From Cryphonectria parasitica EP155 (lineage: Eukaryota > Ascomycota > Sordariomycetes > Diaporthales > Cryphonectriaceae), in contig NW_024468911.1 of the NCBI RefSeq assembly GCF_011745365.1, positions 1,358,759 to 1,422,758 on the forward strand: DNA of 64,000 nt. Direction: 5' to 3'. Positions 1-64,000 of the stretch are shown piece after piece. Positions within the stretch are counted from its first letter, which is position 1. The number at the start of each line of letters is the position of its first letter. The notes below the pieces were generated by a model. The model was given only the letters and a program-made list of their open reading frames with translations, was not told the DNA's origin and did no database searches. Made by a program: the position numbers and the translations under genes.

Positions 1-103
1 CATGCCCACACAAAGCTTTTCCGTCCACCCGCTGAGAAAGAAGGGAAAAAAACCCAAATAAAATAAGCAATTCATGCTCGTCACTTCGATCCTGAAGCCT
101 ACT

Positions 104-1831
104 TTATGCATCCTCCGGCTTGCGACCCCAGACGGCCTTCACCTTGAAGTACGCATGGTGCTTATTCGAGCGAACCTCCCGCCTGAGATGGGCAATGTAG
201 ACGAGCACCTCCTCCCTTGTCCAGCCGTTGATCACATTGGCAACAAATAGGACAAGACCCTCAATGTCAGCCAACAGGCTGGTCTGCGCCCAAGTCCCTA
301 ATTCCTTCAGCTTTTTGTCCTGTGGCCATCCACCAACGGGGGCCTGGCGAGTAAGCGAAAGAGAGTGTATGCGTGGTCAGCAAACTTGGACATTCCCCCT
401 CATGCCATCATAGAATTGGGGGGGGGGAAGGGGGGGGGGGAGGCACTCACCTTAAGTTCCCATTCCTGGATGTCAACGAACCCAGCCTCCTCCATAGCCT
501 TCTTCTGGATGCCCTCCTCGACGACGATAAAAGAGCGTCCTATCTTCTTGCCGCCCTCCTCGAAGAAGCGCCCCCACTGGGCGATGGCCGAGTTCTCGGG
601 GACAGTGTTGTCGTCGCTGACCATGTGTGGCGACCCTTCGAAACTCTCGAGCCAGCCGCCGGGCTTGAGAGCGGTAAAGGCCTCCTTGAACAGGACAGTC
701 CAGTCGATGATACTGCCGACCAGATAGCGCATGTGGATGTAGTCAAACGAGGTCGGCGCGAAGGTCCACTCTGAGGTGCAGTCCTCGATCTCGAACCTCA
801 GGTTGGGCGGGATCCACTGCGGCTGGATGGGCGAGATGTCGGTGCCAATGACCTCGGTTTCTGGATGGTCATCTGCAAAGTCCCTATAGTGGACGTCCGT
901 TCATTAGAGAAAGAGACGAGAAGGAATGGAAAGAAAGTAGTGCCGGGATCATGCATACATTGCCCACGTTCCGGTGCCAGTGCCAACATCGAGTATTTTC
1001 TGTCAAGGTTGTTAGCACAAGCCCCAGCACAAGCGGTCAGTCGATCAGTACCTGGACGTCATCGCCAATAGGAGCAAAATAGAGTTTGTTGTCGGTGCAG
1101 AGGGTGAGGAAATGATGACTGTGGTTGACCGTTAGAACAAAAGCCCGATGCATCATCCATGGCCATGGCCCTCTGCAGTATCGCTCACTTTATATCCATT
1201 TGCTGAGTCTGCTGGCTGTCGTTGGAACCCCTAGAGGACAACACAAGAAAGAGAGAGAGATAGTCAGCATCGTCAACGGCCCAAGATCCCCAAAGTCCCG
1301 AGGTGAGACAAGACAAGACAAGACAAAAGCACACAGAGAGATGGAATCGTCGCCTCACCAGTATTGAGCGTTGCCAGGCACGGAATCGCTATGATAGGTA
1401 CGGCCATGAATCGTCCTATACTCGAGAATGCTGGAGGTGATGGAGTCTGTCGAGGAGGCCACATCCCCAAAAGCCGAGTCTGCATCATTCTCAATCTCAT
1501 CGGCTTGGTCCTGTCATTATGTAACACAGACGGGTTCTGTCTCAGCAATTGCAGTTTGCTCAAGCGCGCGCACACACACACACACACACACATACACACA
1601 TACACACACAGCTCAAGCATGATGACCTACCTGCGCAAGTTGAGTCCAGTGGGTCGCTGGTAGTAGTGAGGTCTCAACAGCCTGCGGAGCCTCGGTGGCC
1701 TGCGGAGCCAGCCCCTCAGCCGTTGTTGGCGCTGGTGGTGAATTCGTCGGGCCGCCCTCGGACACCGCGGCTGAAGCGGGAGAAGAGGCCGACTTTCCGG
1801 GATCCTCGGTATGTTCAGCAGCAGTCGACAT
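104..1831 (-). CDS. SAM-dependent methyltransferase, LaeA/UMTA (TAM domain) type
   Basis: Seven exons on the minus strand (1831-1631, 1510-1359, 1230-1189, 1118-1052, 999-959, 883-451, 343-104) splice in frame to 391 aa. The N-terminal ~65 residues are Pro/Ala/Ser-rich and look disordered. Then comes the hallmark stretch of this fungal family ([24 protein letters not shown]) leading into SAM motif I ([16 protein letters not shown]), an acidic motif ([12 protein letters not shown]), the family [10 protein letters not shown] segment and a GGW-containing motif (LKPGGWLE). The C-terminus is [15 protein letters not shown]. Such proteins are class I methyltransferases related to LaeA; most have unknown substrates and are annotated as TAM-domain or secondary-metabolism regulators. 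Intron 1 carries a CA microsatellite and intron 6 two long G runs. Every splice site is GT-AG. It is divergent from the dehydrogenase gene at 3367. The family is certain; substrate and role are not. Confidence 0.93.
1567..1611. repeat. (CA)n microsatellite in an intron
   Basis: About 45 bp of CG/CA dinucleotide repeats with two ATA interruptions, wholly inside intron 1 of the methyltransferase gene (intron 1630-1511). This is a simple sequence repeat likely to vary in length between strains. Confidence 0.9.
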
Positions 1832-3366
1832 GTCTGCGCGCAGTTGTGGAATCCAATTGAGAGAAGAAAAGAAAGAAGGAAGGGGGAATAAAAAAAAATA
1901 GAATATTGCAAACAGAGACAGACGAGGCACGGGTTTGTTGTTTTCCCGCCAAGCTTTGGGGCACCGTCGGTCTTTACATACTTTATACTTGGCCTTCCTT
2001 GGGCCGTGGGAAGGCTTGCAAGTGGGCTAACGATGAGTGGAGCTACCAGGCACACCCTCGGAAGAGGAGGAGGGAGGGGTGGGACAACCTTTCCCTCTGT
2101 CTCCCTCCCTCTCTTTAGAGTCCTCGCTGGTTGCTGGTGTAGCGGAATAAGCAAGCCGTTCATCGACCATGCTCGGTTTGATTGGCATGGGCCTTACGTA
2201 GTATTTCAAGATGGCCCTCGACCTGCTCTTCAGCGAGTGGTTGTTCGTTCGATAATTAGTTTTCTGGGCCCATATAAGCCGTCTTGTCCCTGCAGTTGGC
2301 GCGGTCGAAATTCCTATCCTGGCTGTACGATACGGATCCGCCACATATTTAAGCACGTGTGTCAATTGGGGGCAAGCAAAAGGGGGCATAGTTTTCTTTT
2401 ACTTAATCAGCTGGTTGGAAAGGAAGGGAAAAAAGATGGGATTCTACTTTTAATTGTTGTATTTGTGATGTTGATTGAGGGTGGGAGGATCTCGCCGACA
2501 AGGACGAAAAAAAGAAGGGGGAACAGGCGTCCACACGTGGTGCCCTACCTCGCCCTGCTGTAGCGATAACCGACGGGGCGACATCCCAGGCTTGCTTACA
2601 GTAGTGCCGGCCCTAAATTCTCATTCTTACAGGGTCCTGAGCCTGGGCCTTGTGCCTGAATGCCGTCCCGCTCCGGCCCGTTCAACCTGCTCGAAAGGAT
2701 GGATCAGGAATATTTTCAAGTAATTTTAATGTCAACCCAACTTCCTCATATGCTGCAACTTACCATGATACTATTAATTCAATTGCGAGTCTATTCTCGA
2801 GATTGCACCTTCCTCTGCCTGGAACAGGAAAGAGTTGAACTCGAGTAACGTTCATCAAAAAGGAACAGAGAAGATGTCGCTACAGATTTCGAGTACTACA
2901 TTACACTCCCTTATATACAATTGTTTGGCCTGAAAATGCTATGACGAGGATTGGTTGTGGCGACATGAACAATCGTAGATGCGGCAATGACTTGGGATGA
3001 GGTTCAGAAACAAACAAGTATTCAGTCGGTCACTTACAAGTCGAGGCCGGCCCTCAGTGCTGAGCAACTTTTGCTGTACTTGGGCTATATTATAACATAG
3101 GTGGCGGTGAATCGTAAGTCCGCCCTACCAAGTTCAGGTCGACCTCCTCACAGAATCACGGCCTTGCTTTTGCCGGCACCACAGCCAATACAGGTAATGC
3201 TGCAGTGGATCTTGGTTGATCGTGGCTCGACTACTGGTAACCCCCACACCGGAATCTAACTACCGACTATTTGAAGGCTCGACATCCTCCAGCCGAGTGA
3301 AGAAAAGGCCTCTCACGTCGTTTCCTCTCTTTTTTCTTCTACTCGATCACACCTCTTATCTCCATC
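1832..3366. other. intergenic: divergent promoter region
   Basis: 1.5 kb between the start codons of the methyltransferase (leftward) and the dehydrogenase (rightward). Several open frames exist but none shows domains, splice logic or coding character. The last ~45 bases before the dehydrogenase ATG (about 3317-3360) are pyrimidine-rich, typical of a filamentous-fungal promoter/leader. Nothing else recognised. Confidence 0.6.
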
Positions 3367-4687
3367 ATGTCTCCCGCAGCAGCAACAACAACCGCCCCAG
3401 CAAGCAAGAGCTACAGCATCGCCAGCATCCCGGCTGATGGCATCGGGCCTGAGGTGGTCGATGCGGCCATCACCGTGCTGGAGACCCTCTCAGAGACATT
3501 AGGCTCTTTTGACATTCAATTCACCCACTTCGACTGGAGCTCCGAGACATACAAGAAGACGGGGAAATATATCCCCGACGGCGGCCTCGATGAGCTGAAG
3601 AAGCATGATGCCATCCTGTTCGGGGCCGTGGGTGCACCTGGTGCGTTTGTTTTTGCAGCTTTTTTCAGGCCTTTCTCTCTCATTGTCAAGAATGTGACAC
3701 GAGAAGTATGTGAGTCACTATGCTGATGAGAAGAGTGAGGACGGGAAACAAAGACGTTCCCGATCATATTTCTCTCTGGGGCCTGCGCCTCGCCATCTGC
3801 CAGCCCTTCCAGCAGTACGCCAACGTGCGGCCCACCAAAGTCTTCCGCGGCACCCAGTCGCCGCTCCGCAACTGCAAGCCCGGCGACCTGGACTGGGTCA
3901 TTGTCCGCGAGAACAGCGAGGGCGAGTACGCGGGCCAGGGCGGGCGCTCGCACCGCGGCAAGAAGTGGGAGACGGCCACCGAGGTCGCCATGTTCACGCG
4001 CCACGGCGTCGAGCGCATCATGCGGTTCGCCTTCGAGACGGCCCGGAGCAGGCCGCGGAAGCTGCTCACCATCGTGACCAAGAGCAATGCGCAGAGGAAC
4101 GGGATGGTCCTGTGGGATGAGGTCGCTGCCGAGGTGGCCAAGGAGTTCCCCGATGTGACGACGGACAAGATGCTTGTGGATGCCATGACCTGCCGCATGG
4201 TCCTGAAGCCTGAGTCTATCGACACCATCGTTGCAACCAATCTTGTAAGTTTGTCGATATTATACGACTTCAAATTACCGTGGCTCTCTCCCACAGGGCT
4301 GACACGTCTTTTTTTCTCTTCCTTCACTTTCAGCAAGCCGATATTCTCTCGGACCTTGCAGCCGCACTGGCTGGGTCCATTGGAATTGCACCAACGTCCA
4401 ACCTAGATCCAACACGAGAGAACCCGTCTATGTTCGAACCAATCCACGGCTCAGCTTTCGACATCACCGGAAAGGGTATTGCCAATCCAGTCGCCACGTT
4501 CTGGACCAGCGCAGAGATGCTGGCCTGGTTAGGAGAGGAAGACGCAAGCAAGAAATTGCTGGACGCTGTGGAGCGCGTCTGTGAGAAGGGTGTTGTTACT
4601 GCTGATCTTGGTGGCACTGCAAAGACTACTGATGTGACCAGTGCTGTATGCGAAGTAATTAAAGCTGCATACGGCAAGCAGAAGTGA
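3367..4687 (+). CDS. tartrate dehydrogenase / D-malate dehydrogenase (decarboxylating)-like
   Basis: Three exons (3367-3640, 3754-4244, 4334-4687) give 372 aa. The protein belongs to the isocitrate/isopropylmalate dehydrogenase superfamily. Visible motifs are the N-terminal IPADGIGPEVV, the LFGAVGAPDVPDHISLWGL segment across intron 1, the substrate-loop RENSEGEYAGQGG, catalytic Lys in TIVTKSNAQRNG, and the Asp-rich metal/cofactor segment (VDAMTCRMV, DILSDLAAALAGSIGIAP). The RENSEGEY signature with a following Gly pair is typical of the tartrate dehydrogenase/D-malate dehydrogenase (TtuC/DmlA) branch rather than leucine biosynthetic Leu2. The expected reaction is NAD-dependent oxidative decarboxylation of D-malate or oxidation of tartrate with Mn/Mg. 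No targeting peptide is obvious, so it is probably cytosolic. Substrate choice within the branch is inferred from motif similarity only. Confidence 0.92.
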
Positions 4688-5017
4688 TGCATACATAGAA
4701 GCATACTTTCACAAGCATATCGACGGTTGTGAATCAACATGCAAAACAGCCAATTGGTTAGCTTTCAGGGTATGAACACAAGAGGAAGGCTTGTACCGAA
4801 GAGCTGAAGAGTTTTTAGAGGATAAGAGAGATTAGACCAGTCGACAGGACATAGTTCAAGGTACGGATTCAACTAGATGGAACACAACAAGGAATTCAAA
4901 AGAGATAATTACTTGAGAACTGTCGAACTAGATAAGGAAGGCCCCCCCCTCCCGGGCTACTACAGCGCACTCGAAAACAATGTTATTTAAGGAATTCCAA
5001 GTGTACTGAAATCGATC
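4688..5017. other. intergenic: convergent 3' ends
   Basis: 330 bases between the stop codons of the dehydrogenase (+) and the HET gene (-). AT-richer than the genes; no further feature seen apart from C runs near 4943-4953. Confidence 0.6.
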
Positions 5018-7176
5018 TCAATATACGTAAATTGTACGTCTAAGACTATTCGCTGTCACATTCTCGTACGCCTGTCCACGCATCAGGTCTGAAACAAAAC
5101 AGCAGCCTACAAAATCAAAGTCCTTCGTACCTCCTCCAGGTCTCGGTCTAACAGTGAAAGGATAGCGGCCACCGTCAAACACCCACAGCTCATCTCCATG
5201 TCTCGTGTCCAGGTGCCCTATTCCCAACAGTCCCGATTTGGTGACGAAGAAAGTCTGGTTGCATACCTGACTGTACAGATCCTCGTTCATCCACCAGTCT
5301 CCATCACGCTCGCCTGTGCGAAGGTACTCGGAGACCTTGCGCACATCCTCTTTATTCGGTTCTCTTATGACCTGTATTAGGCTCCATTAGCTTACAGCGG
5401 CTTCTGAACGGACAGATTCATAGACATCGAAGAAGACGTATAGATGTGGAATATTGAAGAAGGCCTGGGTACTGGAAGGAATTGAAAAATTCTTGGACTC
5501 GAGACAGGACTTATTGAAAACAATAAGAAAATTTGCTTGCTCGCTTACCTCCCACTCCCAGCCACGCACGAGGTTGCCCAAAAGCAGTCGGCAGAAGCTG
5601 TCATTGAAATGCCTCTCCGGCAAGGGTATATTCTCCCGGCGATAGAACCGTCGCGCATTGTCCCTCCAACTGCACAACGTCTCCACGATGACGCTATCCG
5701 GAGGGCCCGAATCCCCTGTCGGATTCTTCCACAACATTCTGGACCCAAGCAACTCGACGGTATCAACTAGGACACCTGTTAGCCCCAGCGCTCGCAGGCC
5801 TGACTCGGGCCTCGCGGCTGCATCCAACAGTGCTTGTCTGTCTAGTGGCCACCCAGCACAGGCATCAAAATGGGCCCACGTGCCAAAACGATACATTCTG
5901 TCACCGCCGGGATACATGGGCTCGTCGAGAAGATCGATTGTCCACCGCGGTATGTCCTCGGTGCATGCGCCAGGGTCGGCACGCAGCTCCAGCGTCAGGG
6001 CCTGCAGGTCCCCGGTGCCTAGAATCAGATCCATCGTGAAGGCGCTGTATACTTGGGCCACGGGTGTGTCGTAGCCACACTGATGTGTGTACAGCAGGTC
6101 TAGTTCTCCTGGCCGTAGTAGGCCCTGCAAAGCGAAGACCTTGTCGCGCTGGTCCGTGGCCTGTCGCCTTCGCCAGATCATCGTGGCTTCTATAGCTGAC
6201 ATCTCATCTTCGGGCTCGGAGCGTTCAAGCCATGCTGCATGCGAAATTAATCATCAACAATGTTCCTAGAGTCGTGTATACGTGTTTATGTATATATATA
6301 TCAATCAAAGAATGTACGCCATCCAAGAGATATCAGAGCATCGGCCCCTTGACTTCCTATCAAGCATCGATGGCTCACTCACAATACATGAAGGAGAAGT
6401 TTTAGAAGAAAGTGGAGACAAAATGCACCTTGCTTTTACTTACAGACATTGGGCAGCATCTTGCTCATAGTCCAATCGGTTTCAGGGTGGTCACGGAGCC
6501 ACATGGCGCCTTCAGCGCCCGTCGCATCTGCATAGCCTTCAATGGCTCGTTCAAGGTCCTCCCAGGCGAACTCAAGAGGCCCCCAGACAATCGTTTTCCG
6601 AGGCGGCAGCTTTGCCTCCTGGACGGTCCAGATCCGACTCCACCAGGGATGTTGTTGGGGGGAGATCACACGCAGCGCTTTTCCGATCCTGGATGCCGAG
6701 TCCTCTGCGCTAAGAGACGCGGGGATGTCATAACTCGGATCGGCCTGCGAGCGAAAGAAGTCAAGAACGGACTCGGCGTCCTCCAGAGGGATCTCGGCTG
6801 GTATCTCATCCAGCCAGACGTTGCACTGCGTGCATTGGGAGTAAATCTGTCGCATAAACCGCACCTGTGCCGTCTTCTCTATGTTGTCTTCCTGGTTGAT
6901 GCAGAGCTGGTCGATCCATATGGACCTTGTCTGGTCTGGACGCCGTAGCCGGAGTAACGCACGGTATAAGTTTCTCGTGACGGGGATTTGCTGGCCGCGC
7001 ACCTCGATCTGGATCTTGTTGTCGGCGTCTCCCCATCTGTAAGACAAGGTCTCATATGTGGGATTTTCGGAGAGCGCGACGATATGATATTCACAACGGA
7101 GAGGGTCGTCTGCTGTACCGTCAGGTCCGTAGGGAATGATGTCCAATATACGGATGTGGTCTCTGGTAAGGGCCAT
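5018..7176 (-). CDS. heterokaryon-incompatibility (HET) domain protein
   Basis: Three exons (7176-6444, 6234-5549, 5371-5018) close in frame at 590 aa. The HET domain begins with the classical TYETLSYRWGDADNK segment (about residues 38-52), followed by the second block SIWIDQLCINQEDNIEK and the third block MRQIYSQCTQCNVWLDE. The C-terminal third carries the common HET-protein tail: GLLGIGHLDTRHGDELWVFDGGRYPF and a C-x-F-V motif followed by M-x-G-x-A. HET proteins trigger programmed cell death after fusion of unlike strains or recognition of non-self; most are unassigned paralogues. Intron 2 (5548-5372, 177 nt) is longer than average and contains readable sequence, so retention is possible. 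No N-terminal or C-terminal partner domain (NACHT, ankyrin, prion motif) is visible. Confidence 0.93.
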
Positions 7177-8217
7177 TGCTACCCAAGTAATTATTCAAGT
7201 TAGTGTCCCAGCTTGCTAAGACGTATGCAGCATGGAATTTGATAGATCGGTATAATCTATACCTTTTTGATCTCCCCCGAAAAGGACAAAACATAGAAAA
7301 TTCTTAGGCGTTGGCGTGTGGGCCTCGTTGCATCCTTCTCATCCTTCCGGTTCCCGTGGGCCCATACTGCCAGTCATAATTCTCCACTTGCACCGCATAT
7401 GGATAAAATTGGTCAGATAGATCTCCTCCGAACGAGCGGCACAGTTACAATACCAAGTGCATGCTAGACTGTAAAGGGGGTCAGAGCCCTTTGAAAATAA
7501 GGGCCAAGGTGGTTCGCCACGGTATTAGTCTGACCAGCGGTGAGCTGCCATAGGAGGTCCGATAGTACCAGCAGGTGTCGGAATACTGCGCTATCTGTCA
7601 GTGACTGGAGAGCTTCGGTTCTACGACCCTGGTCGTATGGAAATTTCTGCTCCAGTTCCTGGCGGTTCTCTGACTTTTAGATTACACTTGATTAGTCTTC
7701 ATGAAATGTGCCAGAGTTTTTCGACATGTTGGCTGAATCAGGAGCCGGCTGGAATGTGTATAGGAGAAGCATTAAAACCTGGAGAGTCTATTAGCATAGA
7801 ACCAAGTCAAAAGGCCCCCAAGATATTTAATCCAGGACAGTTGATCGTGACTGGATATGACTAGTATGAAGCACATCAAGCATTTAGGTACAAGTAGCCG
7901 GGTTAAGCAGCCTCTTCTTGCGCTGGCAATTTTTTCTATAGATTCTGAGAAGCCGAGGACTATGATTGTATGTCACAATGTATTCTGAAGTATTGTTCTA
8001 CTTCAATCTTTGATTACTACTACCCCCATGACTTTGCTGAAGGTTACAGTATTTGGGGTGGGGTGGGCGTTAGAAGGGTTAGGGTCTGGGCTGTAGTAAT
8101 GATTTGCGGATGGTGTGAACTGGTTCCCTTTCTCATATCCTGCCCACAACTGCGCATCTCAAGAGCCGCCTCTTCCCGCGGACGAGCAGGCGGAAGCAGC
8201 ATATGCATTCAGTCGAC
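7177..8217. other. intergenic, with one unexplained short ORF
   Basis: Divergent region between the HET gene and the first regulator gene. An 87-codon open frame at 7601-7864 (+) reads as soluble protein (PGGSLTFRLHLISLHEMC, LKPGESISIEPSQ) but has no recognisable domain and no convincing start context. It may be chance or a gene remnant. Nothing else identified. Confidence 0.45.
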
Positions 8218-9273
8218 ATGAGCGACAACGATGATGAAGTGGCGCTCATTGCGTGCGAGCCATGCAGACGCAAGAAGTGTAAAGTCGGTATTATTTTTCC
8301 CCGGTGCCACCTGTCGAGAGACCACCGTGCAGCACAGTAAGGTTACTGACGAGCATGTCACGAATCCGATAGTGCGACCGCAAGCTGTGGGTAGTGAGAT
8401 CCTGCACCTCGTGACACACAGAGGAACTCACTCCTCGCTCTCAACCTAGACCGCACTGCCTCCAATGTCGGAGCGCCCCAGCCAGTTGTCAGTATCCAGA
8501 GAAGATCAAGAGGTGAGGGCTTCCCCACGAGTCTAGGCCCTAAGAGGGGCTGGCTGGCTCGGCATTGTGTTTGCCCGTGAGCAGGAAGACTGGGCTCTAA
8601 CCTGGAATTTAATCTTTCCCAATACAGAGGCATACCGGCGGGCTACGTGACTGCGATGGATAGACGGCTAGCCGAGACAGAGCGAGCATTGTTCCACGCG
8701 TTGGCCGAGATACACAAGGGGACAGTCAGTCAGGCAGACTATGACAGTCAAACAACGTACCAAGGACTAGCACTACCTGTGCTCTCCCCCCCAGCAGCGA
8801 CGACAGCGACCACACAGCAGGACAAAATGAATCTGGTCAACAGCTGGGCTAGGTATCCCCTGAAAAATCGGGCCCAAGCCGAGATGTGGTTTCAGTCTAT
8901 GCTGAGAGGGCCGCAACAGGTCGCTGGAAGCCCTCCACAGATCATCTCGAGGGGCTCGCCAGAGCCTGCAGTCCATTCCGCAGCAACTTTTAGGTCTGAC
9001 GCTCAAATTACGGCTTGGGATCGGCATGAGAGACCCAGAAGACAGCAGCCAGGCACGTTTGGAGAACATGATTACGATGTTCAGCGCCGCAGCTCTCAGA
9101 GTGCGGGCCCAGGGAGCGCGCAGCCTGGACATGCTCTACAAAGCCCAGAAGCGTCATCTTGCAGTCGTCCAGAGAATGGAGAATCCAAGGAAATTGCTAA
9201 CGTGGGAGTAAACATTATAAGAAACAGCAAAGCAAGTCGTTTTGCTATAGAAAATCAAAAGTTGTACTTTTAA
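8218..9273 (+). CDS. short Zn2Cys6 DNA-binding protein, with 14-nt microexon
   Basis: Four exons (8218-8283, 8373-8386, 8450-8512, 8628-9273) total exactly 263 codons, 262 aa. Exon 1 ends inside the zinc cluster (CEPCRRKKCK). The 14-nt exon supplies CDRKL with the third zinc-ligand Cys. Exon 3 supplies HCLQCRSAPASC. Together they form the complete C-x2-C-x6-C-x6-C-x2-C-x6-C pattern. The cluster is followed by a basic linker (YPEKIKRGIPAGY) and a heptad-like dimerisation segment (MDRRLAETERALFHALAEI). The rest (about 110-262) is Pro/Ser/Gln-rich and ends NQKLYF. There is no fungal_trans middle domain; that domain is in the next gene 342 bp downstream. The microexon model is inferred: skipping it breaks both the frame and the cysteine pattern. 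The intron 1 donor (GTCGGT) is weak. Confidence 0.85.
8373..8386 (+). other. 14-nt microexon encoding a Zn2Cys6 ligand
   Basis: The bases TGCGACCGCAAGCT lie between an ATAG acceptor and a GTGGGT donor. They encode C-D-R-K and the first two bases of a Leu codon completed by exon 3. This restores the third cysteine and the near-invariant CDR of fungal zinc clusters, and keeps the 263-codon frame. Confidence 0.78.
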
Positions 9274-9615
9274 TGGTGTTCGCAGAGCGTTCTGACGTTA
9301 AGGAGGATGAACGGACGCGGGGTGTTGACGTAAGGAAATCATCCCATGACTGCTGTGGCTTACTGTTCTCAGCGGTGATACTGGCGTTATGTGCCGAGTT
9401 GCGTAGCCTAAATAGCGCGTTGCAGCCCCCTAGGTCAGCCAGGGAAACCCCTCTCCCCCCAGCTTTACAGTGCATCCCACACTATCGAGGTTACATTCAG
9501 GCCACTAGACACGCTAAGCTAACCGAACCTCCCACTACAAACCACGAAATGACAAGATAAATGTGTCGCCGTCCGACGCAGGCCCTCGACCTCCCACGAG
9601 CGAGAAACTGGGACA
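9274..9615. other. intergenic spacer between the two half-regulators
   Basis: 342 bases between the stop of the Zn2Cys6 gene and the ATG of the next gene, both on +. Stops occur in the frame and I found no intron that would join the two coding regions in phase. It presumably holds the terminator of the first gene and a short promoter of the second. Confidence 0.5.
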
Positions 9616-12179
9616 ATGAGTATCTCGAGGCCCAATGGCGACGAGGCTGGGTGGGCGGACCCAGGAGAGACACGGTCGCCAACCGAACGAGCCAGTAAAA
9701 GGAGGCGCACCCTTGATTCGACGTACCGTGACGATGAAAATCAAGAGATCGGCTTGATGAGAGACGGAGACTCTCCTGGGCTTCCTCGCTTCGTGGGCAG
9801 CAGTTCTGGCATCCACTTTGTCCGCGCTGTCTACGACATTCTTGCGCGCAGCAGTGGCCAGCCCTCTCGCGCTCACTCGCAGCTTGTCCCGGGCGAGGAC
9901 GATCAGCTGGACGGCACGCACGAGCTCGGGGCCGCGGAAAGCCCTGGTGCTGCGGCTCGCGCTCCCTTTTGGCGAGACGACGAAACCACCTCTCGTGAAG
10001 GAAGAGGCGGCGCTGGCATCTCGCAGCTGACGTTCGAGGAGCTGATCCAGTGGAGTCAAAGCTATTTTGATGTGTGGCACCCGGCGTATCCTTTCCTCCA
10101 GGGCCCAGAGGTGCTCGAGACGCTCGAGCGAGTCGCAGACCACGGCATCGAAGGGGTCTCGGGATCCGACGCCGCCATTGTGCGATCCATTATATCCATT
10201 TCGCTGGCGGATGCACGTCAGCTGCCCAGAGGAAATACACCCCCTGTCCCTTCAGATCTCTTATTTGTCAATCTCGATCATGTCGCATCGAGTGTTTCCT
10301 TCGTCCTCGGCAGCCCTGCCTCGCTAAAAAATCTGCAGGCCGCGTTGGCCGTCGAATTGTTTCTGATATCGATTCTCAAATTTAACATGGCATCTCGCTT
10401 AGGTGGGGTTATTGTGAGGATGGCATATCATCTTGTAGGTCAACTCATGATTCCATTCTTTATCCTTTCAAGCGAATCATGCCACCTGATGAGGGTCGCC
10501 TCAGTAGGATTTCAACATCATTCTCCCGTGAAGTACTCCCAAAGCATCTTTAAGTTTCTCTTTAGATCCTTTCTTTCGATGAATAACTGGAAATAGGAGA
10601 TGCTAATTTCCATTTGTCGGGTAGGGTCTGCATAGATGTCCTCAACGGTATTCAAATTTCAGCACTCATGAGGTGATAATGCGCAAAAGGATATGGTGGT
10701 CTTTCTATTGTTTAGAAAGACTCATCTGTCAAGTCTTGGGTTTGCCCCTGGACGTGCAAGACGACGATGTCGATGTCTGTCTCCCCACGACCGAGTTGCA
10801 CCGGAATAGCGCAGCAGCCGTTCACACTCCAGACCTTGGTGCTCCCAAAGGTGATTACTCTATCTTTTCCCCTCCTTTTATTCTCTATCACTCCAATAGT
10901 ACCCATTTTTCTTTGTCAAGGGCATCTTCTTACCTTGTGGCTTAGGGACTTCGCAACTTCAACTGCTTACTTTGCTATCAAAGCATGCACAGCTGCGTGG
11001 TATGATATTAGAGCTCCGCCACAAAAGTCTGCACGTCAGAGAAGACAGTATGGACCGAGCACTAGATGTACAGGCACGTTTGACCAGATGGTCAAACGAG
11101 GTTCACGATACAGCCATGGGCTCTGATCTAGACGATGCGCTTATCTCAGCTGGAAACGGCAGTGCACAGTCGGCCGAAGATGATCCTTTTCAGCACTACC
11201 AAACCTTGTTGCTGATTCTCCATCACGAATCGACCATCACCTTGAATCGACCGCTTCTGGCCAAGAAGCCACCCACGCCCGCTTCTCAGGCGGCTTTGCA
11301 GGCCTGTATTCAGGCCTCTCGAGTGATTATCGAAACTCTGTACGAGCGTGGCTTAGGCCCACAACCGGCCAACGCAGTCGATGTGGCTGCCCGGCCTGTC
11401 ATAGTATGGCCTTTACTTACCTGGTCGGTGTGGATGAGCTGCTTCATCCTCACATATGCGGCGTTCGAAGGAGTGACTAGCACAGCTTCTGCTTTGAATT
11501 ACGCCAACCGCACATCTATAATCCTCGGAAAACTATCCAAGCGAGGCACAGCTTGGCCGACTTCGTGCGCACATGCTGTCGAACAATTGATATCGGCACT
11601 AAAAAAGAGAAAGTCGGATTCAACCAAAGTCGGTATGAGTGAACGATCACTGCTTCACAACGCAACCCCGACGTCTTCCCGTGCAGGACGTACACGACAC
11701 CACACCTCTAATGAGCCGGTTTCTCATGACGGGATACAATCTTGGCAAGGCGGGATCACAAACAAGGCCTCCGAAGTAACCACGCCCCAGCCACAAACGG
11801 GCTACATGAGCTATATCGGAACATTTCAAGCGTCCTCCCGACCTGAGGATGTGAATGTCATGTAAGAACCCGCTTCCCATGCTGACTCACTCAGGCTGTG
11901 GGCAGCTGTAGGACTGGAACACTGACGCATGGGCTCAGGAGCAATATCCGTGTAGCTGCACAGCAGTTCACAGCAGGACAGCCGCGCGAAGCTCGTACAG
12001 AGCCTGCAGCATTCCCTGCCGAGACAACTCCGATGTCCTACTTGACCCCTCAGTACAACGACTTGACGACAACTCTCGGCGAGGAAGGCTGGCTTCTTGA
12101 CCCTCTGAGTGCCCTTGATTTTTCGAATTTCGCTCAGGCTGGAAGCAGCGAATCTGCCATGAGTTTCAACTTTTACTGA
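9616..12179 (+). CDS. fungal-specific transcription factor (fungal_trans domain, no zinc cluster)
   Basis: Four exons (9616-10434, 10625-10850, 10946-11861, 11939-12179) sum to 734 codons, 733 aa. The N-terminus is hydrophilic with a basic KRRR patch. The conserved region starts at LPRFVGSSSGIHFVR, continues through LTFEELIQWSQSYFDVWHPAYPF and VRSIISISLADARQ, and reaches the family core FNMASRLGGVIVRMAYHLGLHRCP, then RKRIWWSFYCLERLICQ-LGLPLDVQDDDVDV. This is the PF04082 middle homology domain, typical of XlnR-like regulators. The C-terminus is LDPLSALDFSNFAQ ending MSFNFY. No Zn2Cys6 motif precedes it in frame, so DNA binding may depend on the adjacent short zinc-cluster protein or on dimerisation. 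Intron 1 (190 nt) is long. Target genes are unknown. Confidence 0.9.
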
Positions 12180-12423
12180 TATCATCCTCAGCCTGTAGGG
12201 TAGAATTATCTAATTCAATATGCTATAAGTCTCTGGGTATTGTCTCCCCACTGAAAATGCCATGATCGGCGTCGTTGTAATCTCGAGTTGTTTAACAGCA
12301 TCAGTAGCAACAATAATTACACGTAATGCTGACTAATTTCTAAGGAGAAAACAATCACGAGTATATACGGATTTGCGAATCGCCGTCTCGATTTCTTGAA
12401 GCAGGTTTTGACTGAGTAGATTG

Positions 12424-13016
12424 TCAACAGCCTCCCGAGTTCGGATCGAGCTTCACATCCCAGTACTGCCACCCAACAGTGCCCATACTGGAACCTACTT
12501 TATGGTTTTCGAATAAACCGCCAGAGAGACATTCGGTCAGAGCCCACTCCACGGCCGTCCAGCAGTAGGACGTAAGACCTCCATCGTAGTGGTCATCCTT
12601 GGCAGTCCATGTTTCCGACTCACCCTTGTACTTCATGGCTAGATGGATGCTAGGGCCCTTTCCTGGTGTGGCGTCTGCACACGAATTGACCTGTACAAGA
12701 TGTTAGCAGAAAAAGAGAGTCCAGAGGACATGTGGAAGGGAAGTGGGCAGATACTTACCGAGTCGCCAATGTTGAAAGTGTGGCCGTTGTAGCCGGCGAA
12801 GTCTCTGCAAAGGGCTAGAACAGTGGCGTTGACTAGGTCCCAGTTTCCAATGTTCTGGAACTGCTCACCTCCGTTGTAACAGTCCATGTGCGGCGACAAA
12901 TCACTCCTAGCGACGAGGATGGCGGTGTCTGGCACGGTTGGTGGTGGAGCTGCAAGACAGACCAGGGGCAGGACAAGTATAAGGGTGGGCACAAGTGAGA
13001 TTTTGGAAAGACCCAT
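12424..13016 (-). CDS. small secreted cysteine-rich protein
   Basis: Two exons (13016-12759, 12690-12424) give 174 aa. A clear signal peptide (LVPTLILVLPLVCLAAPPP) is followed by a mature domain with six cysteines, enough for three disulfides. The pattern (DCYNGGE, ALCRDF, NSCADA, SYCWTAV, LTECLSGG, final GGC), with a C-terminal WQYWDVKLDPNSGGC, resembles the broad class of fungal secreted proteins related to Hce2/Ecp2 or KP4-like folds, but I cannot assign it firmly. Length and composition fit an effector-like or antimicrobial protein; this is inference. Intron donor GTAAGT and acceptor ACAG are canonical. It converges on the regulator gene at 12179 and shares an upstream region with the MOSC gene. 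Confidence 0.85.
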
Positions 13017-13805
13017 GTTGTATCTTGGTGTACAAATATCTGTTTGAGTTGAGCCTTGGCTGATACAAAAATCAAGTGAGTTTGCTGTATGCAACGAGTT
13101 TTAGAGGGAAAGATGGTGATGATAACCCCGCCAGATGACTAGCATGGCAGATTGGTGAGTATGGATGGGCGGACTTATAGTACACGATTAAAAGATATTT
13201 GAGGATGGCGCAAACTTTTTTTTTTTGACAAAAAAAAGAAAAGAAAAAAAAGCTTGGGCATCTTCTTGTTCTTTGTGTGCTTTCATCACCTGGGGAACAC
13301 TGGGATCTTTGCGGCTCAGGCAGCTGATGTGGCACACAATATTAAGTAGGGCGGATGACAATATCAACAACCTGCCTGAAAGGTATTCATTGATTTTGTT
13401 TGAGCGTACAAAGACTGACTCAAGGGCGTTTGAACGAAAAAAATAGATTGTTTAACCGCAAGGACATGCTGTTTTACCACCCGTTAACTCCAGTACCACC
13501 AAGCTGATATTCTCTGGAGACATTGTGGGAAGATCCCGCTGCAAGCCGTTCAATTACCACAGCTGCAACAAAACAACAATCACGAGGCCGCATTTCTACA
13601 GACTGACTTCTAATACATGTATTGAGTTGTCTGTATCAATGGCAAGAGATAAGCAGCAGCCAAGTAGACGCCGGCCCAAAATTCTCGGACGTGCTTAATA
13701 ATAGAGGAGGGGAAGTGAGGTGCCTTAGCAAGGATAGAGAGCAGTGATCGCGCCTCTTGAGAATCAGCCGCGGGGAAATAAAGTTTAACGACACTACAAG
13801 TCACG
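13017..13805. other. intergenic: divergent promoter region
   Basis: 789 bases between the secreted-protein gene (-) and the MOSC gene (+). Contains an 11-T tract (13216-13226) immediately followed by A-rich runs (13230-13250) that could form a hairpin. No gene seen. Confidence 0.55.
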
Positions 13806-14878
13806 ATGAAGGTCACACAGGTGAGAGAAAGAGCCCGTCGACTTCAGGTGACAACCACAGCCCTTACAGCTCGTCATGCTAATAACTCTCGTAGTTGTAC
13901 GTCTACCCGATCAAGTCATTGCGGGGCATCTCGCTGCAGCATGCGAAGCTGGACCGGCAAGGAGTGCAGTATGACCGCCGGTTCATGCTCTTGAAGACAC
14001 ATGACGATGGCCACCTGGAGCCCATTGAAGTCGTCAGATTCCCAGCTTGTGCCCTGTTCACTCCGGAGATTGTCGATGGCAACATTGTCGTGAGGTGCCA
14101 AATCCCAGAGGAGCCGCTCGTCCCGCCGGCGCCTGAACAGAAGACGACTCTCCACATCCCTCTAGATCCTGACATCTCAGGTCTGGGCACTGTGGAGGTG
14201 GACTTGTATGGGAGCAAATGTCTAGGCTACTGTATGCCTGATAAATACAGCTCGTGGTTTAGCTCTTGCTTCGGGCTCAAAGCCATGCTCGTTTACATTG
14301 GCGACGCAAGACGACCTGTCCTAGGGACCATGTCGCCGGCTGTCGCCCAGGAGCAGAAAACCCAAGGCTGGCTCTCGTCGATGACAAGCTATCTCACCGG
14401 AACAGGACATCCCCAAGATCCTCACTGGTTGACCTTCACCTGCGTGGCCGCCTTCCTCATCACCACCGAGTCGTCCGTAAAGGACGTGAGCGGCCGTCTG
14501 CCCGAGGGCGAGGAGATGGACATGCGCAAGTTCCGACCCAACATAGTCATTGACGGTGGAGAGCCTTTCGAAGAAGACTTCTGGGGCGAGATAGCCGTCG
14601 ACGGAGGGCCTCGGCTGGTTCTGACAGGGAACTGTGGGCGTTGCGCCTCGATCAATGTGGACTATAAGACGGGAAGACCGGGCACAGGGGAATCTGGCAA
14701 GGTCTTGAAAAAGTTAATGCGCGATCGGAGAGTCGATCGAGGCAATCGGTGGTCACCAATTTTTGGCAGATATGGTTTCCTCTTGGACGATGAGGCGGAG
14801 ATCAGCGTGGGCAATGTTGTGGCTGTTACAAAATCACTTGAAGAACGTTGTGTCTGGGACTGGCCCCCATATAAGTGA
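13806..14878 (+). CDS. MOSC domain protein (mARC-like)
   Basis: A 15-base first exon (13806-13820, MKVTQ) joins after a 74-nt intron with an ideal TGCTAAT branch site to exon 2 (13895-14878), giving 332 aa. The N-terminal MOSC_N barrel starts at LYVYPIKSLRGISLQHAKLDRQG and YDRRFMLL. The MOSC domain holds FRPNIVIDGGEPFEED and LTGNCGRCASINVDYKTG, in which the Cys-x2-Cys includes the position that binds the molybdenum cofactor in mARC-type enzymes. The C-terminal GRYGFLLDDEAEISVGNVV is typical. Members reduce N-hydroxylated compounds or transfer sulfur with Moco; the physiological substrate here is unknown. No transmembrane anchor or mitochondrial presequence precedes the domain, unlike vertebrate mARC. 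Confidence 0.93.
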
Positions 14879-15520
14879 TGTATCCACTCTTTTCTTTTGC
14901 CTTTATTTTGGGGAACGCCGTGGTTGAGGTCATAGATCAGTCCAGCGTGTCGGGATAACAATCTGGAGTGGGGCCATCGCCCACATGGTCCCTGAAGATA
15001 TTGATTTGATCAATACATTTGTTGAAGCTGCTACATGCAAACAAGTTCAGACGACAATAAATAAATTATGGGTCCAGGACCCTTGAAGGCGATCCGTGGA
15101 TGAAATGATTTGGAATTATTGTTGAGAGCTGAAGGAGGAAAGAGAAGATAGCAACGCCCCAAGAAGCAGCAGCTTGGCAGCGAACCTTCAGCATGGGTGA
15201 TTTGCTCAAAGCTGGCCTGTGCGCTGATGCATTAGGGGAGCTAAGGTACACGCTATAGCAGCAGTGCCTGCCTGCAACCAAAGTAGCCAGATAACGACTC
15301 CAAGCAACCCCAAATTTCTTGTCATCACCCAAACATTTTGCCTTAGAGTACAGCTTCCCACAACCAAGTCGTCACACTGGCATTCGTCTTTTCAAGGGAG
15401 TCTGGGTGAGGCTTGCTCTTAAACATCCATCGCAACTTGTCATTTGGCGCATGGATCATTAATTACCCCTCCTATTCTCTCCTTAACCACCCCTCTTCCA
15501 GGTTGCGCGCGACCCCGACC
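14879..15520. other. intergenic: promoter region of the P5A ATPase
   Basis: 642 bases between the MOSC stop and the Spf1 start. A longer frame opens upstream at 15413, but the ATG at 15521 has the better context (ACCATGG) and family-like N-terminus. Pyrimidine-rich stretch at about 15465-15500. Nothing else seen. Confidence 0.55.
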
Positions 15521-18500
15521 ATGGCGCCGCCGCCATCGAGGCTTGTGGACAACTCGCAGATTAAATCTGCTGAGCTTCTGTCCCCGCGACCTCTCTTCCT
15601 GCATGCCTACATATGGCCCTTTACAATTGCATGGCCAGTTTTTCTGGCCATCTACCTCAGTCCTGAACGCTATGACAAGCACATCGGTGGCCAAGAATGG
15701 ACCTTTGTGTGGATGGGGACCATCATCACCTTCCAGAGCTTGTTCTGGCTGAGTACCCACTGGAGTGTTGATCTCAGAGGCATCTTCACTGCCAAAAGTG
15801 CCAGGTCTGTCGATGAGGCCCAGCTCATCAAGGTCATCCCCATCGCGAATGCCGGTGCTGCCGATATTTGCCAGCTAGATCGTGAGAAGGTAAGGTTTTC
15901 TTGGGCCGTTGTAAATAGTCCTATCTGTTTGTGCCCGGCACTGTACTAAACTGTTCAAAATTTCAGGTCGGAGACAAGATCAATGTCTCGTTTCTCTTCC
16001 AGAAGCGCCGGTTCTTGTACAGTCCCGAAACGAAGACATTCGCCACTCTGACTTATGCCATCGATGCGGACCCGAAGCCGACGATTGGGTCCTTCCAGAA
16101 GTCTAAGGGTATCAAGAGTGCCGCAGAGCTCAAGAGCTTGGAGCAATACTATGGGAAGAATACCTTCGACATCCCCGTTCCGACCTTTACCGAGCTCTTC
16201 AAGGAACACGCCGTTGCGCCCTTCTTCGTCTTCCAGATTTTCTGCGTTGGCCTGTGGATGCTGGACGATTATTGGTACTATTCGCTCTTCACCTTGTTCA
16301 TGCTCGTTGTTTTCGAGAGCACCGTTGTGTGGCAACGCCAGCGCACCTTGAACGAATTTCGGGGGATGAGCATCAAGCCATACGAGCTGCTGGTTTATCG
16401 ACTGGGAAAATGGACCGAGACCTACAGCGACAAGCTCTTGCCAGGTGACCTGGTCTCCGTCGGTCGTACCAAGGAGGATAGTGGTGTGGCATGCGATATG
16501 CTCTTGGTGGAGGGAACGGCCATCGTCAACGAGGCCATGCTTTCAGGCGAGAGCACGCCTCTGCTCAAGGAATCCATCCAGCTACGCCCCGCCGATGCGA
16601 CCATAGAGACAGAGGGCCTCGACAAGAATGCTTTCCTCTGGGGAGGTACCAAGGTCCTCCAGATCACCCACGGCAACCCCGACGAGCAGAAGCCACCAAT
16701 CGCCTCCGGCGTCCCTCTTCCACCGGACAACGGCGCAATGGCCATCGTCATGAAGACAGGATTCGAGACCTCGCAGGGTAGTCTGGTTCGCACAATGATC
16801 TACTCCACTGAACGTGTCTCAGCCAACAACGCCGAAGCTCTGCTGTTCATCCTGTTTCTTCTTGTCTTCGCGATTGCCGCATCCTGGTATGTGTGGACCG
16901 ACGGCGTCGAGAAGGACCGCAAGCGATCGAAGCTTCTGTTGGACTGTGTCCTTATCGTCACCAGCGTGGTGCCTCCCGAGCTACCTATGGAGTTGAGTCT
17001 GGCTGTCAACACGAGTCTGTCTGCCCTTGCCAGATATGCCATCTTCTGTACTGAGCCTTTCCGTATTCCGTTCGCGGGACGTGTCGACGTGGCATGTTTC
17101 GACAAGACCGGTACTCTTACTGGAGAGGATTTAGTTGTTGAAGGCATTGCTGGTCTTGGTCTCGGCAAATCTGGTACCTCAACACCTATGGAATCTGATG
17201 GCGCCCACAGCCACATGACACCTGTCAAGGACACCGGCATCAACACAACCCTGGTCCTGGCCACCGCCCATGCTCTTGTGAAGCTTGACGAGGGCGACAT
17301 CGTGGGAGATCCCATGGAAAAGGCGACACTGGCGGCTCTTGGTTGGAACCTTGGAAAGAACGATACTCTGATGCACAAGCCTGCTACAGCCGCCGCCGGC
17401 GGTGTGCAGGGAAGCGTACAGATCAAGCGCCGGTTCCAGTTCTCTTCTGCCCTAAAGCGTCAGAGCTCTGTTGCCACCGTGAACAGCAAGGATCCGAAGA
17501 CCGGCGAGCATGTCGTCGGAACTTATGTCGGCGTCAAAGGCGCACCGGAGACTATTATGAATATGCTTGTCACGGTTCCCGCGAACTACGAGGAGACGTT
17601 CAAATACTTCACTCGACGTGGCTCACGTGTCTTGGCCCTCGCGTATAAGCAACTGTCCACTGGAGATGAGCTTGGCTCCAAGAGGATCAACGAGCTCAAG
17701 CGCGAGACTGTCGAGTCTGCGCTCACATTTGCAGGTTTCCTGGTTCTACACACTCCGCTGAAGGAGGACGCGAAGCAAGCTGTGCAGATGCTCAACGAGA
17801 GCAGCCACCGCGTCGTCATGATCACTGGAGACAATCCTCTCACTGCTGTTCACGTTGCTAGAGAAGTCGAGATTGTCGACCGGGACGTGCTCATCTTGGA
17901 CGCTCCTGAGCAGAACGTCAACGGGGACAAGCTCATTTGGCACAGCGTGGATGGCCACACCAACATTCAAGTCGACCCTTCTCAGCCTATCAGCTCAGAC
18001 ATTCTGACCAGATATGACCTGTGCGTGACTGGCTATGCCCTGTCCAAGTTCAAGGACCAAATTGGCTGGAAGCAACTTTTGCGGTACACCTGGGTGTACG
18101 CCCGAGTCTCACCAAAGCAGAAGGAGGACCTATTGCTTGGCTACAAGGACATGGGCTACTTTACACTGATGGCTGGTGACGGAACGAATGATGTCGGTGC
18201 CCTGAAGCAAGCTCACATCGGCATCGCTCTGCTCAACGGAACCCCAGATGATCTCAATCGTATTGCCGAGCATTCTCGGAACACAAAGATGAAAGAGATG
18301 TATCAGAAACAGGTCGATCTGATGAAGCGCTTCAACCAGCCTGCGCCTCCTGTTCCGCCCCTGATCGCCCACCTCTATCCTCCTGGACCGAGCAACCCTA
18401 ACTACCAGAAAGCCGTCGAACGTGAGGCGCAGAAGAAGGGCATTTCGCCCGCCGATTATGCTCGTTCTCAGGGACACGAATTGCCACTCGAGACTGTCAC

Positions 18501-19643
18501 TTCTCCGGCTGCTCAACAACTTATCAATACGGATCCTCGTGCTGCTCGGCAGGCAGAGGCTTCTAAGAAAATGCAGAGCTTGGCTGAGAAGCTCCAGCAG
18601 TCGATGATGGATAGCGACCTTGACGACGGCGAGCCTCCTGCCCTGAAGCTTGGTGACGCCTCGGTGGCTGCTCCCTTCACGTCCAAACTGCGCAACGTCA
18701 TTGCCATTCCCAACATCATTCGCCAGGGTCGTTGCACGCTTGTTGCCACCATCCAGATGTACAAGATCCTCGCACTTAACTGCCTGATCACCGCCTACAG
18801 TCTAAGTGTGTTGTATCTCGAAGGCATCAAGTTCGGTGACGGCCAGTACACGATCAGCGGCATGCTCATGAGCGTGTGCTTCTTGTCCATCTCCCGCGCC
18901 AAGTCTGTCGAGGGTCTCTCCAAGGAGCGGCCGCAGCCAAACATCTTCAACTTCTATATCATCGGATCCATTCTCGGTCAATTCGCTGTTCACATTGTCA
19001 CCCTGATCTACATCTCCAATTACTGTGACACAATTGAACCGTAAGTTGACCAGCCTTTTCCAAGATTTCTTCCTTCTCCATTGCTCTACCAGTATGCTAA
19101 TTCTCCTGTCACAGTCGCTCCGAAATTGTCGACCTCGAGGCCGAGTTCTCACCGTCACTGCTCAACAGCGCCGTCTACCTCCTCCAGCTTATCCAACAGA
19201 TCAGCACGTTCGCAGTGAACTACCAAGGCCGACCCTTCCGCGAATCCCTGTCGGAGAATAAGGGCATGTTTTATGGAATCGTTGGTGTGACTGCCATCGC
19301 CTTCTCGTGCTCTACCGAGTTCATCCCGGAGCTCAACGAGCAGATGAAGCTTGTGCCCTTCACAGCTGAGTTCAGGTCCACCATGACTACAGTAATGATC
19401 ATCGACTATGCGGCGTGTTGGTTTATCGAGGTGCTGCTGAAGAGGCTGTTCTCTGATTACCGGCCCCGCGACATCGCGTTGCGCAGACCCGATCAGCTCG
19501 AGAGGGAGCTGGCACGCCGGCAGGAGGAGCAGAAGAAGAAGGAGGAGGAGGAAGAGCGCCAGAGGCTGGAGAAGGTGGCCGAGTTCGAGCGCAAGGTCGA
19601 GCAACAGAGGCAGCGTCTGCAAGCCTGGAGCGAGGGTCGCTAG
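15521..19643 (+). CDS. SPF1: P5A-type ATPase Spf1, endoplasmic reticulum helix dislocase
   Basis: Three exons (15521-15889, 15967-19040, 19115-19643) encode 1323 aa, the expected length for P5A ATPases. Signatures: actuator LSGESTPLLKE near residue 315, the P5A-specific membrane-helix motif PPELPMELS, phosphorylation site DKTGTLTGEDL with Asp about 502, ITGDNPLTAVHVARE, and hinge AGDGTNDVGALKQAHIG near residue 859. A Pro-rich insert follows the hinge (PAPPVPPLIAHLYPPGPS), as in fungal Spf1. The C-terminus is a charged coiled coil (RRQEEQKKKEEEEERQRLEK). P5A ATPases sit in the ER membrane and remove mistargeted or wrongly inserted tail-anchored and signal-anchor helices; loss affects ER stress, glycosylation and sterol balance. 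This is a housekeeping, intact gene. Confidence 0.97.
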
Positions 19644-20280
19644 TCAAAATCAATGGGGATGGATGGGGCTAGGTGAACTCAAATAACAATAGAAGCAGTA
19701 GGATATCTCAACAGAGATGATAGACATAACTAGACGGAACTGCCCTAATGGTTCGATGAGGGGAGGCGGGGCTGTGTCTACAAAAGAGAGCCTGGATGTA
19801 TAGACATGTATTGTACCAATGCATCGCTCTCATAGTCTACGCTAGACGAGATATTGTCTCAAACCATTTTTTTTATATTTTTTTTGCATGAATAGAGATC
19901 TTTTTTGACCTCTGCAATTCCTTGAGCCACTGTACCTTTTGCAGCTTCACCCAGGGTGAGATCTGCGGCACTGCAGCATTATAACAATACAGGGCTACGC
20001 AAGCCGGTCACGAACGTCGGGAGACATACATATGGGGAGGTCTGGGCATATCATCGTGCTATGATACAAGCGGTCTATTAGTCCCGAAGGACAATGAAAG
20101 AGACTAGACTACGCCATGAGCAGCCATCCATCCACCTTCTTTGCCTTTCCATGTATTCGTCCTGTATAGTTGCCGCACTGTTGTTGGAAGACGAAGAAAA
20201 ATCCAGACCGAGACGTTAGAACTGGGAGATTTGATCTTGGCTAGCCAACCGGGACCACCTGGATAGATGTGTAGACTCCT
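19644..20280. other. intergenic: convergent 3' ends
   Basis: 637 bases between the Spf1 and malate dehydrogenase stop codons. Contains T-rich runs at 19867-19886. No coding signal. Confidence 0.6.
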
Positions 20281-21487
20281 TTACGCGCCGGGGTTCTTGG
20301 CGACAAAGGAAACACCCTTCTCGATGTTCTTCTTGAGGTCGGCGAGACAGGCCTCGAGCATCTTCTCCTCGTTGGCATCGAGCTTGCCGAGGGGCAGAAT
20401 CTTCTCGACACCGTTGGGGCCGAGCTCGACCTTGGAGGAGAAGAAGTCGACACCCTGGTCCTTGTAGAGAGGGGAGTCGACAAAGGTGGGCTCGATGACG
20501 CCCTTCTCGCCCTGGGCGGCGCGGAGGAGGGACTCGGCCATGCGGGCACCAGCCATGGCCATGGACAGAGTGGCGGAGCCGGCGCCGTCCTTGGCCTTGA
20601 CGACCTCATCGCCACCGAACTGGACGCGGTTGACCAGCTCAGCATTGGAGGACAGCTCGGGGTGGGCGGACTGGCTGAAGAGAGGGACGATGGTCACACC
20701 GCTGTGGCCACCAACGACGGTGATGTTCTCGTCGGCGGGGTCGGTGCCCTTGAGGGCGGAGACGAAGCGCGAGGCACGGACGACGTCGAGGGTGGTGACG
20801 CCAAAGAGGCGCTTGGGGTTGTAGACGCCGCGGGCCTTGAAGATCTCGGAGACGATGGGGACCGTCGAGTTGACAGGGTTCGAGATGACGAGGATGTTGG
20901 CCTCGGGGCAAGACTCGGCGCAGGCCTTGGCCAGGTCGCGGACGATGGAGGCGTTGGTGTTGAACAGGTCGTCACGGCTCATGCCGGGCTTGCGGGGGAC
21001 ACCGGCGGGGATCAGCACGACCTCGGAGCCCTTGAGGGCCGAAGCCAGGCCGGACGCGGTAGGGTCATAGCCCTGGACGGTGGACTTGGTGTTGATGTGG
21101 GAGATGTCGGCGGCAACACCTAGATGGGAGGGTGAGAGGCAGACTGTCAGTGGTGCTGATTCGGGTCAAAGGAAGAAGGGCGCGGGAGAAGGGAAAGCTT
21201 ACCAGGGGCCAGGCGGATATCGTACAGGGCGAGCTCAGTGACCCTGGGGTTGAGCTTGAGGAGCAGGGACAGAGGCTGGCCAATGCCACCAGCAGCGCCC
21301 AGGACGGTCACCTTGGACAGCTAGAGAGAAGAAGAGGTTGAGGGTTGTTGTCAGCGCTGGGTCCCTTACAAGGCGCGTCGTCAATCCCCAACAGGATCAA
21401 CACAGAAGAAGAAAAAAAAGCAAATAAACACACCTGGCGAGCAGAGGCCGAAAAGGCACGACGCTGAATGCGAGCAGCAGCAAACAT
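20281..21487 (-). CDS. MDH1: mitochondrial malate dehydrogenase
   Basis: Three exons (21487-21434, 21320-21203, 21119-20281) give 336 aa. The first exon encodes an Arg/Ser/Ala presequence ([18 protein letters not shown]), typical for matrix import. The enzyme starts at [20 protein letters not shown] (NAD-binding Gly loop). It continues with [17 protein letters not shown], substrate-binding Arg in [36 protein letters not shown], and the catalytic [12 protein letters not shown] (His-Ser). It interconverts malate and oxaloacetate with NAD in the TCA cycle and malate-aspartate shuttle. Codon use is strongly biased to C/G endings (GGCGGTGTC-like), consistent with high expression. All splice sites are canonical. 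Confidence 0.97.
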
Positions 21488-22711
21488 CTTGACTGAATAA
21501 GAGAAGGATGAAGAACAGAAACAATCGACTGCTGGCTAGACGACGTCTTTCGTCTCGAAGAGAAGGGTGGGAGAAAAAGAAGGTTGGCTTGGTGGATGGT
21601 CTGTCGGCAACGATGTGGTCGGGAAAAGTTTCACCAACAAAAGTGTAGACACAGAGGTGCGATTGCGGCTTTTGGTGTCCAGTTGCATTGCTGGATTGCT
21701 ACTGTGGGTCCCTTCTCTTGGGTGACCTCGGGCAGGCCTGGCACGGGCCTGGCACAGCGACGAGGGGGCCTAGCAAGCTTGTTGCTCTGGGGTTTCGGCA
21801 CTAGAGAGCTGTAGGCGAACAAGCGAGCCCACCCTCTCCAGACTTAGCGCCTACAGGGGGGTCCGCACCGGAGCTTTTCGGGAAGACTGCCTGGCAGTAC
21901 AACATACCACATAGAGTACGAAACTATCCTTGCAGCAACTTCAATGAGGTGCAGTTGCTGTGAGGGGTTCCCTCCTACCTCTTGATGCTGCTGATTGACC
22001 ATTTGTGGGCTGTTACAACATGGGCCTATCAATTAGCATGACAGATGAACAAACTGTGGGAGAAATACCTACCAGCCTGTGTGCCTGTGCCATACGAGAA
22101 AGCACTCACCCTCACCCTCGTTTTCACTCTCATATTCACTTCATCCTCGCATACCAAAATCAGACTACTGTGCCACAACAGAGAACTGCCTGCTGAAAGA
22201 GTGGATGGGACTGAAAACCCATCATGATGCCAGTCTCAAATACAGCAGACAGCCTTCTCAATTGATTATATATAGAATTTCAACCTCTGAATGGGTCCTT
22301 CCAGCATGGAGGGGCAATGTCTGATCCGAGGTATCCCTTTGCAACACCGGGAATTCCGAACTTTTTTTCTCAAGACACACCACCAGGATGCATTGTTGAG
22401 GTGCTTCATGATTCTTAAGTCAGCTGCTTGTCTCTAACTGGAAATGGTCAACAATGTATGTCCAGGGTGCATCCAGAACGATTGCCGAATCCAACAGCTT
22501 GCCTAACCCCAATGCTGATGCATGCAAAGCTGAGAACGAGAGAGAGATCGAAAAGGCGGATTTACGGATCAAAAACTCTAGCACTACTTCTATAAAAACC
22601 ATCTGCATGTTTCTTTGTTAGGTTTGAGATTTTTCTCTGTTCCGTCTCAGCTTCATCCTGCGTCTACTCCCACTTCCATATCTCATCCCCCCACCATCTA
22701 GCAACAGCATC
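21488..22711. other. intergenic: divergent promoter region
   Basis: 1.2 kb between malate dehydrogenase (-) and the hydrolase (+). Apart from a TATA-like box at 22591 for the hydrolase, I see no gene; the small open frames lack coding character. Confidence 0.55.
22591..22597 (+). promoter_or_regulatory. TATA-like box of the alpha/beta hydrolase
   Basis: TATAAAA 121 bases upstream of the hydrolase ATG at 22712, followed by a CT-rich leader. Position and sequence fit a fungal core promoter; not proven. Confidence 0.4.
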
Positions 22712-23730
22712 ATGGAGGCCGTCAGAGAGACGCTGGCCAAGTTCGGCAAGGCCTGGACGCCCGATGTCCCCCCAGCGCTCCTCAAGGTCTACGAGCCCCT
22801 CCAAGCCCAGCAGAATGCCAAATATGGCAGCGATATCCAAACAGAAAAGGCCCTCAAGTATGGTCCTGACGACAGGAACCGCATTGACGTCTATAGTCCC
22901 GCCTCCGGAACTTCCGGGCGGCCCGTGGTGGTCTACTTCCATGGCGGGGGTTTAGTGGGGGGAGACAACGACCACACGCCGAACATTTATGCCAATATCG
23001 GTAAGCCAAAAACAAAACAAAAAATGTACGAGGTCTGGTCGGAACACGATCATTGACAAGATAACCAATAAAAGGTAATTACTTCACCAAGCACGGCTGC
23101 ATCACCTGCCTCGCCACCTACCGCCTCGCGCTGAAGACAGGCCACCACCCCAACGGCGCCGAGGACGTCCAGGCCGCCCTGCAGTGGGTCCAGGCCAACA
23201 TCCAAAGGTACGGCGGCGACCCGTCCAAGGTGGTGGCGATGGGCCAGTCTGCCGGCGGCGTCCACCTGCTGACCGCCCTGTTCCTGGGCTACCTCGACCC
23301 GAACCCCAAGCCTCTGGCGGCGGGGCTCGTCTCGCTGTCCGGTGTCTTCACCATGGACGACAGCGACCCGCAGAGGGTCAAGGCGCTGGCCTCGTGGTTC
23401 CGCGCCGAGAACACCTTCGAGGTCAACGGCCGATGGGGCCCGCTGGCGCTGTTCAGGCAGCAATACTTTGGCACCGCGACAACGCCGCCCAGGGGGGTCT
23501 TTCCGTACAAGTTGAAGATGCTTGTCGGGGAGTTCGAGGCGGATGAGATCCTCGACGGGACGTTTGCGTTCGTGCACGAGCACAGGAAGAGGTTCGGCAG
23601 GTTGCCGCTGCTGGAGGTGTTGGAGGGGCATAATCATGTCTCGTATTGCTTCGGTTTGGGGCTGGAGGATCCCATACATGAGGCTGTGGGAAAGAAGTTG
23701 CTGGGTTATGTTGAGGAGTTCACTCAGTGA
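22712..23730 (+). CDS. alpha/beta hydrolase, HSL-like (alpha/beta hydrolase-3) esterase
   Basis: Two exons (22712-23000, 23075-23730) give 314 aa. The oxyanion-hole motif HGGG (in VVVYFHGGGLVGGD, about residues 76-79), nucleophile elbow GQSAGG (Ser about 153) and the late catalytic His in EGHNHVSY (about 281) are all present, with an acidic residue in GEFEADEIL as the likely third member. There is no signal peptide, so it is cytosolic. The family contains carboxylesterases, lipases and arylformamidase-like kynurenine enzymes; the short length and the GHNHVS motif are shared with fungal arylformamidase-like proteins, but I would not name a substrate. The downstream flank carries an A20-like run. 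Confidence 0.92.
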
Positions 23731-23742
23731 GAAAATCATATT

Positions 23743-23762
23743 GAAAAAAAAAAAAAAAAAAA
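23743..23762. repeat. poly-A tract
   Basis: About 20 consecutive A starting 13 bases after the hydrolase stop codon. It lies in the probable 3' untranslated region, converging on the His-rich gene. Confidence 0.8.
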
Positions 23763-23998
23763 GTTTAATTCCTTTCGAAATCTACTATATGTGTCTGGGT
23801 ATTTGAAGCGCAAAATCACCAACCAAATCCTCATATCTGGATCCCAATATTCCCTTGGTCCCAAAAGATACCAGCCGAGTTCCATATGCCCCCAAGACCA
23901 AACAAGAACGCCTCATGCAGTTCGCCATGCAAACCAAAGTAAGAAAATTCGTGAAAATGTCGGTCTACATTCCGACCCAGTAGTTCCGTTCCTAGGAT

Positions 23999-24580
23999 TT
24001 ACCATCCGCCGAAGCCTCCTCCGTGGTGTCCATGATGCCCATGGTGGTGCCCGTGATGGCCATGATGACCACCCCCAAAGCCTCCAAAGGAAGGTTGAGG
24101 CTGGTGGTGGTGATGATGTTGGTGCCCACCAAACGAGAGCGCACCGCCGTGGTGCTGGTGACCTTGGTGGTGGTGATGCTGCTGCAGTCCACCACCGACC
24201 AGGCCGCCGAGCAGTCCCGCCGAGCCGCCCTGGTGATGTCCATGGTGGCCGCCGTGGTGGTGCTGGTGATGATCCTGTTGGTGTCCGTGACGACCCTTGA
24301 GCTTGTGCTCAATGACGTTCAGGGCGACTGCGCCGCCGACCGCGCCGAGGGCGGTCTTGAGCTTGCTTGACTTGCCATAGTGGTGCGCCGCAGCACCGCC
24401 GGCCGCGCCGCCCAGTGCAGTGGCGAGGAAGCCCTTTTCGCCTTCTTGAGGCTGCTGGCCTGCTGGGTACTGCTGGTAGGCCGGCGGGGCGCCGGTGTAT
24501 TGGGGCTGTTGTGGTGCGTGGTAGGAGGAATGTGTCTTGCTGCCTTTGGAGCCGCTGTTGTAATAGTCTGCCGCTGACAT
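23999..24580 (-). CDS. His/Gly-rich protein with glycine-zipper segment
   Basis: Intronless, 193 aa. Residues 1-48 are Gln/Pro/Tyr-rich (YYNSGSKGSK, QQPQYTGAPPAYQQYP). Residues ~50-95 form a Gly/Ala-rich hydrophobic stretch (GFLATALGGAAGGAAAHHYG, LKTALGAVGGAVALNVIEHKLKG) resembling the glycine-zipper 2TM motif found in some membrane and stress proteins. Residues ~96-193 are very rich in His and Gly, with runs such as HHQHHHGGHHGHH and a C-terminal tandem GHHGHHGHHHGHHGHH. The tail could chelate Ni, Zn or Cu, or make the protein a pH-dependent, aggregation-prone sequence. No enzymatic domain is visible. Long 5' leader with GTTGTTGTTG-type repeat just upstream. Function unknown. Confidence 0.82.
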   Translation of the reverse strand: MSAADYYNSGSKGSKTHSSYHAPQQPQYTGAPPAYQQYPAGQQPQEGEKGFLATALGGAAGGAAAHHYGKSSKLKTALGAVGGAVALNVIEHKLKGRHGHQQDHHQHHHGGHHGHHQGGSAGLLGGLVGGGLQQHHHHQGHQHHGGALSFGGHQHHHHHQPQPSFGGFGGGHHGHHGHHHGHHGHHGGGFGGW

Positions 24581-25804
24581 TCTGGGCGATGTGACTAGAG
24601 AGTTGGTTGTTGTTGTTGTCGTCGTTGGTAATGATTTTTTCTTTCGGTCTTTTAAGAAATAGTGTGAAGTTCACGAATAGGGACGAGAGAGTTGTTCTCG
24701 AGGGTTTGTGTGGAATAACAACATCCAAACTCGAAACCCACAAACTTACCTGAAGCAGGAAGTGTACGTCTTTATATATACAAGTTTATCTACGGACGGT
24801 TCTCCGGAGACCGAGGCGGCCATGTGCCTGACAATCATGGGGCGCAGTCCTGAACCCAAGACGTGGGGATGAACCTGGCGGCTTCCAGCAGAATAACGAG
24901 AATGGCTGGCGCCCAGCGTTTGGCGTTCAAGGCAGAATTGCTGTCTAGTATCTTTGCGTCGCTCTGATTCGCTAGGAGGCAGTGGCTGTGTGGTCCCCAA
25001 GCCTCGACTGGCTTCGGCTGCGCCCTGTGACGCGGAAGCTCTTGCCCTCTGGTAATCCTTGATGGACGGGGAAGCTGACAGGTGTGGCGAGCTGGGGCCA
25101 ATCTTGCCAGCTGGCAGCCAGCTGATATCCATTTACTTCCATTCCCTGAAAAGACACCGGGTTTAACTGTACTGTAGGTTCGGACGTCCGACGAGCCCAA
25201 GAGGATGGTCCCTACTGAGTGCTACTCACTTGTGGCGCGTCTTCCCACCTCCTGTGGCTTGGGGCTCATTCCTCTCTAGGCTCTCGTGGAGCATCAACGT
25301 TTTCTGCCTCTTTAAGTGTCCCCGCCACGTCCAGATCGACGAGCAGGGAAAGGGGGCTTCGGCAGAGATCACCGACGGAAGTACACCTCGGACGATTTCG
25401 CGCTGCACAGTATCAACCTCGTGGGGCAATGCTATGCGGGCCTGTGTTGGTATCTTCGGTTTTTGTTCTAATGACTCTTCACACTAAATAATTAGCACTT
25501 AATAAGCCAAGGCATCAGGTTCAACTTCATGGGAATACTTTTCTCATCGCCCAATCTCATCACGAGCCGTGATAATCAACCCCTCTATCTTTTCCCCTCC
25601 CTCTCGACGCAGGCCGCTGGCATGCACCTGGCATGCATCTAAAAAAGCACATCAGAGTACACTCGCTGCAATGTCCTCCGGCGCGTGCAGTTTTAGCCGT
25701 GAGGGATCTGCCACAGAAATCCGGCGGGGCTCGCTGTAACGGAAGGAGGAGAAGGGGATGGCAGTGTGGGGAGAGGTTGGGGTAAGTAGCAAATCTGGGG
25801 CGAG

Positions 25805-25811
25805 GGCTAAA
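25805..25811 (+). promoter_or_regulatory. GGCTAAA element (XlnR/Xyr1-type consensus)
   Basis: GGCTAAA about 300 bases upstream of the CE16 esterase ATG. GGCTAAA is the binding consensus of the xylanolytic regulator XlnR in Aspergillus. A single 7-mer also occurs by chance, so regulation is only suggested. Confidence 0.3.
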
Positions 25812-26020
25812 GGGTAAAAGGAGCGAGGGGCCGGTATAGTAGGAGAATTGACACATGCAGGGCTTCCAAGGAAAAACGGATCTATGATGTCTATGCTCCT
25901 GCAAGAACACTCTTTCGACGGCCCGCCATGTCACCCCCAGTGAGAAAGCAAAAGTCACAGCATTTCCACCAATGGCTGCAGTTGGAAGCGGTCCGGAATA
26001 GCGCTGCATACTTGACCAGC

Positions 26021-26027
26021 TATATAA
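26021..26027 (+). promoter_or_regulatory. TATA box of the CE16-type esterase
   Basis: TATATAA 93 bases upstream of the ATG at 26114, a normal spacing for a strongly regulated secreted-enzyme gene. Confidence 0.5.
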
Positions 26028-26076
26028 TTCCCTGTGCTTTTGGCATTCTCCGAGGATAAGTGTCTCTTCGTTCAGT

Positions 26077-26094
26077 AGCAGCAGCAGCAGCAGC
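26077..26094 (+). repeat. (AGC)n repeat in 5' leader
   Basis: Six consecutive AGC triplets between the TATA box and the start codon of the esterase. Confidence 0.85.
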
Positions 26095-26113
26095 GGTATC
26101 ATAATAATTCAAG

Positions 26114-27322
26114 ATGGCCTCCTCGACGTTCGTGACGGCATGCCTAGCCGCGCTCTCGTTCCCGCTTCTGGCGAGTTCGACGCCCGTAACGCCTCGTACC
26201 AAAACATCACCTTTTCGGTGGGACGATACAAAATATGTGTACGTGACTTGTTTGAAAAGGGGACTAAATTGACTTCCTGAAGGTGTGCTGCTGCTAACAC
26301 AATGTAATGGATGAACAGCATTGCCTTTGGAGACTCATATACATATGCCCAGGGGACGTTGGGCTACGCAAACTCAACATTCATCGGGTCGAACTTGAAC
26401 TTCTCGTACACGCCAGAGCAGCTTCTCTCGGACCGCATCATGCAGGAGGACGTTGACAGCACCGCGAACCGAGGGCCCAACTGGATCGAAGACATCACAC
26501 AGTGCGGCGTCAAGGAGGGCCTCACCGACCCGCAGACCTGCGACATCCAGCTCTGGGACTTCGCCTTTGGCGGCGCTGACATATCGGTCGAGTACCTGCC
26601 GCTACACCACAACTGGTCCGTCCAGCTCGTCAACCAGACCGAGCAGTTCCTGCGCTATGGTCAGCCCGTGCTCAAGAACATCGTCAACGCCGACAAGACG
26701 CTCGTGGCCTTGTGGATAGGCATCAACGACATTGGCGACTCGGCCGAGCTCGATGTCGACTTCCCCAGCTACTACGACGAGCTCATCACCACCATGTTCG
26801 AGCAGGCCGTCGAGCCCGTGTACAAGGCCGGGTACAAGAAGTGGCTGTTCATGAAACTGCCTCCGCTGAACCGCACTCCGGGCAATCTCGTGCGTGCTGC
26901 CGGGCCTCTTCCGAATACCACCATGATCGGGTGGTGGGACAGCACTCTGGACTCACATGCTGCCGCTTTTGCGTCCCAGAACGACGATGTGACGGCCTTG
27001 GTCTTTGATTCAAACACGTTTCTGAATGGGGTGTTGGATAACCCTGCCGAGTACAACATTACCAACACGACTTCGTACTGTCCAGACTACAACCAACCGC
27101 TGCCCGTGACCCAGTATGGATGTCTTCCTCTCTCTGACTATTTCTGGTATGATGATGGGCACATGTGAGTGAAACCTGCATTTTTCACTACCAGATTCCA
27201 TCACTTAAATGCTTGATGATTTGCAAGAAGGCAAACATACTTACAATGAGTACAGGACAACCCACGTTCACTCCATCTTGGCGGCAGAAGTCGAGAAATT
27301 CCTCAAATCTTCATCTGCTTAA
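26114..27322 (+). CDS. secreted SGNH/GDSL esterase, carbohydrate esterase family 16-like
   Basis: Three exons (26114-26238, 26319-27164, 27256-27322) sum to 346 codons, 345 aa. Signal peptide MASSTFVTACLAALSFPLLAS is followed by block I VIAFGDSYTYAQG (nucleophile Ser48), block II with the oxyanion Gly in LWDFAFGGADIS, block III WIGINDIGD (Asn about 178), and block V YDDGHMTTHVHSI with Asp/His near residues 320-323 straddling intron 2. Several N-glycosylation sequons are present (NSTF, NFSY, NWSV, NTTM, NITNTTS). CE16 enzymes are exo-acting acetylesterases that remove acetyl groups from xylo- and manno-oligosaccharides. Its neighbours on the same strand are a Zn2Cys6 regulator and a GH27 alpha-galactosidase, supporting a role in hemicellulose use. 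Confidence 0.92.
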
Positions 27323-28123
27323 AAGTCATGTACCTGGCTTCTAATTAGATAAAGTAATGGATGATATACCTTGAAGTTGTGAGGTGGATGAAACTTCACC
27401 AATATCATCTACCTGTGTCCCATAATATCGTCGTCCACATTGTTCTGCCGGCCACTTCGTTTCTCTCTGTGTCCGATGAATATGTTGCTTCTGTTAACCG
27501 TGCTTTCTGAACCTTCATCGCTCGCGTCAAAGATTCAAGTTGGATTCGAATGCTTGAAAAGTCACAAATCTGCGGCTGATCTCAATGACGATGAAACTCA
27601 TTAGGTGAAAGTGAAGTTTGGTTCCATAAAGCTCAATTAATTAATAATTCTGACACAGTTGGGTACGACAGTTTGTAGGAATACGAAACGAGGTTAGACT
27701 CGATGCTTAGCGTCAACCCAATTACTGTACACAGCAGCAGAAGCGGTGCTCTCACCGGCCTCAATCCAATCGGAGTTTATGGGCTCACGTCCGAGACATC
27801 TGACAACAAAGGGCGCTCCCACTGCCATCTCGAACGTCGTCCAATTTCCATCTTCTTCTTCTTTCCGCATAGCTGCCTTGAGCATGGTTCTACCAGCCTA
27901 GTCCTATGATCCTTCAAATAATCTACAAGAATAGCAGCGGCTTCTTTTGACATCTCAGGAAATCTAGGATTGCCGTATCTACATGAGCTTATGGGCTGCT
28001 GCTCTCTTTCTCACTGGTGGGACCTTATCAAAGCCATCCGAGGAAATTCAACAGTAACCAAAACAGTCTGATCATAGCACCTACCCACCCACACCTTTGC
28101 TCTTTTACCCAGATTCGGATAGT
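27323..28123. other. intergenic
   Basis: 801 bases between the esterase and the next regulator, both on +. No domain-bearing frame or structured RNA recognised. Confidence 0.55.
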
Positions 28124-29742
28124 ATGGGCTCGAAATGTATGGTTCTATCGAAAGATCCGGCCAAAGCTGTCCGCCGGAAGAGGAAAGCCCACAGCAAGTC
28201 GAGATCAGGATGTGGCAATTGTAAACTGCGGCGCGTCAAGGTGAGAGTGACTTCTTTCCAAGCAGAGAAAGGAAAGAAACTGCAGATACAGCTTGGCTGA
28301 CCTACCGTCTCTTTTACTATTCTCTGTCGCTCAGTGCGATGAGGCGAAACCACAATGTAAAACCTGCGTGGCCTTCGGTGTGGCCTGCAACTATGGCCCT
28401 AGATCGACCAGTGTCGCGGGCGAGCTTGTCCTCTGCTTCGACGGGGCCTCCCTCATGGACTCGCCCCCGAGGTCTCCTGTCTCGATGGATCAGACTATTC
28501 TGAGCATGGTCAACCAGTCCCTGCAAGAGTCGCCCAGTGCTGCCATGTTGGGTGGCCCGAGTCAGGTTTATAATCTTCGACAATCCGACCTCGACGCCCT
28601 TAACAGATTTCACCAGAGGTCGATCCTTTCTCTTGGGACGGAGAAATCCAAATGGATCTTGCAGGCGGAAACACCTAGGCTGGCTTGTCTTGTGAGTCGT
28701 TTTCACTCACCTTTGTGTGGGTCAGACCTTCTGGTTGAAGGCTTATAAACTAACTATTACGGCCCAGCACCCTTTTCTCATGCACCTTGTTCTCACTTTT
28801 ACATTGATGCACGACCGTGTCTCGCAGACATCCGACACAAATTTCACGCCGAGAGAACTGTATCACTACTACACGGGCACAGCCATGTTCAACCAGAAAC
28901 TATGCGACCCAGACGCAACGCCGTCGGAGCGCGACGCATGCTGGATCGCGTCGACCCTGATCGGCATCATCTACATCTGCCACATCGACGCGACCAAGCC
29001 GCAAGAGGCGTGGCCGCTCAAGTCTCCCGGGCCAGGCGAGCCCGACTGGCTGGTTCTGTCCCTGGGGAAACAAGACCTGTGGGAATTCTGCGATCCCATG
29101 AGGCCGGACTGCTGCTTCCAGGAGATGCATCTCCAGGTCAACCCGTGGGGCGGGGACGAGGATTTTACCCCTGACGAGCTCAAGGACGGCGGGTTTCCGA
29201 ACATATTGCCCGAGATTCTCGAGTTCCTCAACCTGACGGATCCTTCCACATGGGTTGAGAGCCCGTACTTTCGCTCTACCAACATTCTGTCACAGCTCCT
29301 GCCGCAGGACTACAACCAGCAAAACATTATGAAATTCGCAACATTCACGTACTACACTTCTCCAGAGTTTCGAGACTTGTGGAAGCAAAAGGACCCTGGG
29401 GTGCTGATCTTGGTTGCCTACTGGTACTCGAAAGCCATTTCGACACAGTTTTGGTGGATGTGGTACGTTTGCATCCTTCTTCTTCTCTCTCCTGAATGCT
29501 CAGAAGTCCCGCTACCTTGAAGTGTTGGTTTGTACAGAGACCTCTTTTGGCACAACCCTTGGAAGAACATTTTGCTGACTGCCGACGATTTGTGTTCATA
29601 CAGGAAGAGAGCAGTGCTGGAGTGTCAAGCAATTTGCATCTATCTGGAAAAATATCACAGCGACGTGCCTCATCTCGAGTATATACTGAGGCTTCCCAAG
29701 AGGAGCTGCGGGTTGACAACAGACGTGTCTGCTATAGACTAG
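28124..29742 (+). CDS. Zn2Cys6 transcription factor
   Basis: Four exons (28124-28240, 28335-28691, 28768-29462, 29604-29742) give 435 aa in frame. A basic N-terminus (KAVRRKRKAHSKSRSG) precedes the zinc cluster CGNCKLRRVK-CDEAKPQCKTCVAFGVAC, interrupted by intron 1 right before the third Cys, a very common position. The body is the family fungal_trans_2-like region: LRQSDLDALNRFHQRS, HPFLMHLVLTFTLMHDR, YHYYTGTAMFNQKL and the C-terminal AVLECQAICIYLEKYH. Start 28124 is preferred over an upstream in-frame codon because MGSK fits the family. Intron 3 (29463-29601) contains a readable stretch; including it breaks phase with a stop. It lies between the CE16 esterase and the GH27 galactosidase and may regulate them (inference). 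Confidence 0.92.
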
Positions 29743-30368
29743 CAAGTCATATTTATGCTGACAGCCCTTCATTATGGCTGTCTATTGCCTCGAAGAGGAA
29801 GGGGGTGGAGCGGCTTAAGATTATGTTTGGGTAATCATCTCCGGAACACGCACGACGCGTACCCAAGTATGTATTTGATTTTTGAGTTACTTGGGTCCTG
29901 GCTTTCCCCAATTTGTCAGTGCCACAACCAACTCCAAATGTGACTTCCGCTCTCTTTGGTAGGAAGTTAGCGGACCCACGAGCGAGAAGAAAAACAGTCT
30001 CTCTAACAGGTGCGCTTCTTCGGTGGAGGGCGGCAAATTGACTTTTGGGGGGATGCGGGGTTGACTTTTACAAGGTCACTCAGTGGAATACAACCATGGA
30101 CGGATATAATTAGTCTCGAAATGGAAATGTGAATGAGACGTCATGGGACCTTTTCTGTATTGGAATTGGAAGTGGGTGAATGGTCCCTCCAAGGGAAAAG
30201 TAGAAATAAGTTGGGCAAGCCAATTCATCTTTCACAGGAACACACCGTTGAGGTGAGGTGGCTCTCTCTCTGCACCTGTCCCGGCGTCCACCAGTCCAGC
30301 ACCCGCCAAAAAAGAGTTGCAGGTTGTAATTATTTCATCCAGTAACTAATTGTCAATTTGGGGAAAAT
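29743..30368. other. intergenic: promoter region of the alpha-galactosidase
   Basis: 626 bases between the regulator and the galactosidase start. No coding signal. No GGCTAAA element here. Confidence 0.55.
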
Positions 30369-32359
30369 ATGTGGACTCCCTTGGCCCTGTGCCTCACGGG
30401 CACGACTGTGCTGGTGTCGGCAACCACCGTCCGAACCACCACTCCGGTGATGGGATGGGACAGCTACAACTACTACAGCTGCTCCCCCACCCAAGAGATC
30501 ATCCAGGATAACGCGGCAGCCCTGGTCAGCCTGGGCCTGGACGCCCTCGGCTACACCTATGTCACGACCGACTGCGGCTGGACGGCCGACTATCGTGACC
30601 CTTCGACTGGCGAGCTGGTATGGAACCCTGACACGTTCCCTTCGGGCGGGGCAGCACTGGGCGAGTATATTCACAACCTGAGTCTGCACTTTGGTGTGTA
30701 CTCTGGGGCTGGGTATTATCAGTGTGGCTCGACGGACCAGCCTGCTTCATTGGGTGAGTTGTTTTGAGTTGTGCTCACCTCTGTACTTTCTGTTTACTTG
30801 TACAAGTAATTATACTCAAAAGAGAAGAAAAAGGAAAGAATAAACCTTGTGAAAAATTACCCATGCTGAATTTTTTTATTCTTCTTTTATAGGACACGAG
30901 ACACTCGACGCAGACTCCTTTGCAGCATGGGGCGCGGATTCGTTAAAGTGTGTAATACCACTCAGACCTCCACTAACACATTTGCCCTCCAGCTAATGTT
31001 TACCATTGATTTATGAAGATATGACAACTGCTACGCAAACTCGACCACCACAGAGGCAGACTACACAGGCACTGTCTCTGGTTCTCCCACTCGTTTCGAC
31101 GTCATGGCCAGCGCACTCGCCACGACTTCACGAGACACTGTGTACCAGGTATGCCAATGGGGTGTGGGAGAAGACATTGGAGTTTGGTAATAAATACCCT
31201 GTCCCCTCTCGTCCTTCTTGCTATGTCTTGTTTAAAAAGGCAGAAGAGAATCTATTTCCTAACACACAAAACCACACACAAAAGGGCCCCTGAGATTGCC
31301 AACTCGTGGCGCATCTCCAACGACATCTACGACGCCTGGCGCAGCATCTGGCGCATCACCAACCAGGTGGTGCCCTACTACAAGCACACCGGCGTAGGGG
31401 CCTACGCCGACATGGACATGCTCGTCGTAGGCCTCAACGCCCTGTCCAACGAGGAGGAGAAGTTCCACTTCGGCATGTGGGCCATCAACAAGTCCCCGCT
31501 GATCATCGGGTCCGCCCTCGCCGACTCGCTCACGCCCGCGTCCTCGCTCGAGGTCCTGTCCAACACGGCCGTCATCGCCCTCAACCAGGACAGCCTCGGC
31601 CGGCAGGCCCAGCTCGTGCGCCGCTACACCACCGCCCAGTACGACATCTGGCAGGGCGCGCTCTCGGGCGGGCGCCAGGTCGTCGCCCTGGCCAACTGGT
31701 ACAACGGCAGCCAGACCGTCACGCTCAGCCTCCCTGCCGACCTAGGCATCGCGTCCGCCGCGGCCGAGGACGTGTGGGCCGGCGAGAGCCTGGGCACGCT
31801 GAGCGCGTCCTCCTCGTACACCACCACGCTCGCCGGCCACGAGCTGCGCCTGCTCGTGCTCTCCAACATTGTCAACGCCACGTCGGGCGTGCAGACGGCC
31901 GTGGGGTACTACACGGCCGCCGAGGACGCCACGCTGGCGGGGGAGGCCGTGGTTGTCGACTGTCCGGCGGGCACGTGTCTGCCGGCGGGCAACAAGGTCG
32001 GCGACATTGGCGAGGGCGAGTCTGCCGCGTCGGTCACCTTCTCGGGCGTCGAGGCCGTCACGTCTGGCACCAAGCTGCTGGGCATTGATTACTGCAACTA
32101 CGACGTGGCGCTGGAGACGGCCTGGGACTGGGGCGACAACACGCGCAACATGACCATCGCCGTGAACCAGGCCGCCGGGGACGGCACGCGCTTTGCGTTC
32201 CCCATCAGCGGAGGCGACTGGTACGATGCTGGACGGCTGTATGTCTATGTGGAAGGGTTTGTTGCCGGGACTGGAAACGAGGTCATCTTCACGTCGTATG
32301 GGACCGAGGCCACTTGGGCTCCTGATCTGGTGGGCTTCGAGGTCTATGAGGTGGAGTGA
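30369..32359 (+). CDS. secreted alpha-galactosidase, GH27
   Basis: Four exons (30369-30753, 30893-30947, 31019-31186, 31285-32359) give 560 aa. Signal peptide MWTPLALCLTGTTVLVSATT; the barrel starts TPVMGWDSYNYYSCSP, then TYVTTDCGWTADYRD and FGVYSGAGYYQCG. The nucleophile Asp149 is in KYDNCY, assembled across intron 2. The acid/base Asp216 is in WRISNDIYDAW just after intron 3. Further motifs are YADMDMLVVG, WAINKSPLIIGS and ALNQDSLGRQA. After the GH27 C-terminal antiparallel domain the protein continues about 130 residues (CPAGTCLPAGNKVGDIG to PDLVGFEVYEVE) with the look of a CBM35-like beta-sandwich. It hydrolyses terminal alpha-1,6-galactose from galactomannan or raffinose-type sugars. The last exon is markedly GC-rich with C-ending codons. 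Confidence 0.95.
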
Positions 32360-32669
32360 AGAAGTGGTGTAGGTGTGTATCCGTCTGTAGCGCGAGAGAA
32401 AGTTGCGAGAATATACCAAGTAATTGGTTGTGTATATACTCTCGTCTGATATTCTTGCAATGAGTGACATGAACTGTTCACAGCTCATCATGCAAGGCAC
32501 TGTCTGTGCCAAGTCGTCGATTCGCTACAAGTCAGATGGTCAAATCAAAAATGGTAATCAATGATAACACCTGGCTTTCTCACCTCGAACAGCACGGTGA
32601 GGCCTCCGGTGTACACTTTAGAGAACAATGATGACTTCCAAAAAGTTGATTTCAATTGTTGTATCGAAC

Positions 32670-32702
32670 ACCTGAGTACTTGAGTACCTGAGTACCCAGT
32701 AC
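32670..32702. repeat. tandem GAGTACCT-like repeat
   Basis: Three to four degenerate copies of a ~10-bp unit (CTGAGTACTTGAGTACCTGA), each centred on the palindrome GTAC. Confidence 0.7.
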
Positions 32703-32753
32703 CGTATCATGAAGAAGCACGCGTGTACGTGCGCGCGCTTGAGGATGAAATGT

Positions 32754-32797
32754 AATGATAATGATAATGACAATGATGATGATGATGATGATGATGA
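32754..32797. repeat. (ATG/GAT)n microsatellite
   Basis: ATGATA units followed by about eight uninterrupted GAT triplets in the convergent intergenic region; a simple, probably polymorphic repeat. Confidence 0.9.
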
Positions 32798-33146
32798 GCG
32801 GCATTCTCGAGCCGCAGCGAGCTGGATTCGCTCGTCGCTGCCTCTAGTGGACAGCATGCTCCCGTAACTCCGCGTATGCTGAAACTCTCAAGAACTGATT
32901 ATGCTATATATGAATACAAATGTCGGTAGGGCCCGACCAATGATGCGGAGAGGTTCAGCGGTGAAATCAATTCAATAGGTTCGACCAGTGCAGATAGATT
33001 CGAGCCGAGGTGGATCAAGGTATGAACAGGACCGAAATGCCTGACCGTACAAGCACATGAGACCACCATTTACGACCAGGAAAACCGCTGCTGCTGCTGC
33101 TGGCCTCCTACGTAATGGGCCACACTGAGAAGCCTCGTGGGCCACA

Positions 33147-34888
33147 TCACGATCTCATGCCGGCTCCTGCTCGGCGGGCAGGCAGCTCAATCTCACTCTC
33201 GGACTCTGAGGAAGGATCCTCGGCCGCCACCTGGTCCAAAACCTTATCAAGGTCCTCGTAAGAGAACCTCGGTTTGGGCTGCGGCGAAGGCTTGCTCACT
33301 TCCATCGTGGGTGGCATCGAATGTCGTGCCTGCGCCGCCGTGCCATTGGTCGTCTTCTGGGGGCTGTGTGCGAGGGGTCGCGCGTGTGTGGCATGCCGGC
33401 GCGGACTTGTTGCTGGATCGTCTATGTCCATCTCGCTAAAGGTAGACGGCGATCTCCCGAAACCGACGCGTTTCTTGGGCGAAGTGTGGGCTGCCGGAAG
33501 GGGCTGTGAGCTGTGCATCGGGCGGCCGTTCGGCAAGCTCTTGCGCTTCGGTGCAGATGTCGGCAGCGCCGTCCTCTGCGGGCTGGGTACAGCCAAGGCG
33601 CCATTGCGAAGATGACTGACCGCCGACTGAGAGGCTGGATAGTAGTTCTTCATATTTGCAGAGTTCCCCGGACTGCTCATAAAAAGTAGGGCTTCCATCG
33701 CATCCTTCTCGCGGTTGTTGTGGGTGGGAGAGATGATCACGGGATCTGCTGCTGCTGCGGCGCGCGCGGCGCCAGGATCCCGGGAGATACTGAGAGATGG
33801 TAAAGCTGGTGTGTGCGGGCTGCTGTGGTGAGATCGAGGGGAGAGAAGACTGGGGGTGTGCTTCGGGTTGGAGTTTCTTCGGTGGTTAGTTTCGTTGCGA
33901 TGAGGCTGAATGGAGACTGGAGGGGCTAGCGACGGAACATCCTGCAGCCGAGCAGAGGAGGAGACAGGTTGCATGTCAGGACTCGCTGAAGAGCGTGCCC
34001 CAGAGTCGTCTTTGCTCTGTGGCTGGTGGGTCTGAGGAGGTGCGCCCGAGCTGCTCGGCAGCGGATGTGATAGAGTCTGCATCTGCGGGCTGATAGAAGA
34101 TCCAGCAGGCCCTGGCAGGGTAGAGTTGCTGGAGGAAGCAGGAGAAGCGGCGGCAGAGGCCAGGTTCTCGACCTCGTCAATGGTGCGTGACTGCCAGCCG
34201 TTGTGAACCTTGAGCATGGCATAGGACAGGCGGGCCTTTAGTTCGGAGGACAGCTGCGGAATAGAACGCGTCAGCATGGAAGGACCCACCACCATCGTAG
34301 ATCTTCTTGACAGTCTTGCTGTCGGAGAAAAGTACACACCTCGTTAACACGGCTGCTGGCGGAAGAGGCAATGCTGACACCGCTCACGTTCCTCGAGTGC
34401 CAGCCAGGACCTGGCCGAGGAGGAGAGGCGCTCGGGGATGTCCTGTTGTTCTCCTTGACCGCGCCGTCGGCCATCCTCTTGACCGAGGGGCGAGGGGCGA
34501 CGGCACCCACGTCGGGCATCTTCTCCTGGACAGCAGCCAGCTGCGACAGCTGTCGCAGCTGGGACTCCTGGCTGGACTCGTGGCCGCTACTTGCCGCACC
34601 GTTGCTCGCGCTCCTCTCGATTATGGGTGGCGTAAAGACGCGGTGGGACTCGGCCGTGGAGTTGGAAGACGAGAGGGCGGTTGCCTGGGAGTCGGTGTTG
34701 GAGTTCTGCTTCTGCAACGGGTACGAGCCGGCGGCACTGCTGGCCATGATGTGCCCTTGCGACGACGACGAGGACGACGACGACGAGTCGTGAGGCGCGA
34801 CACGGTGGGCGGTCGAGAGCAAAGCATTGCTGTCGCTGACACCGACGCCAGCCTGTTTCGGCGCGGCGTTGACGGGCCGGAACGACAT
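33147..34888 (-). CDS. NRM1: Nrm1/Whi5-family G1/S transcriptional repressor
   Basis: Two exons (34888-34340, 34253-33147) give 551 aa. The protein is mostly low-complexity Ser/Pro-rich with many S/T-P sites (TSPSASPPRP, LLSPRS, TSPRRHA, AHSPQK), as expected for a CDK target. Two conserved islands identify it: LSSELKARLSYAMLKVHNGWQSRTIDEVE, the Whi5-family helical motif (PF08528), and DAMEALLFMSSPGNSA, the GTB motif by which Whi5 and Nrm1 dock on SBF/MBF. A run of nine Ser near residue 40 comes from a trinucleotide repeat. Family members repress G1/S genes until CDK phosphorylation or act as a negative feedback late in G1. Whether this is the functional Whi5 or Nrm1 equivalent cannot be told from sequence. 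It has an unusually long gene-free upstream region. Confidence 0.9.
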
Positions 34889-36747
34889 GATCGGATCCGG
34901 AAAGAATGGTGAACCCCCCCTCTTCAGAGCGCCACCAGGAATGATCGCGTCGTGGGGTTTGGAGTTGGACTGCAGCGCATGTGATTTGCGAGGCAGGCAG
35001 ATGTTCAGGCAACCTAAGATGAGGCAGAAGGAGGAAGAGGGGCAAGGAGAGAGAGAGGCGACGGTCGGTCGGTGGCAGCAAGATGGCGACGCGCTCTTGG
35101 AAGCCCGGGTGCCCAAGTCGAATTGCGCGCAGTCACTAATTGCGCGCAGTCTGGTAAGTATCGTGGGGGGGGGGGGGCTGACAGCAATGCGATGTTCGTC
35201 CGGAAGCACAGGAGCTGTGCTGCAAGGTAACAGGGGGTGCTGGTCGGTAAATGGAGGGCGATCGTCAGGAGAGAAGGGAAATTGAATCGTCAGGCTCAAG
35301 GCTTGCGTGTGGTGCGCGCCTTTGGAGTGAGCAAGTGAAGTGAGCCAGCGTCAATGGACGCAAAAAGGTTTGGATAGACGAGAGACCACCGGAGTACGCG
35401 GTCTAGCGCGACTGTGCTCCTCCCTCTACAACACAAGCACACACTCAACCGACCTGCTTGCTACTAGGCTGCTAGGGTACCTAGCACCAGCAAACCTGTC
35501 ATGGGAACGGCTGCTGTCTTGTCCCTGCTGGGTCGCCCCCGGGTTCGGCCCTGGCCCTGATCCTGGCCCCAAGCTGTGGCTAGGGTTGCTGGGGTGGCCT
35601 CTCTCTCTCTCTCCCGCGTCTGGCGTGGCCTAAATGCTACAAATCGAGGGTACTGAGGGGAAGGTTACTGAGAGATTAGGGGGGCGCTGGGGGGAGGGGA
35701 GAGCCACTGAGGGGTGGGAGGGGGCAGGGCTCGGGCCGTCCGCTAAACAGCCTGTACCACTCGAGGATCACTGGCCATCGCAGGCCACATCCATGTTAGA
35801 ACTGGCTTGAGTTGGAAGTAAACCATAGTACTGTGGTAGTATGCTAGGAAGCAACTCTTCTCCCCCAGCCCCTCTATTTTTCTTCCCTTCTGTTTATTCT
35901 CTCTTTTCAGTTTCCACGCTCACATCTCTCCCACATCATCCCCAAGACTCGAGGTCTCGGAAAATTTATGAGTTTGAATTGATTGATAAATTTAATGAAT
36001 GATGATGTTTCTCCCTATGCAGTAATCTGATTGTTTCCCCCTTCTTTTTCCCCGGTTCATGCAGAGACAACATCTCGATCTCTCGATGCAAGGCAGTCTA
36101 CCCAGCCACGCACACACAGCCACACCGTCATCTCTGAAAGCGGACACACCAACAAACACACGGGCAAGCTAATGCCTCCTTTGTACACGCCAGCCCCGAT
36201 TTAGAGGCCCCAAAACATGTGACACCGCGCGCGGCTCGAACCCGCAGCTGAGGTCTGACACGGGACTTTTTCTCCATCAGCAGAAGCATTCATGCATTTC
36301 CCCAACAGCCTTGCAGATTGTCTTTCCTTAAAACCTCTTTTCCCGAGTATACTATACTTTTATGTCTCCAGAATTGTTATGAGGGCAAGTGATATCTGTC
36401 AGCCCAAGCCCAAGCGCGGTTCCACGGAATAAAAATAAATAAATAAAAATATCACAAAGACTGCAGTAGCCTAAATCTAGAATCAAAGTATACAAAGTCA
36501 AATTTCCAGGGCTGCCTTACTTTTTACCTTTTCACTTTTTTGCATAGCAAGGTATGCTACGTATGAAACATCATGGGTAGGTTCCAATTTTCAACACATA
36601 TAGAGGTTGGGCGGACACCTCCTGGCCTTGCATGGGTCGGCAACAAAGCTCATAACGTATTCGCTCTTACAATTACCACGTCAAATTACCAGTCTGTATA
36701 GCAAACCTCATGGCCGAAACGCCATGTCCAATACCGTCTCGTCCGGC
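34889..36747. other. long intergenic region upstream of the Nrm1-like gene
   Basis: 1.86 kb without a supported gene. Holds a 13-base G run (35165-35177), a CT dinucleotide repeat near 35599-35612 and AT-rich blocks near 35965-36005. Fungal cell-cycle genes often have long leaders, so much of this may be 5' untranslated region (inference). A GTTCGAGCC motif near 36240 resembles a tRNA B box but no tRNA fold is present. Confidence 0.5.
35165..35177. repeat. 13-nt G homopolymer
   Basis: Thirteen consecutive G about 280 bases upstream of the Nrm1-like start codon (on the + strand as given). Confidence 0.85.
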
Positions 36748-38771
36748 TTAATACTGGAACCGCCACCTGGGATCATCGTCTCCCTCCCAATCCTTCAGGT
36801 GCCCGACCTCCTTCACCTCAGCCGCGATCCCATCCCTCTTCTCATTCTCCCTCTTCAGAATGAAGTACAGCAGCCCTGACACCAGGACGTTCGCCAGAAG
36901 ATAGCCCAGCGCGAAGCTGTGGCCCAGAATGTACCGCGGCCCGTCGTTGGACCGGTACAGCTGCGTGCCCAGCACCGCGCCGCAGTTTCCGATGGAGATC
37001 TGCATGGCGTTCGCCACCGCACGCTTCGTCTGCCCGCTGACGTTGATCGCCGGCCACGACAGCGCCAGGGCCGTGGCAGGGTAGATTCCGCCTGCCGCGA
37101 AGAAGGTGCCCAGGTACGAAATGCCTGGTCGCGCCGTCGGGTTCTTGTTGGCCAGGAGGATGATATAGCCTATGGCGCCGAACGCGGCCGAGCCAGCCAG
37201 GAACGGAGCACGCTTGTTCAGGCGCTCGGAGAGGGCCGCTACTGATAACGTGGTCACGAAGGCGAATGCGTAGGGCGGGATCGTCAGCAGCTGGGCTTTG
37301 GCGGCGGTGTAGCCGAGGGACTGGATGATGCTCGGCTGGATGTTTTTGAGATGTGTGAGTATGCAAAAGGTTCCCGTCACAGCGCTGCTTCTTTCCTTCT
37401 TCATTCCTCTAATAAAGCACAATGGGGTCATTTTCTTATAGAATCAAACTTACCAGGAAAAGAGAGAGGGTGTAAAGTGGCAAGCTCATGGTGTGGAACG
37501 CAAAACCATAGAGCCAGCACTTTGGATCCTTGACGGCCCGCATGACATTGGCCCAGGTGAATCGCTCCTCATGGGTACAGTCGCTGTCTGCGGCGAGCCG
37601 GGCCTGGATCGCTGTACGCTCGCTATCCGAAAGGAAGCCGGCGGTGTCGGGGTAGTTGTAGATGAAGAAATAGGATGTCGCCGCGATGACGATCGTTACG
37701 AGACCTTCCTGCAGAGTTGAACCCCAGTGTGAGTGGATTTCCTACTGCTGCATTTTCAGCAAGATAGGCGATGATGCGAACTCACGATAATGAAGATCCA
37801 GTGCCAACCATTTGGCCAGACGATGCCCCGCATAAAGCTGATGCCCTGTATTGTGATCATCGTCATCGTTAGAAGATAATGTATAGAGTGATGTAGTATA
37901 GTTGTGATTACGGTGACAACTCACGTATGCCAGGATACCGCCAAAGGATCCTGCGAGTGCTGCGGCACTGAAAAAGAGTGAGATGCGGAACTGGCGCTCC
38001 CTTCTTTTGTACCACATCGAGAAGTAATATACCACGCCCGGAAAGAGACCAGATTCAGCTGTGCAAGTATCCAGTGTCAGTACGATCAGAAGTGGAAAGT
38101 TGCCCCGAGGGGAAAAGGGAAAGGGGGGGGGGGGTTGCGGCGAGCATTTTGATAAGACTGACCAACTCCCAAGAAGAATCTGGCAGCAAAGAAGCCCGAC
38201 AAATTATGGACGACGCCCATGAGCGTGGCTACAATACCCCAGATAACGGTTAAAGTAGGAAGCCATAGTTTGGGCGACGTCCGCTTGAGGATGATGTTGC
38301 ACGGAATCTTAGACAATAATCATTAGCCACGCTCGGGTCACGGACATAACAAATCCCCAGACAGGATCACAAACCTCAAACAAGACATAACCAATAAAAT
38401 AGAGCGTCAGACCCGTCAGGTACTGGTTGCCCGCTGCCTCGGTCGTCAGTCATGGTCTCAACATCTCACACATACACACACACTCTCTCTCTCCCCCAAC
38501 GGGAAACCATCCAGATTCTTCACTCACTCATGCCAAGATCAGTCGCCAGCCCTTCTATCTTTGCATTGCCGACATTGCTCCGGTCGAGGAAAGACAGCAG
38601 GTAGAGGATGCCAACGGCGGGAAGAAGCCGAAAATCAATCTTCCGAAGCAGTGCGCGCTCGTTGACGTTCACAGCTCCCGAGACTTCCTCGTCCACAGAC
38701 CCAGATGTAGGGCTCGGGGCCTGGTTGTCTGCTGCTTTCTCATGTTGATATTGTGTATCCGGCTCCGCCAT
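36748..38771 (-). CDS. MFS transporter, anion:cation symporter family (Tna1/Dal5-like)
   Basis: Seven exons (38771-38528, 38433-38375, 38307-38163, 38058-37925, 37845-37786, 37708-37454, 37335-36748) sum to 495 codons, 494 aa. Family motifs are LLRKIDFRLLPAVGILYLLSFLDRSNVGNAK, GNQYLTGLTLYFIGYVLFEIPCNIILKR, GFFAARFFLGVAESGLFPG, YYFSMWYKRRERQFRISLFF and, in the second half, YIILLANKNP and RAVANAMQISIGNCGAVLGTQLYRS. These are diagnostic for the fungal ACS branch that moves nicotinate, allantoate, pantothenate or similar organic anions with protons. Twelve membrane helices are expected. The N-terminal ~45 residues and the C-terminal tail are cytosolic. Intron 3 contains a 12-G run. Substrate unknown. 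Confidence 0.95.
38123..38134. repeat. 12-nt G homopolymer in an MFS intron
   Basis: Lies between exons 3 and 4 of the MFS transporter gene. Confidence 0.85.
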
Positions 38772-39474
38772 CTTTGCCTCGGAGATAATTTCCTATGCGT
38801 ACAGGCGTGACAGGACCGAAGTCTGCACTGTTGTCTCCCGAGGGAGGTCAGAGAGGTCAGAGGTGTGAGAAATATGAGTTCTTATGAGGCTCAAGCCACG
38901 GGATGAATGAGATTTTTCATTGAAGACGACATGACGGAATCTACTTCTAATATCATGTGCCGTATCGCCCTCTTCTGTTCCAAGCTGCTGGGTCCGAACC
39001 TAAGCTGGGGATTAATCGCTAGGGCAATGGCGACATCGCGGATGATACACCCTTTTCGTTCTGGGCGCGGGATTGTGATTGGGCCATGTGCCGTGCTTCT
39101 GGAGACAGGGGTATGATCACGACATCCCATAGTACCTAAAAAATGTCCAGCTATGACGCTGTGAAACAGAACAGACAGATTGGACATATTGTAGAATCCT
39201 TCCAAGATGTGCACTGGGCCCTTACTGACGCAGTACTCAATGAGTTATGCATAATCAAAATCTACGTCCCACAAATTGGCTGTGGCAGACGGTGGAACTT
39301 TCTATCAGCAGATCCCATCTCAGCCTCGCCGTCCGAGACCATACCCGAATCTATGTGTAAGGCGTTGTCTAGACTCCTCACTTATCTTGCATCCTTTACT
39401 ACGTACTAAATAGTACATTCACAGTCCTTTGGCATGCAGAGAATGCCCCCCCCCCCCAAGGACATCAAATCTCA
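38772..39474. other. intergenic
   Basis: 703 bases between the MFS start and the ABC transporter stop, both on minus. An 88-codon frame at 39143-39409 (+) has no recognisable domain and I do not call it. A 12-C run lies at 39446-39457, just downstream of the ABC gene. Confidence 0.5.
39446..39457. repeat. 12-nt C homopolymer
   Basis: Immediately 3' of the ABC transporter stop codon. Confidence 0.85.
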
Positions 39475-42400
39475 CTATCCCCTGTCCTGCCTCGTCCTCG
39501 CAACCACCAGGGCTGCCTGTAATGCTCGCTCACCCTCAGTCCTGACCGCTTTATAGTAGTAGCTCCCTTCATTCTCCAGCAGCTCCGCCGGTGTGCCCTC
39601 CTCCACGATCTTACCTGTCTCCATTACTATGATCCGGTCTAGCCATGCCAGTGAGGCTGCTCTGTGCGCAATGGTCATCATCGTCGTTGACTCGGGCAGC
39701 ATCGTATGCAGGGCTTTCTGCAGTGCCTCGTCCGTCTCGTAGTCGATGTTGGCGGCTGCCTCATCGACAAGTAAGATCGGCGGCCGTTCCAGCAAGACCC
39801 GAGCTGCACATAAAAGCTGCCTCTGGCCCGCAGAGAGGTCTGTACCGCCTGTGGTGAGGTTTTTGGATAAGATGGTGGCGGTGGAGGAGTTTTCGGCCAG
39901 TGTTGACTTCAAGCCGCATTGGTCGAGGACATTCAAGATTTCCTCGTCTGTGTGCTGTCCTCTTGGGTCCAGATTCTCGCGTACATTTCCCTCGAAGATC
40001 AAGGGCTCTTGTGGGAGTGTGTGTACAGCCAGACGGAGTCTCTGGGTGGAGATGGATGCAGTCTCTACCCCGTTGATGGCAATGCTTCCGCTCGTAGGGT
40101 CGACCAGGCGGGCTATGGATGAGACGAGCGTCGACTTACCCGAGCCTGTCCTACCCACAACGCCCAGCCTCTCGCCACTCTGGATGTGAAGAGTCAAGTT
40201 GTCCACAGCCGGTGTAGGGCGAGAAGGGTAAAAGAGCGACATGTTTTTGATGTCAATCTCACTTTCCCGTGGCCAGTCCTTAGGCACTGGTGTGGACTCC
40301 ACCAAGAGCCCTCGGACCTGGCCCTCCTTGGGCAGATTGTCGTGGTATTCCTGGAGCCTCTCGATCGAGTTCATCTGGACCTCAAGATCGGTCAACCCCC
40401 ATGTCATCAGGAAGACATCATTTGCAAGCCCCGTCGCAAATGTCAGAGCCAAGCCGCCCAGAACATCCGTGATGTATCCTGCGACGGTCAACATGACCAC
40501 TACAAGTAGTAGTATATTGGCGGCCAGCTCTGCCCGAAGTGTGATCCACGTGTCAAGTGACTTGCGCACAATCTTGGCGGACATGAGGTGATCGAGAGCG
40601 GCGCCATGCTTCGACACCATGAACATGATGGCACCGTAGGCCTTGATGGATGCGGGTGCATTGAGAGCCTCGGACACGATAGCGGTGACCGGCGACTGAA
40701 GAATAGACGAGGAGCGCTGAACCTCTCTGGAGGCGATCCTGAAGCGTGACTGATAGAATGTGGTCATGAGGATGTAAGGGATGATTGCTACCACAACAAT
40801 GGGCGAGGAGAGGGCGATCAAGCAGAGAGAAGCGAAGAGGGTGGTAGCGGTTCCGATCACAGCGTCTACAGCATTGATGATCTTGGTGTCTAGAGCTTCA
40901 ATGTCCGACGAAAGCCGATTTAGGATCCGCCCGGTCGGCTGACGCTGAAAATAGGAGATGGGCGCGGTGAGGAGACTGTCGACGATGCTGGAGTGGATTT
41001 CCCTGCTGGCTCTCATGGTGCAGCGAACGAGGAATATGGAGAGGAAAGCTGTAGTGAAGGTCAGCGTCAAAGCAGAGGGACTGCGCAGATTAGATTGACG
41101 TACATGTGAAGACACATGTTGCCAAGGTTAGGCCTAGATATCCACCCAGGTATTGGCCTTGTCTAAGGCCGAGCTGGTCGTCAATCCACCACACAAACCA
41201 GTAACTGCCCATCACCTTAGAAACGGTTAGAAAGATTGCCATGCAAGCCAGCTTGACGACCTCGATGACGCCGCCAGCGTTTAATGTGTAGAAGGCTAGG
41301 ACATCCGATTTGACGGCTCCCCGGGCTCGCTCTTCCTCCTCGATCAGCTCGAGTGCTGCGGCTGCCCTGTCATCGGCATCTACATCGGTTGCGTCGTTAG
41401 GTTTGTGATCCTGGCATGGTGGGTGGTCCGCCTGGTCGTTGCTGTCCGCATCATGAAGCCATTCCTCGTGAATGACTGCATCATGAAGGCCGGGCTTGGC
41501 CAGCAAGTCCTTTCCAGACGCTACGACCCGGCCTTTTTCGATCATGACAACATGATCAACCTGTGGGACGAAAGATGTATGTAGCGTCACCAAGATCACA
41601 GTGATGTCAAGGGATCTGATCGTCCGGAAGAGCATCTGTCTCACCCTCCCGTCCACCGCAGACAGTGGATCATCCAGAAGCAAAATCTGCGGCTGCGAGT
41701 ACAGTGCTCTAGCCAGCGCAATTCTGGCCCGCTGGCCCCCGCTCAGGTTGTTCCCTGCCTCCCCCACAACGAACTGATCGCCTCCAGGGAACGACCGAAA
41801 GTCATCGTCCAGGCAACACTGCCTGACCACTTCTTGATATCGTGCCTGGTCGAGCTTACTCATGAAGACAATGTTGTCCCTCAATGTCCCAGACATGATC
41901 CACGGGTCCTGAGCAACATATGCTAGGGATCCATGTATTCTGATCGAGCCATCGAGGGCCATCTCGCCGAGGATGGCCTGAAGGAGACTCGACTTGCCAC
42001 TGCCTGTGGGCCCAATGACCGCAGTCAGCTTGTTCCGTGGGAGAACAAGGTCGCCAACCTCGAGCTTCTGGCCGTCACTGTGATCATCACTAAAGGATGC
42101 GTAGGTGAAGGATGCCTTTTCGAACTCGACTGCCGCGTCAGCATCGCTAACCAGGGAGGATTGCGCGATAGGGTCTGATTCCTCTGCAGCCATCAGTGTC
42201 CTGACGCGCTTGAACGATGGCAGAATGGCAGCCTGTCTGGTCACGGCCAGGGTGGCAAAGAAAACCGGCTGGCCGAGGAGGTTGAAGTACGCCAGTGCCG
42301 GGAAGACCACAGCCGCGGTCAGTTCGTGTCCGGTCAGATAGTAGAAAAGAAAAGCAGCAGCGGCTGTGAAACTCGGAATGCTGACATTAATTGCAGAAAA

Positions 42401-43406
42401 TAGCCAGAACGCCATAGAGAGGTAGACCCAGAGGGCCTTCAGCTGCTCATTCCTGACTCTGGACACGCGATCTCGAAACAGGAACTCATAGGCAGCGGCC
42501 TTGACGCTCTTGATGTTGTTGAGGAGCTCGCGCAGAGGGCCCAGACGCTGGTCATTGAGGTGAACATACTTGACCACGGCCCCACGGGTGATCTGGCTAG
42601 CCATGCTCTGGCTGAAGAACATGATCAGAAGTAAGAGGAAGCCGACGAGGGCGGCTGGACCGATGATGCTGGCTGCCAACACAACGATGGCTGTGATCTG
42701 TAGCGGCGCGACCCAGATGTCGTGAATCTTCAAGACGTATGCAGACAGAAAGTCTACATCCACGGCACTCATGTTGATGATCTGTGCTGGCGGGTGTACT
42801 CTCCTGGCTGCCGGAGACAGGCGCAAGCTCTTTTCAAATATGGCGGTCCGCAGCATGACCTCGACCCATGTGCTCTGGGTTCGAACCACCTGATTCTTGG
42901 CCCTGCCTGCCAGAGTAGCGACGATGTTGGCGCCCACCAGCAGCCAAGCCAGCGTCGCGCTGTGGGTATCCAGGAGCAACAGTCGCAAGAGCAGTGGAGC
43001 GCTGACTGAGGCCACTGAGTATATCAACTGTGTTTGCTGATGAGCAAGAACCACACCATGGCCTGCACAGTATATGCTCTGGCTCTAGATCGCTTACCTC
43101 CAAAGTCACACCCAACAGGAGCATACCACCCGTCTCCCACTGGAAAATGAAAGCTGCCTTGGCCCCATGTTCTGACCGGATCTTGGCGAAGACCAACCGA
43201 AGGTGCGCACTGGCTTTGGAAAAGACAGGTAGCCACTCATTCTCCATTATCCCCGTCTTGTTGACGGCCGATACCAGCTTTCCTAGCCATAGCTGCAATG
43301 GTGAAACATAATAGAGCAGCGGATCGATCGCTACAGGACCGTCTTGCTGCTTTGTGGTCCAGAACAATGCCTTGCTTAGCCAATGGCCCGAGGATGAGGT
43401 GGTCAT
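39475..43406 (-). CDS. ABC transporter, ABCC (MRP/Ycf1-like) without TMD0
   Basis: Three exons (43406-43098, 43027-41104, 41048-39475) give 1268 aa, about 200-300 shorter than MRPs with an extra N-terminal membrane domain. Order: N-terminal linker, TMD1 (QLIYSVASVSAPLLLRLLLL onward), NBD1 with Walker A GPTGSGKSS (about 441), signature LSGGQRARIALAR and Walker B LLLDDPLSAVD, then an acidic linker, TMD2 and NBD2 with Walker A GRTGSGKST (about 1042), signature LSAGQRQLLCAARV and LLVDEAAANID. Asp instead of Glu after the NBD1 Walker B is the usual ABCC asymmetry, so NBD2 is the active ATPase. ABCC proteins export glutathione conjugates, organic anions or secondary metabolites from vacuolar or plasma membrane. 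Introns of 70 and 55 nt. The substrate cannot be inferred. Confidence 0.95.
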
Positions 43407-45119
43407 GCTTAGTATGAAGAGGAATTCATATCTGTAAAGAATAGAAAAGCTCTCTGTGATCTGAGCATAACCACATGAAGCATGCCTACATCATATAGAA
43501 GAGAGAAAAAAGAGAAGTACCTTTTCTCAGGGTGACTCACCAGAAGCATGCAGGAAGTATTACTTTCTGCAGGAAAGGCTAATCCTTTCCAGGCATGTGC
43601 CTCACTCTCCTGTAAGACGATTGGCAGGGCCAGGGTCGGATATCGAGATCGAGCTCAAGAACCATGCTTGGTGGTCTCTCACTGATGTAGTCAAGTTGCA
43701 CATGTTAATCCCTTGCGAGATTCAAAATATTTGAATATGAATGTACATGGTAAGAAAGCCTCCCTTTAAAAAAAATTAGGCCCATCTATTCTGTCTGTCA
43801 CACCGGCTAGATCCGATCTTGTCTTGGTTTCCCAGGGCATCCTAGGCTTTCGCGTCTAGGCCCATGGTGAGCCTGCCAGCCCGCCAGCCAAGTCTGTTCA
43901 GGCCTGTGTAAGTCTCTCAAGCCTCTGATCAGGTGGTGGGGATCTTCAAGAACAGTGGGCATGTGGAGGGGTAGGGGGCTCAGCTAGCGTGCTGTGGGGA
44001 CGGTGCCACACCACAAACAGCGGTAACCATCATACCACCCCCCCTCCACGCATGCCCAGGGTCCAGCTCGGGACTGGGCCTGGCCCGTGCGGAGGTTGTT
44101 TTCGGGTGGTATCTCGCGCCTCTTGGGGATCAGTTACCGCCTGTTGAACGGCAGCTCGAAGGCGTGCAATAGCCTGGATCACTACCACCAGCCTTCGCGA
44201 CAACATCCCAATCTCTCCATGAACAGTCGAACCGAAACCCCGCCACCACTTACGACGCGATGGCCCACTAGATCTCACCAACACAGGCGCCCCCGGGGGC
44301 GTTATGATCAGTCCTTGGTACCCTCAATATCAACTCCCCCGCACCCCTGTCTGTCCCGGTGCAACGCGTCTACGACCGAAAACCCACAACATCACGGAAC
44401 CGGCCTCGCCTTCAACACTCCCTCGAGAGACGTCACCTGCCAACTGGGGCTCTCTATTTTGGTGTCCTAAACAGAAAGTCCAAGAGGGCCTCTAGGACAA
44501 CGGTCCGTGCTCGACAAGGTGTCCTCGTCGCCAACTCCTCTGTCTTGGGACCCTGTGGCGCAAGACACAGACGCCTTCGCGAAACAATCACCCGTTCCCT
44601 TCAGAATCCCCAGACTACAGACTAAGCCTGGCCTCAGGATCACTTCAAGCCTTGCTAGTGTTTTTCCAATTCACCTGCCCGTGGCTTCTTTGCCCTGAAA
44701 ACCCGCATTTGGGCAGTCCTGCTCTCCGACTACGCGACTTGATTGCGTGACGCGAGAGCGACGACACCGGTCGATACCCCCCCCCCCCCGAGCTCGACAG
44801 AACTGACCAAGTCAGATGCTTTTCGACGTGACAAACCTCTTGATCCATATATAGACACTCGTTACTCAGCTCTTCTGCGCGCCTCACCTCCGTTCACGGA
44901 CTCTTTACAACGCGAATGGCCCTGTCTCGTACACACAACATCAGCTTCCCAAATGGTTCGATGGAATTAGGTATACAGCGTTGAGCTTGCCACTCGGCCA
45001 AGAACTGCTTCTGGTGTGGCACGACCTCGAGTGAAGTTGGTGTCGAAGGCCACCGGCCGCCAGTCCCACCGATCTCGCGTCAGGAGTTTTGTCTTGATCA
45101 GCCAGACCTCCTGCCCAAG
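43407..45119. other. intergenic: divergent promoter region
   Basis: 1.7 kb between the ABC transporter (-) and the sirtuin (+). The right half (about 44050-45110) is rich in short CCA/ACC-type C-rich frames. It looks like a transcribed leader rather than a gene; a 13-C run lies at 44777-44789. No domain found. Confidence 0.5.
44777..44789. repeat. 13-nt C homopolymer
   Basis: In the probable promoter/leader of the sirtuin gene. Confidence 0.85.
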
Positions 45120-48100
45120 ATGCCCACCCTTCATGTTCCGGCCGGGTCTTCAGACCACCTCCAGAATATAGCCGACGCGTTATGGAAGGCGAAGAAGGTG
45201 GTGGTTATCACAGGAGCTGGAATCAGTACTAATTCTGGGATCCCTGTGCGTACCCTCCATCCCCCCCCTCCTCTCACAGTTTCCAGGGCTCGGCCTCTTA
45301 CTAACATACATATCATGCAGGACTTTCGATCGGAGAACGGGTTGTATTCCATGATTCAGAGCCAGTTCGATGCTGCAGAAAAACTAGGCGCGGCCAAACC
45401 GCAGACATCTGGAAGCCAGTCTGACGACAGCGGATTTGATGAGCGGCCTCGAAAACGCAGGAAGACATCACCGCCAATAGAAGATAGCATCGAGGTGATT
45501 CCGACAGTCTCGAGCGAAGATTTAAATTGCTCGACCAGGTGTGATGACGACGACACGGAGACAACGGGCTCTAACGAGGAACCGCAGAGGTTGGACGACA
45601 GCAACGGCGATGACAATAATCGGTCCGACTTAGACGCGGATTCCCAGGTTAGCACGAGCGATGCTCGTGATGCGCCACAAAACTCGAGCGAAGAAGAAGT
45701 GGTACTGCTGTCCGAGCAGTCCATTGTGGCTGGCGACTATGTCGTCTATCCCGACGACGATGGGGGCAATATTGTTCATACTGAGGTGGAACATTCTCCC
45801 TCCAATCGCCCTAAGGAACCGCAGGAGGGCAAGGCGCAGGAGGGCAAGGCGCAGGAGGACGAGACGCATCCTGGTGAACCAGCCACTCTTCAGAGCGCGT
45901 CATCTCGGCAGTCTTCGAGCCACAGCTGCACAACAGCGCAAACGCAGGCACGCGCGCAGACAAGAAAAGCAACGATACCTACATTAAAGCTTCCAGATCG
46001 GGAGGCTGGCCCCAAGGCAAGGCAAGCAGGCCGTGTGGCTGCTTTGTCCTCAAATCTGTCCACCCCGAAACATCCAACATCAAAGTCCACACCACAAACG
46101 AGCTCCAGTTCCCCACTGTCCTCGCCCCCATCCCATCTATCTGACGTGTTTGATGAGCAATCTACTGAGCCGGCTCCTAGCAGCAGGCCTAGTTCGCCGG
46201 TGTCCGATGAAGACGAGGGTGGCGAGGCAGAAGATAAGGAGGACGACAGCCAGCCATGCTCATCACAAGAGCATCTCAATCGATCATCTACCTTTAAGCG
46301 CTCTCTGTCGACCCTCAAAGGGCGTGAGCTCTTCGACTCCTCCATCTGGTCAGACCCTCTGAAGACCTCCGTATTTTACACCTTCGCCACCAACCTTCGC
46401 CAGAAATCTCGCGATGCCTCGCCAACCGGCTGTCATCACTTCATCAATCACCTCTCAAAAGCTGGAAAGATGGTCCGCTGCTACACGCAGAACATTGATC
46501 TTCTCGAAGACAAGGTCGGTCTCTCGACGCGTCTTCTTCTTGGTCCCGGCAGCCGAGGACGATTTTCAACCCGAGTCGCAAAGGCTCTAGCCGGGTCTAC
46601 TATCGCACGGAATGCTTTAAACAACAGCAACAATCAGCCTGCAGCCGTTACAGATGTCTCTTGTCCCGCCGTTGCCCAAGACCCGCCGCAACATGCTGGG
46701 AATGGAGTGTCTTCCCCTCAAGAGCCCTGCACCGCAGAAAGTCAAAAGATTCCGTCAGCCCCGTTGGGAGAAGTTGACGGCGGTCACCAAAAGTCGAACG
46801 GCGGCGACGAAAGAGTACCAGAACTGAAAAACGAACCAGATCGCCAGTGCAACTCCCAGCGTAGTGAAGAGCGTGAAAAAGATGGCACGGCAGCTGGTTC
46901 ACAGCCAGTCGGCACAAATTCACTCAAGAGTCTCCCTGAAAAGGCTCCTCCGGCAAAAGCGGACTCTGGTACCTCAACTCCAGAACATAACAAAGGCGTA
47001 GAATGCGTCTTCCTCCACGGTTCGCTCCGCGCCCTGCGCTGCTTTCAGTGCGGATGTGTTGCCGACTGGGACGAGGGGGATCGGGAGCTGCAGACAATGT
47101 CGGGCCAACAACCGCCTTGCCCTCGATGCGAAGACGCGACCGTTGCCAGACAGGAGCGCGGCAAACGTGCGCTCGGTGTCGGAAAGTTGCGGCCGGACAT
47201 TGTCCTCTACGGTGAAGAGCATCCGGAGTCGCATCGGATCTCGACCATCATACAACACGATATCTCTCTGGCACCCGACATGCTCATCGTCATGGGGACG
47301 AGCCTCAAAGTCCACGGTCTCAAAACTGTTGTCAGGGAATTCGCAAAGACAGTACATAATAGAAAGGACGGGAAGGTTATTTTCGTCAACTATACAAAAC
47401 CAGCCGACAGCGTTTGGGCCGACGTATTCGATTTTTGGATCGAGATGGACTGCGATGCTTGGGTTCAGGATTTAAAAGAGAAAAAGCCCATCATGTGGCT
47501 TCCTCCGGGATCTGTCGAGGAGGAGCCCAAAGGCACGAAGAGGCGCCGCCCTGCTAAGGACGAAGCAGAGAAGAAGGACAGCAAGCGGCCAAAGAATATC
47601 GAGGACGCTGAGAGCACAGAGATGAAGTCAACTGCGACGCTAGAGGCGCCACAGAAGAGCAAGACAACGAGCAAGGCAATGAAGCCGGATAAGCTCAAGA
47701 AGGAAGAGCTGCCGGAGGACGGCAAGCCTGCGCCAAAACGACCAGCCGCCGTCCGAGACTGCAAACAAAATGCAGTCTACTGGACGTTGAAGATCATGGC
47801 AGACTTGGCCAAGATGAGCGGCCGTGAAGTACAGCCGCTTTCTCTTGCCCCTTCTTCTTCAAAGATCATGCCAGTTTCGACAACAGCAGCCCCGCCGGCG
47901 GGAAGCCGTTCAACAAAGCAAAACGCAGCACCATCACCAGCTGGGCCTGTGAAGACTAGACGTGGTCCTCGTACTAAGAATACGAAGAGCAGGCTTACGT
48001 TTCTTGGTCCTGATGCCACATCAAAATCCACAGCAAAACAACCCAAAACGTCCCGCAAAAATGGCAAAAGCAAGGCTGATACAAAAGTGCAGCAATGCCA

Positions 48101-49178
48101 GCATGACGATTCAGTCGCTGTGGCGCCGCTCAAGATCATTCACGCTCAATTTCCGTCTGTCGAAGGTCGGCCAGAACAGGCTGTCGCTTCGCCATCGGTC
48201 AAGGAGGAGGTTGTCGAGGTATCCCCCGCACAAGCACACGCAGTCCTCCTGATGGAAGACTCTGTCCCTTCCACAGGAGCCGGTACTACTGGCGAAGGCA
48301 ACTCGATCGTAAACGCGGTCAAGTCCAACCCTAGATTTAGGAAGCCTAAGGCGATTTTTGGGGAGGCAAAACCTCCCTCTGACCGAGCTTCACGATGCGA
48401 TACCTCCGCTGGCAACGCAAAAGGCAAGACTAAGTCCTTACCGCAGCAGACGAAGAAGGCAAAGATTCTCTCTTCGCTGCCGGAACAGCCTGCACAAATG
48501 CAGAATCTGCAAGAGGCCCACAGCGGGTTAGATCTACACATGACGCAGAAGGGCATGCCCCCGATACCTTCCCTTCCTCCTCAGTCGATACCTACGATGG
48601 CAGATGGCTCACAGCCTCGGACGCCACAAGAAGCCATCACATTAGCACCTCTCCTACAGGCTAATGCCCGTCTTGAAGGCAGGGATTCGTTCCTGCGTCT
48701 GACTCTGGGCCAGAGTCACTTTCATAGTCCAAGCACAGCCACCCCTCCCAGCTACCTTGAGCCGATCGTATCACCAGGACCGCCACCTAATATGTCACCC
48801 GACATGTCGCCGATACTATCGCCGAACCACTGGCGCGAACGTGCCTTTGGGTACGGAGATGTCTCGTCGAGACAGCTTTCGCCCCCACGCCGGTGTCTCG
48901 ACTTCACAGCAACGCCGCAGAATGGTCCACCGGGTAGTCCGCCAGCATCCGACCAGACATTAGGCCGACCTATGCCAGGGCCAAGCCAGCAGCCACATCG
49001 GGTGGAAGCCCGCCCTCTTATCGGTTATCCGGTCGTGCCTGGCCTGTCATCGCCCATGCCAGTCGTGCCTATCTCTGACGATAATAGTGCTGACCTCCAG
49101 CTGCGGCGGGAGAGCGAAGCTGCGGCGACGTTGAGCCAAATGTTTTTCTACGACAACAGACGGTCCGCGCGGGTTTGA
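45120..49178 (+). CDS. HST3: class I sirtuin, Hst3/Hst4-type NAD-dependent histone deacetylase, greatly enlarged
   Basis: Exon 1 (45120-45245) and exon 2 (45321-49178) give 1327 aa. The intron is 75 nt, so the unspliced frame is also open, but splicing restores ITGAGISTNSGIP-DFRSENGLYS exactly. Further catalytic motifs: FDSSIWSDPLKTSVFYTF (about 380), CYTQNIDLLED (about 428), the catalytic His608 in VFLHGSLRALRCFQCG, a second zinc pair PPCPRC, LRPDIVLYGEEHPESHRIS, and LIVMGTSLKVHGLK with the VNYTKP cofactor segment. Yeast Hst3/Hst4 deacetylate H3K56. Two large disordered insertions split the domain (about 69-375 and 447-598), and a 550-residue Lys/Pro/Ser-rich tail follows. The first insertion has a 15-bp tandem repeat (EGKAQ). 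Enlarged Hst4-like proteins occur in filamentous fungi; Hst3 versus Hst4 identity is not resolved. Confidence 0.93.
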   Translation: MPTLHVPAGSSDHLQNIADALWKAKKVVVITGAGISTNSGIPVRTLHPPPPLTVSRARPLTNIHIMQDFRSENGLYSMIQSQFDAAEKLGAAKPQTSGSQSDDSGFDERPRKRRKTSPPIEDSIEVIPTVSSEDLNCSTRCDDDDTETTGSNEEPQRLDDSNGDDNNRSDLDADSQVSTSDARDAPQNSSEEEVVLLSEQSIVAGDYVVYPDDDGGNIVHTEVEHSPSNRPKEPQEGKAQEGKAQEDETHPGEPATLQSASSRQSSSHSCTTAQTQARAQTRKATIPTLKLPDREAGPKARQAGRVAALSSNLSTPKHPTSKSTPQTSSSSPLSSPPSHLSDVFDEQSTEPAPSSRPSSPVSDEDEGGEAEDKEDDSQPCSSQEHLNRSSTFKRSLSTLKGRELFDSSIWSDPLKTSVFYTFATNLRQKSRDASPTGCHHFINHLSKAGKMVRCYTQNIDLLEDKVGLSTRLLLGPGSRGRFSTRVAKALAGSTIARNALNNSNNQPAAVTDVSCPAVAQDPPQHAGNGVSSPQEPCTAESQKIPSAPLGEVDGGHQKSNGGDERVPELKNEPDRQCNSQRSEEREKDGTAAGSQPVGTNSLKSLPEKAPPAKADSGTSTPEHNKGVECVFLHGSLRALRCFQCGCVADWDEGDRELQTMSGQQPPCPRCEDATVARQERGKRALGVGKLRPDIVLYGEEHPESHRISTIIQHDISLAPDMLIVMGTSLKVHGLKTVVREFAKTVHNRKDGKVIFVNYTKPADSVWADVFDFWIEMDCDAWVQDLKEKKPIMWLPPGSVEEEPKGTKRRRPAKDEAEKKDSKRPKNIEDAESTEMKSTATLEAPQKSKTTSKAMKPDKLKKEELPEDGKPAPKRPAAVRDCKQNAVYWTLKIMADLAKMSGREVQPLSLAPSSSKIMPVSTTAAPPAGSRSTKQNAAPSPAGPVKTRRGPRTKNTKSRLTFLGPDATSKSTAKQPKTSRKNGKSKADTKVQQCQHDDSVAVAPLKIIHAQFPSVEGRPEQAVASPSVKEEVVEVSPAQAHAVLLMEDSVPSTGAGTTGEGNSIVNAVKSNPRFRKPKAIFGEAKPPSDRASRCDTSAGNAKGKTKSLPQQTKKAKILSSLPEQPAQMQNLQEAHSGLDLHMTQKGMPPIPSLPPQSIPTMADGSQPRTPQEAITLAPLLQANARLEGRDSFLRLTLGQSHFHSPSTATPPSYLEPIVSPGPPPNMSPDMSPILSPNHWRERAFGYGDVSSRQLSPPRRCLDFTATPQNGPPGSPPASDQTLGRPMPGPSQQPHRVEARPLIGYPVVPGLSSPMPVVPISDDNSADLQLRRESEAAATLSQMFFYDNRRSARV
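45826..45860 (+). repeat. 15-bp coding tandem repeat in the sirtuin
   Basis: Two and a half copies of GAGGGCAAGGCGCAG, encoding EGKAQ-EGKAQ-ED, within the first disordered insertion of the sirtuin. A likely site of length polymorphism. Confidence 0.85.
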
Positions 49179-50033
49179 GACATAAAAATGCGAAAGCTTC
49201 GTGGAAGACAATGAGCTTGAAGGATTTCTGGAGAGGGGAAATGGGTTGCGTGGTACCAGCTCGCAAACCTTTGCTCCATACATTGATGCTGGGTCTTTTG
49301 AAGGCACAGGAGCTTCCAATTCGAGAGGTGGCCTCTTGCAATAGCTGTCAGCGACGAAAAAAAACAAATACTTTAACATCAAATTAATGTATCTGCAGCT
49401 AAATGTGTGTGTATGTGTGATGTGATGTGACGTGACGGCATTGCCGCCTGATGAAGGATAGTCCTTTGAAAGTTAATTACTCGGCACAAAGGCTGGAGCA
49501 AGCTCTCTTCTCTGTCTCGTTCCCTTCATCGTTCTGACCTCAGCCTCCCCCCCCCCCCTCTTCGCCCTCTTCCTTGCCAAGTCACGTTTAACTTGCCGCT
49601 TTTGCCTTTTTCCAGCTTCCTTGGCATCTTGAAGGAAGACTGTGCTTTTCAATGAACTGGGTCTGCGGGTATTATAGTTTTCTTCCTTGGGACAGCGGCC
49701 TGGATTGTCATGTCCTGAAAGGGGATTGCGGTTGCGCTACGACTTCCTCTATGCTCACGATAGGTTTTGGGTCATGGCGAGTGGAAAAGCAAGAAGGCGC
49801 TGAGAACCCCTCGTTCGTACGCGGTCTTCTCAGTCTTTTCAAGACACAGTTGATCTTAATTTGAATTGTCGTGTTGGACCTCGTACAACAGAGTTGTCTA
49901 GGCTTGGCCCTGGGAAGGATAAAGGAAAGTCTAAACGCTGTGCTGTATTTGTTTTGTCTTTGACGAGCCCCTCTGCGTTCATGCTTTAGCGTTCCCCTGA
50001 GAAAAGTATGTATTCTCTGTCTTTTCTTTCTAT
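49179..50033. other. intergenic: convergent 3' ends
   Basis: 855 bases between the sirtuin and the metallo-beta-lactamase-fold gene. GT-rich TGTG repeats near 49403-49436 and a 12-C run at 49547-49558. No supported gene. Confidence 0.55.
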
Positions 50034-51360
50034 TCACTCAAAAACCTTATAGGCCTTGATATGTTCCAGGTCGACAACTCTAGACGTCGTCTCCCTGTGC
50101 ACCAGCTCTGTAGCAGCCGTCGTGTCGATCCTCTTGGGAATGATGGGCGCCTCATCATGCAGACACCAAATGACCTTGTTTGGCTCCCCAAGCCACTGCA
50201 CCTGCTTCACAGCAAACTCGGCCGCTGACCCGTCAAAGGGGCGCCCGTTCAGATTAGCCCTGCCTGCGATGGCCAGGATCGCCACGTCAGGCTTGGGCTC
50301 GATGGTTTTCATGATGCCATCGTAACAGCCCAAATGTCCGTGCCAGAGCAGCGTGGTGGTGGGCCCAGCTGCATCGCCCTTCCCCCCCTCGTTCTTATCC
50401 AGCAGGAAGTTGAACAGCAGCTGGCCCCCATCGTAAAAAGAATATTTGTTCCTCTCGCGGTCGTTCATGTACGGCAGGAAAGTTCTAAAGTCCTCGGGCA
50501 GATGCGAAGGCAGTGTATGGGAGGGAATTTTCATCAAGCCGCCAAAGCCGTACGTCATATTGCGCGTGATGTCGATGGTGCATGCGTAGGGATTACCTCC
50601 GTCTCCAGTGTACACGGCCCCCGTGTCCATGACCTCGGGCAGCGCGGCGTGGTCGCCTGGAGGGAGCATGCAGTGCAGCGCCGGCCAGACGTGGACGTCG
50701 ATGACTGCCTCGGCGTGGTGAGGTGTTGGCGGGAATTTGGGTCCAGGAGGAGGAAGTTTGCCTGCTGCTTCGTCGGCTTTGTGTCTGGCGATGGCCTCGT
50801 CTCGCTGGGCTTTGGTGAACAGCGGGATGCGCTCGCCTCCTGCGACGGGTTGGAGCTGGGTCTCGGTCACGCCGGCTGTGCGCATCACGTTGATGGCCTC
50901 GCCGTTGGCAATGATGATAGCGCCTGTCTTTTTGGCGAGACGGTCGGCGCCAGGGAGACTGCGCGAAGGGTTTTGGTGTGAGTGAGCAAGTAAATAACTA
51001 AGTGAGTGGGACAGGTGTGTGGAGTGTGAAGGTGAGAGTGGAAAAGAACTGCGCTTGAATTATATCGTTAAACTCACTGGTCAAAGTGGGCATGACTGAT
51101 GAAGATATAATCACACTCCTGGACGTCATCGATCTTGAGGTATGTGGGTATAGACGAAGGCCGCTCCAGCCACGTATCAAGGAAGATGGTCAGGCCTTTC
51201 ACCTTGAGACGGAAGGTCGTTGCGCCTGATATTGCTTGTTAGATATGAGAATACAAGTATCTGTAAAGAATTACAGTTGTGTGTGAATTAATGAAGAGCA
51301 GATCCAACACTTACCAAACCACTCGATCGTGGCATCTCGTCCTTTCAAGCTGGTCGCCAT
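50034..51360 (-). CDS. metallo-beta-lactamase-fold hydrolase, UlaG-like
   Basis: Three exons (51360-51315, 51225-51078, 50958-50034) give 372 aa. The protein opens IEWFGATTFRLKVKGLTIFLDTW, the usual first strands of UlaG-like lactonases. The zinc motif HAHFDH is split exactly by intron 2 and continues LPGADRLAKKTGA. Further on come HVWPALHC, the YGFGGLMKIP segment, LLWHGHLGCYDGIM and DVAILAIAGRANLNGRPFDGS, and the C-terminal WCLHDEAP with a metal-ligand-like His. Homologous fungal proteins are uncharacterised; members of the wider family cleave lactones, phosphodiesters or thioesters. There is no signal peptide. Start chosen at the only Met ahead of the strand motif. It shares a 383-bp divergent promoter with the DUF3500 gene. 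Confidence 0.92.
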
Positions 51361-51743
51361 GACTTTCCAATCCTCTCTTCTTTCTCTCAGCCGACAGCAG
51401 CATTGACCAGTTTGTCAAGTATCCATCGTTGGGCGTGCATGAATAATTACTTAAAGCAGTAGCTTTATTGTTTCCTTATAGGACGAAAGACGGAGACCGG
51501 CATCCAGACATAACACCGGGCTCGGAGTCTTGCGACTATTTAAGTGTGCCGCAGTGGCTTTCCCCTCCGCGCCTTGAATCCGGAAATTCCGGCTCTTCAT
51601 CCACTCGTGGTCTTAACTGTATTTGCTTCACAGTCATTAGTGCACACTACCACTATTTGTAGTAATCATTATCCATTTTCAGCCACAAGCCTTATGCCTT
51701 TATTGCTTTCACAGTCTCTATTATCAGTACTCAGACCTGAAGA
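51361..51743. other. intergenic: short divergent promoter
   Basis: 383 bases between two divergent start codons. A TATTTAAG at 51538 may serve as TATA box for the + gene. Close spacing would allow co-regulation. Confidence 0.45.
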
Positions 51744-53066
51744 ATGGACTCACACGAGCCACAGCCCGACTTTCGACAGTGGCTCTCCCTGCACAAACTT
51801 GCCGCCAGGAACATGCAGTCTTCAGACACGGCCGTAACGCACACGGAGAAGCGGCTTAGGAACAATCCTTTTTTGGCCAAGAAGTTTCTTACTCTCAGAG
51901 AGCGAGCCCAGGAGCCATTTCGGGGCGTGACAACTGACGGTCTGTTTCCATGAATCTGCCTCGAGCCACGTGATGATAGACCGTCTTCTTGACAGTTCGA
52001 GGTCACAGGGGAGGTCATCCCGAGCCTCTACAATAGCGATGAGGACGGTGACTTTGACATCGAACAAGCCGTTACGGCCGGGACTCGCCTCCTTCAGCAG
52101 TGCAGCCGAGACGATCAGGACAAACTCCTGCGGCCGCTCGACTCGTCCGAGAGACGCTCTTGGTTCAACCCCGAAATCTATTTCTTTCACTACGGTCTGC
52201 GGCTCGATGAGATAGAACAGCCCCTGAGAGATGCTGTATTCTCGCTGATGGAGGCCACCCTGTCACCTGCAGGCTACGACAAGGCTCTGAAAGCCATGCG
52301 CGTCAACCATTTCCTCGGAGAAATCTGCCACCTGCCCCTGGTGCTTAATCAGTATTCTTACAACTTTGTCTTGTTCGAGCAGCCTTCTCCCGATACCCCT
52401 TGGGGCTGGATGCTCTCCGGGCACCACCTCTGCCTAAGCGCCTTTTTGCACAAGTCGCAAGTCATCATCTCGCCCACCTTTACGGGTGCCGAGCCCAACA
52501 GCATCGACGACGGGCCCTGGAAAGGCACGACACTGCTGTCGCCCGAACAGGACCTCGGCCTCCTCTTTATGCGCCGTCTACCTCTCGATATGCAGAAGAA
52601 GGCCCAGATCTTCAAGACGATGGGCCCGCCTGAAATTCCCGAGTCGCGATGGGATCTGGCAGACCAGAGGCATCTGTGCGGTGCTTTCCAGGATAACCGT
52701 GTCGTGCCGTACGAGGGCGTGTGTCTGGCTGGGTTGCTGGACAACGACGCCGCCGCCACCGTCGACCTCCTGTTGGACATCGTGGACCAGTTCCACTTGT
52801 ACCTGCCGGCTACGGCGAGACGCAACCGGCTGCAGCAGGTAAGGAGACACATCAGAGACACGTACTTTTGTTGGATCGGTGGGTTTGGAGACGGTGACGC
52901 CTTTTACTATCGCATACAGAGCCCTGTCATCGTGTGCGAGTTTGACCATCACGCTGGGGTGTTCTTGACAAATGAGGAGCCCGCGCGCTTTCATATACAC
53001 ACTATCACGCGCATGCCGAATGGTGGTGATTATGGGTTTGCTATTTTGGAGCAGCTCGAAAGATAA
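51744..53066 (+). CDS. DUF3500 family protein
   Basis: Two exons (51744-51939, 52009-53066) give 417 aa. The splice joins EPFRGVTTDG to EVIPSLYNSDEDG, recreating the family GxTTDG-x-x-PGLY-type motif, which fixes the GTCTGT donor. Further DUF3500 hallmarks are GWMLSGHHLCLSAFLHKSQVII, SPTFTGAEPNSIDDGPWKGT, LDMQKKAQIF, and the C-terminal FYYRIQSPVIVCEFDHHAGVF with HIHTITRMPNGGDYGF. The His-rich motifs (GHH, DHH, HIH) look like metal-ligand sites, but no activity has been shown for the family as far as I know. No signal peptide or membrane helix. Confidence 0.92.
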
Positions 53067-53680
53067 GTGTTCCCATATATAAATGTGCGTCGTCACTTAT
53101 TGGTTCCGTTCAGAAGACCGGGCATCAAGTTCCTTTGCTGCCCTGGACCAGGCCGGCTCTCAAGATGTAATACAGGAGCCCTAATTTCAGAGCAAGCACA
53201 GCTTTGAGCCATCTCGTAATGTCTACTGTTCAGAATGTTTCCTACCTGTAAGCAAGACATCGTTTATGTGTCATTCTGGGTTGACTATGCCATTTGAACA
53301 CACTACATCCTCCCTAAAGGGAGTCGGACAGTGCCGTAAAAAAACAAGCTAACACAACAACTACCCAAACATCCTCAGCCTCCTAAACGTATTGCAGGAA
53401 AGATGCTCAGATGTCGTGAGAGCCAAATACGGCTAATCTCACCCATGTACAGACACTCATAGAAGTACTGGCTGCTGGTTTTACATTCATCCTCCTCACC
53501 CGGGGAAAGGAAAGCAAATGAGGAAACGTAACAACTAATCGTACCCACTTTATACAAATGAAAAATCGTCGCTTTCTTCCCAGTGGTACGCGTCGACCGA
53601 CTCGCCTTGCCCTTTAGCGAGCCCCACAACCCACAAGAAAAGAGACCACGAGTTGAAGTTCGTAATTATTCAACGAATAA
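53067..53680. other. intergenic
   Basis: 614 bases from the DUF3500 stop to the tRNA gene. No coding signal. A TTTT run (AAAA on + at 53638-53641) about 40 bases beyond the tRNA end could act as its RNA polymerase III terminator. Confidence 0.45.
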
Positions 53681-53716
53681 GGGTCTTGCCGCGGATTGAA
53701 CGCGGGACCTCTCGCA

Positions 53717-53733
53717 ATGATGAATAGGGTTGT
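53717..53733 (-). other. canonical tRNA intron (position 37/38), 17 nt
   Basis: ACAACCCTATTCATCAT lies directly after G37. Its CCCTA is the exact complement of TAGGG in the anticodon loop, forming the anticodon-intron helix recognised by the eukaryotic tRNA splicing endonuclease. Confidence 0.85.
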
Positions 53734-53752
53734 CCCTAAGCGAGAATCATAC

Positions 53753-53810
53753 CTGAGATGATTGTTAGAATGGAATGGAACATGGTGATAATTATGGGGG
53801 TTCTACTAAC
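53753..53810 (-). other. 58-nt spliceosomal-intron-like insertion in the tRNA D loop
   Basis: Read on the minus strand it starts GTTAGT, ends ATCTCAG, and has TTCTAAC as a branch-site-like sequence, with CTAAC ending 11 nt before the final CAG. Its length falls within the range of the mRNA introns in this window (for example 55, 70 and 75 nt). Precise removal joins TCTAGTG to GTATGATT, the standard tRNA-Pro D arm. Confidence 0.75.
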
Positions 53811-54061
53811 CACTAGACCACAAGACCAATTCAATGTTGACATTGTTTGCCACTCCTCTTCGACAACATTATAACCAACATACTTTGCAAATAGGCCAAT
53901 GAGTATTCACAATCACCGCCAAGACTTGTCACTACTATTACAGTAACATTATATTATATCCCGTTATTTCCGTCGGTGAAGAGAAAGGGGGAAAAAGTGG
54001 CAGAAAGAGGAAGTGGGATGGCGGGTTGATATAGACAATGTCTCCGGCTTCAACGAGGTTT

Positions 54062-54168
54062 TAGCTCATGGGGGGTACAAAAAAGTTCGTGGGGGGTACA
54101 AAAAGCTCGGGGGGGGGGGGGGGGTAGAAAACCTCGGGGGTGATACAAAAAGCTCGCAGGGGGTACAG
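54062..54168 (+). repeat. left terminal inverted repeat, G-run subrepeats
   Basis: Built of about five ~20-bp subunits of the form G-run + TACAAAAA + GTTCG/GCTCG. One G run is 16 long (54109-54124). The spacing of G runs could form G-quadruplexes. Confidence 0.85.
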
Positions 54169-54609
54169 ATTGGCTGGACAACGAAAGAGGAACCTGTAAT
54201 GATGCACTGCAGCTAACAAGAGCGATATCGAAGTATCAATCCCTGAATACGGAAATACAACTGAACAATCCGTGCAAGTGCTTCACCGCCTTTGGGGCTA
54301 TTCAAGTGTATAACAAATGAATACTTAGATTGACGACTGAAGAGCTATATCTAGTGGTCTATCTAATGGTAATGATCGTGTCCTTATATATCCAGCTCTT
54401 CATCGTGGCTCATCTGGATCACCTGGTCTGGCTCACCGTGATTCAGCGAGTAGCTCACTCTCGATCTAGTGAGCAGCTCACTTTGGGTTGGTAATCCTGA
54501 TCCTAACCCTTGCTTACGTAATCCTTACTGGTTGTCTGACGTTGGGTCGTGACACTTTGGTTTCTTGTTGGCTGGGCTTGTTTTGTGATCTGCATGTTGG
54601 ATGGGTCAT

Positions 54610-54790
54610 AACATATTAGATTAAATTTTATATAAAAATTAGTTTTTTATTTATTTAATTTATATATAAATATAAAACTTATTTTTTATATATTTATAAA
54701 AAAATCTAAGTAAATATCTTAATATATATCCAGCATATATTCAGCATATGCTAAGTATATATAACTTTTTTATTTACTAAAAAATGAAAA
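54610..54790. other. strongly AT-rich core of the inverted-repeat element
   Basis: About 180 bases almost without G or C, including A/T-only runs over 40 bases and near-repeats of CAGCATAT. It contrasts sharply with the GC-balanced surroundings. RIP-like decay or an ancestral AT-rich element are both possible. Confidence 0.7.
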
Positions 54791-54814
54791 TATAGATCTT
54801 CACTGTATTTGGTG

Positions 54815-54913
54815 CTGTACCCCCCGTGAACTGTTTGTACCACCCCCGAGGTTTTCTACCCCCCACCAACTTTTTGTACCACCCGTCAACTTTTTTGTAC
54901 CCCCCATGAGCTA
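54815..54913 (-). repeat. right terminal inverted repeat
   Basis: Reverse-complement partner of the left repeat, with the same order of subunits (TACAAAAAAGTT, TACAAAAAGTT, TAGAAAACCTCGGGGG, TACAAACAGTTC, TACAG). Confidence 0.85.
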
Positions 54914-55749
54914 CAAGCCCCTTAATTTAGCACGACTTGGCGTGTCATCAACTTCACACGCGATTACACTTTGCAAAGGCAAACCTCTGTAGACATGATT
55001 TAGACCTGGAATTGAATGGATGATTGGATCAACGTTGGTCCCGGCGAAGTACCGTCTCAACCTTGAATAGCAGCGGTAAAGTTCAGGCAATCAGCTAATG
55101 CCAATCCTAAATGAGGCTGAAGCAGCTGACACTGGATTTCGGAGCGGGTCGTACGCGAGGCTGACGCAGGATGTATAGTAATATAGTATTAGTGTTCATA
55201 TGTAAACAGTCAAGAATGCGGCTTAGGTGATTTGAAGAGCCGAGACTATGTTAGTCACATGATATACTACTTCGCTCTTCAACCTCAACGGAAATGGGTA
55301 ATTATGGATGTCAGGAAGCGAAATCATAGTAATCATCTCGGCTGAGATTTCAGCTTGTCTCATTATATGCCGCGGTTCAGATTCGTTGCTAATCATGAGC
55401 ATTGGAAAGATCCGAATATCGATGCTCATTCTAAACGGGCAGCCTTCATGCCTCTCTTGCGCTCCACAGGTTTTTTCGGCGTCCAAGACCGAGCATCTGC
55501 GTTGCTTGAGTTAAGACAACAATATTTTCGATTGAGACAATCACTGAGAGAAGACGAGGATTTGAGAATCTGGTTTGATTCACAGAAGAAAAGACCCTAA
55601 GGGTCACACGTAGGTATGTTGGTATCAAGAAAGAGAGTTCCCTGTATAACTCCGCCAAAAGACCTCAAGTGTATGTCCATGCCCCGAGACCCCAACGCCA
55701 AAACGCACATCCCACCAAAGCAGCCGTATGAATACTTCATGCTCGAGCC
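54914..55749. other. intergenic, with possible gene remnant
   Basis: 836 bases between the element and the UstYa-like gene. The only protein-like signal is the frame at 55355-55600, listed separately. Confidence 0.45.
55355..55600 (+). pseudogene. possible C-terminal remnant of an unrecognised gene
   Basis: An 81-codon frame opens right after an ATTTCAG acceptor-like sequence (ending at 55353). It encodes a charged, helical-looking segment (NHEHWKDPNIDAHSKRAAF, LLELRQQYFRLRQSLRED, LRIWFDSQKK) and ends in a proper stop. It reads like real protein, but no start codon, promoter or upstream exon is evident. I do not recognise the family; it could be a decayed gene end or chance. Confidence 0.25.
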
Positions 55750-56500
55750 TCACTTTGAGACGACAGGACAGGAAGGATACTTAGCCACAAGCATGACACT
55801 TGTGCTTTCCATGGCGCGCTCCCGGTCCAGTAATACCCTCTCGCATTGTTCGGTGTGTCGATAATCGGAAATGTACGAGTCAATCTCTCTGGAGGTCAAA
55901 AGAGAACGATGCATCTTCTTCCACACTGGAAGCAGAAGAGAAGAGAATCGGTCAGCCAGCTGCCACCAATTGGGATACCAATACAGGTACTGGTAAATCG
56001 GATCATTATGGCTTACTGTAAGTGCAGTGCGTGTTGTAGTACTTCCACGTCACATAGACATAGTCATGCTGGCCCATCGCGACATCGTTCAATGACAGCT
56101 GTTGCGTGCCCTCCTCATCCGAATACCAGCTCCAGTCGTACTGCCCGAGGAAGTCGTACATGAGCTCTTGGTCAAAACACTTGGGATGGACCCAGGTGTA
56201 CGACATGACGTCGAATCTGCATCCCGCCGCCGAAGCATCTGCCGTTGAGTTGCCGCAGCCGAAATATTGGATGCGGCTCGGGCGATCGGACGCCAGCCAC
56301 GGGCGCGGCGTGAAGACGAACAGGAAGAAGAAGACGGCGGCGGCGATGGACGCCATCCAAGGAATCGCACTCTCCGAGGCTGGTCTCCTGAGGCGTGCCC
56401 AGAGAGGCTCGCCGACCTTCTCTTCACCGGCTTCGGGGTCCGAGTCGGCAGCAGCATTCGTATTGGCGATTGGCCTGTATGCCCAGTTTCTCCACTGCAT
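55750..56500 (-). CDS. single-pass membrane protein, UstYa/DUF3328-like
   Basis: Two exons (56500-56017, 55925-55750) sum to 220 codons, 219 aa. A cytosolic N-terminus (to about 48) is followed by one hydrophobic helix (WMASIAAAVFFFLFVF, about 48-64). The outer domain starts CGNSTADASAAGCRFDVMSYTWVHPKCFDQEL, with the C-x-FD-x-x-S-x-x-W-x-x-P-x-C pattern of this fungal family. It continues YVYVTWKYYNTHCTYMW across the intron, into KKMHRSL and IDSYISDYRHTEQCERVLL. UstYa-type proteins carry HxxHC motifs and act as oxidases or cyclases in ribosomal-peptide toxin or metabolite pathways. Here the second motif is HTEQC rather than H-x-x-H-C, so activity is doubtful. It lies next to a methyltransferase and an enoyl-reductase-like gene. 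Family link is moderate. Confidence 0.8.
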
Positions 56501-57941
56501 TGTGTACGCACAGGGGGCGGGGGAAAGGAGGAGACCTTTAGTCGAAGGACAAGCCGGAGAGAAAATCTTGATGTGGTTGGACGCCGCACGTGGGAGGGAT
56601 CACTCCGAAATATACGCAGGGCAGAGGAGTATTCGGGCGGACGATTTTTCTTTTTCTAAAAGAGAGAATCACACGCACACACATGCACATATTCACACAC
56701 AGACCACAAGCTTTCAGATGGGGGTCGCACGACCAAACTTAACTACTGACCATCCGTGGAATGATGGAAATTGCAAAACGTCACCTACCCTCCTCGACAC
56801 GCGTCCAAGACAGTCGGGGGCGGCCGAAATGGGGAAGGTCAGCGATGAGCACAATCCCGTTTTATCCGATCTTTGAGGGGGACCCACACATGCTACGACT
56901 CCCCAACGGCGGCGGCTCAGAGGGGCTTTGAACGCTGAAGACGTCAACGAACCTGGAGAGAAAAGTGAAACCGAGAGCTCATGCGGCCCGGTCCGGACTT
57001 CAGATGCACCGGGCCTCTGAGAAATTGGTCTTTTGATGCCGTCTGAAAATATGCCAGAGAGGACAGGGGATGGACTAAAGTGGTTTCATGCTGCAGACAG
57101 GTTTTGTTGGAGATCTGAGACTTTTTGGACTTGCGTCTTTCTCCTGCCCGTGGACCCAGATAAACTGCGACGCGTCAGTACTATCTGGCTCAGGTGGGCC
57201 AAACCCTCCCACCTCCTTGCTTAGAACCGCTAGAAGATCCCCCTCTTCGGAATACGTCGGTGGGCGACCCGAGCTACCGAACCAGAACAGCGCTCGGCCT
57301 CTTTGCACACGAATCTCGCTGACTTTGGCATTGAGGATCTTGCCATTTTTACTAGACATTACAAGCACCTCATGGTGGATATATCATGTCGCCACTAGCT
57401 CGGAAATGAATGTTGGTGGGTTCTCACTGCCTCTTTGTCTCCTATTCTACAATGCTAACGACAATAGCCTAAAATATCCACAAGCCTCTGTTTGTGCTTT
57501 TTTTTTTTTTTTTAACTTGTCAGATCATGGCAGGCTATTTCCTGCGCTTTATCATTCTAACCAAGTAGTGTCTGCAATTGGAGAGCAGAGTGAACCTATA
57601 CTTATGACCACAAACTTCCTTGAATCCATATCATATGCAAGCCACCTGCTGCGCCTCAATGAGGACCAGTAAAAAAAGGAATACGTCACACTGCAGAGAA
57701 TGCAAGATAATCATTGCGGATGCCATGCAAATCACGACATGATCACACTGCAAGATCTCTACCCTATCAGATGCATCAACAGAATGGCGTCTTCCCGGCA
57801 TCGGTGCAAATCTGGATAGAAGCATGGTCACGATCTTGATTTATTGAGCATCACATAACCCTCTCGTTCAAATCAAAATCCAACTTTGCACACGTTGAGA
57901 GTAATCACATTCGCACTACCTATCGTCAGATTTCTCTAGAA
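56501..57941. other. intergenic: divergent promoter region
   Basis: 1.4 kb between the UstYa-like gene (-) and the methyltransferase (+). Long open frames here (for example 57088-57672) lack domains and contain an 18-T run (57497-57514), so I treat them as chance. CA repeat at about 56671-56702. Confidence 0.5.
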
Positions 57942-58842
57942 ATGAGTGCAGAAACGGTGACGAAGCGCCCGGCCTATATCGACGAACTGCCCGAGGGCGA
58001 AAAGTTCCAAAGGCTGGTCAGATTACTGCGGACTTACAGCAACATTCCCGAGAATGAAGTGGAGAGTCATCTGCGTGTGATAGTAAATGGCCATTTCTAT
58101 TTTCCCGCACTTTTCCCCCCTCCCCGACAAACTTGAAGTCGGTTGCTGACCAGACGGTTTCTCACTCATGCAAAAGAGAGACAAGGCCTTTGGCGTCCAC
58201 CCATACGGCTGTATCGGGAAGTGGAACTTCCTGGACCTGTACATGCCCGATGTGCCTCAGTATCCGGAGGTGGTAGAGCGGGTGAAGGCCGGCGAGGTCC
58301 TGCTCGACGTCGGGTGCTGCTTCGGGGCGGTGCTGCGCCAGCTCGTCGCCGACGGGGCGTCCGACGAGAATCTCAGAGGTGCCGACCTCCAACCTTCATT
58401 CATCGACCTCGGATATGAGCTGTTCAAAGATCGAGACCGGTTCCGCGCCAAATTCCTCACAGGTGATATGACGGACCCCGCCGACAGGTCCTTTGACAAC
58501 TTTAATGGCACCGTTGACATCGTGCACGCGGCCAGCTTCTTCCACCTGTTCTCGAGGGAGAAGCAGATCCGCGCTGGCGAGAAGATCGCTGGGTTTTTCA
58601 AGCCCCAGGCGAACGCTCTTGTGTTTGGCCGGCAGAGGGGCCGTCGCCAGACGATGGAGACGGACGAGCCTGGGGAGCGGGGCCAGCTGAGATATTTCCA
58701 CAATGAGCAGACATGGCAGGCTATGTGGGATGAGATTGGACGTCGTACCGGGACGCGCTGGAAGACGACATTGGTCTTTGCTGACTTTGGCCAGTACACT
58801 GGAGAAGAAGGATTGCTTTATACGGTGCGCAAGGTCGAGTGA
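57942..58842 (+). CDS. class I SAM-dependent methyltransferase
   Basis: Two exons (57942-58076, 58177-58842) give 266 aa. The splice joins SHLR to RDKAFGVHPYGCIGKW. Motif I is VLLDVGCCFGAVLRQLVADG (about 99-118), followed by RGADLQPSFIDLG and a motif II/III region TVDIVHAASFFHLFSREKQI. After FFKPQANALVFGRQRG the C-terminus is RTGTRWKTTLVFADFG. This architecture (short N-terminal helix region, then a Rossmann fold) is common in methyltransferases of fungal secondary-metabolite loci. No membrane or targeting signal. The substrate is unknown. The donor position (GTGATA) is the weaker splice site; an alternative GTGTGA two bases earlier would break the frame. Confidence 0.9.
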
Positions 58843-59725
58843 AAACTCGTTGTCTGATGTTGCCAAGAGACCGTGTGTAATCTCACGCGCAAAGTCAAGA
58901 AATGATGCAATTTAAATTCATTATCTCATGACAGCCTACCCTGTATCTCCATGCTTGCTGCAGTGCAGTTGCAGGAGCATAGAAATTGGTTTTGCTCGTG
59001 ATCTAGCGATGAGCATTACACTTGGTACGTCCTCTAAGATGAGCGGGTAATTATATGAAATTCGCTAATATATATATATATACATGCAGTTATGTTTCTC
59101 TGCAGGGTATTTAATTGAGAACGTCGTTTTCTCTCAAAGAGAGCTTCTCTCCTCGGATTCATTCACCAAAGTCTCCATCTGGACAAGTCATCCCTCTCAG
59201 CTCAGGCGGATCAAGCGGAACTCAACGTCATCACCAATTGGGTTGAGACAGCCGGCCAGAGTAATGCAACGAGATTCCATGGTCACAACAGGAGCTCTCC
59301 TCAACCACGTGAGCATTCTTTGGCTAATGATTTTGATGAAAATCAGTGATTACAAGCCAGCAAGGTTCTTAAGCCCGAACTTTTAACCATGAATGGTAAT
59401 TCTAGTCGCCGCTAGGTCCCTTAATTCCATGATCAATGACAACATGCCTTGGCTGATCTGAATGCAGCTGAACGGAATTTACGGACGTAACCGCAAGACA
59501 TCTAAACGGACATATGTGCAACATCCGGACTCAGAGATGTTCATTATGGTCAGTGTTCAAAGTTGATATAAGACAGAGGACATGCTGTATGTGTTCTTAA
59601 ATATTTAGACAATCTATCAGACTCATTTTGAGAAGGTACATCGAATCTGCTTGTTCACAAACCCTGGCCTCGATATCTCGACCAAATTCTCAAGTGATTA
59701 TACCATTGTTTACTGCAACAAGAAT
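58843..59725. other. intergenic
   Basis: 883 bases between the methyltransferase and the MDR gene, same strand. Contains a short (TA)n run at about 59069-59082. No gene recognised. Confidence 0.55.
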
Positions 59726-61098
59726 ATGGCTGCCAACAACGCTGCATACCTCGTCGCGACCAAGCAGCCACTCGAGGTCAAACCAGCTCCAGTTCCTGTC
59801 CCGAAAGAGGACGAGGTGTTGATCAAGACCAAGGCAATTGCATTCAACCCTGTTGACGTTGGGCTGCAGAAATTGGGACCTGATGTGTTCAAGTGGCTGA
59901 CCCTCCCGACCATCTTGGGCTTCGACGTCGCAGGCGAGGTAGAGGCAGTCGGACCAGGTGTGACCAGGTTTAAGATCGGCGACCGGGTGGCTGGCCTTGC
60001 CGACGGTGGATGCCAGGAACATGTCCCGCTCTCTGAGCATCTGACGGCGCTGGTGCCAGACTCGGTCTCTTGGGAAGAGGCCGCCACGCTCCCTATGGGT
60101 GTCTCTGTGAGCACAAAAATGTTGTTCCACAAGGACATGCTGGGAATGAGCCTCCCGTCACCGAAAGCCGACCCGAGGGGGGAGACTGTTCTGATTTGGG
60201 GCGGCTCCACAAGCATAGTATGTCCCAGGCCCGTCTTGCATGGAGAAGCGGTGGGAAGAAAAAAAAGCCGTATATGTGCTTGATACTCTTCTATGCTCTC
60301 CTCAAAAGAGAATGCAGATGCTGACCAAGAGAAATAGGGCAGCTGCGCGATACAACTCGCTGTAGCTGCTGGATACGAAGTGGTACGTCCCTGGAACCAT
60401 GACATTGAACACTCCTGATTTCTCAACTGCCCCCCCCCCCCCCCCACCTCCTGTCTTGTTCGAATTCACGTGCGAGTGATGAAGGCTCTCTCTAACAGTC
60501 TGATAGATCACCACGGCATCTTCGCACAATTTTGACTACATAAAGAAGCTTGGCGCAAACCAGGCTTTTGATTACAACAGCCCAACCGTCAAAGAAGATT
60601 TGATTGCGGCTTTCAAGGGCAAGACCATCGCAGGTGCCGTTGCGAATGGCAGCCATGCAGCGGAGAAAGGGCCGGAAATCGTCGAGATTTGCGCCGAGGT
60701 CGTCAAAAGTTGTCCCGGAAAGAAGTTTGTAGCCATGACAATGGTTCCATCCTGGGGTCCCTCTTACGAGGGCGTTCAGCTCAAGTTGTAAGTCGAAGAT
60801 CGATCCCCTGGGCGGGGCCTTTGGCTTGATGAGAGGAGGAAGAAGAAGGAGAAGAAGGGAATAAGCATTGCATGGTTGCTGACACCAGTGATACATCCAT
60901 AGTTCGGAGGCTCTGAGAGGGGATAAGGAGCTGGCCTCCACTATCTTCCACGGCTACTTGCCCGCAGCCATTGAAGCTGGCTTGTTCAAGCCTATGCCAC
61001 CTGTCGAGGTGGTGGGGAACGGCCTTGACGCTTGCCAGAAGGGGATTGATACTCTTACGAAGGGAGTTTCGGCAAAGAAGATCATAGTGACGATGTGA
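59726..61098 (+). CDS. MDR-superfamily oxidoreductase, trans-enoyl reductase/ToxD-like
   Basis: Four exons (59726-60217, 60338-60382, 60507-60787, 60903-61098) sum to 338 codons, 337 aa. The N-terminal GroES-like domain has AYLVATKQPLEVKPAPVP, AIAFNPVDVGLQKLG, LPTILGFDVAGEVEAVGPGV and GDRVAGLADGG. The NADP-binding segment WGGSTSI-GSCAIQLAVAAGYEV is assembled from exons 1 and 2, followed by ITTASSHNFDYIKKLGANQAFDY. No structural or catalytic zinc Cys cluster is present. This is the type seen in standalone enoyl reductases of fungal polyketide pathways (LovC, ToxD) and in their orphan relatives. Exon 2 is only 45 nt, and intron 2 holds a 16-C run. No polyketide synthase is in the window, so a biosynthetic role is only suggested. 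Confidence 0.92.
60430..60445. repeat. 16-nt C homopolymer in an intron
   Basis: Inside intron 2 of the MDR oxidoreductase gene; the longest C run in the window. Confidence 0.85.
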
Positions 61099-62497
61099 AA
61101 AGGCAATATCACTCACACTCAAGTCTTTTCTAATTTCACAATGAGGTGCCGCAATCATGTACCTCGGTGCTAGAGAACTCGCGACTAGAAAAACTACAAT
61201 CTATGAGGTGCTGAGGAATCATTACGACTGACTGCGCCTCTGATGAAATGATCTCATGGTTGCACGGCGGCTCGGCCTTCATCACTGTGCATTGCCCACT
61301 CCAGGCTTATTTTACCTAGACCATGTAATAAATCCTTCTGAACAGCCGCTCAGGCTAAGGCAACGCGGTTTTCCGGACTTCTTGCCGAGAGCCCTAGCGT
61401 GTGGCATTGACTCTGGCCTCCCTGAAGGAAATGTAATAGGATACAACGTGCCGCAGCAGTCGTAGCCAATACCACAAGTCGTGAAAACTCACAACAGCGT
61501 GGAAAGGGTCAAGAGGCTGCCTTACTTGATGCATTTGTGTCTCAGAAGGTCATTATGCTGGTATTCTGCTCCGGTGGCGTTTCGCTTGAACAGTCCAGCA
61601 TCTGGATTTACTTGTGCAGTAGGAGATAGAGACTCCTCTTAAAGTAATAATTGATCAATATCATGTAAGGAACTAATTCATTGTCAGGAAGACATGACCT
61701 CAGCCGGGAGTAAGCACTGTCCAGGCTAGCCAATACTGCAGGGTCAAAAAAAGAGGGGTCCTGTCATGTTTATTTCCAGCTCAGCGTCGCAGTAACAACC
61801 GCTTTGTCCGATTAAGCCTCTGCCTGGCACGCAGAGACTTGCGCCATTCCCTGCAAGAGAGACATGCCATCAGCTGTTTTGCGCTGAAGGATTCAAATCG
61901 TCACGTCTCATCAGCAAAGATTAATTAGTCCTTATCGCTGCGCCGTGCAAATTGCTGTGCAGGTATCTGAGCCAACCGCAGCAGCAGGGACCAGCAATGT
62001 CCAATCAGGCTTCGTCCCTGAACCGTTTTAATACGCGAGAGTTGTCTGTTGGTTGGATGTGGAGATGCGTCAGAAAGCATTGTTGGCTTCTTGCTGCGGG
62101 AAGGATGAGCACTTGGGATCGAAATCCTAGTTACAACTTATGCACACTTCAGAGGCGAAGAACACACCTGGATCGTCGGCTCCAGCCCTCTTCGGAGGAT
62201 CAATAGGAGTAAGAGAGAATTTCACAGCTGAAGTCTCCCTTTATGATAAAGTCTCCTGTCCAGACTTCTTGTTGACTTACAGCACATACAGAATATTATC
62301 ATTTTGTATGTAAACGTATACATATATTCTTTTGTCACATCCTATCCCCCCCCCAAAAAAGAAATTATTTCTCGACGAATTCCAACGCTTTTTTTTTTTT
62401 TTTTTTTTTAGACTTTCTTTGCCTTATCGACTGTTGTTCCCTCTTTTCAAACCTGCAAAGTACCCCAAACGCACATTATAATACCGACACCAAGAGA
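61099..62497. other. intergenic
   Basis: 1.4 kb with no supported gene. A 21-T run (62389-62409) preceded by C and A runs (62346-62360) lies in the promoter of the next gene. Confidence 0.55.
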
Positions 62498-63586
62498 ATG
62501 AGGTTACCCAGTCCATTACTTGCCCTCCTCCTGGCGAGTCCCCTCGTGGACGCCCAGCGGATCAAGATGAGCAAGACGGGGTGTCTGCTAGATCTCTCCG
62601 AGCAGGTCGCAGGCGAGATCAAGTGTGGAAAGCGAAGTACTGTCTCATTTGCAGTAGAATGGTACGGAACTAAGGTGGAGGAGTTGCAGTCATGGCTCAA
62701 AGTGGCCGGATGCAGTGACGACGAGGCCAAGACCCAAGCAGCCTGGGCAGCCAAAGCCTGTCAGGGCAATACTGTCGGTGCAGAGCCAGAAGCCAGCAGG
62801 AACCATGAGCTACGGCACCTACACCAAAATGTCCGCCGTCTCAAGGAGACGGAAAAGGATACCAAGAACGCTCGAGACGATGCTCAATCTTCATCTACAC
62901 TCTCGACATCTACCATCACCAGCGTCGCCTCCCCGAGCTCCTCCAACTCCTGGGTCCTGGTCCTCACCTCAAACGGCGTCAAAAGCACCGAGACCTGCGG
63001 CACGCTGCGCAGCTTCACGACGTCCTTCTGCAGCAGCTACGAATCCCATGGCAAGTGGTACACCCCCTGCACGACCGCGCCCACCTCCACGTTCTCATGC
63101 ATCGACGGGTTCTCGTGCGCCTTCAGCACCACCAACGGCAACTTCAGCTGCTACGCCAAGGGCACGGTGCCAACGTACGGCATCGTCATCGGGTGCATCC
63201 TCGGCGGCCTCGCCCTATGTATGGCTGCCCTTGTCTTTGTTAAGTGTGGCATGGACCGCGCCGCGGCCAAGAGGGCCAAGCTCCAACGAGAAGCGGTCAT
63301 GCTTCAACATATGGGCGGAGCCGGCGGAAAGGGCGCGAGCGCGGCGTTTGGCATGCCCGAGGTCGAGGTTGGGCTGCCAGGCGGACAACAGCACATATCG
63401 GACACGCAGCCGCTGATGGTGCCCGAATTTACTCTGGACCACCAGATACCGGGTCTGCGCGCCGGTGCGCCTGATATTGTGGTCCAGCCACATACGCCCG
63501 GCTATGAGCACCACGACGTCGGGTCGCAGATGCCGCAGATTCCGTATGATCCGTATCTGGAAGGAAGCTGTGGCTATCGCCGTTGA
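62498..63586 (+). CDS. secreted single-pass membrane protein (cell-surface), function unknown
   Basis: Intronless, 362 aa. Signal peptide MRLPSPLLALLLASPLVDAQ, then an outer domain with Cys pairs (GCLLDL, IKCGKR, VAGCSDDE, KACQGN) of a small disulfide-bonded module. A charged linker and a Ser/Thr-rich stalk follow (SSSTLSTSTITSVASPSSS), and a second Cys-rich segment (STETCGTL, SFCSSY, TPCTTA, FSCIDGFSC, FSCYAK). One transmembrane helix lies at about 227-248 (YGIVIGCILGGLALCMAALV), followed by a ~110-residue cytosolic tail rich in Pro, Gly and His, beginning with a basic KRAKLQRE. This layout is typical of fungal wall-sensor-like or adhesive surface proteins (inference). No known domain recognised. 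Start is the first Met with an ideal signal sequence. Confidence 0.88.
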   Translation: MRLPSPLLALLLASPLVDAQRIKMSKTGCLLDLSEQVAGEIKCGKRSTVSFAVEWYGTKVEELQSWLKVAGCSDDEAKTQAAWAAKACQGNTVGAEPEASRNHELRHLHQNVRRLKETEKDTKNARDDAQSSSTLSTSTITSVASPSSSNSWVLVLTSNGVKSTETCGTLRSFTTSFCSSYESHGKWYTPCTTAPTSTFSCIDGFSCAFSTTNGNFSCYAKGTVPTYGIVIGCILGGLALCMAALVFVKCGMDRAAAKRAKLQREAVMLQHMGGAGGKGASAAFGMPEVEVGLPGGQQHISDTQPLMVPEFTLDHQIPGLRAGAPDIVVQPHTPGYEHHDVGSQMPQIPYDPYLEGSCGYRR

Positions 63587-64000
63587 TGAGAGAAAGGGTT
63601 CGCTCTGAGAATATTGTACATAGATCAGGATAGACAGGAAAGGTTTGTCTGTCACAGGAAGCTGTGTTTCATGGGGAAAAGGCTTTGCGCTCTGTGAGGA
63701 GAGCAAGTACTTGAGTGCTTGGAAGATAATAACAAAGGGTGGACATTGGTCGTGTTGGAGTTAAGAAAACCATTGTAGGTGATCAGAGTTACCAGTACAA
63801 GGTCACTTGCTTCCTATAATCAGTGCATACTTGACAATCAATTTTCGGAGCTGCTGAAGGAAACCTTGACATCGGTCTGTTGGGAGATATGCATGTTTGT
63901 CACGCACATGAACACAGGATAGAGGCGAAACTCTAACATACACAGAAAACAAGAGCGGTTGTCATACAAAGGGCAAGAGCCCAGTCCCATCAGAGTCTAT
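63587..64000. other. intergenic to window end
   Basis: 414 bases after the surface-protein stop. No coding sequence or structured element recognised. Confidence 0.55.

Follow-up and report, generated by a model that had tools for sequence, protein, structure and literature searches.

The window is a 64,000-nucleotide stretch of the genome of the fungus Cryphonectria parasitica EP155, and on its minus strand lies a tRNA-Pro(AGG) gene (L001) that is interrupted twice, once at the usual 37/38 position and once in the D loop, by 58 nt carrying the signals of a spliceosomal intron. The locus therefore raises the question of whether an mRNA-type intron can reside in, and be removed from, a tRNA, or whether the insertion is an endonuclease-type intron, a retained segment or the mark of a dead gene. 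We addressed this from the anatomy of the gene itself, from the other tRNA genes of the same genome and from the splice signals that the insertions carry.

A tRNA-Pro gene with two interruptions

The initial annotation of this DNA described a 58-nt insertion that begins with GTTAGT, contains TTCTAAC and ends in CAG, and this is exactly the sequence at 53810-53753 of the minus strand, where it reads GTTAGT...TTCTAACA...ATCTCAG between the flanks TCTAGTG and GTATGATT (Table 1). Excision of the 58 nt leaves a 72-nt tRNA-Pro(AGG), with the discriminator C73 counted. The junction can be placed in four ways, all of which give the same product, and one of the four has GT..AG ends. With the insertion kept, ARAGORN finds no tRNA at the locus; with it removed, the program reports tRNA-Pro(agg) i(37,17), in agreement with the earlier statement that a GT...AG cut restores a 72-nt tRNA-Pro in which a 37/38 intron is also present. 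In the latter intron, CCCTA is pairable with TAGGG of the anticodon loop. Some 230-340 nt upstream of the gene, window positions 54060-54170 contain a poly-C tract as well as CGAGCTTTTTGTA-like units that are repeated and lead into C runs.

Table 1. Location of the interrupted tRNA genes, their elements and the U6 gene (window positions in the first seven rows; genome loci below)
Feature	Position	Strand	Details
tRNA-Pro(AGG) gene L001, 147 nt	53681..53827	-	Exons 53827-53811, 53752-53734 and 53716-53681, C73 included
D-loop insertion of L001, 58 nt, with spliceosomal intron signals	53753..53810	-	Donor GTTAGT, acceptor TCAG
Branch-site-like CTAAC of L001	53764..53768	-	Branch A to 3' splice site, 12 nt
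Canonical tRNA intron of L001 at 37/38, 17 nt	53717..53733	-	ACAACCCTATTCATCAT
A box of L001	53810..53820	-	TGGTCTAGTGG; tRNA positions 8-19, numbered after PMC3978253
B box of L001	53692..53702	-	CGTTCAATCCG; tRNA positions 52-62, numbered after PMC3978253
Nearest T4 run to L001, possible polymerase III terminator	53638..53641	-	39 nt downstream of the gene
Second tRNA-Pro(AGG) gene, L002	C1:7034138-7034269		62-nt insertion GTAAGT...ATCTAACA...ATCTCAG, same D-loop position as in L001
tRNA-Glu(UUC) gene, L044	C5:2536531-2536602 (matched part)		66-nt insertion and 13-nt 37/38 intron
tRNA-Tyr gene, L078	C6		65-nt D-loop insertion GTCAGT...TACTAACC...ACAG
tRNA-Tyr gene, L079	C1		63-nt D-loop insertion GTGAGT...AACTAATT...ATAG
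U6 snRNA gene match	C4:3111685-3111790	+	Intron at positions 1484-1539 of L123

D-loop insertions elsewhere in the genome

Across the EP155 genome (43.8 Mb in 17 contigs), D-loop insertions were found in five tRNA genes, two for Pro, one for Glu(UUC) and two for Tyr. A search with L001 as the query returned four loci, namely L001 itself and three further tRNA-Pro(AGG) genes (L002, L003 and L004). L002 is interrupted in the D loop like the window gene, whereas the D loops of L003 and L004 are uninterrupted and these genes have the 37/38 intron alone. The mature sequences of L001 and L002 differ at one of 72 positions (position 57, A or G, both of which the B box permits), and their D-loop introns are alike in 42 of 64 alignment columns, including the donor region, the branch site and the acceptor.

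The two interrupted tRNA-Tyr genes, L078 and L079, come last by score in an Rfam search of the genome for tRNAs, where their 19 and 18.4 bits fall short of the cut-off of 29 bits. Their insertion site, CTCAGT/TGG, lies slightly earlier in the D loop than that of the Pro and Glu genes. The mature exons of the two genes are identical, whereas the D-loop introns and the 37/38 introns (40 and 14 nt) both differ. A separate search of the genome gave these two Tyr loci and a third, L061, and no other; L061 is without a D-loop insertion.

The tRNA-Glu gene, L044, came from a pattern that demands the splice signals themselves; the discovery of the other three was independent of them, through homology for L002 and through the Rfam tRNA search for the Tyr pair. 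This first pattern, matched exactly and genome-wide, consisted of the A-box ending AGTGG followed by GTNNGT, CTNAC and AGGT. It has 12 matches, three of which are tRNA genes, both Pro genes and L044. A relaxed version gives 18 matches, 12 of them new, and its tRNA genes are the same three. Replacing the A-box ending yields 12 matches for AATGG, 14 for AGCGG (13 distinct loci) and 26 for GTTGG, with no additional tRNA gene genome-wide for these three endings; GTTGG excludes A boxes ending in ATTGG, AACGG or others, and the patterns are aimed at insertion positions of the Pro/Glu type, not of the Tyr type.

A full A box (TRGYNNAR) precedes the donor in 3 of the 12 AGTGG loci, which are the two Pro genes and the Glu gene, and in none of the AATGG (0/12), AGCGG (0/13), GTTGG (0/26) or new relaxed-AGTGG (0/12) loci, the last of which also have no B box. 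Within 110 nt downstream, a B-box-like word occurs in the three tRNA genes and in L039, another member of the AGTGG set, and in none of the other sets, where three GTTGG loci were covered over just 42-51 nt. A wider look adds L045, with such a word at 115 nt; both L039 and L045 are without an A box. Counted against reversed controls, no pattern is enriched (AGTGG, 12 matches against 38; AATGG, 12 against 9; AGCGG, 14 against 13; GTTGG, 26 against 23; relaxed, 18 against 26), so the argument rests on the coincidence of the signals with tRNA bodies. The density of GT..CTRAY..AG arrangements contrasts too weakly to serve as evidence, with 54 observed in 165,555 bases and 33-50 in 10 order-1 resamples.

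In total, about 75 tRNA loci were found, five of them interrupted in the D loop. They comprise 63 Rfam rows, the four Pro loci found by homology, L044, four more and three Phe loci; the inventory is incomplete, and the Phe loci were counted without base-by-base reading. The Rfam search is itself incomplete, as contig C8, which carries L004, is absent from its 63 rows. Failure to be matched by Rfam was dropped as evidence for an interruption: L003 and L004, with the 37/38 intron alone, are likewise unmatched at E<=1. A search with tRNAs of other species returned the three Phe loci and nothing else. The mature Glu(UUC) sequence returned one Glu locus from the genome, and a rough scan of the 63 Rfam tRNA sequences gave no TTC anticodon; these searches have limited sensitivity and leave the single-copy status of L044 unproven.

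Three other loci in the inventory are unusual in different ways. L104 (C6:80815-80858, plus strand, extended upstream) is a tRNA-Leu(CAG) copy with a deleted D arm, otherwise similar to L073, and is probably a pseudogene. L111 (C3:724298-724736) is a tandem tRNA-Thr(CGT) pair with a short anticodon-loop insertion in the first gene and none in the second. L072 (C3:2329267-2329557, minus strand) is a tRNA-like gene that ARAGORN names Pro(TGG); its T loop (GTGCAAATC) is atypical and its acceptor ends match poorly.

Splice signals, gene integrity and competing explanations

All five insertions start with GTNNGT, contain CTRAY and end in YAG; the branch motif is CTAAC or CTAAT and the terminal triplet CAG or TAG. 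The branch A precedes the 3' splice site by 12 nt in L001, L002 and L078, by 15 nt in L044 and by 11 nt in L079. The published fungal consensus has the donor GTRWGT, from which nearly all others depart by one mismatch, the branch site RCTRAY and the acceptor YAG at 6-36 nt (PMC5832005). Measured against it, three of the five donors fit in full and two have one mismatch, and a purine stands ahead of CTRAY in three of five, both Pro introns having T before CTAAC. In the window gene, the donor GTTAGT and the branch site TCTAAC thus carry one mismatch each.

Such a set of signals is rarely reached by chance. Each insertion was shuffled with its exons kept, and the full signals were required at an allowed junction; per 200,000 shuffles, this occurred once for L001, twice for L002, four times for L044 and never for L078 or L079. 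In the Tyr genes, the sole junction placement that restores a tRNA is GT..AG, whereas the Pro and Glu genes have four or five such placements, one of them GT..AG. ARAGORN gives the correct isotype in none of the five genes with the insertion and in all five after GT-AG removal (Pro agg, Pro agg, Glu ttc, Tyr gta and Tyr gta); with its insertion left in place, the Glu gene is miscalled as Leu. The sequence case for spliceosomal-type introns in the five tRNA genes is therefore strong, and from it we infer that they are spliced.

Beyond the signals, the likeness of the intron bodies within a pair is not significant, as 101 of 2000 signal-keeping shuffles for Pro and 402 of 2000 for Tyr reach the observed level. 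The two introns of a pair nonetheless probably share an ancestor, as indicated mainly by position and isotype.

The same genome offers a second case among polymerase III genes. The U6 snRNA gene, which is transcribed by polymerase III, contains a 56-nt intron (GTGAGT...CCTACTAACAGCCTTTGCAG) between GATAC and AGAGAAGATTAGC, with the signals GTGAGT, TACTAAC and GCAG. Read together with the introns of other fungal U6 genes, this intron, recognized by its sequence, provides a precedent for the splicing of polymerase III transcripts in the genome under study. The earlier suggestion of an mRNA-type intron in a tRNA thus gains support from the shared anatomy of five genes and from the U6 intron. The U6 intron also holds a B-box-like GGTCGCGCGTTCGATTC, and judging by this word the B box of the U6 gene may be supplied by its intron.

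In the five interrupted genes, the cloverleaf, the anticodon loop, the A and B boxes and a T-run are present throughout, with two exceptions, the late T4 run of L001 and the altered A boxes of the Tyr genes. Because the intron starts with G, the Pro and Glu genes keep a complete A box. It had been proposed for the window gene that the first G of the insertion completes the A box; this applies to the Pro and Glu genes, and fails for both Tyr genes, where the intron comes ahead of the A-box GG. Position 8 and the B box lie 119-150 nt apart in the interrupted genes, compared with 61-62 nt in the uninterrupted Pro genes; in L001, the B-box GTTC starts 119 nt after position 8.

Insertions in the D arm of eukaryotic tRNAs are usually viewed as pseudogenes, according to PMC4090602. 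Applied here, the insertions would have broken redundant tRNA copies that are now pseudogenes, and the splice-like signals would be relics of the inserted DNA. The interrupted Pro and Tyr copies could indeed be dispensable, given two uninterrupted Pro paralogues and one Tyr paralogue, and the D-arm-deleted tRNA-Leu copy L104 is present in the same genome. The terminator of the window copy points the same way, since its first T4 run comes at 39 nt, a distance exceeded in only 2 of 61 comparison tRNA genes, and a T5 run appears first at 115 nt; the other four genes, however, have a T5 run within 20 nt downstream (L002, 5 nt; L044, 3 nt; L078, 20 nt; L079, 7 nt). None of the five genes has a decayed tRNA body once the GT-AG segment is removed, all five giving the right isotype in ARAGORN although the intron interiors differ, and donor, branch site and acceptor are retained in every insertion. 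Moreover, the sole Glu(UUC) gene found, in searches of limited sensitivity, is one that has the insertion. We therefore regard dead genes as an improbable explanation. The same holds for the alternative raised at the outset, that a recent insertion killed the window gene, since two isotypes have interrupted pairs with intact bodies, different interiors and preserved splice signals.

A further possibility is excision of the D-loop insertions by the tRNA splicing endonuclease, for which red algae and archaea offer examples. D-arm introns are known from Cyanidioschyzon merolae, nucleomorphs and archaea, as described in PMC4090602 and PMC3978253. The standard substrate, a bulge-helix-bulge, was defined here as a 4-bp central helix flanked by two 3-nt bulges at the junctions, and its central helix reaches only 0-2 of 4 pairs at every allowed junction in all five genes. 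An alternative helix geometry does better in L044 (4/4 pairs at one junction) and in both Pro genes (up to 3/4), but forms one and two of four pairs in the Tyr genes. A bulge-helix-bulge, which the initial annotation had named as evidence against an mRNA-type intron, thus does not recur across the five genes. Yeast Sen54 is reported, in PMC4090602 and PMC3978253, to touch the D arm and to position the catalytic subunits by distance, which also argues against cleavage within the D loop, and the endonuclease leaves GTNNGT, CTRAY and YAG in five of five insertions without explanation. We consider this route very unlikely.

We know of no functional tRNA with a D-loop insertion of 58-66 nt. The idea that the long D loop is retained, or that the transcripts are degraded or otherwise used, also fails to explain the splice signals and why GT-AG removal rebuilds the D arm, and it appears to us as far-fetched as excision by the endonuclease.

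Proposed processing and comparison with known systems

With these alternatives weighed, we are confident, short of certainty, that L001 is a live tRNA-Pro gene whose 58-nt D-loop insertion is a U2-type spliceosomal intron, one of at least five in C. parasitica tRNA genes. Polymerase III would transcribe L001 from its A and B boxes. U1 and U6 would recognize GTNNGT and U2 would recognize CTAAC, and the spliceosome would then release the D-loop intron in lariat form. Removal of the 37/38 intron, either afterwards or before, would fall to the Sen tRNA endonuclease and tRNA ligase, so that the mature tRNA would require two unrelated splicing machineries. Transcription, splicing, the order of events and the function of the product are all inferred here from gene anatomy.

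Should the genome have no Glu(UUC) gene besides L044, decoding of GAA would require excision of the L044 intron. The chances seem evenly balanced to us that the sole Glu(UUC) gene needs the spliceosome, as several genes for Pro and Tyr would, that GAA translation depends on mRNA-type splicing of a polymerase III transcript which the tRNA endonuclease cuts as well, and that splicing defects directly limit tRNA supply. Should the proposal be true, the spliceosome is able to act on polymerase III pre-tRNAs and ties tRNA supply to splicing, and real tRNA genes can be overlooked or misnamed by tRNA finders. Single tRNA genes seem to bear both kinds of intron, and fungal genomes are now open to rescanning for D-loop GT-AG introns.

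In the open-licence literature we found no description of a tRNA gene with a spliceosomal intron; outside it, such a report may exist. The intron is an ordinary one; its host gene is unusual. Introners are, like the D-loop introns, short spliceosomal introns, and the Pro and Glu junctions have a repeat of a few bases. Unlike introners, however, the D-loop introns have no further genomic copies, as a genome search with all five matched the five query loci alone. This absence speaks against an introner origin and leaves the earlier suggestion that the insertion is perhaps introner-like without support.

Canonical 37/38 introns, removed by the Sen endonuclease and a ligase, are also present in the interrupted genes (17 nt in L001), and the D-loop introns differ from them in position, length and signals. 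GT-AG motifs are not used by the canonical tRNA intron pathway, as PMC13149111 describes it. A closer likeness in position is offered by the D- and T-arm introns of C. merolae, nucleomorphs and archaea, which share the D-arm site and sometimes occur alongside other introns; these are of the bulge-helix-bulge kind or of unknown mechanism, whereas the introns described here have spliceosomal signals and no recurrent bulge-helix-bulge. In the Guillardia nucleomorph, the non-canonical tRNA introns are 3-24 nt long and their mechanism is unknown, according to PMC4090602.

Parallels also lie in other small structured RNAs. In PMC5832005, dating from 2017, U3 and U6 are given as the only ones known to be often interrupted by introns. 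The fungal U3 snoRNA introns, according to that paper, are of the normal fungal GT-AG type at few sites in a small structured RNA, and intron-bearing and intron-free copies occur within one genome, all as in the tRNA genes described here, although U3 is not a tRNA. The comparison with U6 adds the polymerase. Spliceosomal introns occur in the U6 snRNA genes of Schizosaccharomyces pombe and other fungi, where, as here, an mRNA-type intron lies within a small structured polymerase III gene; in C. parasitica, however, the host is a tRNA gene, which has internal A and B boxes and also an intron of the endonuclease type.
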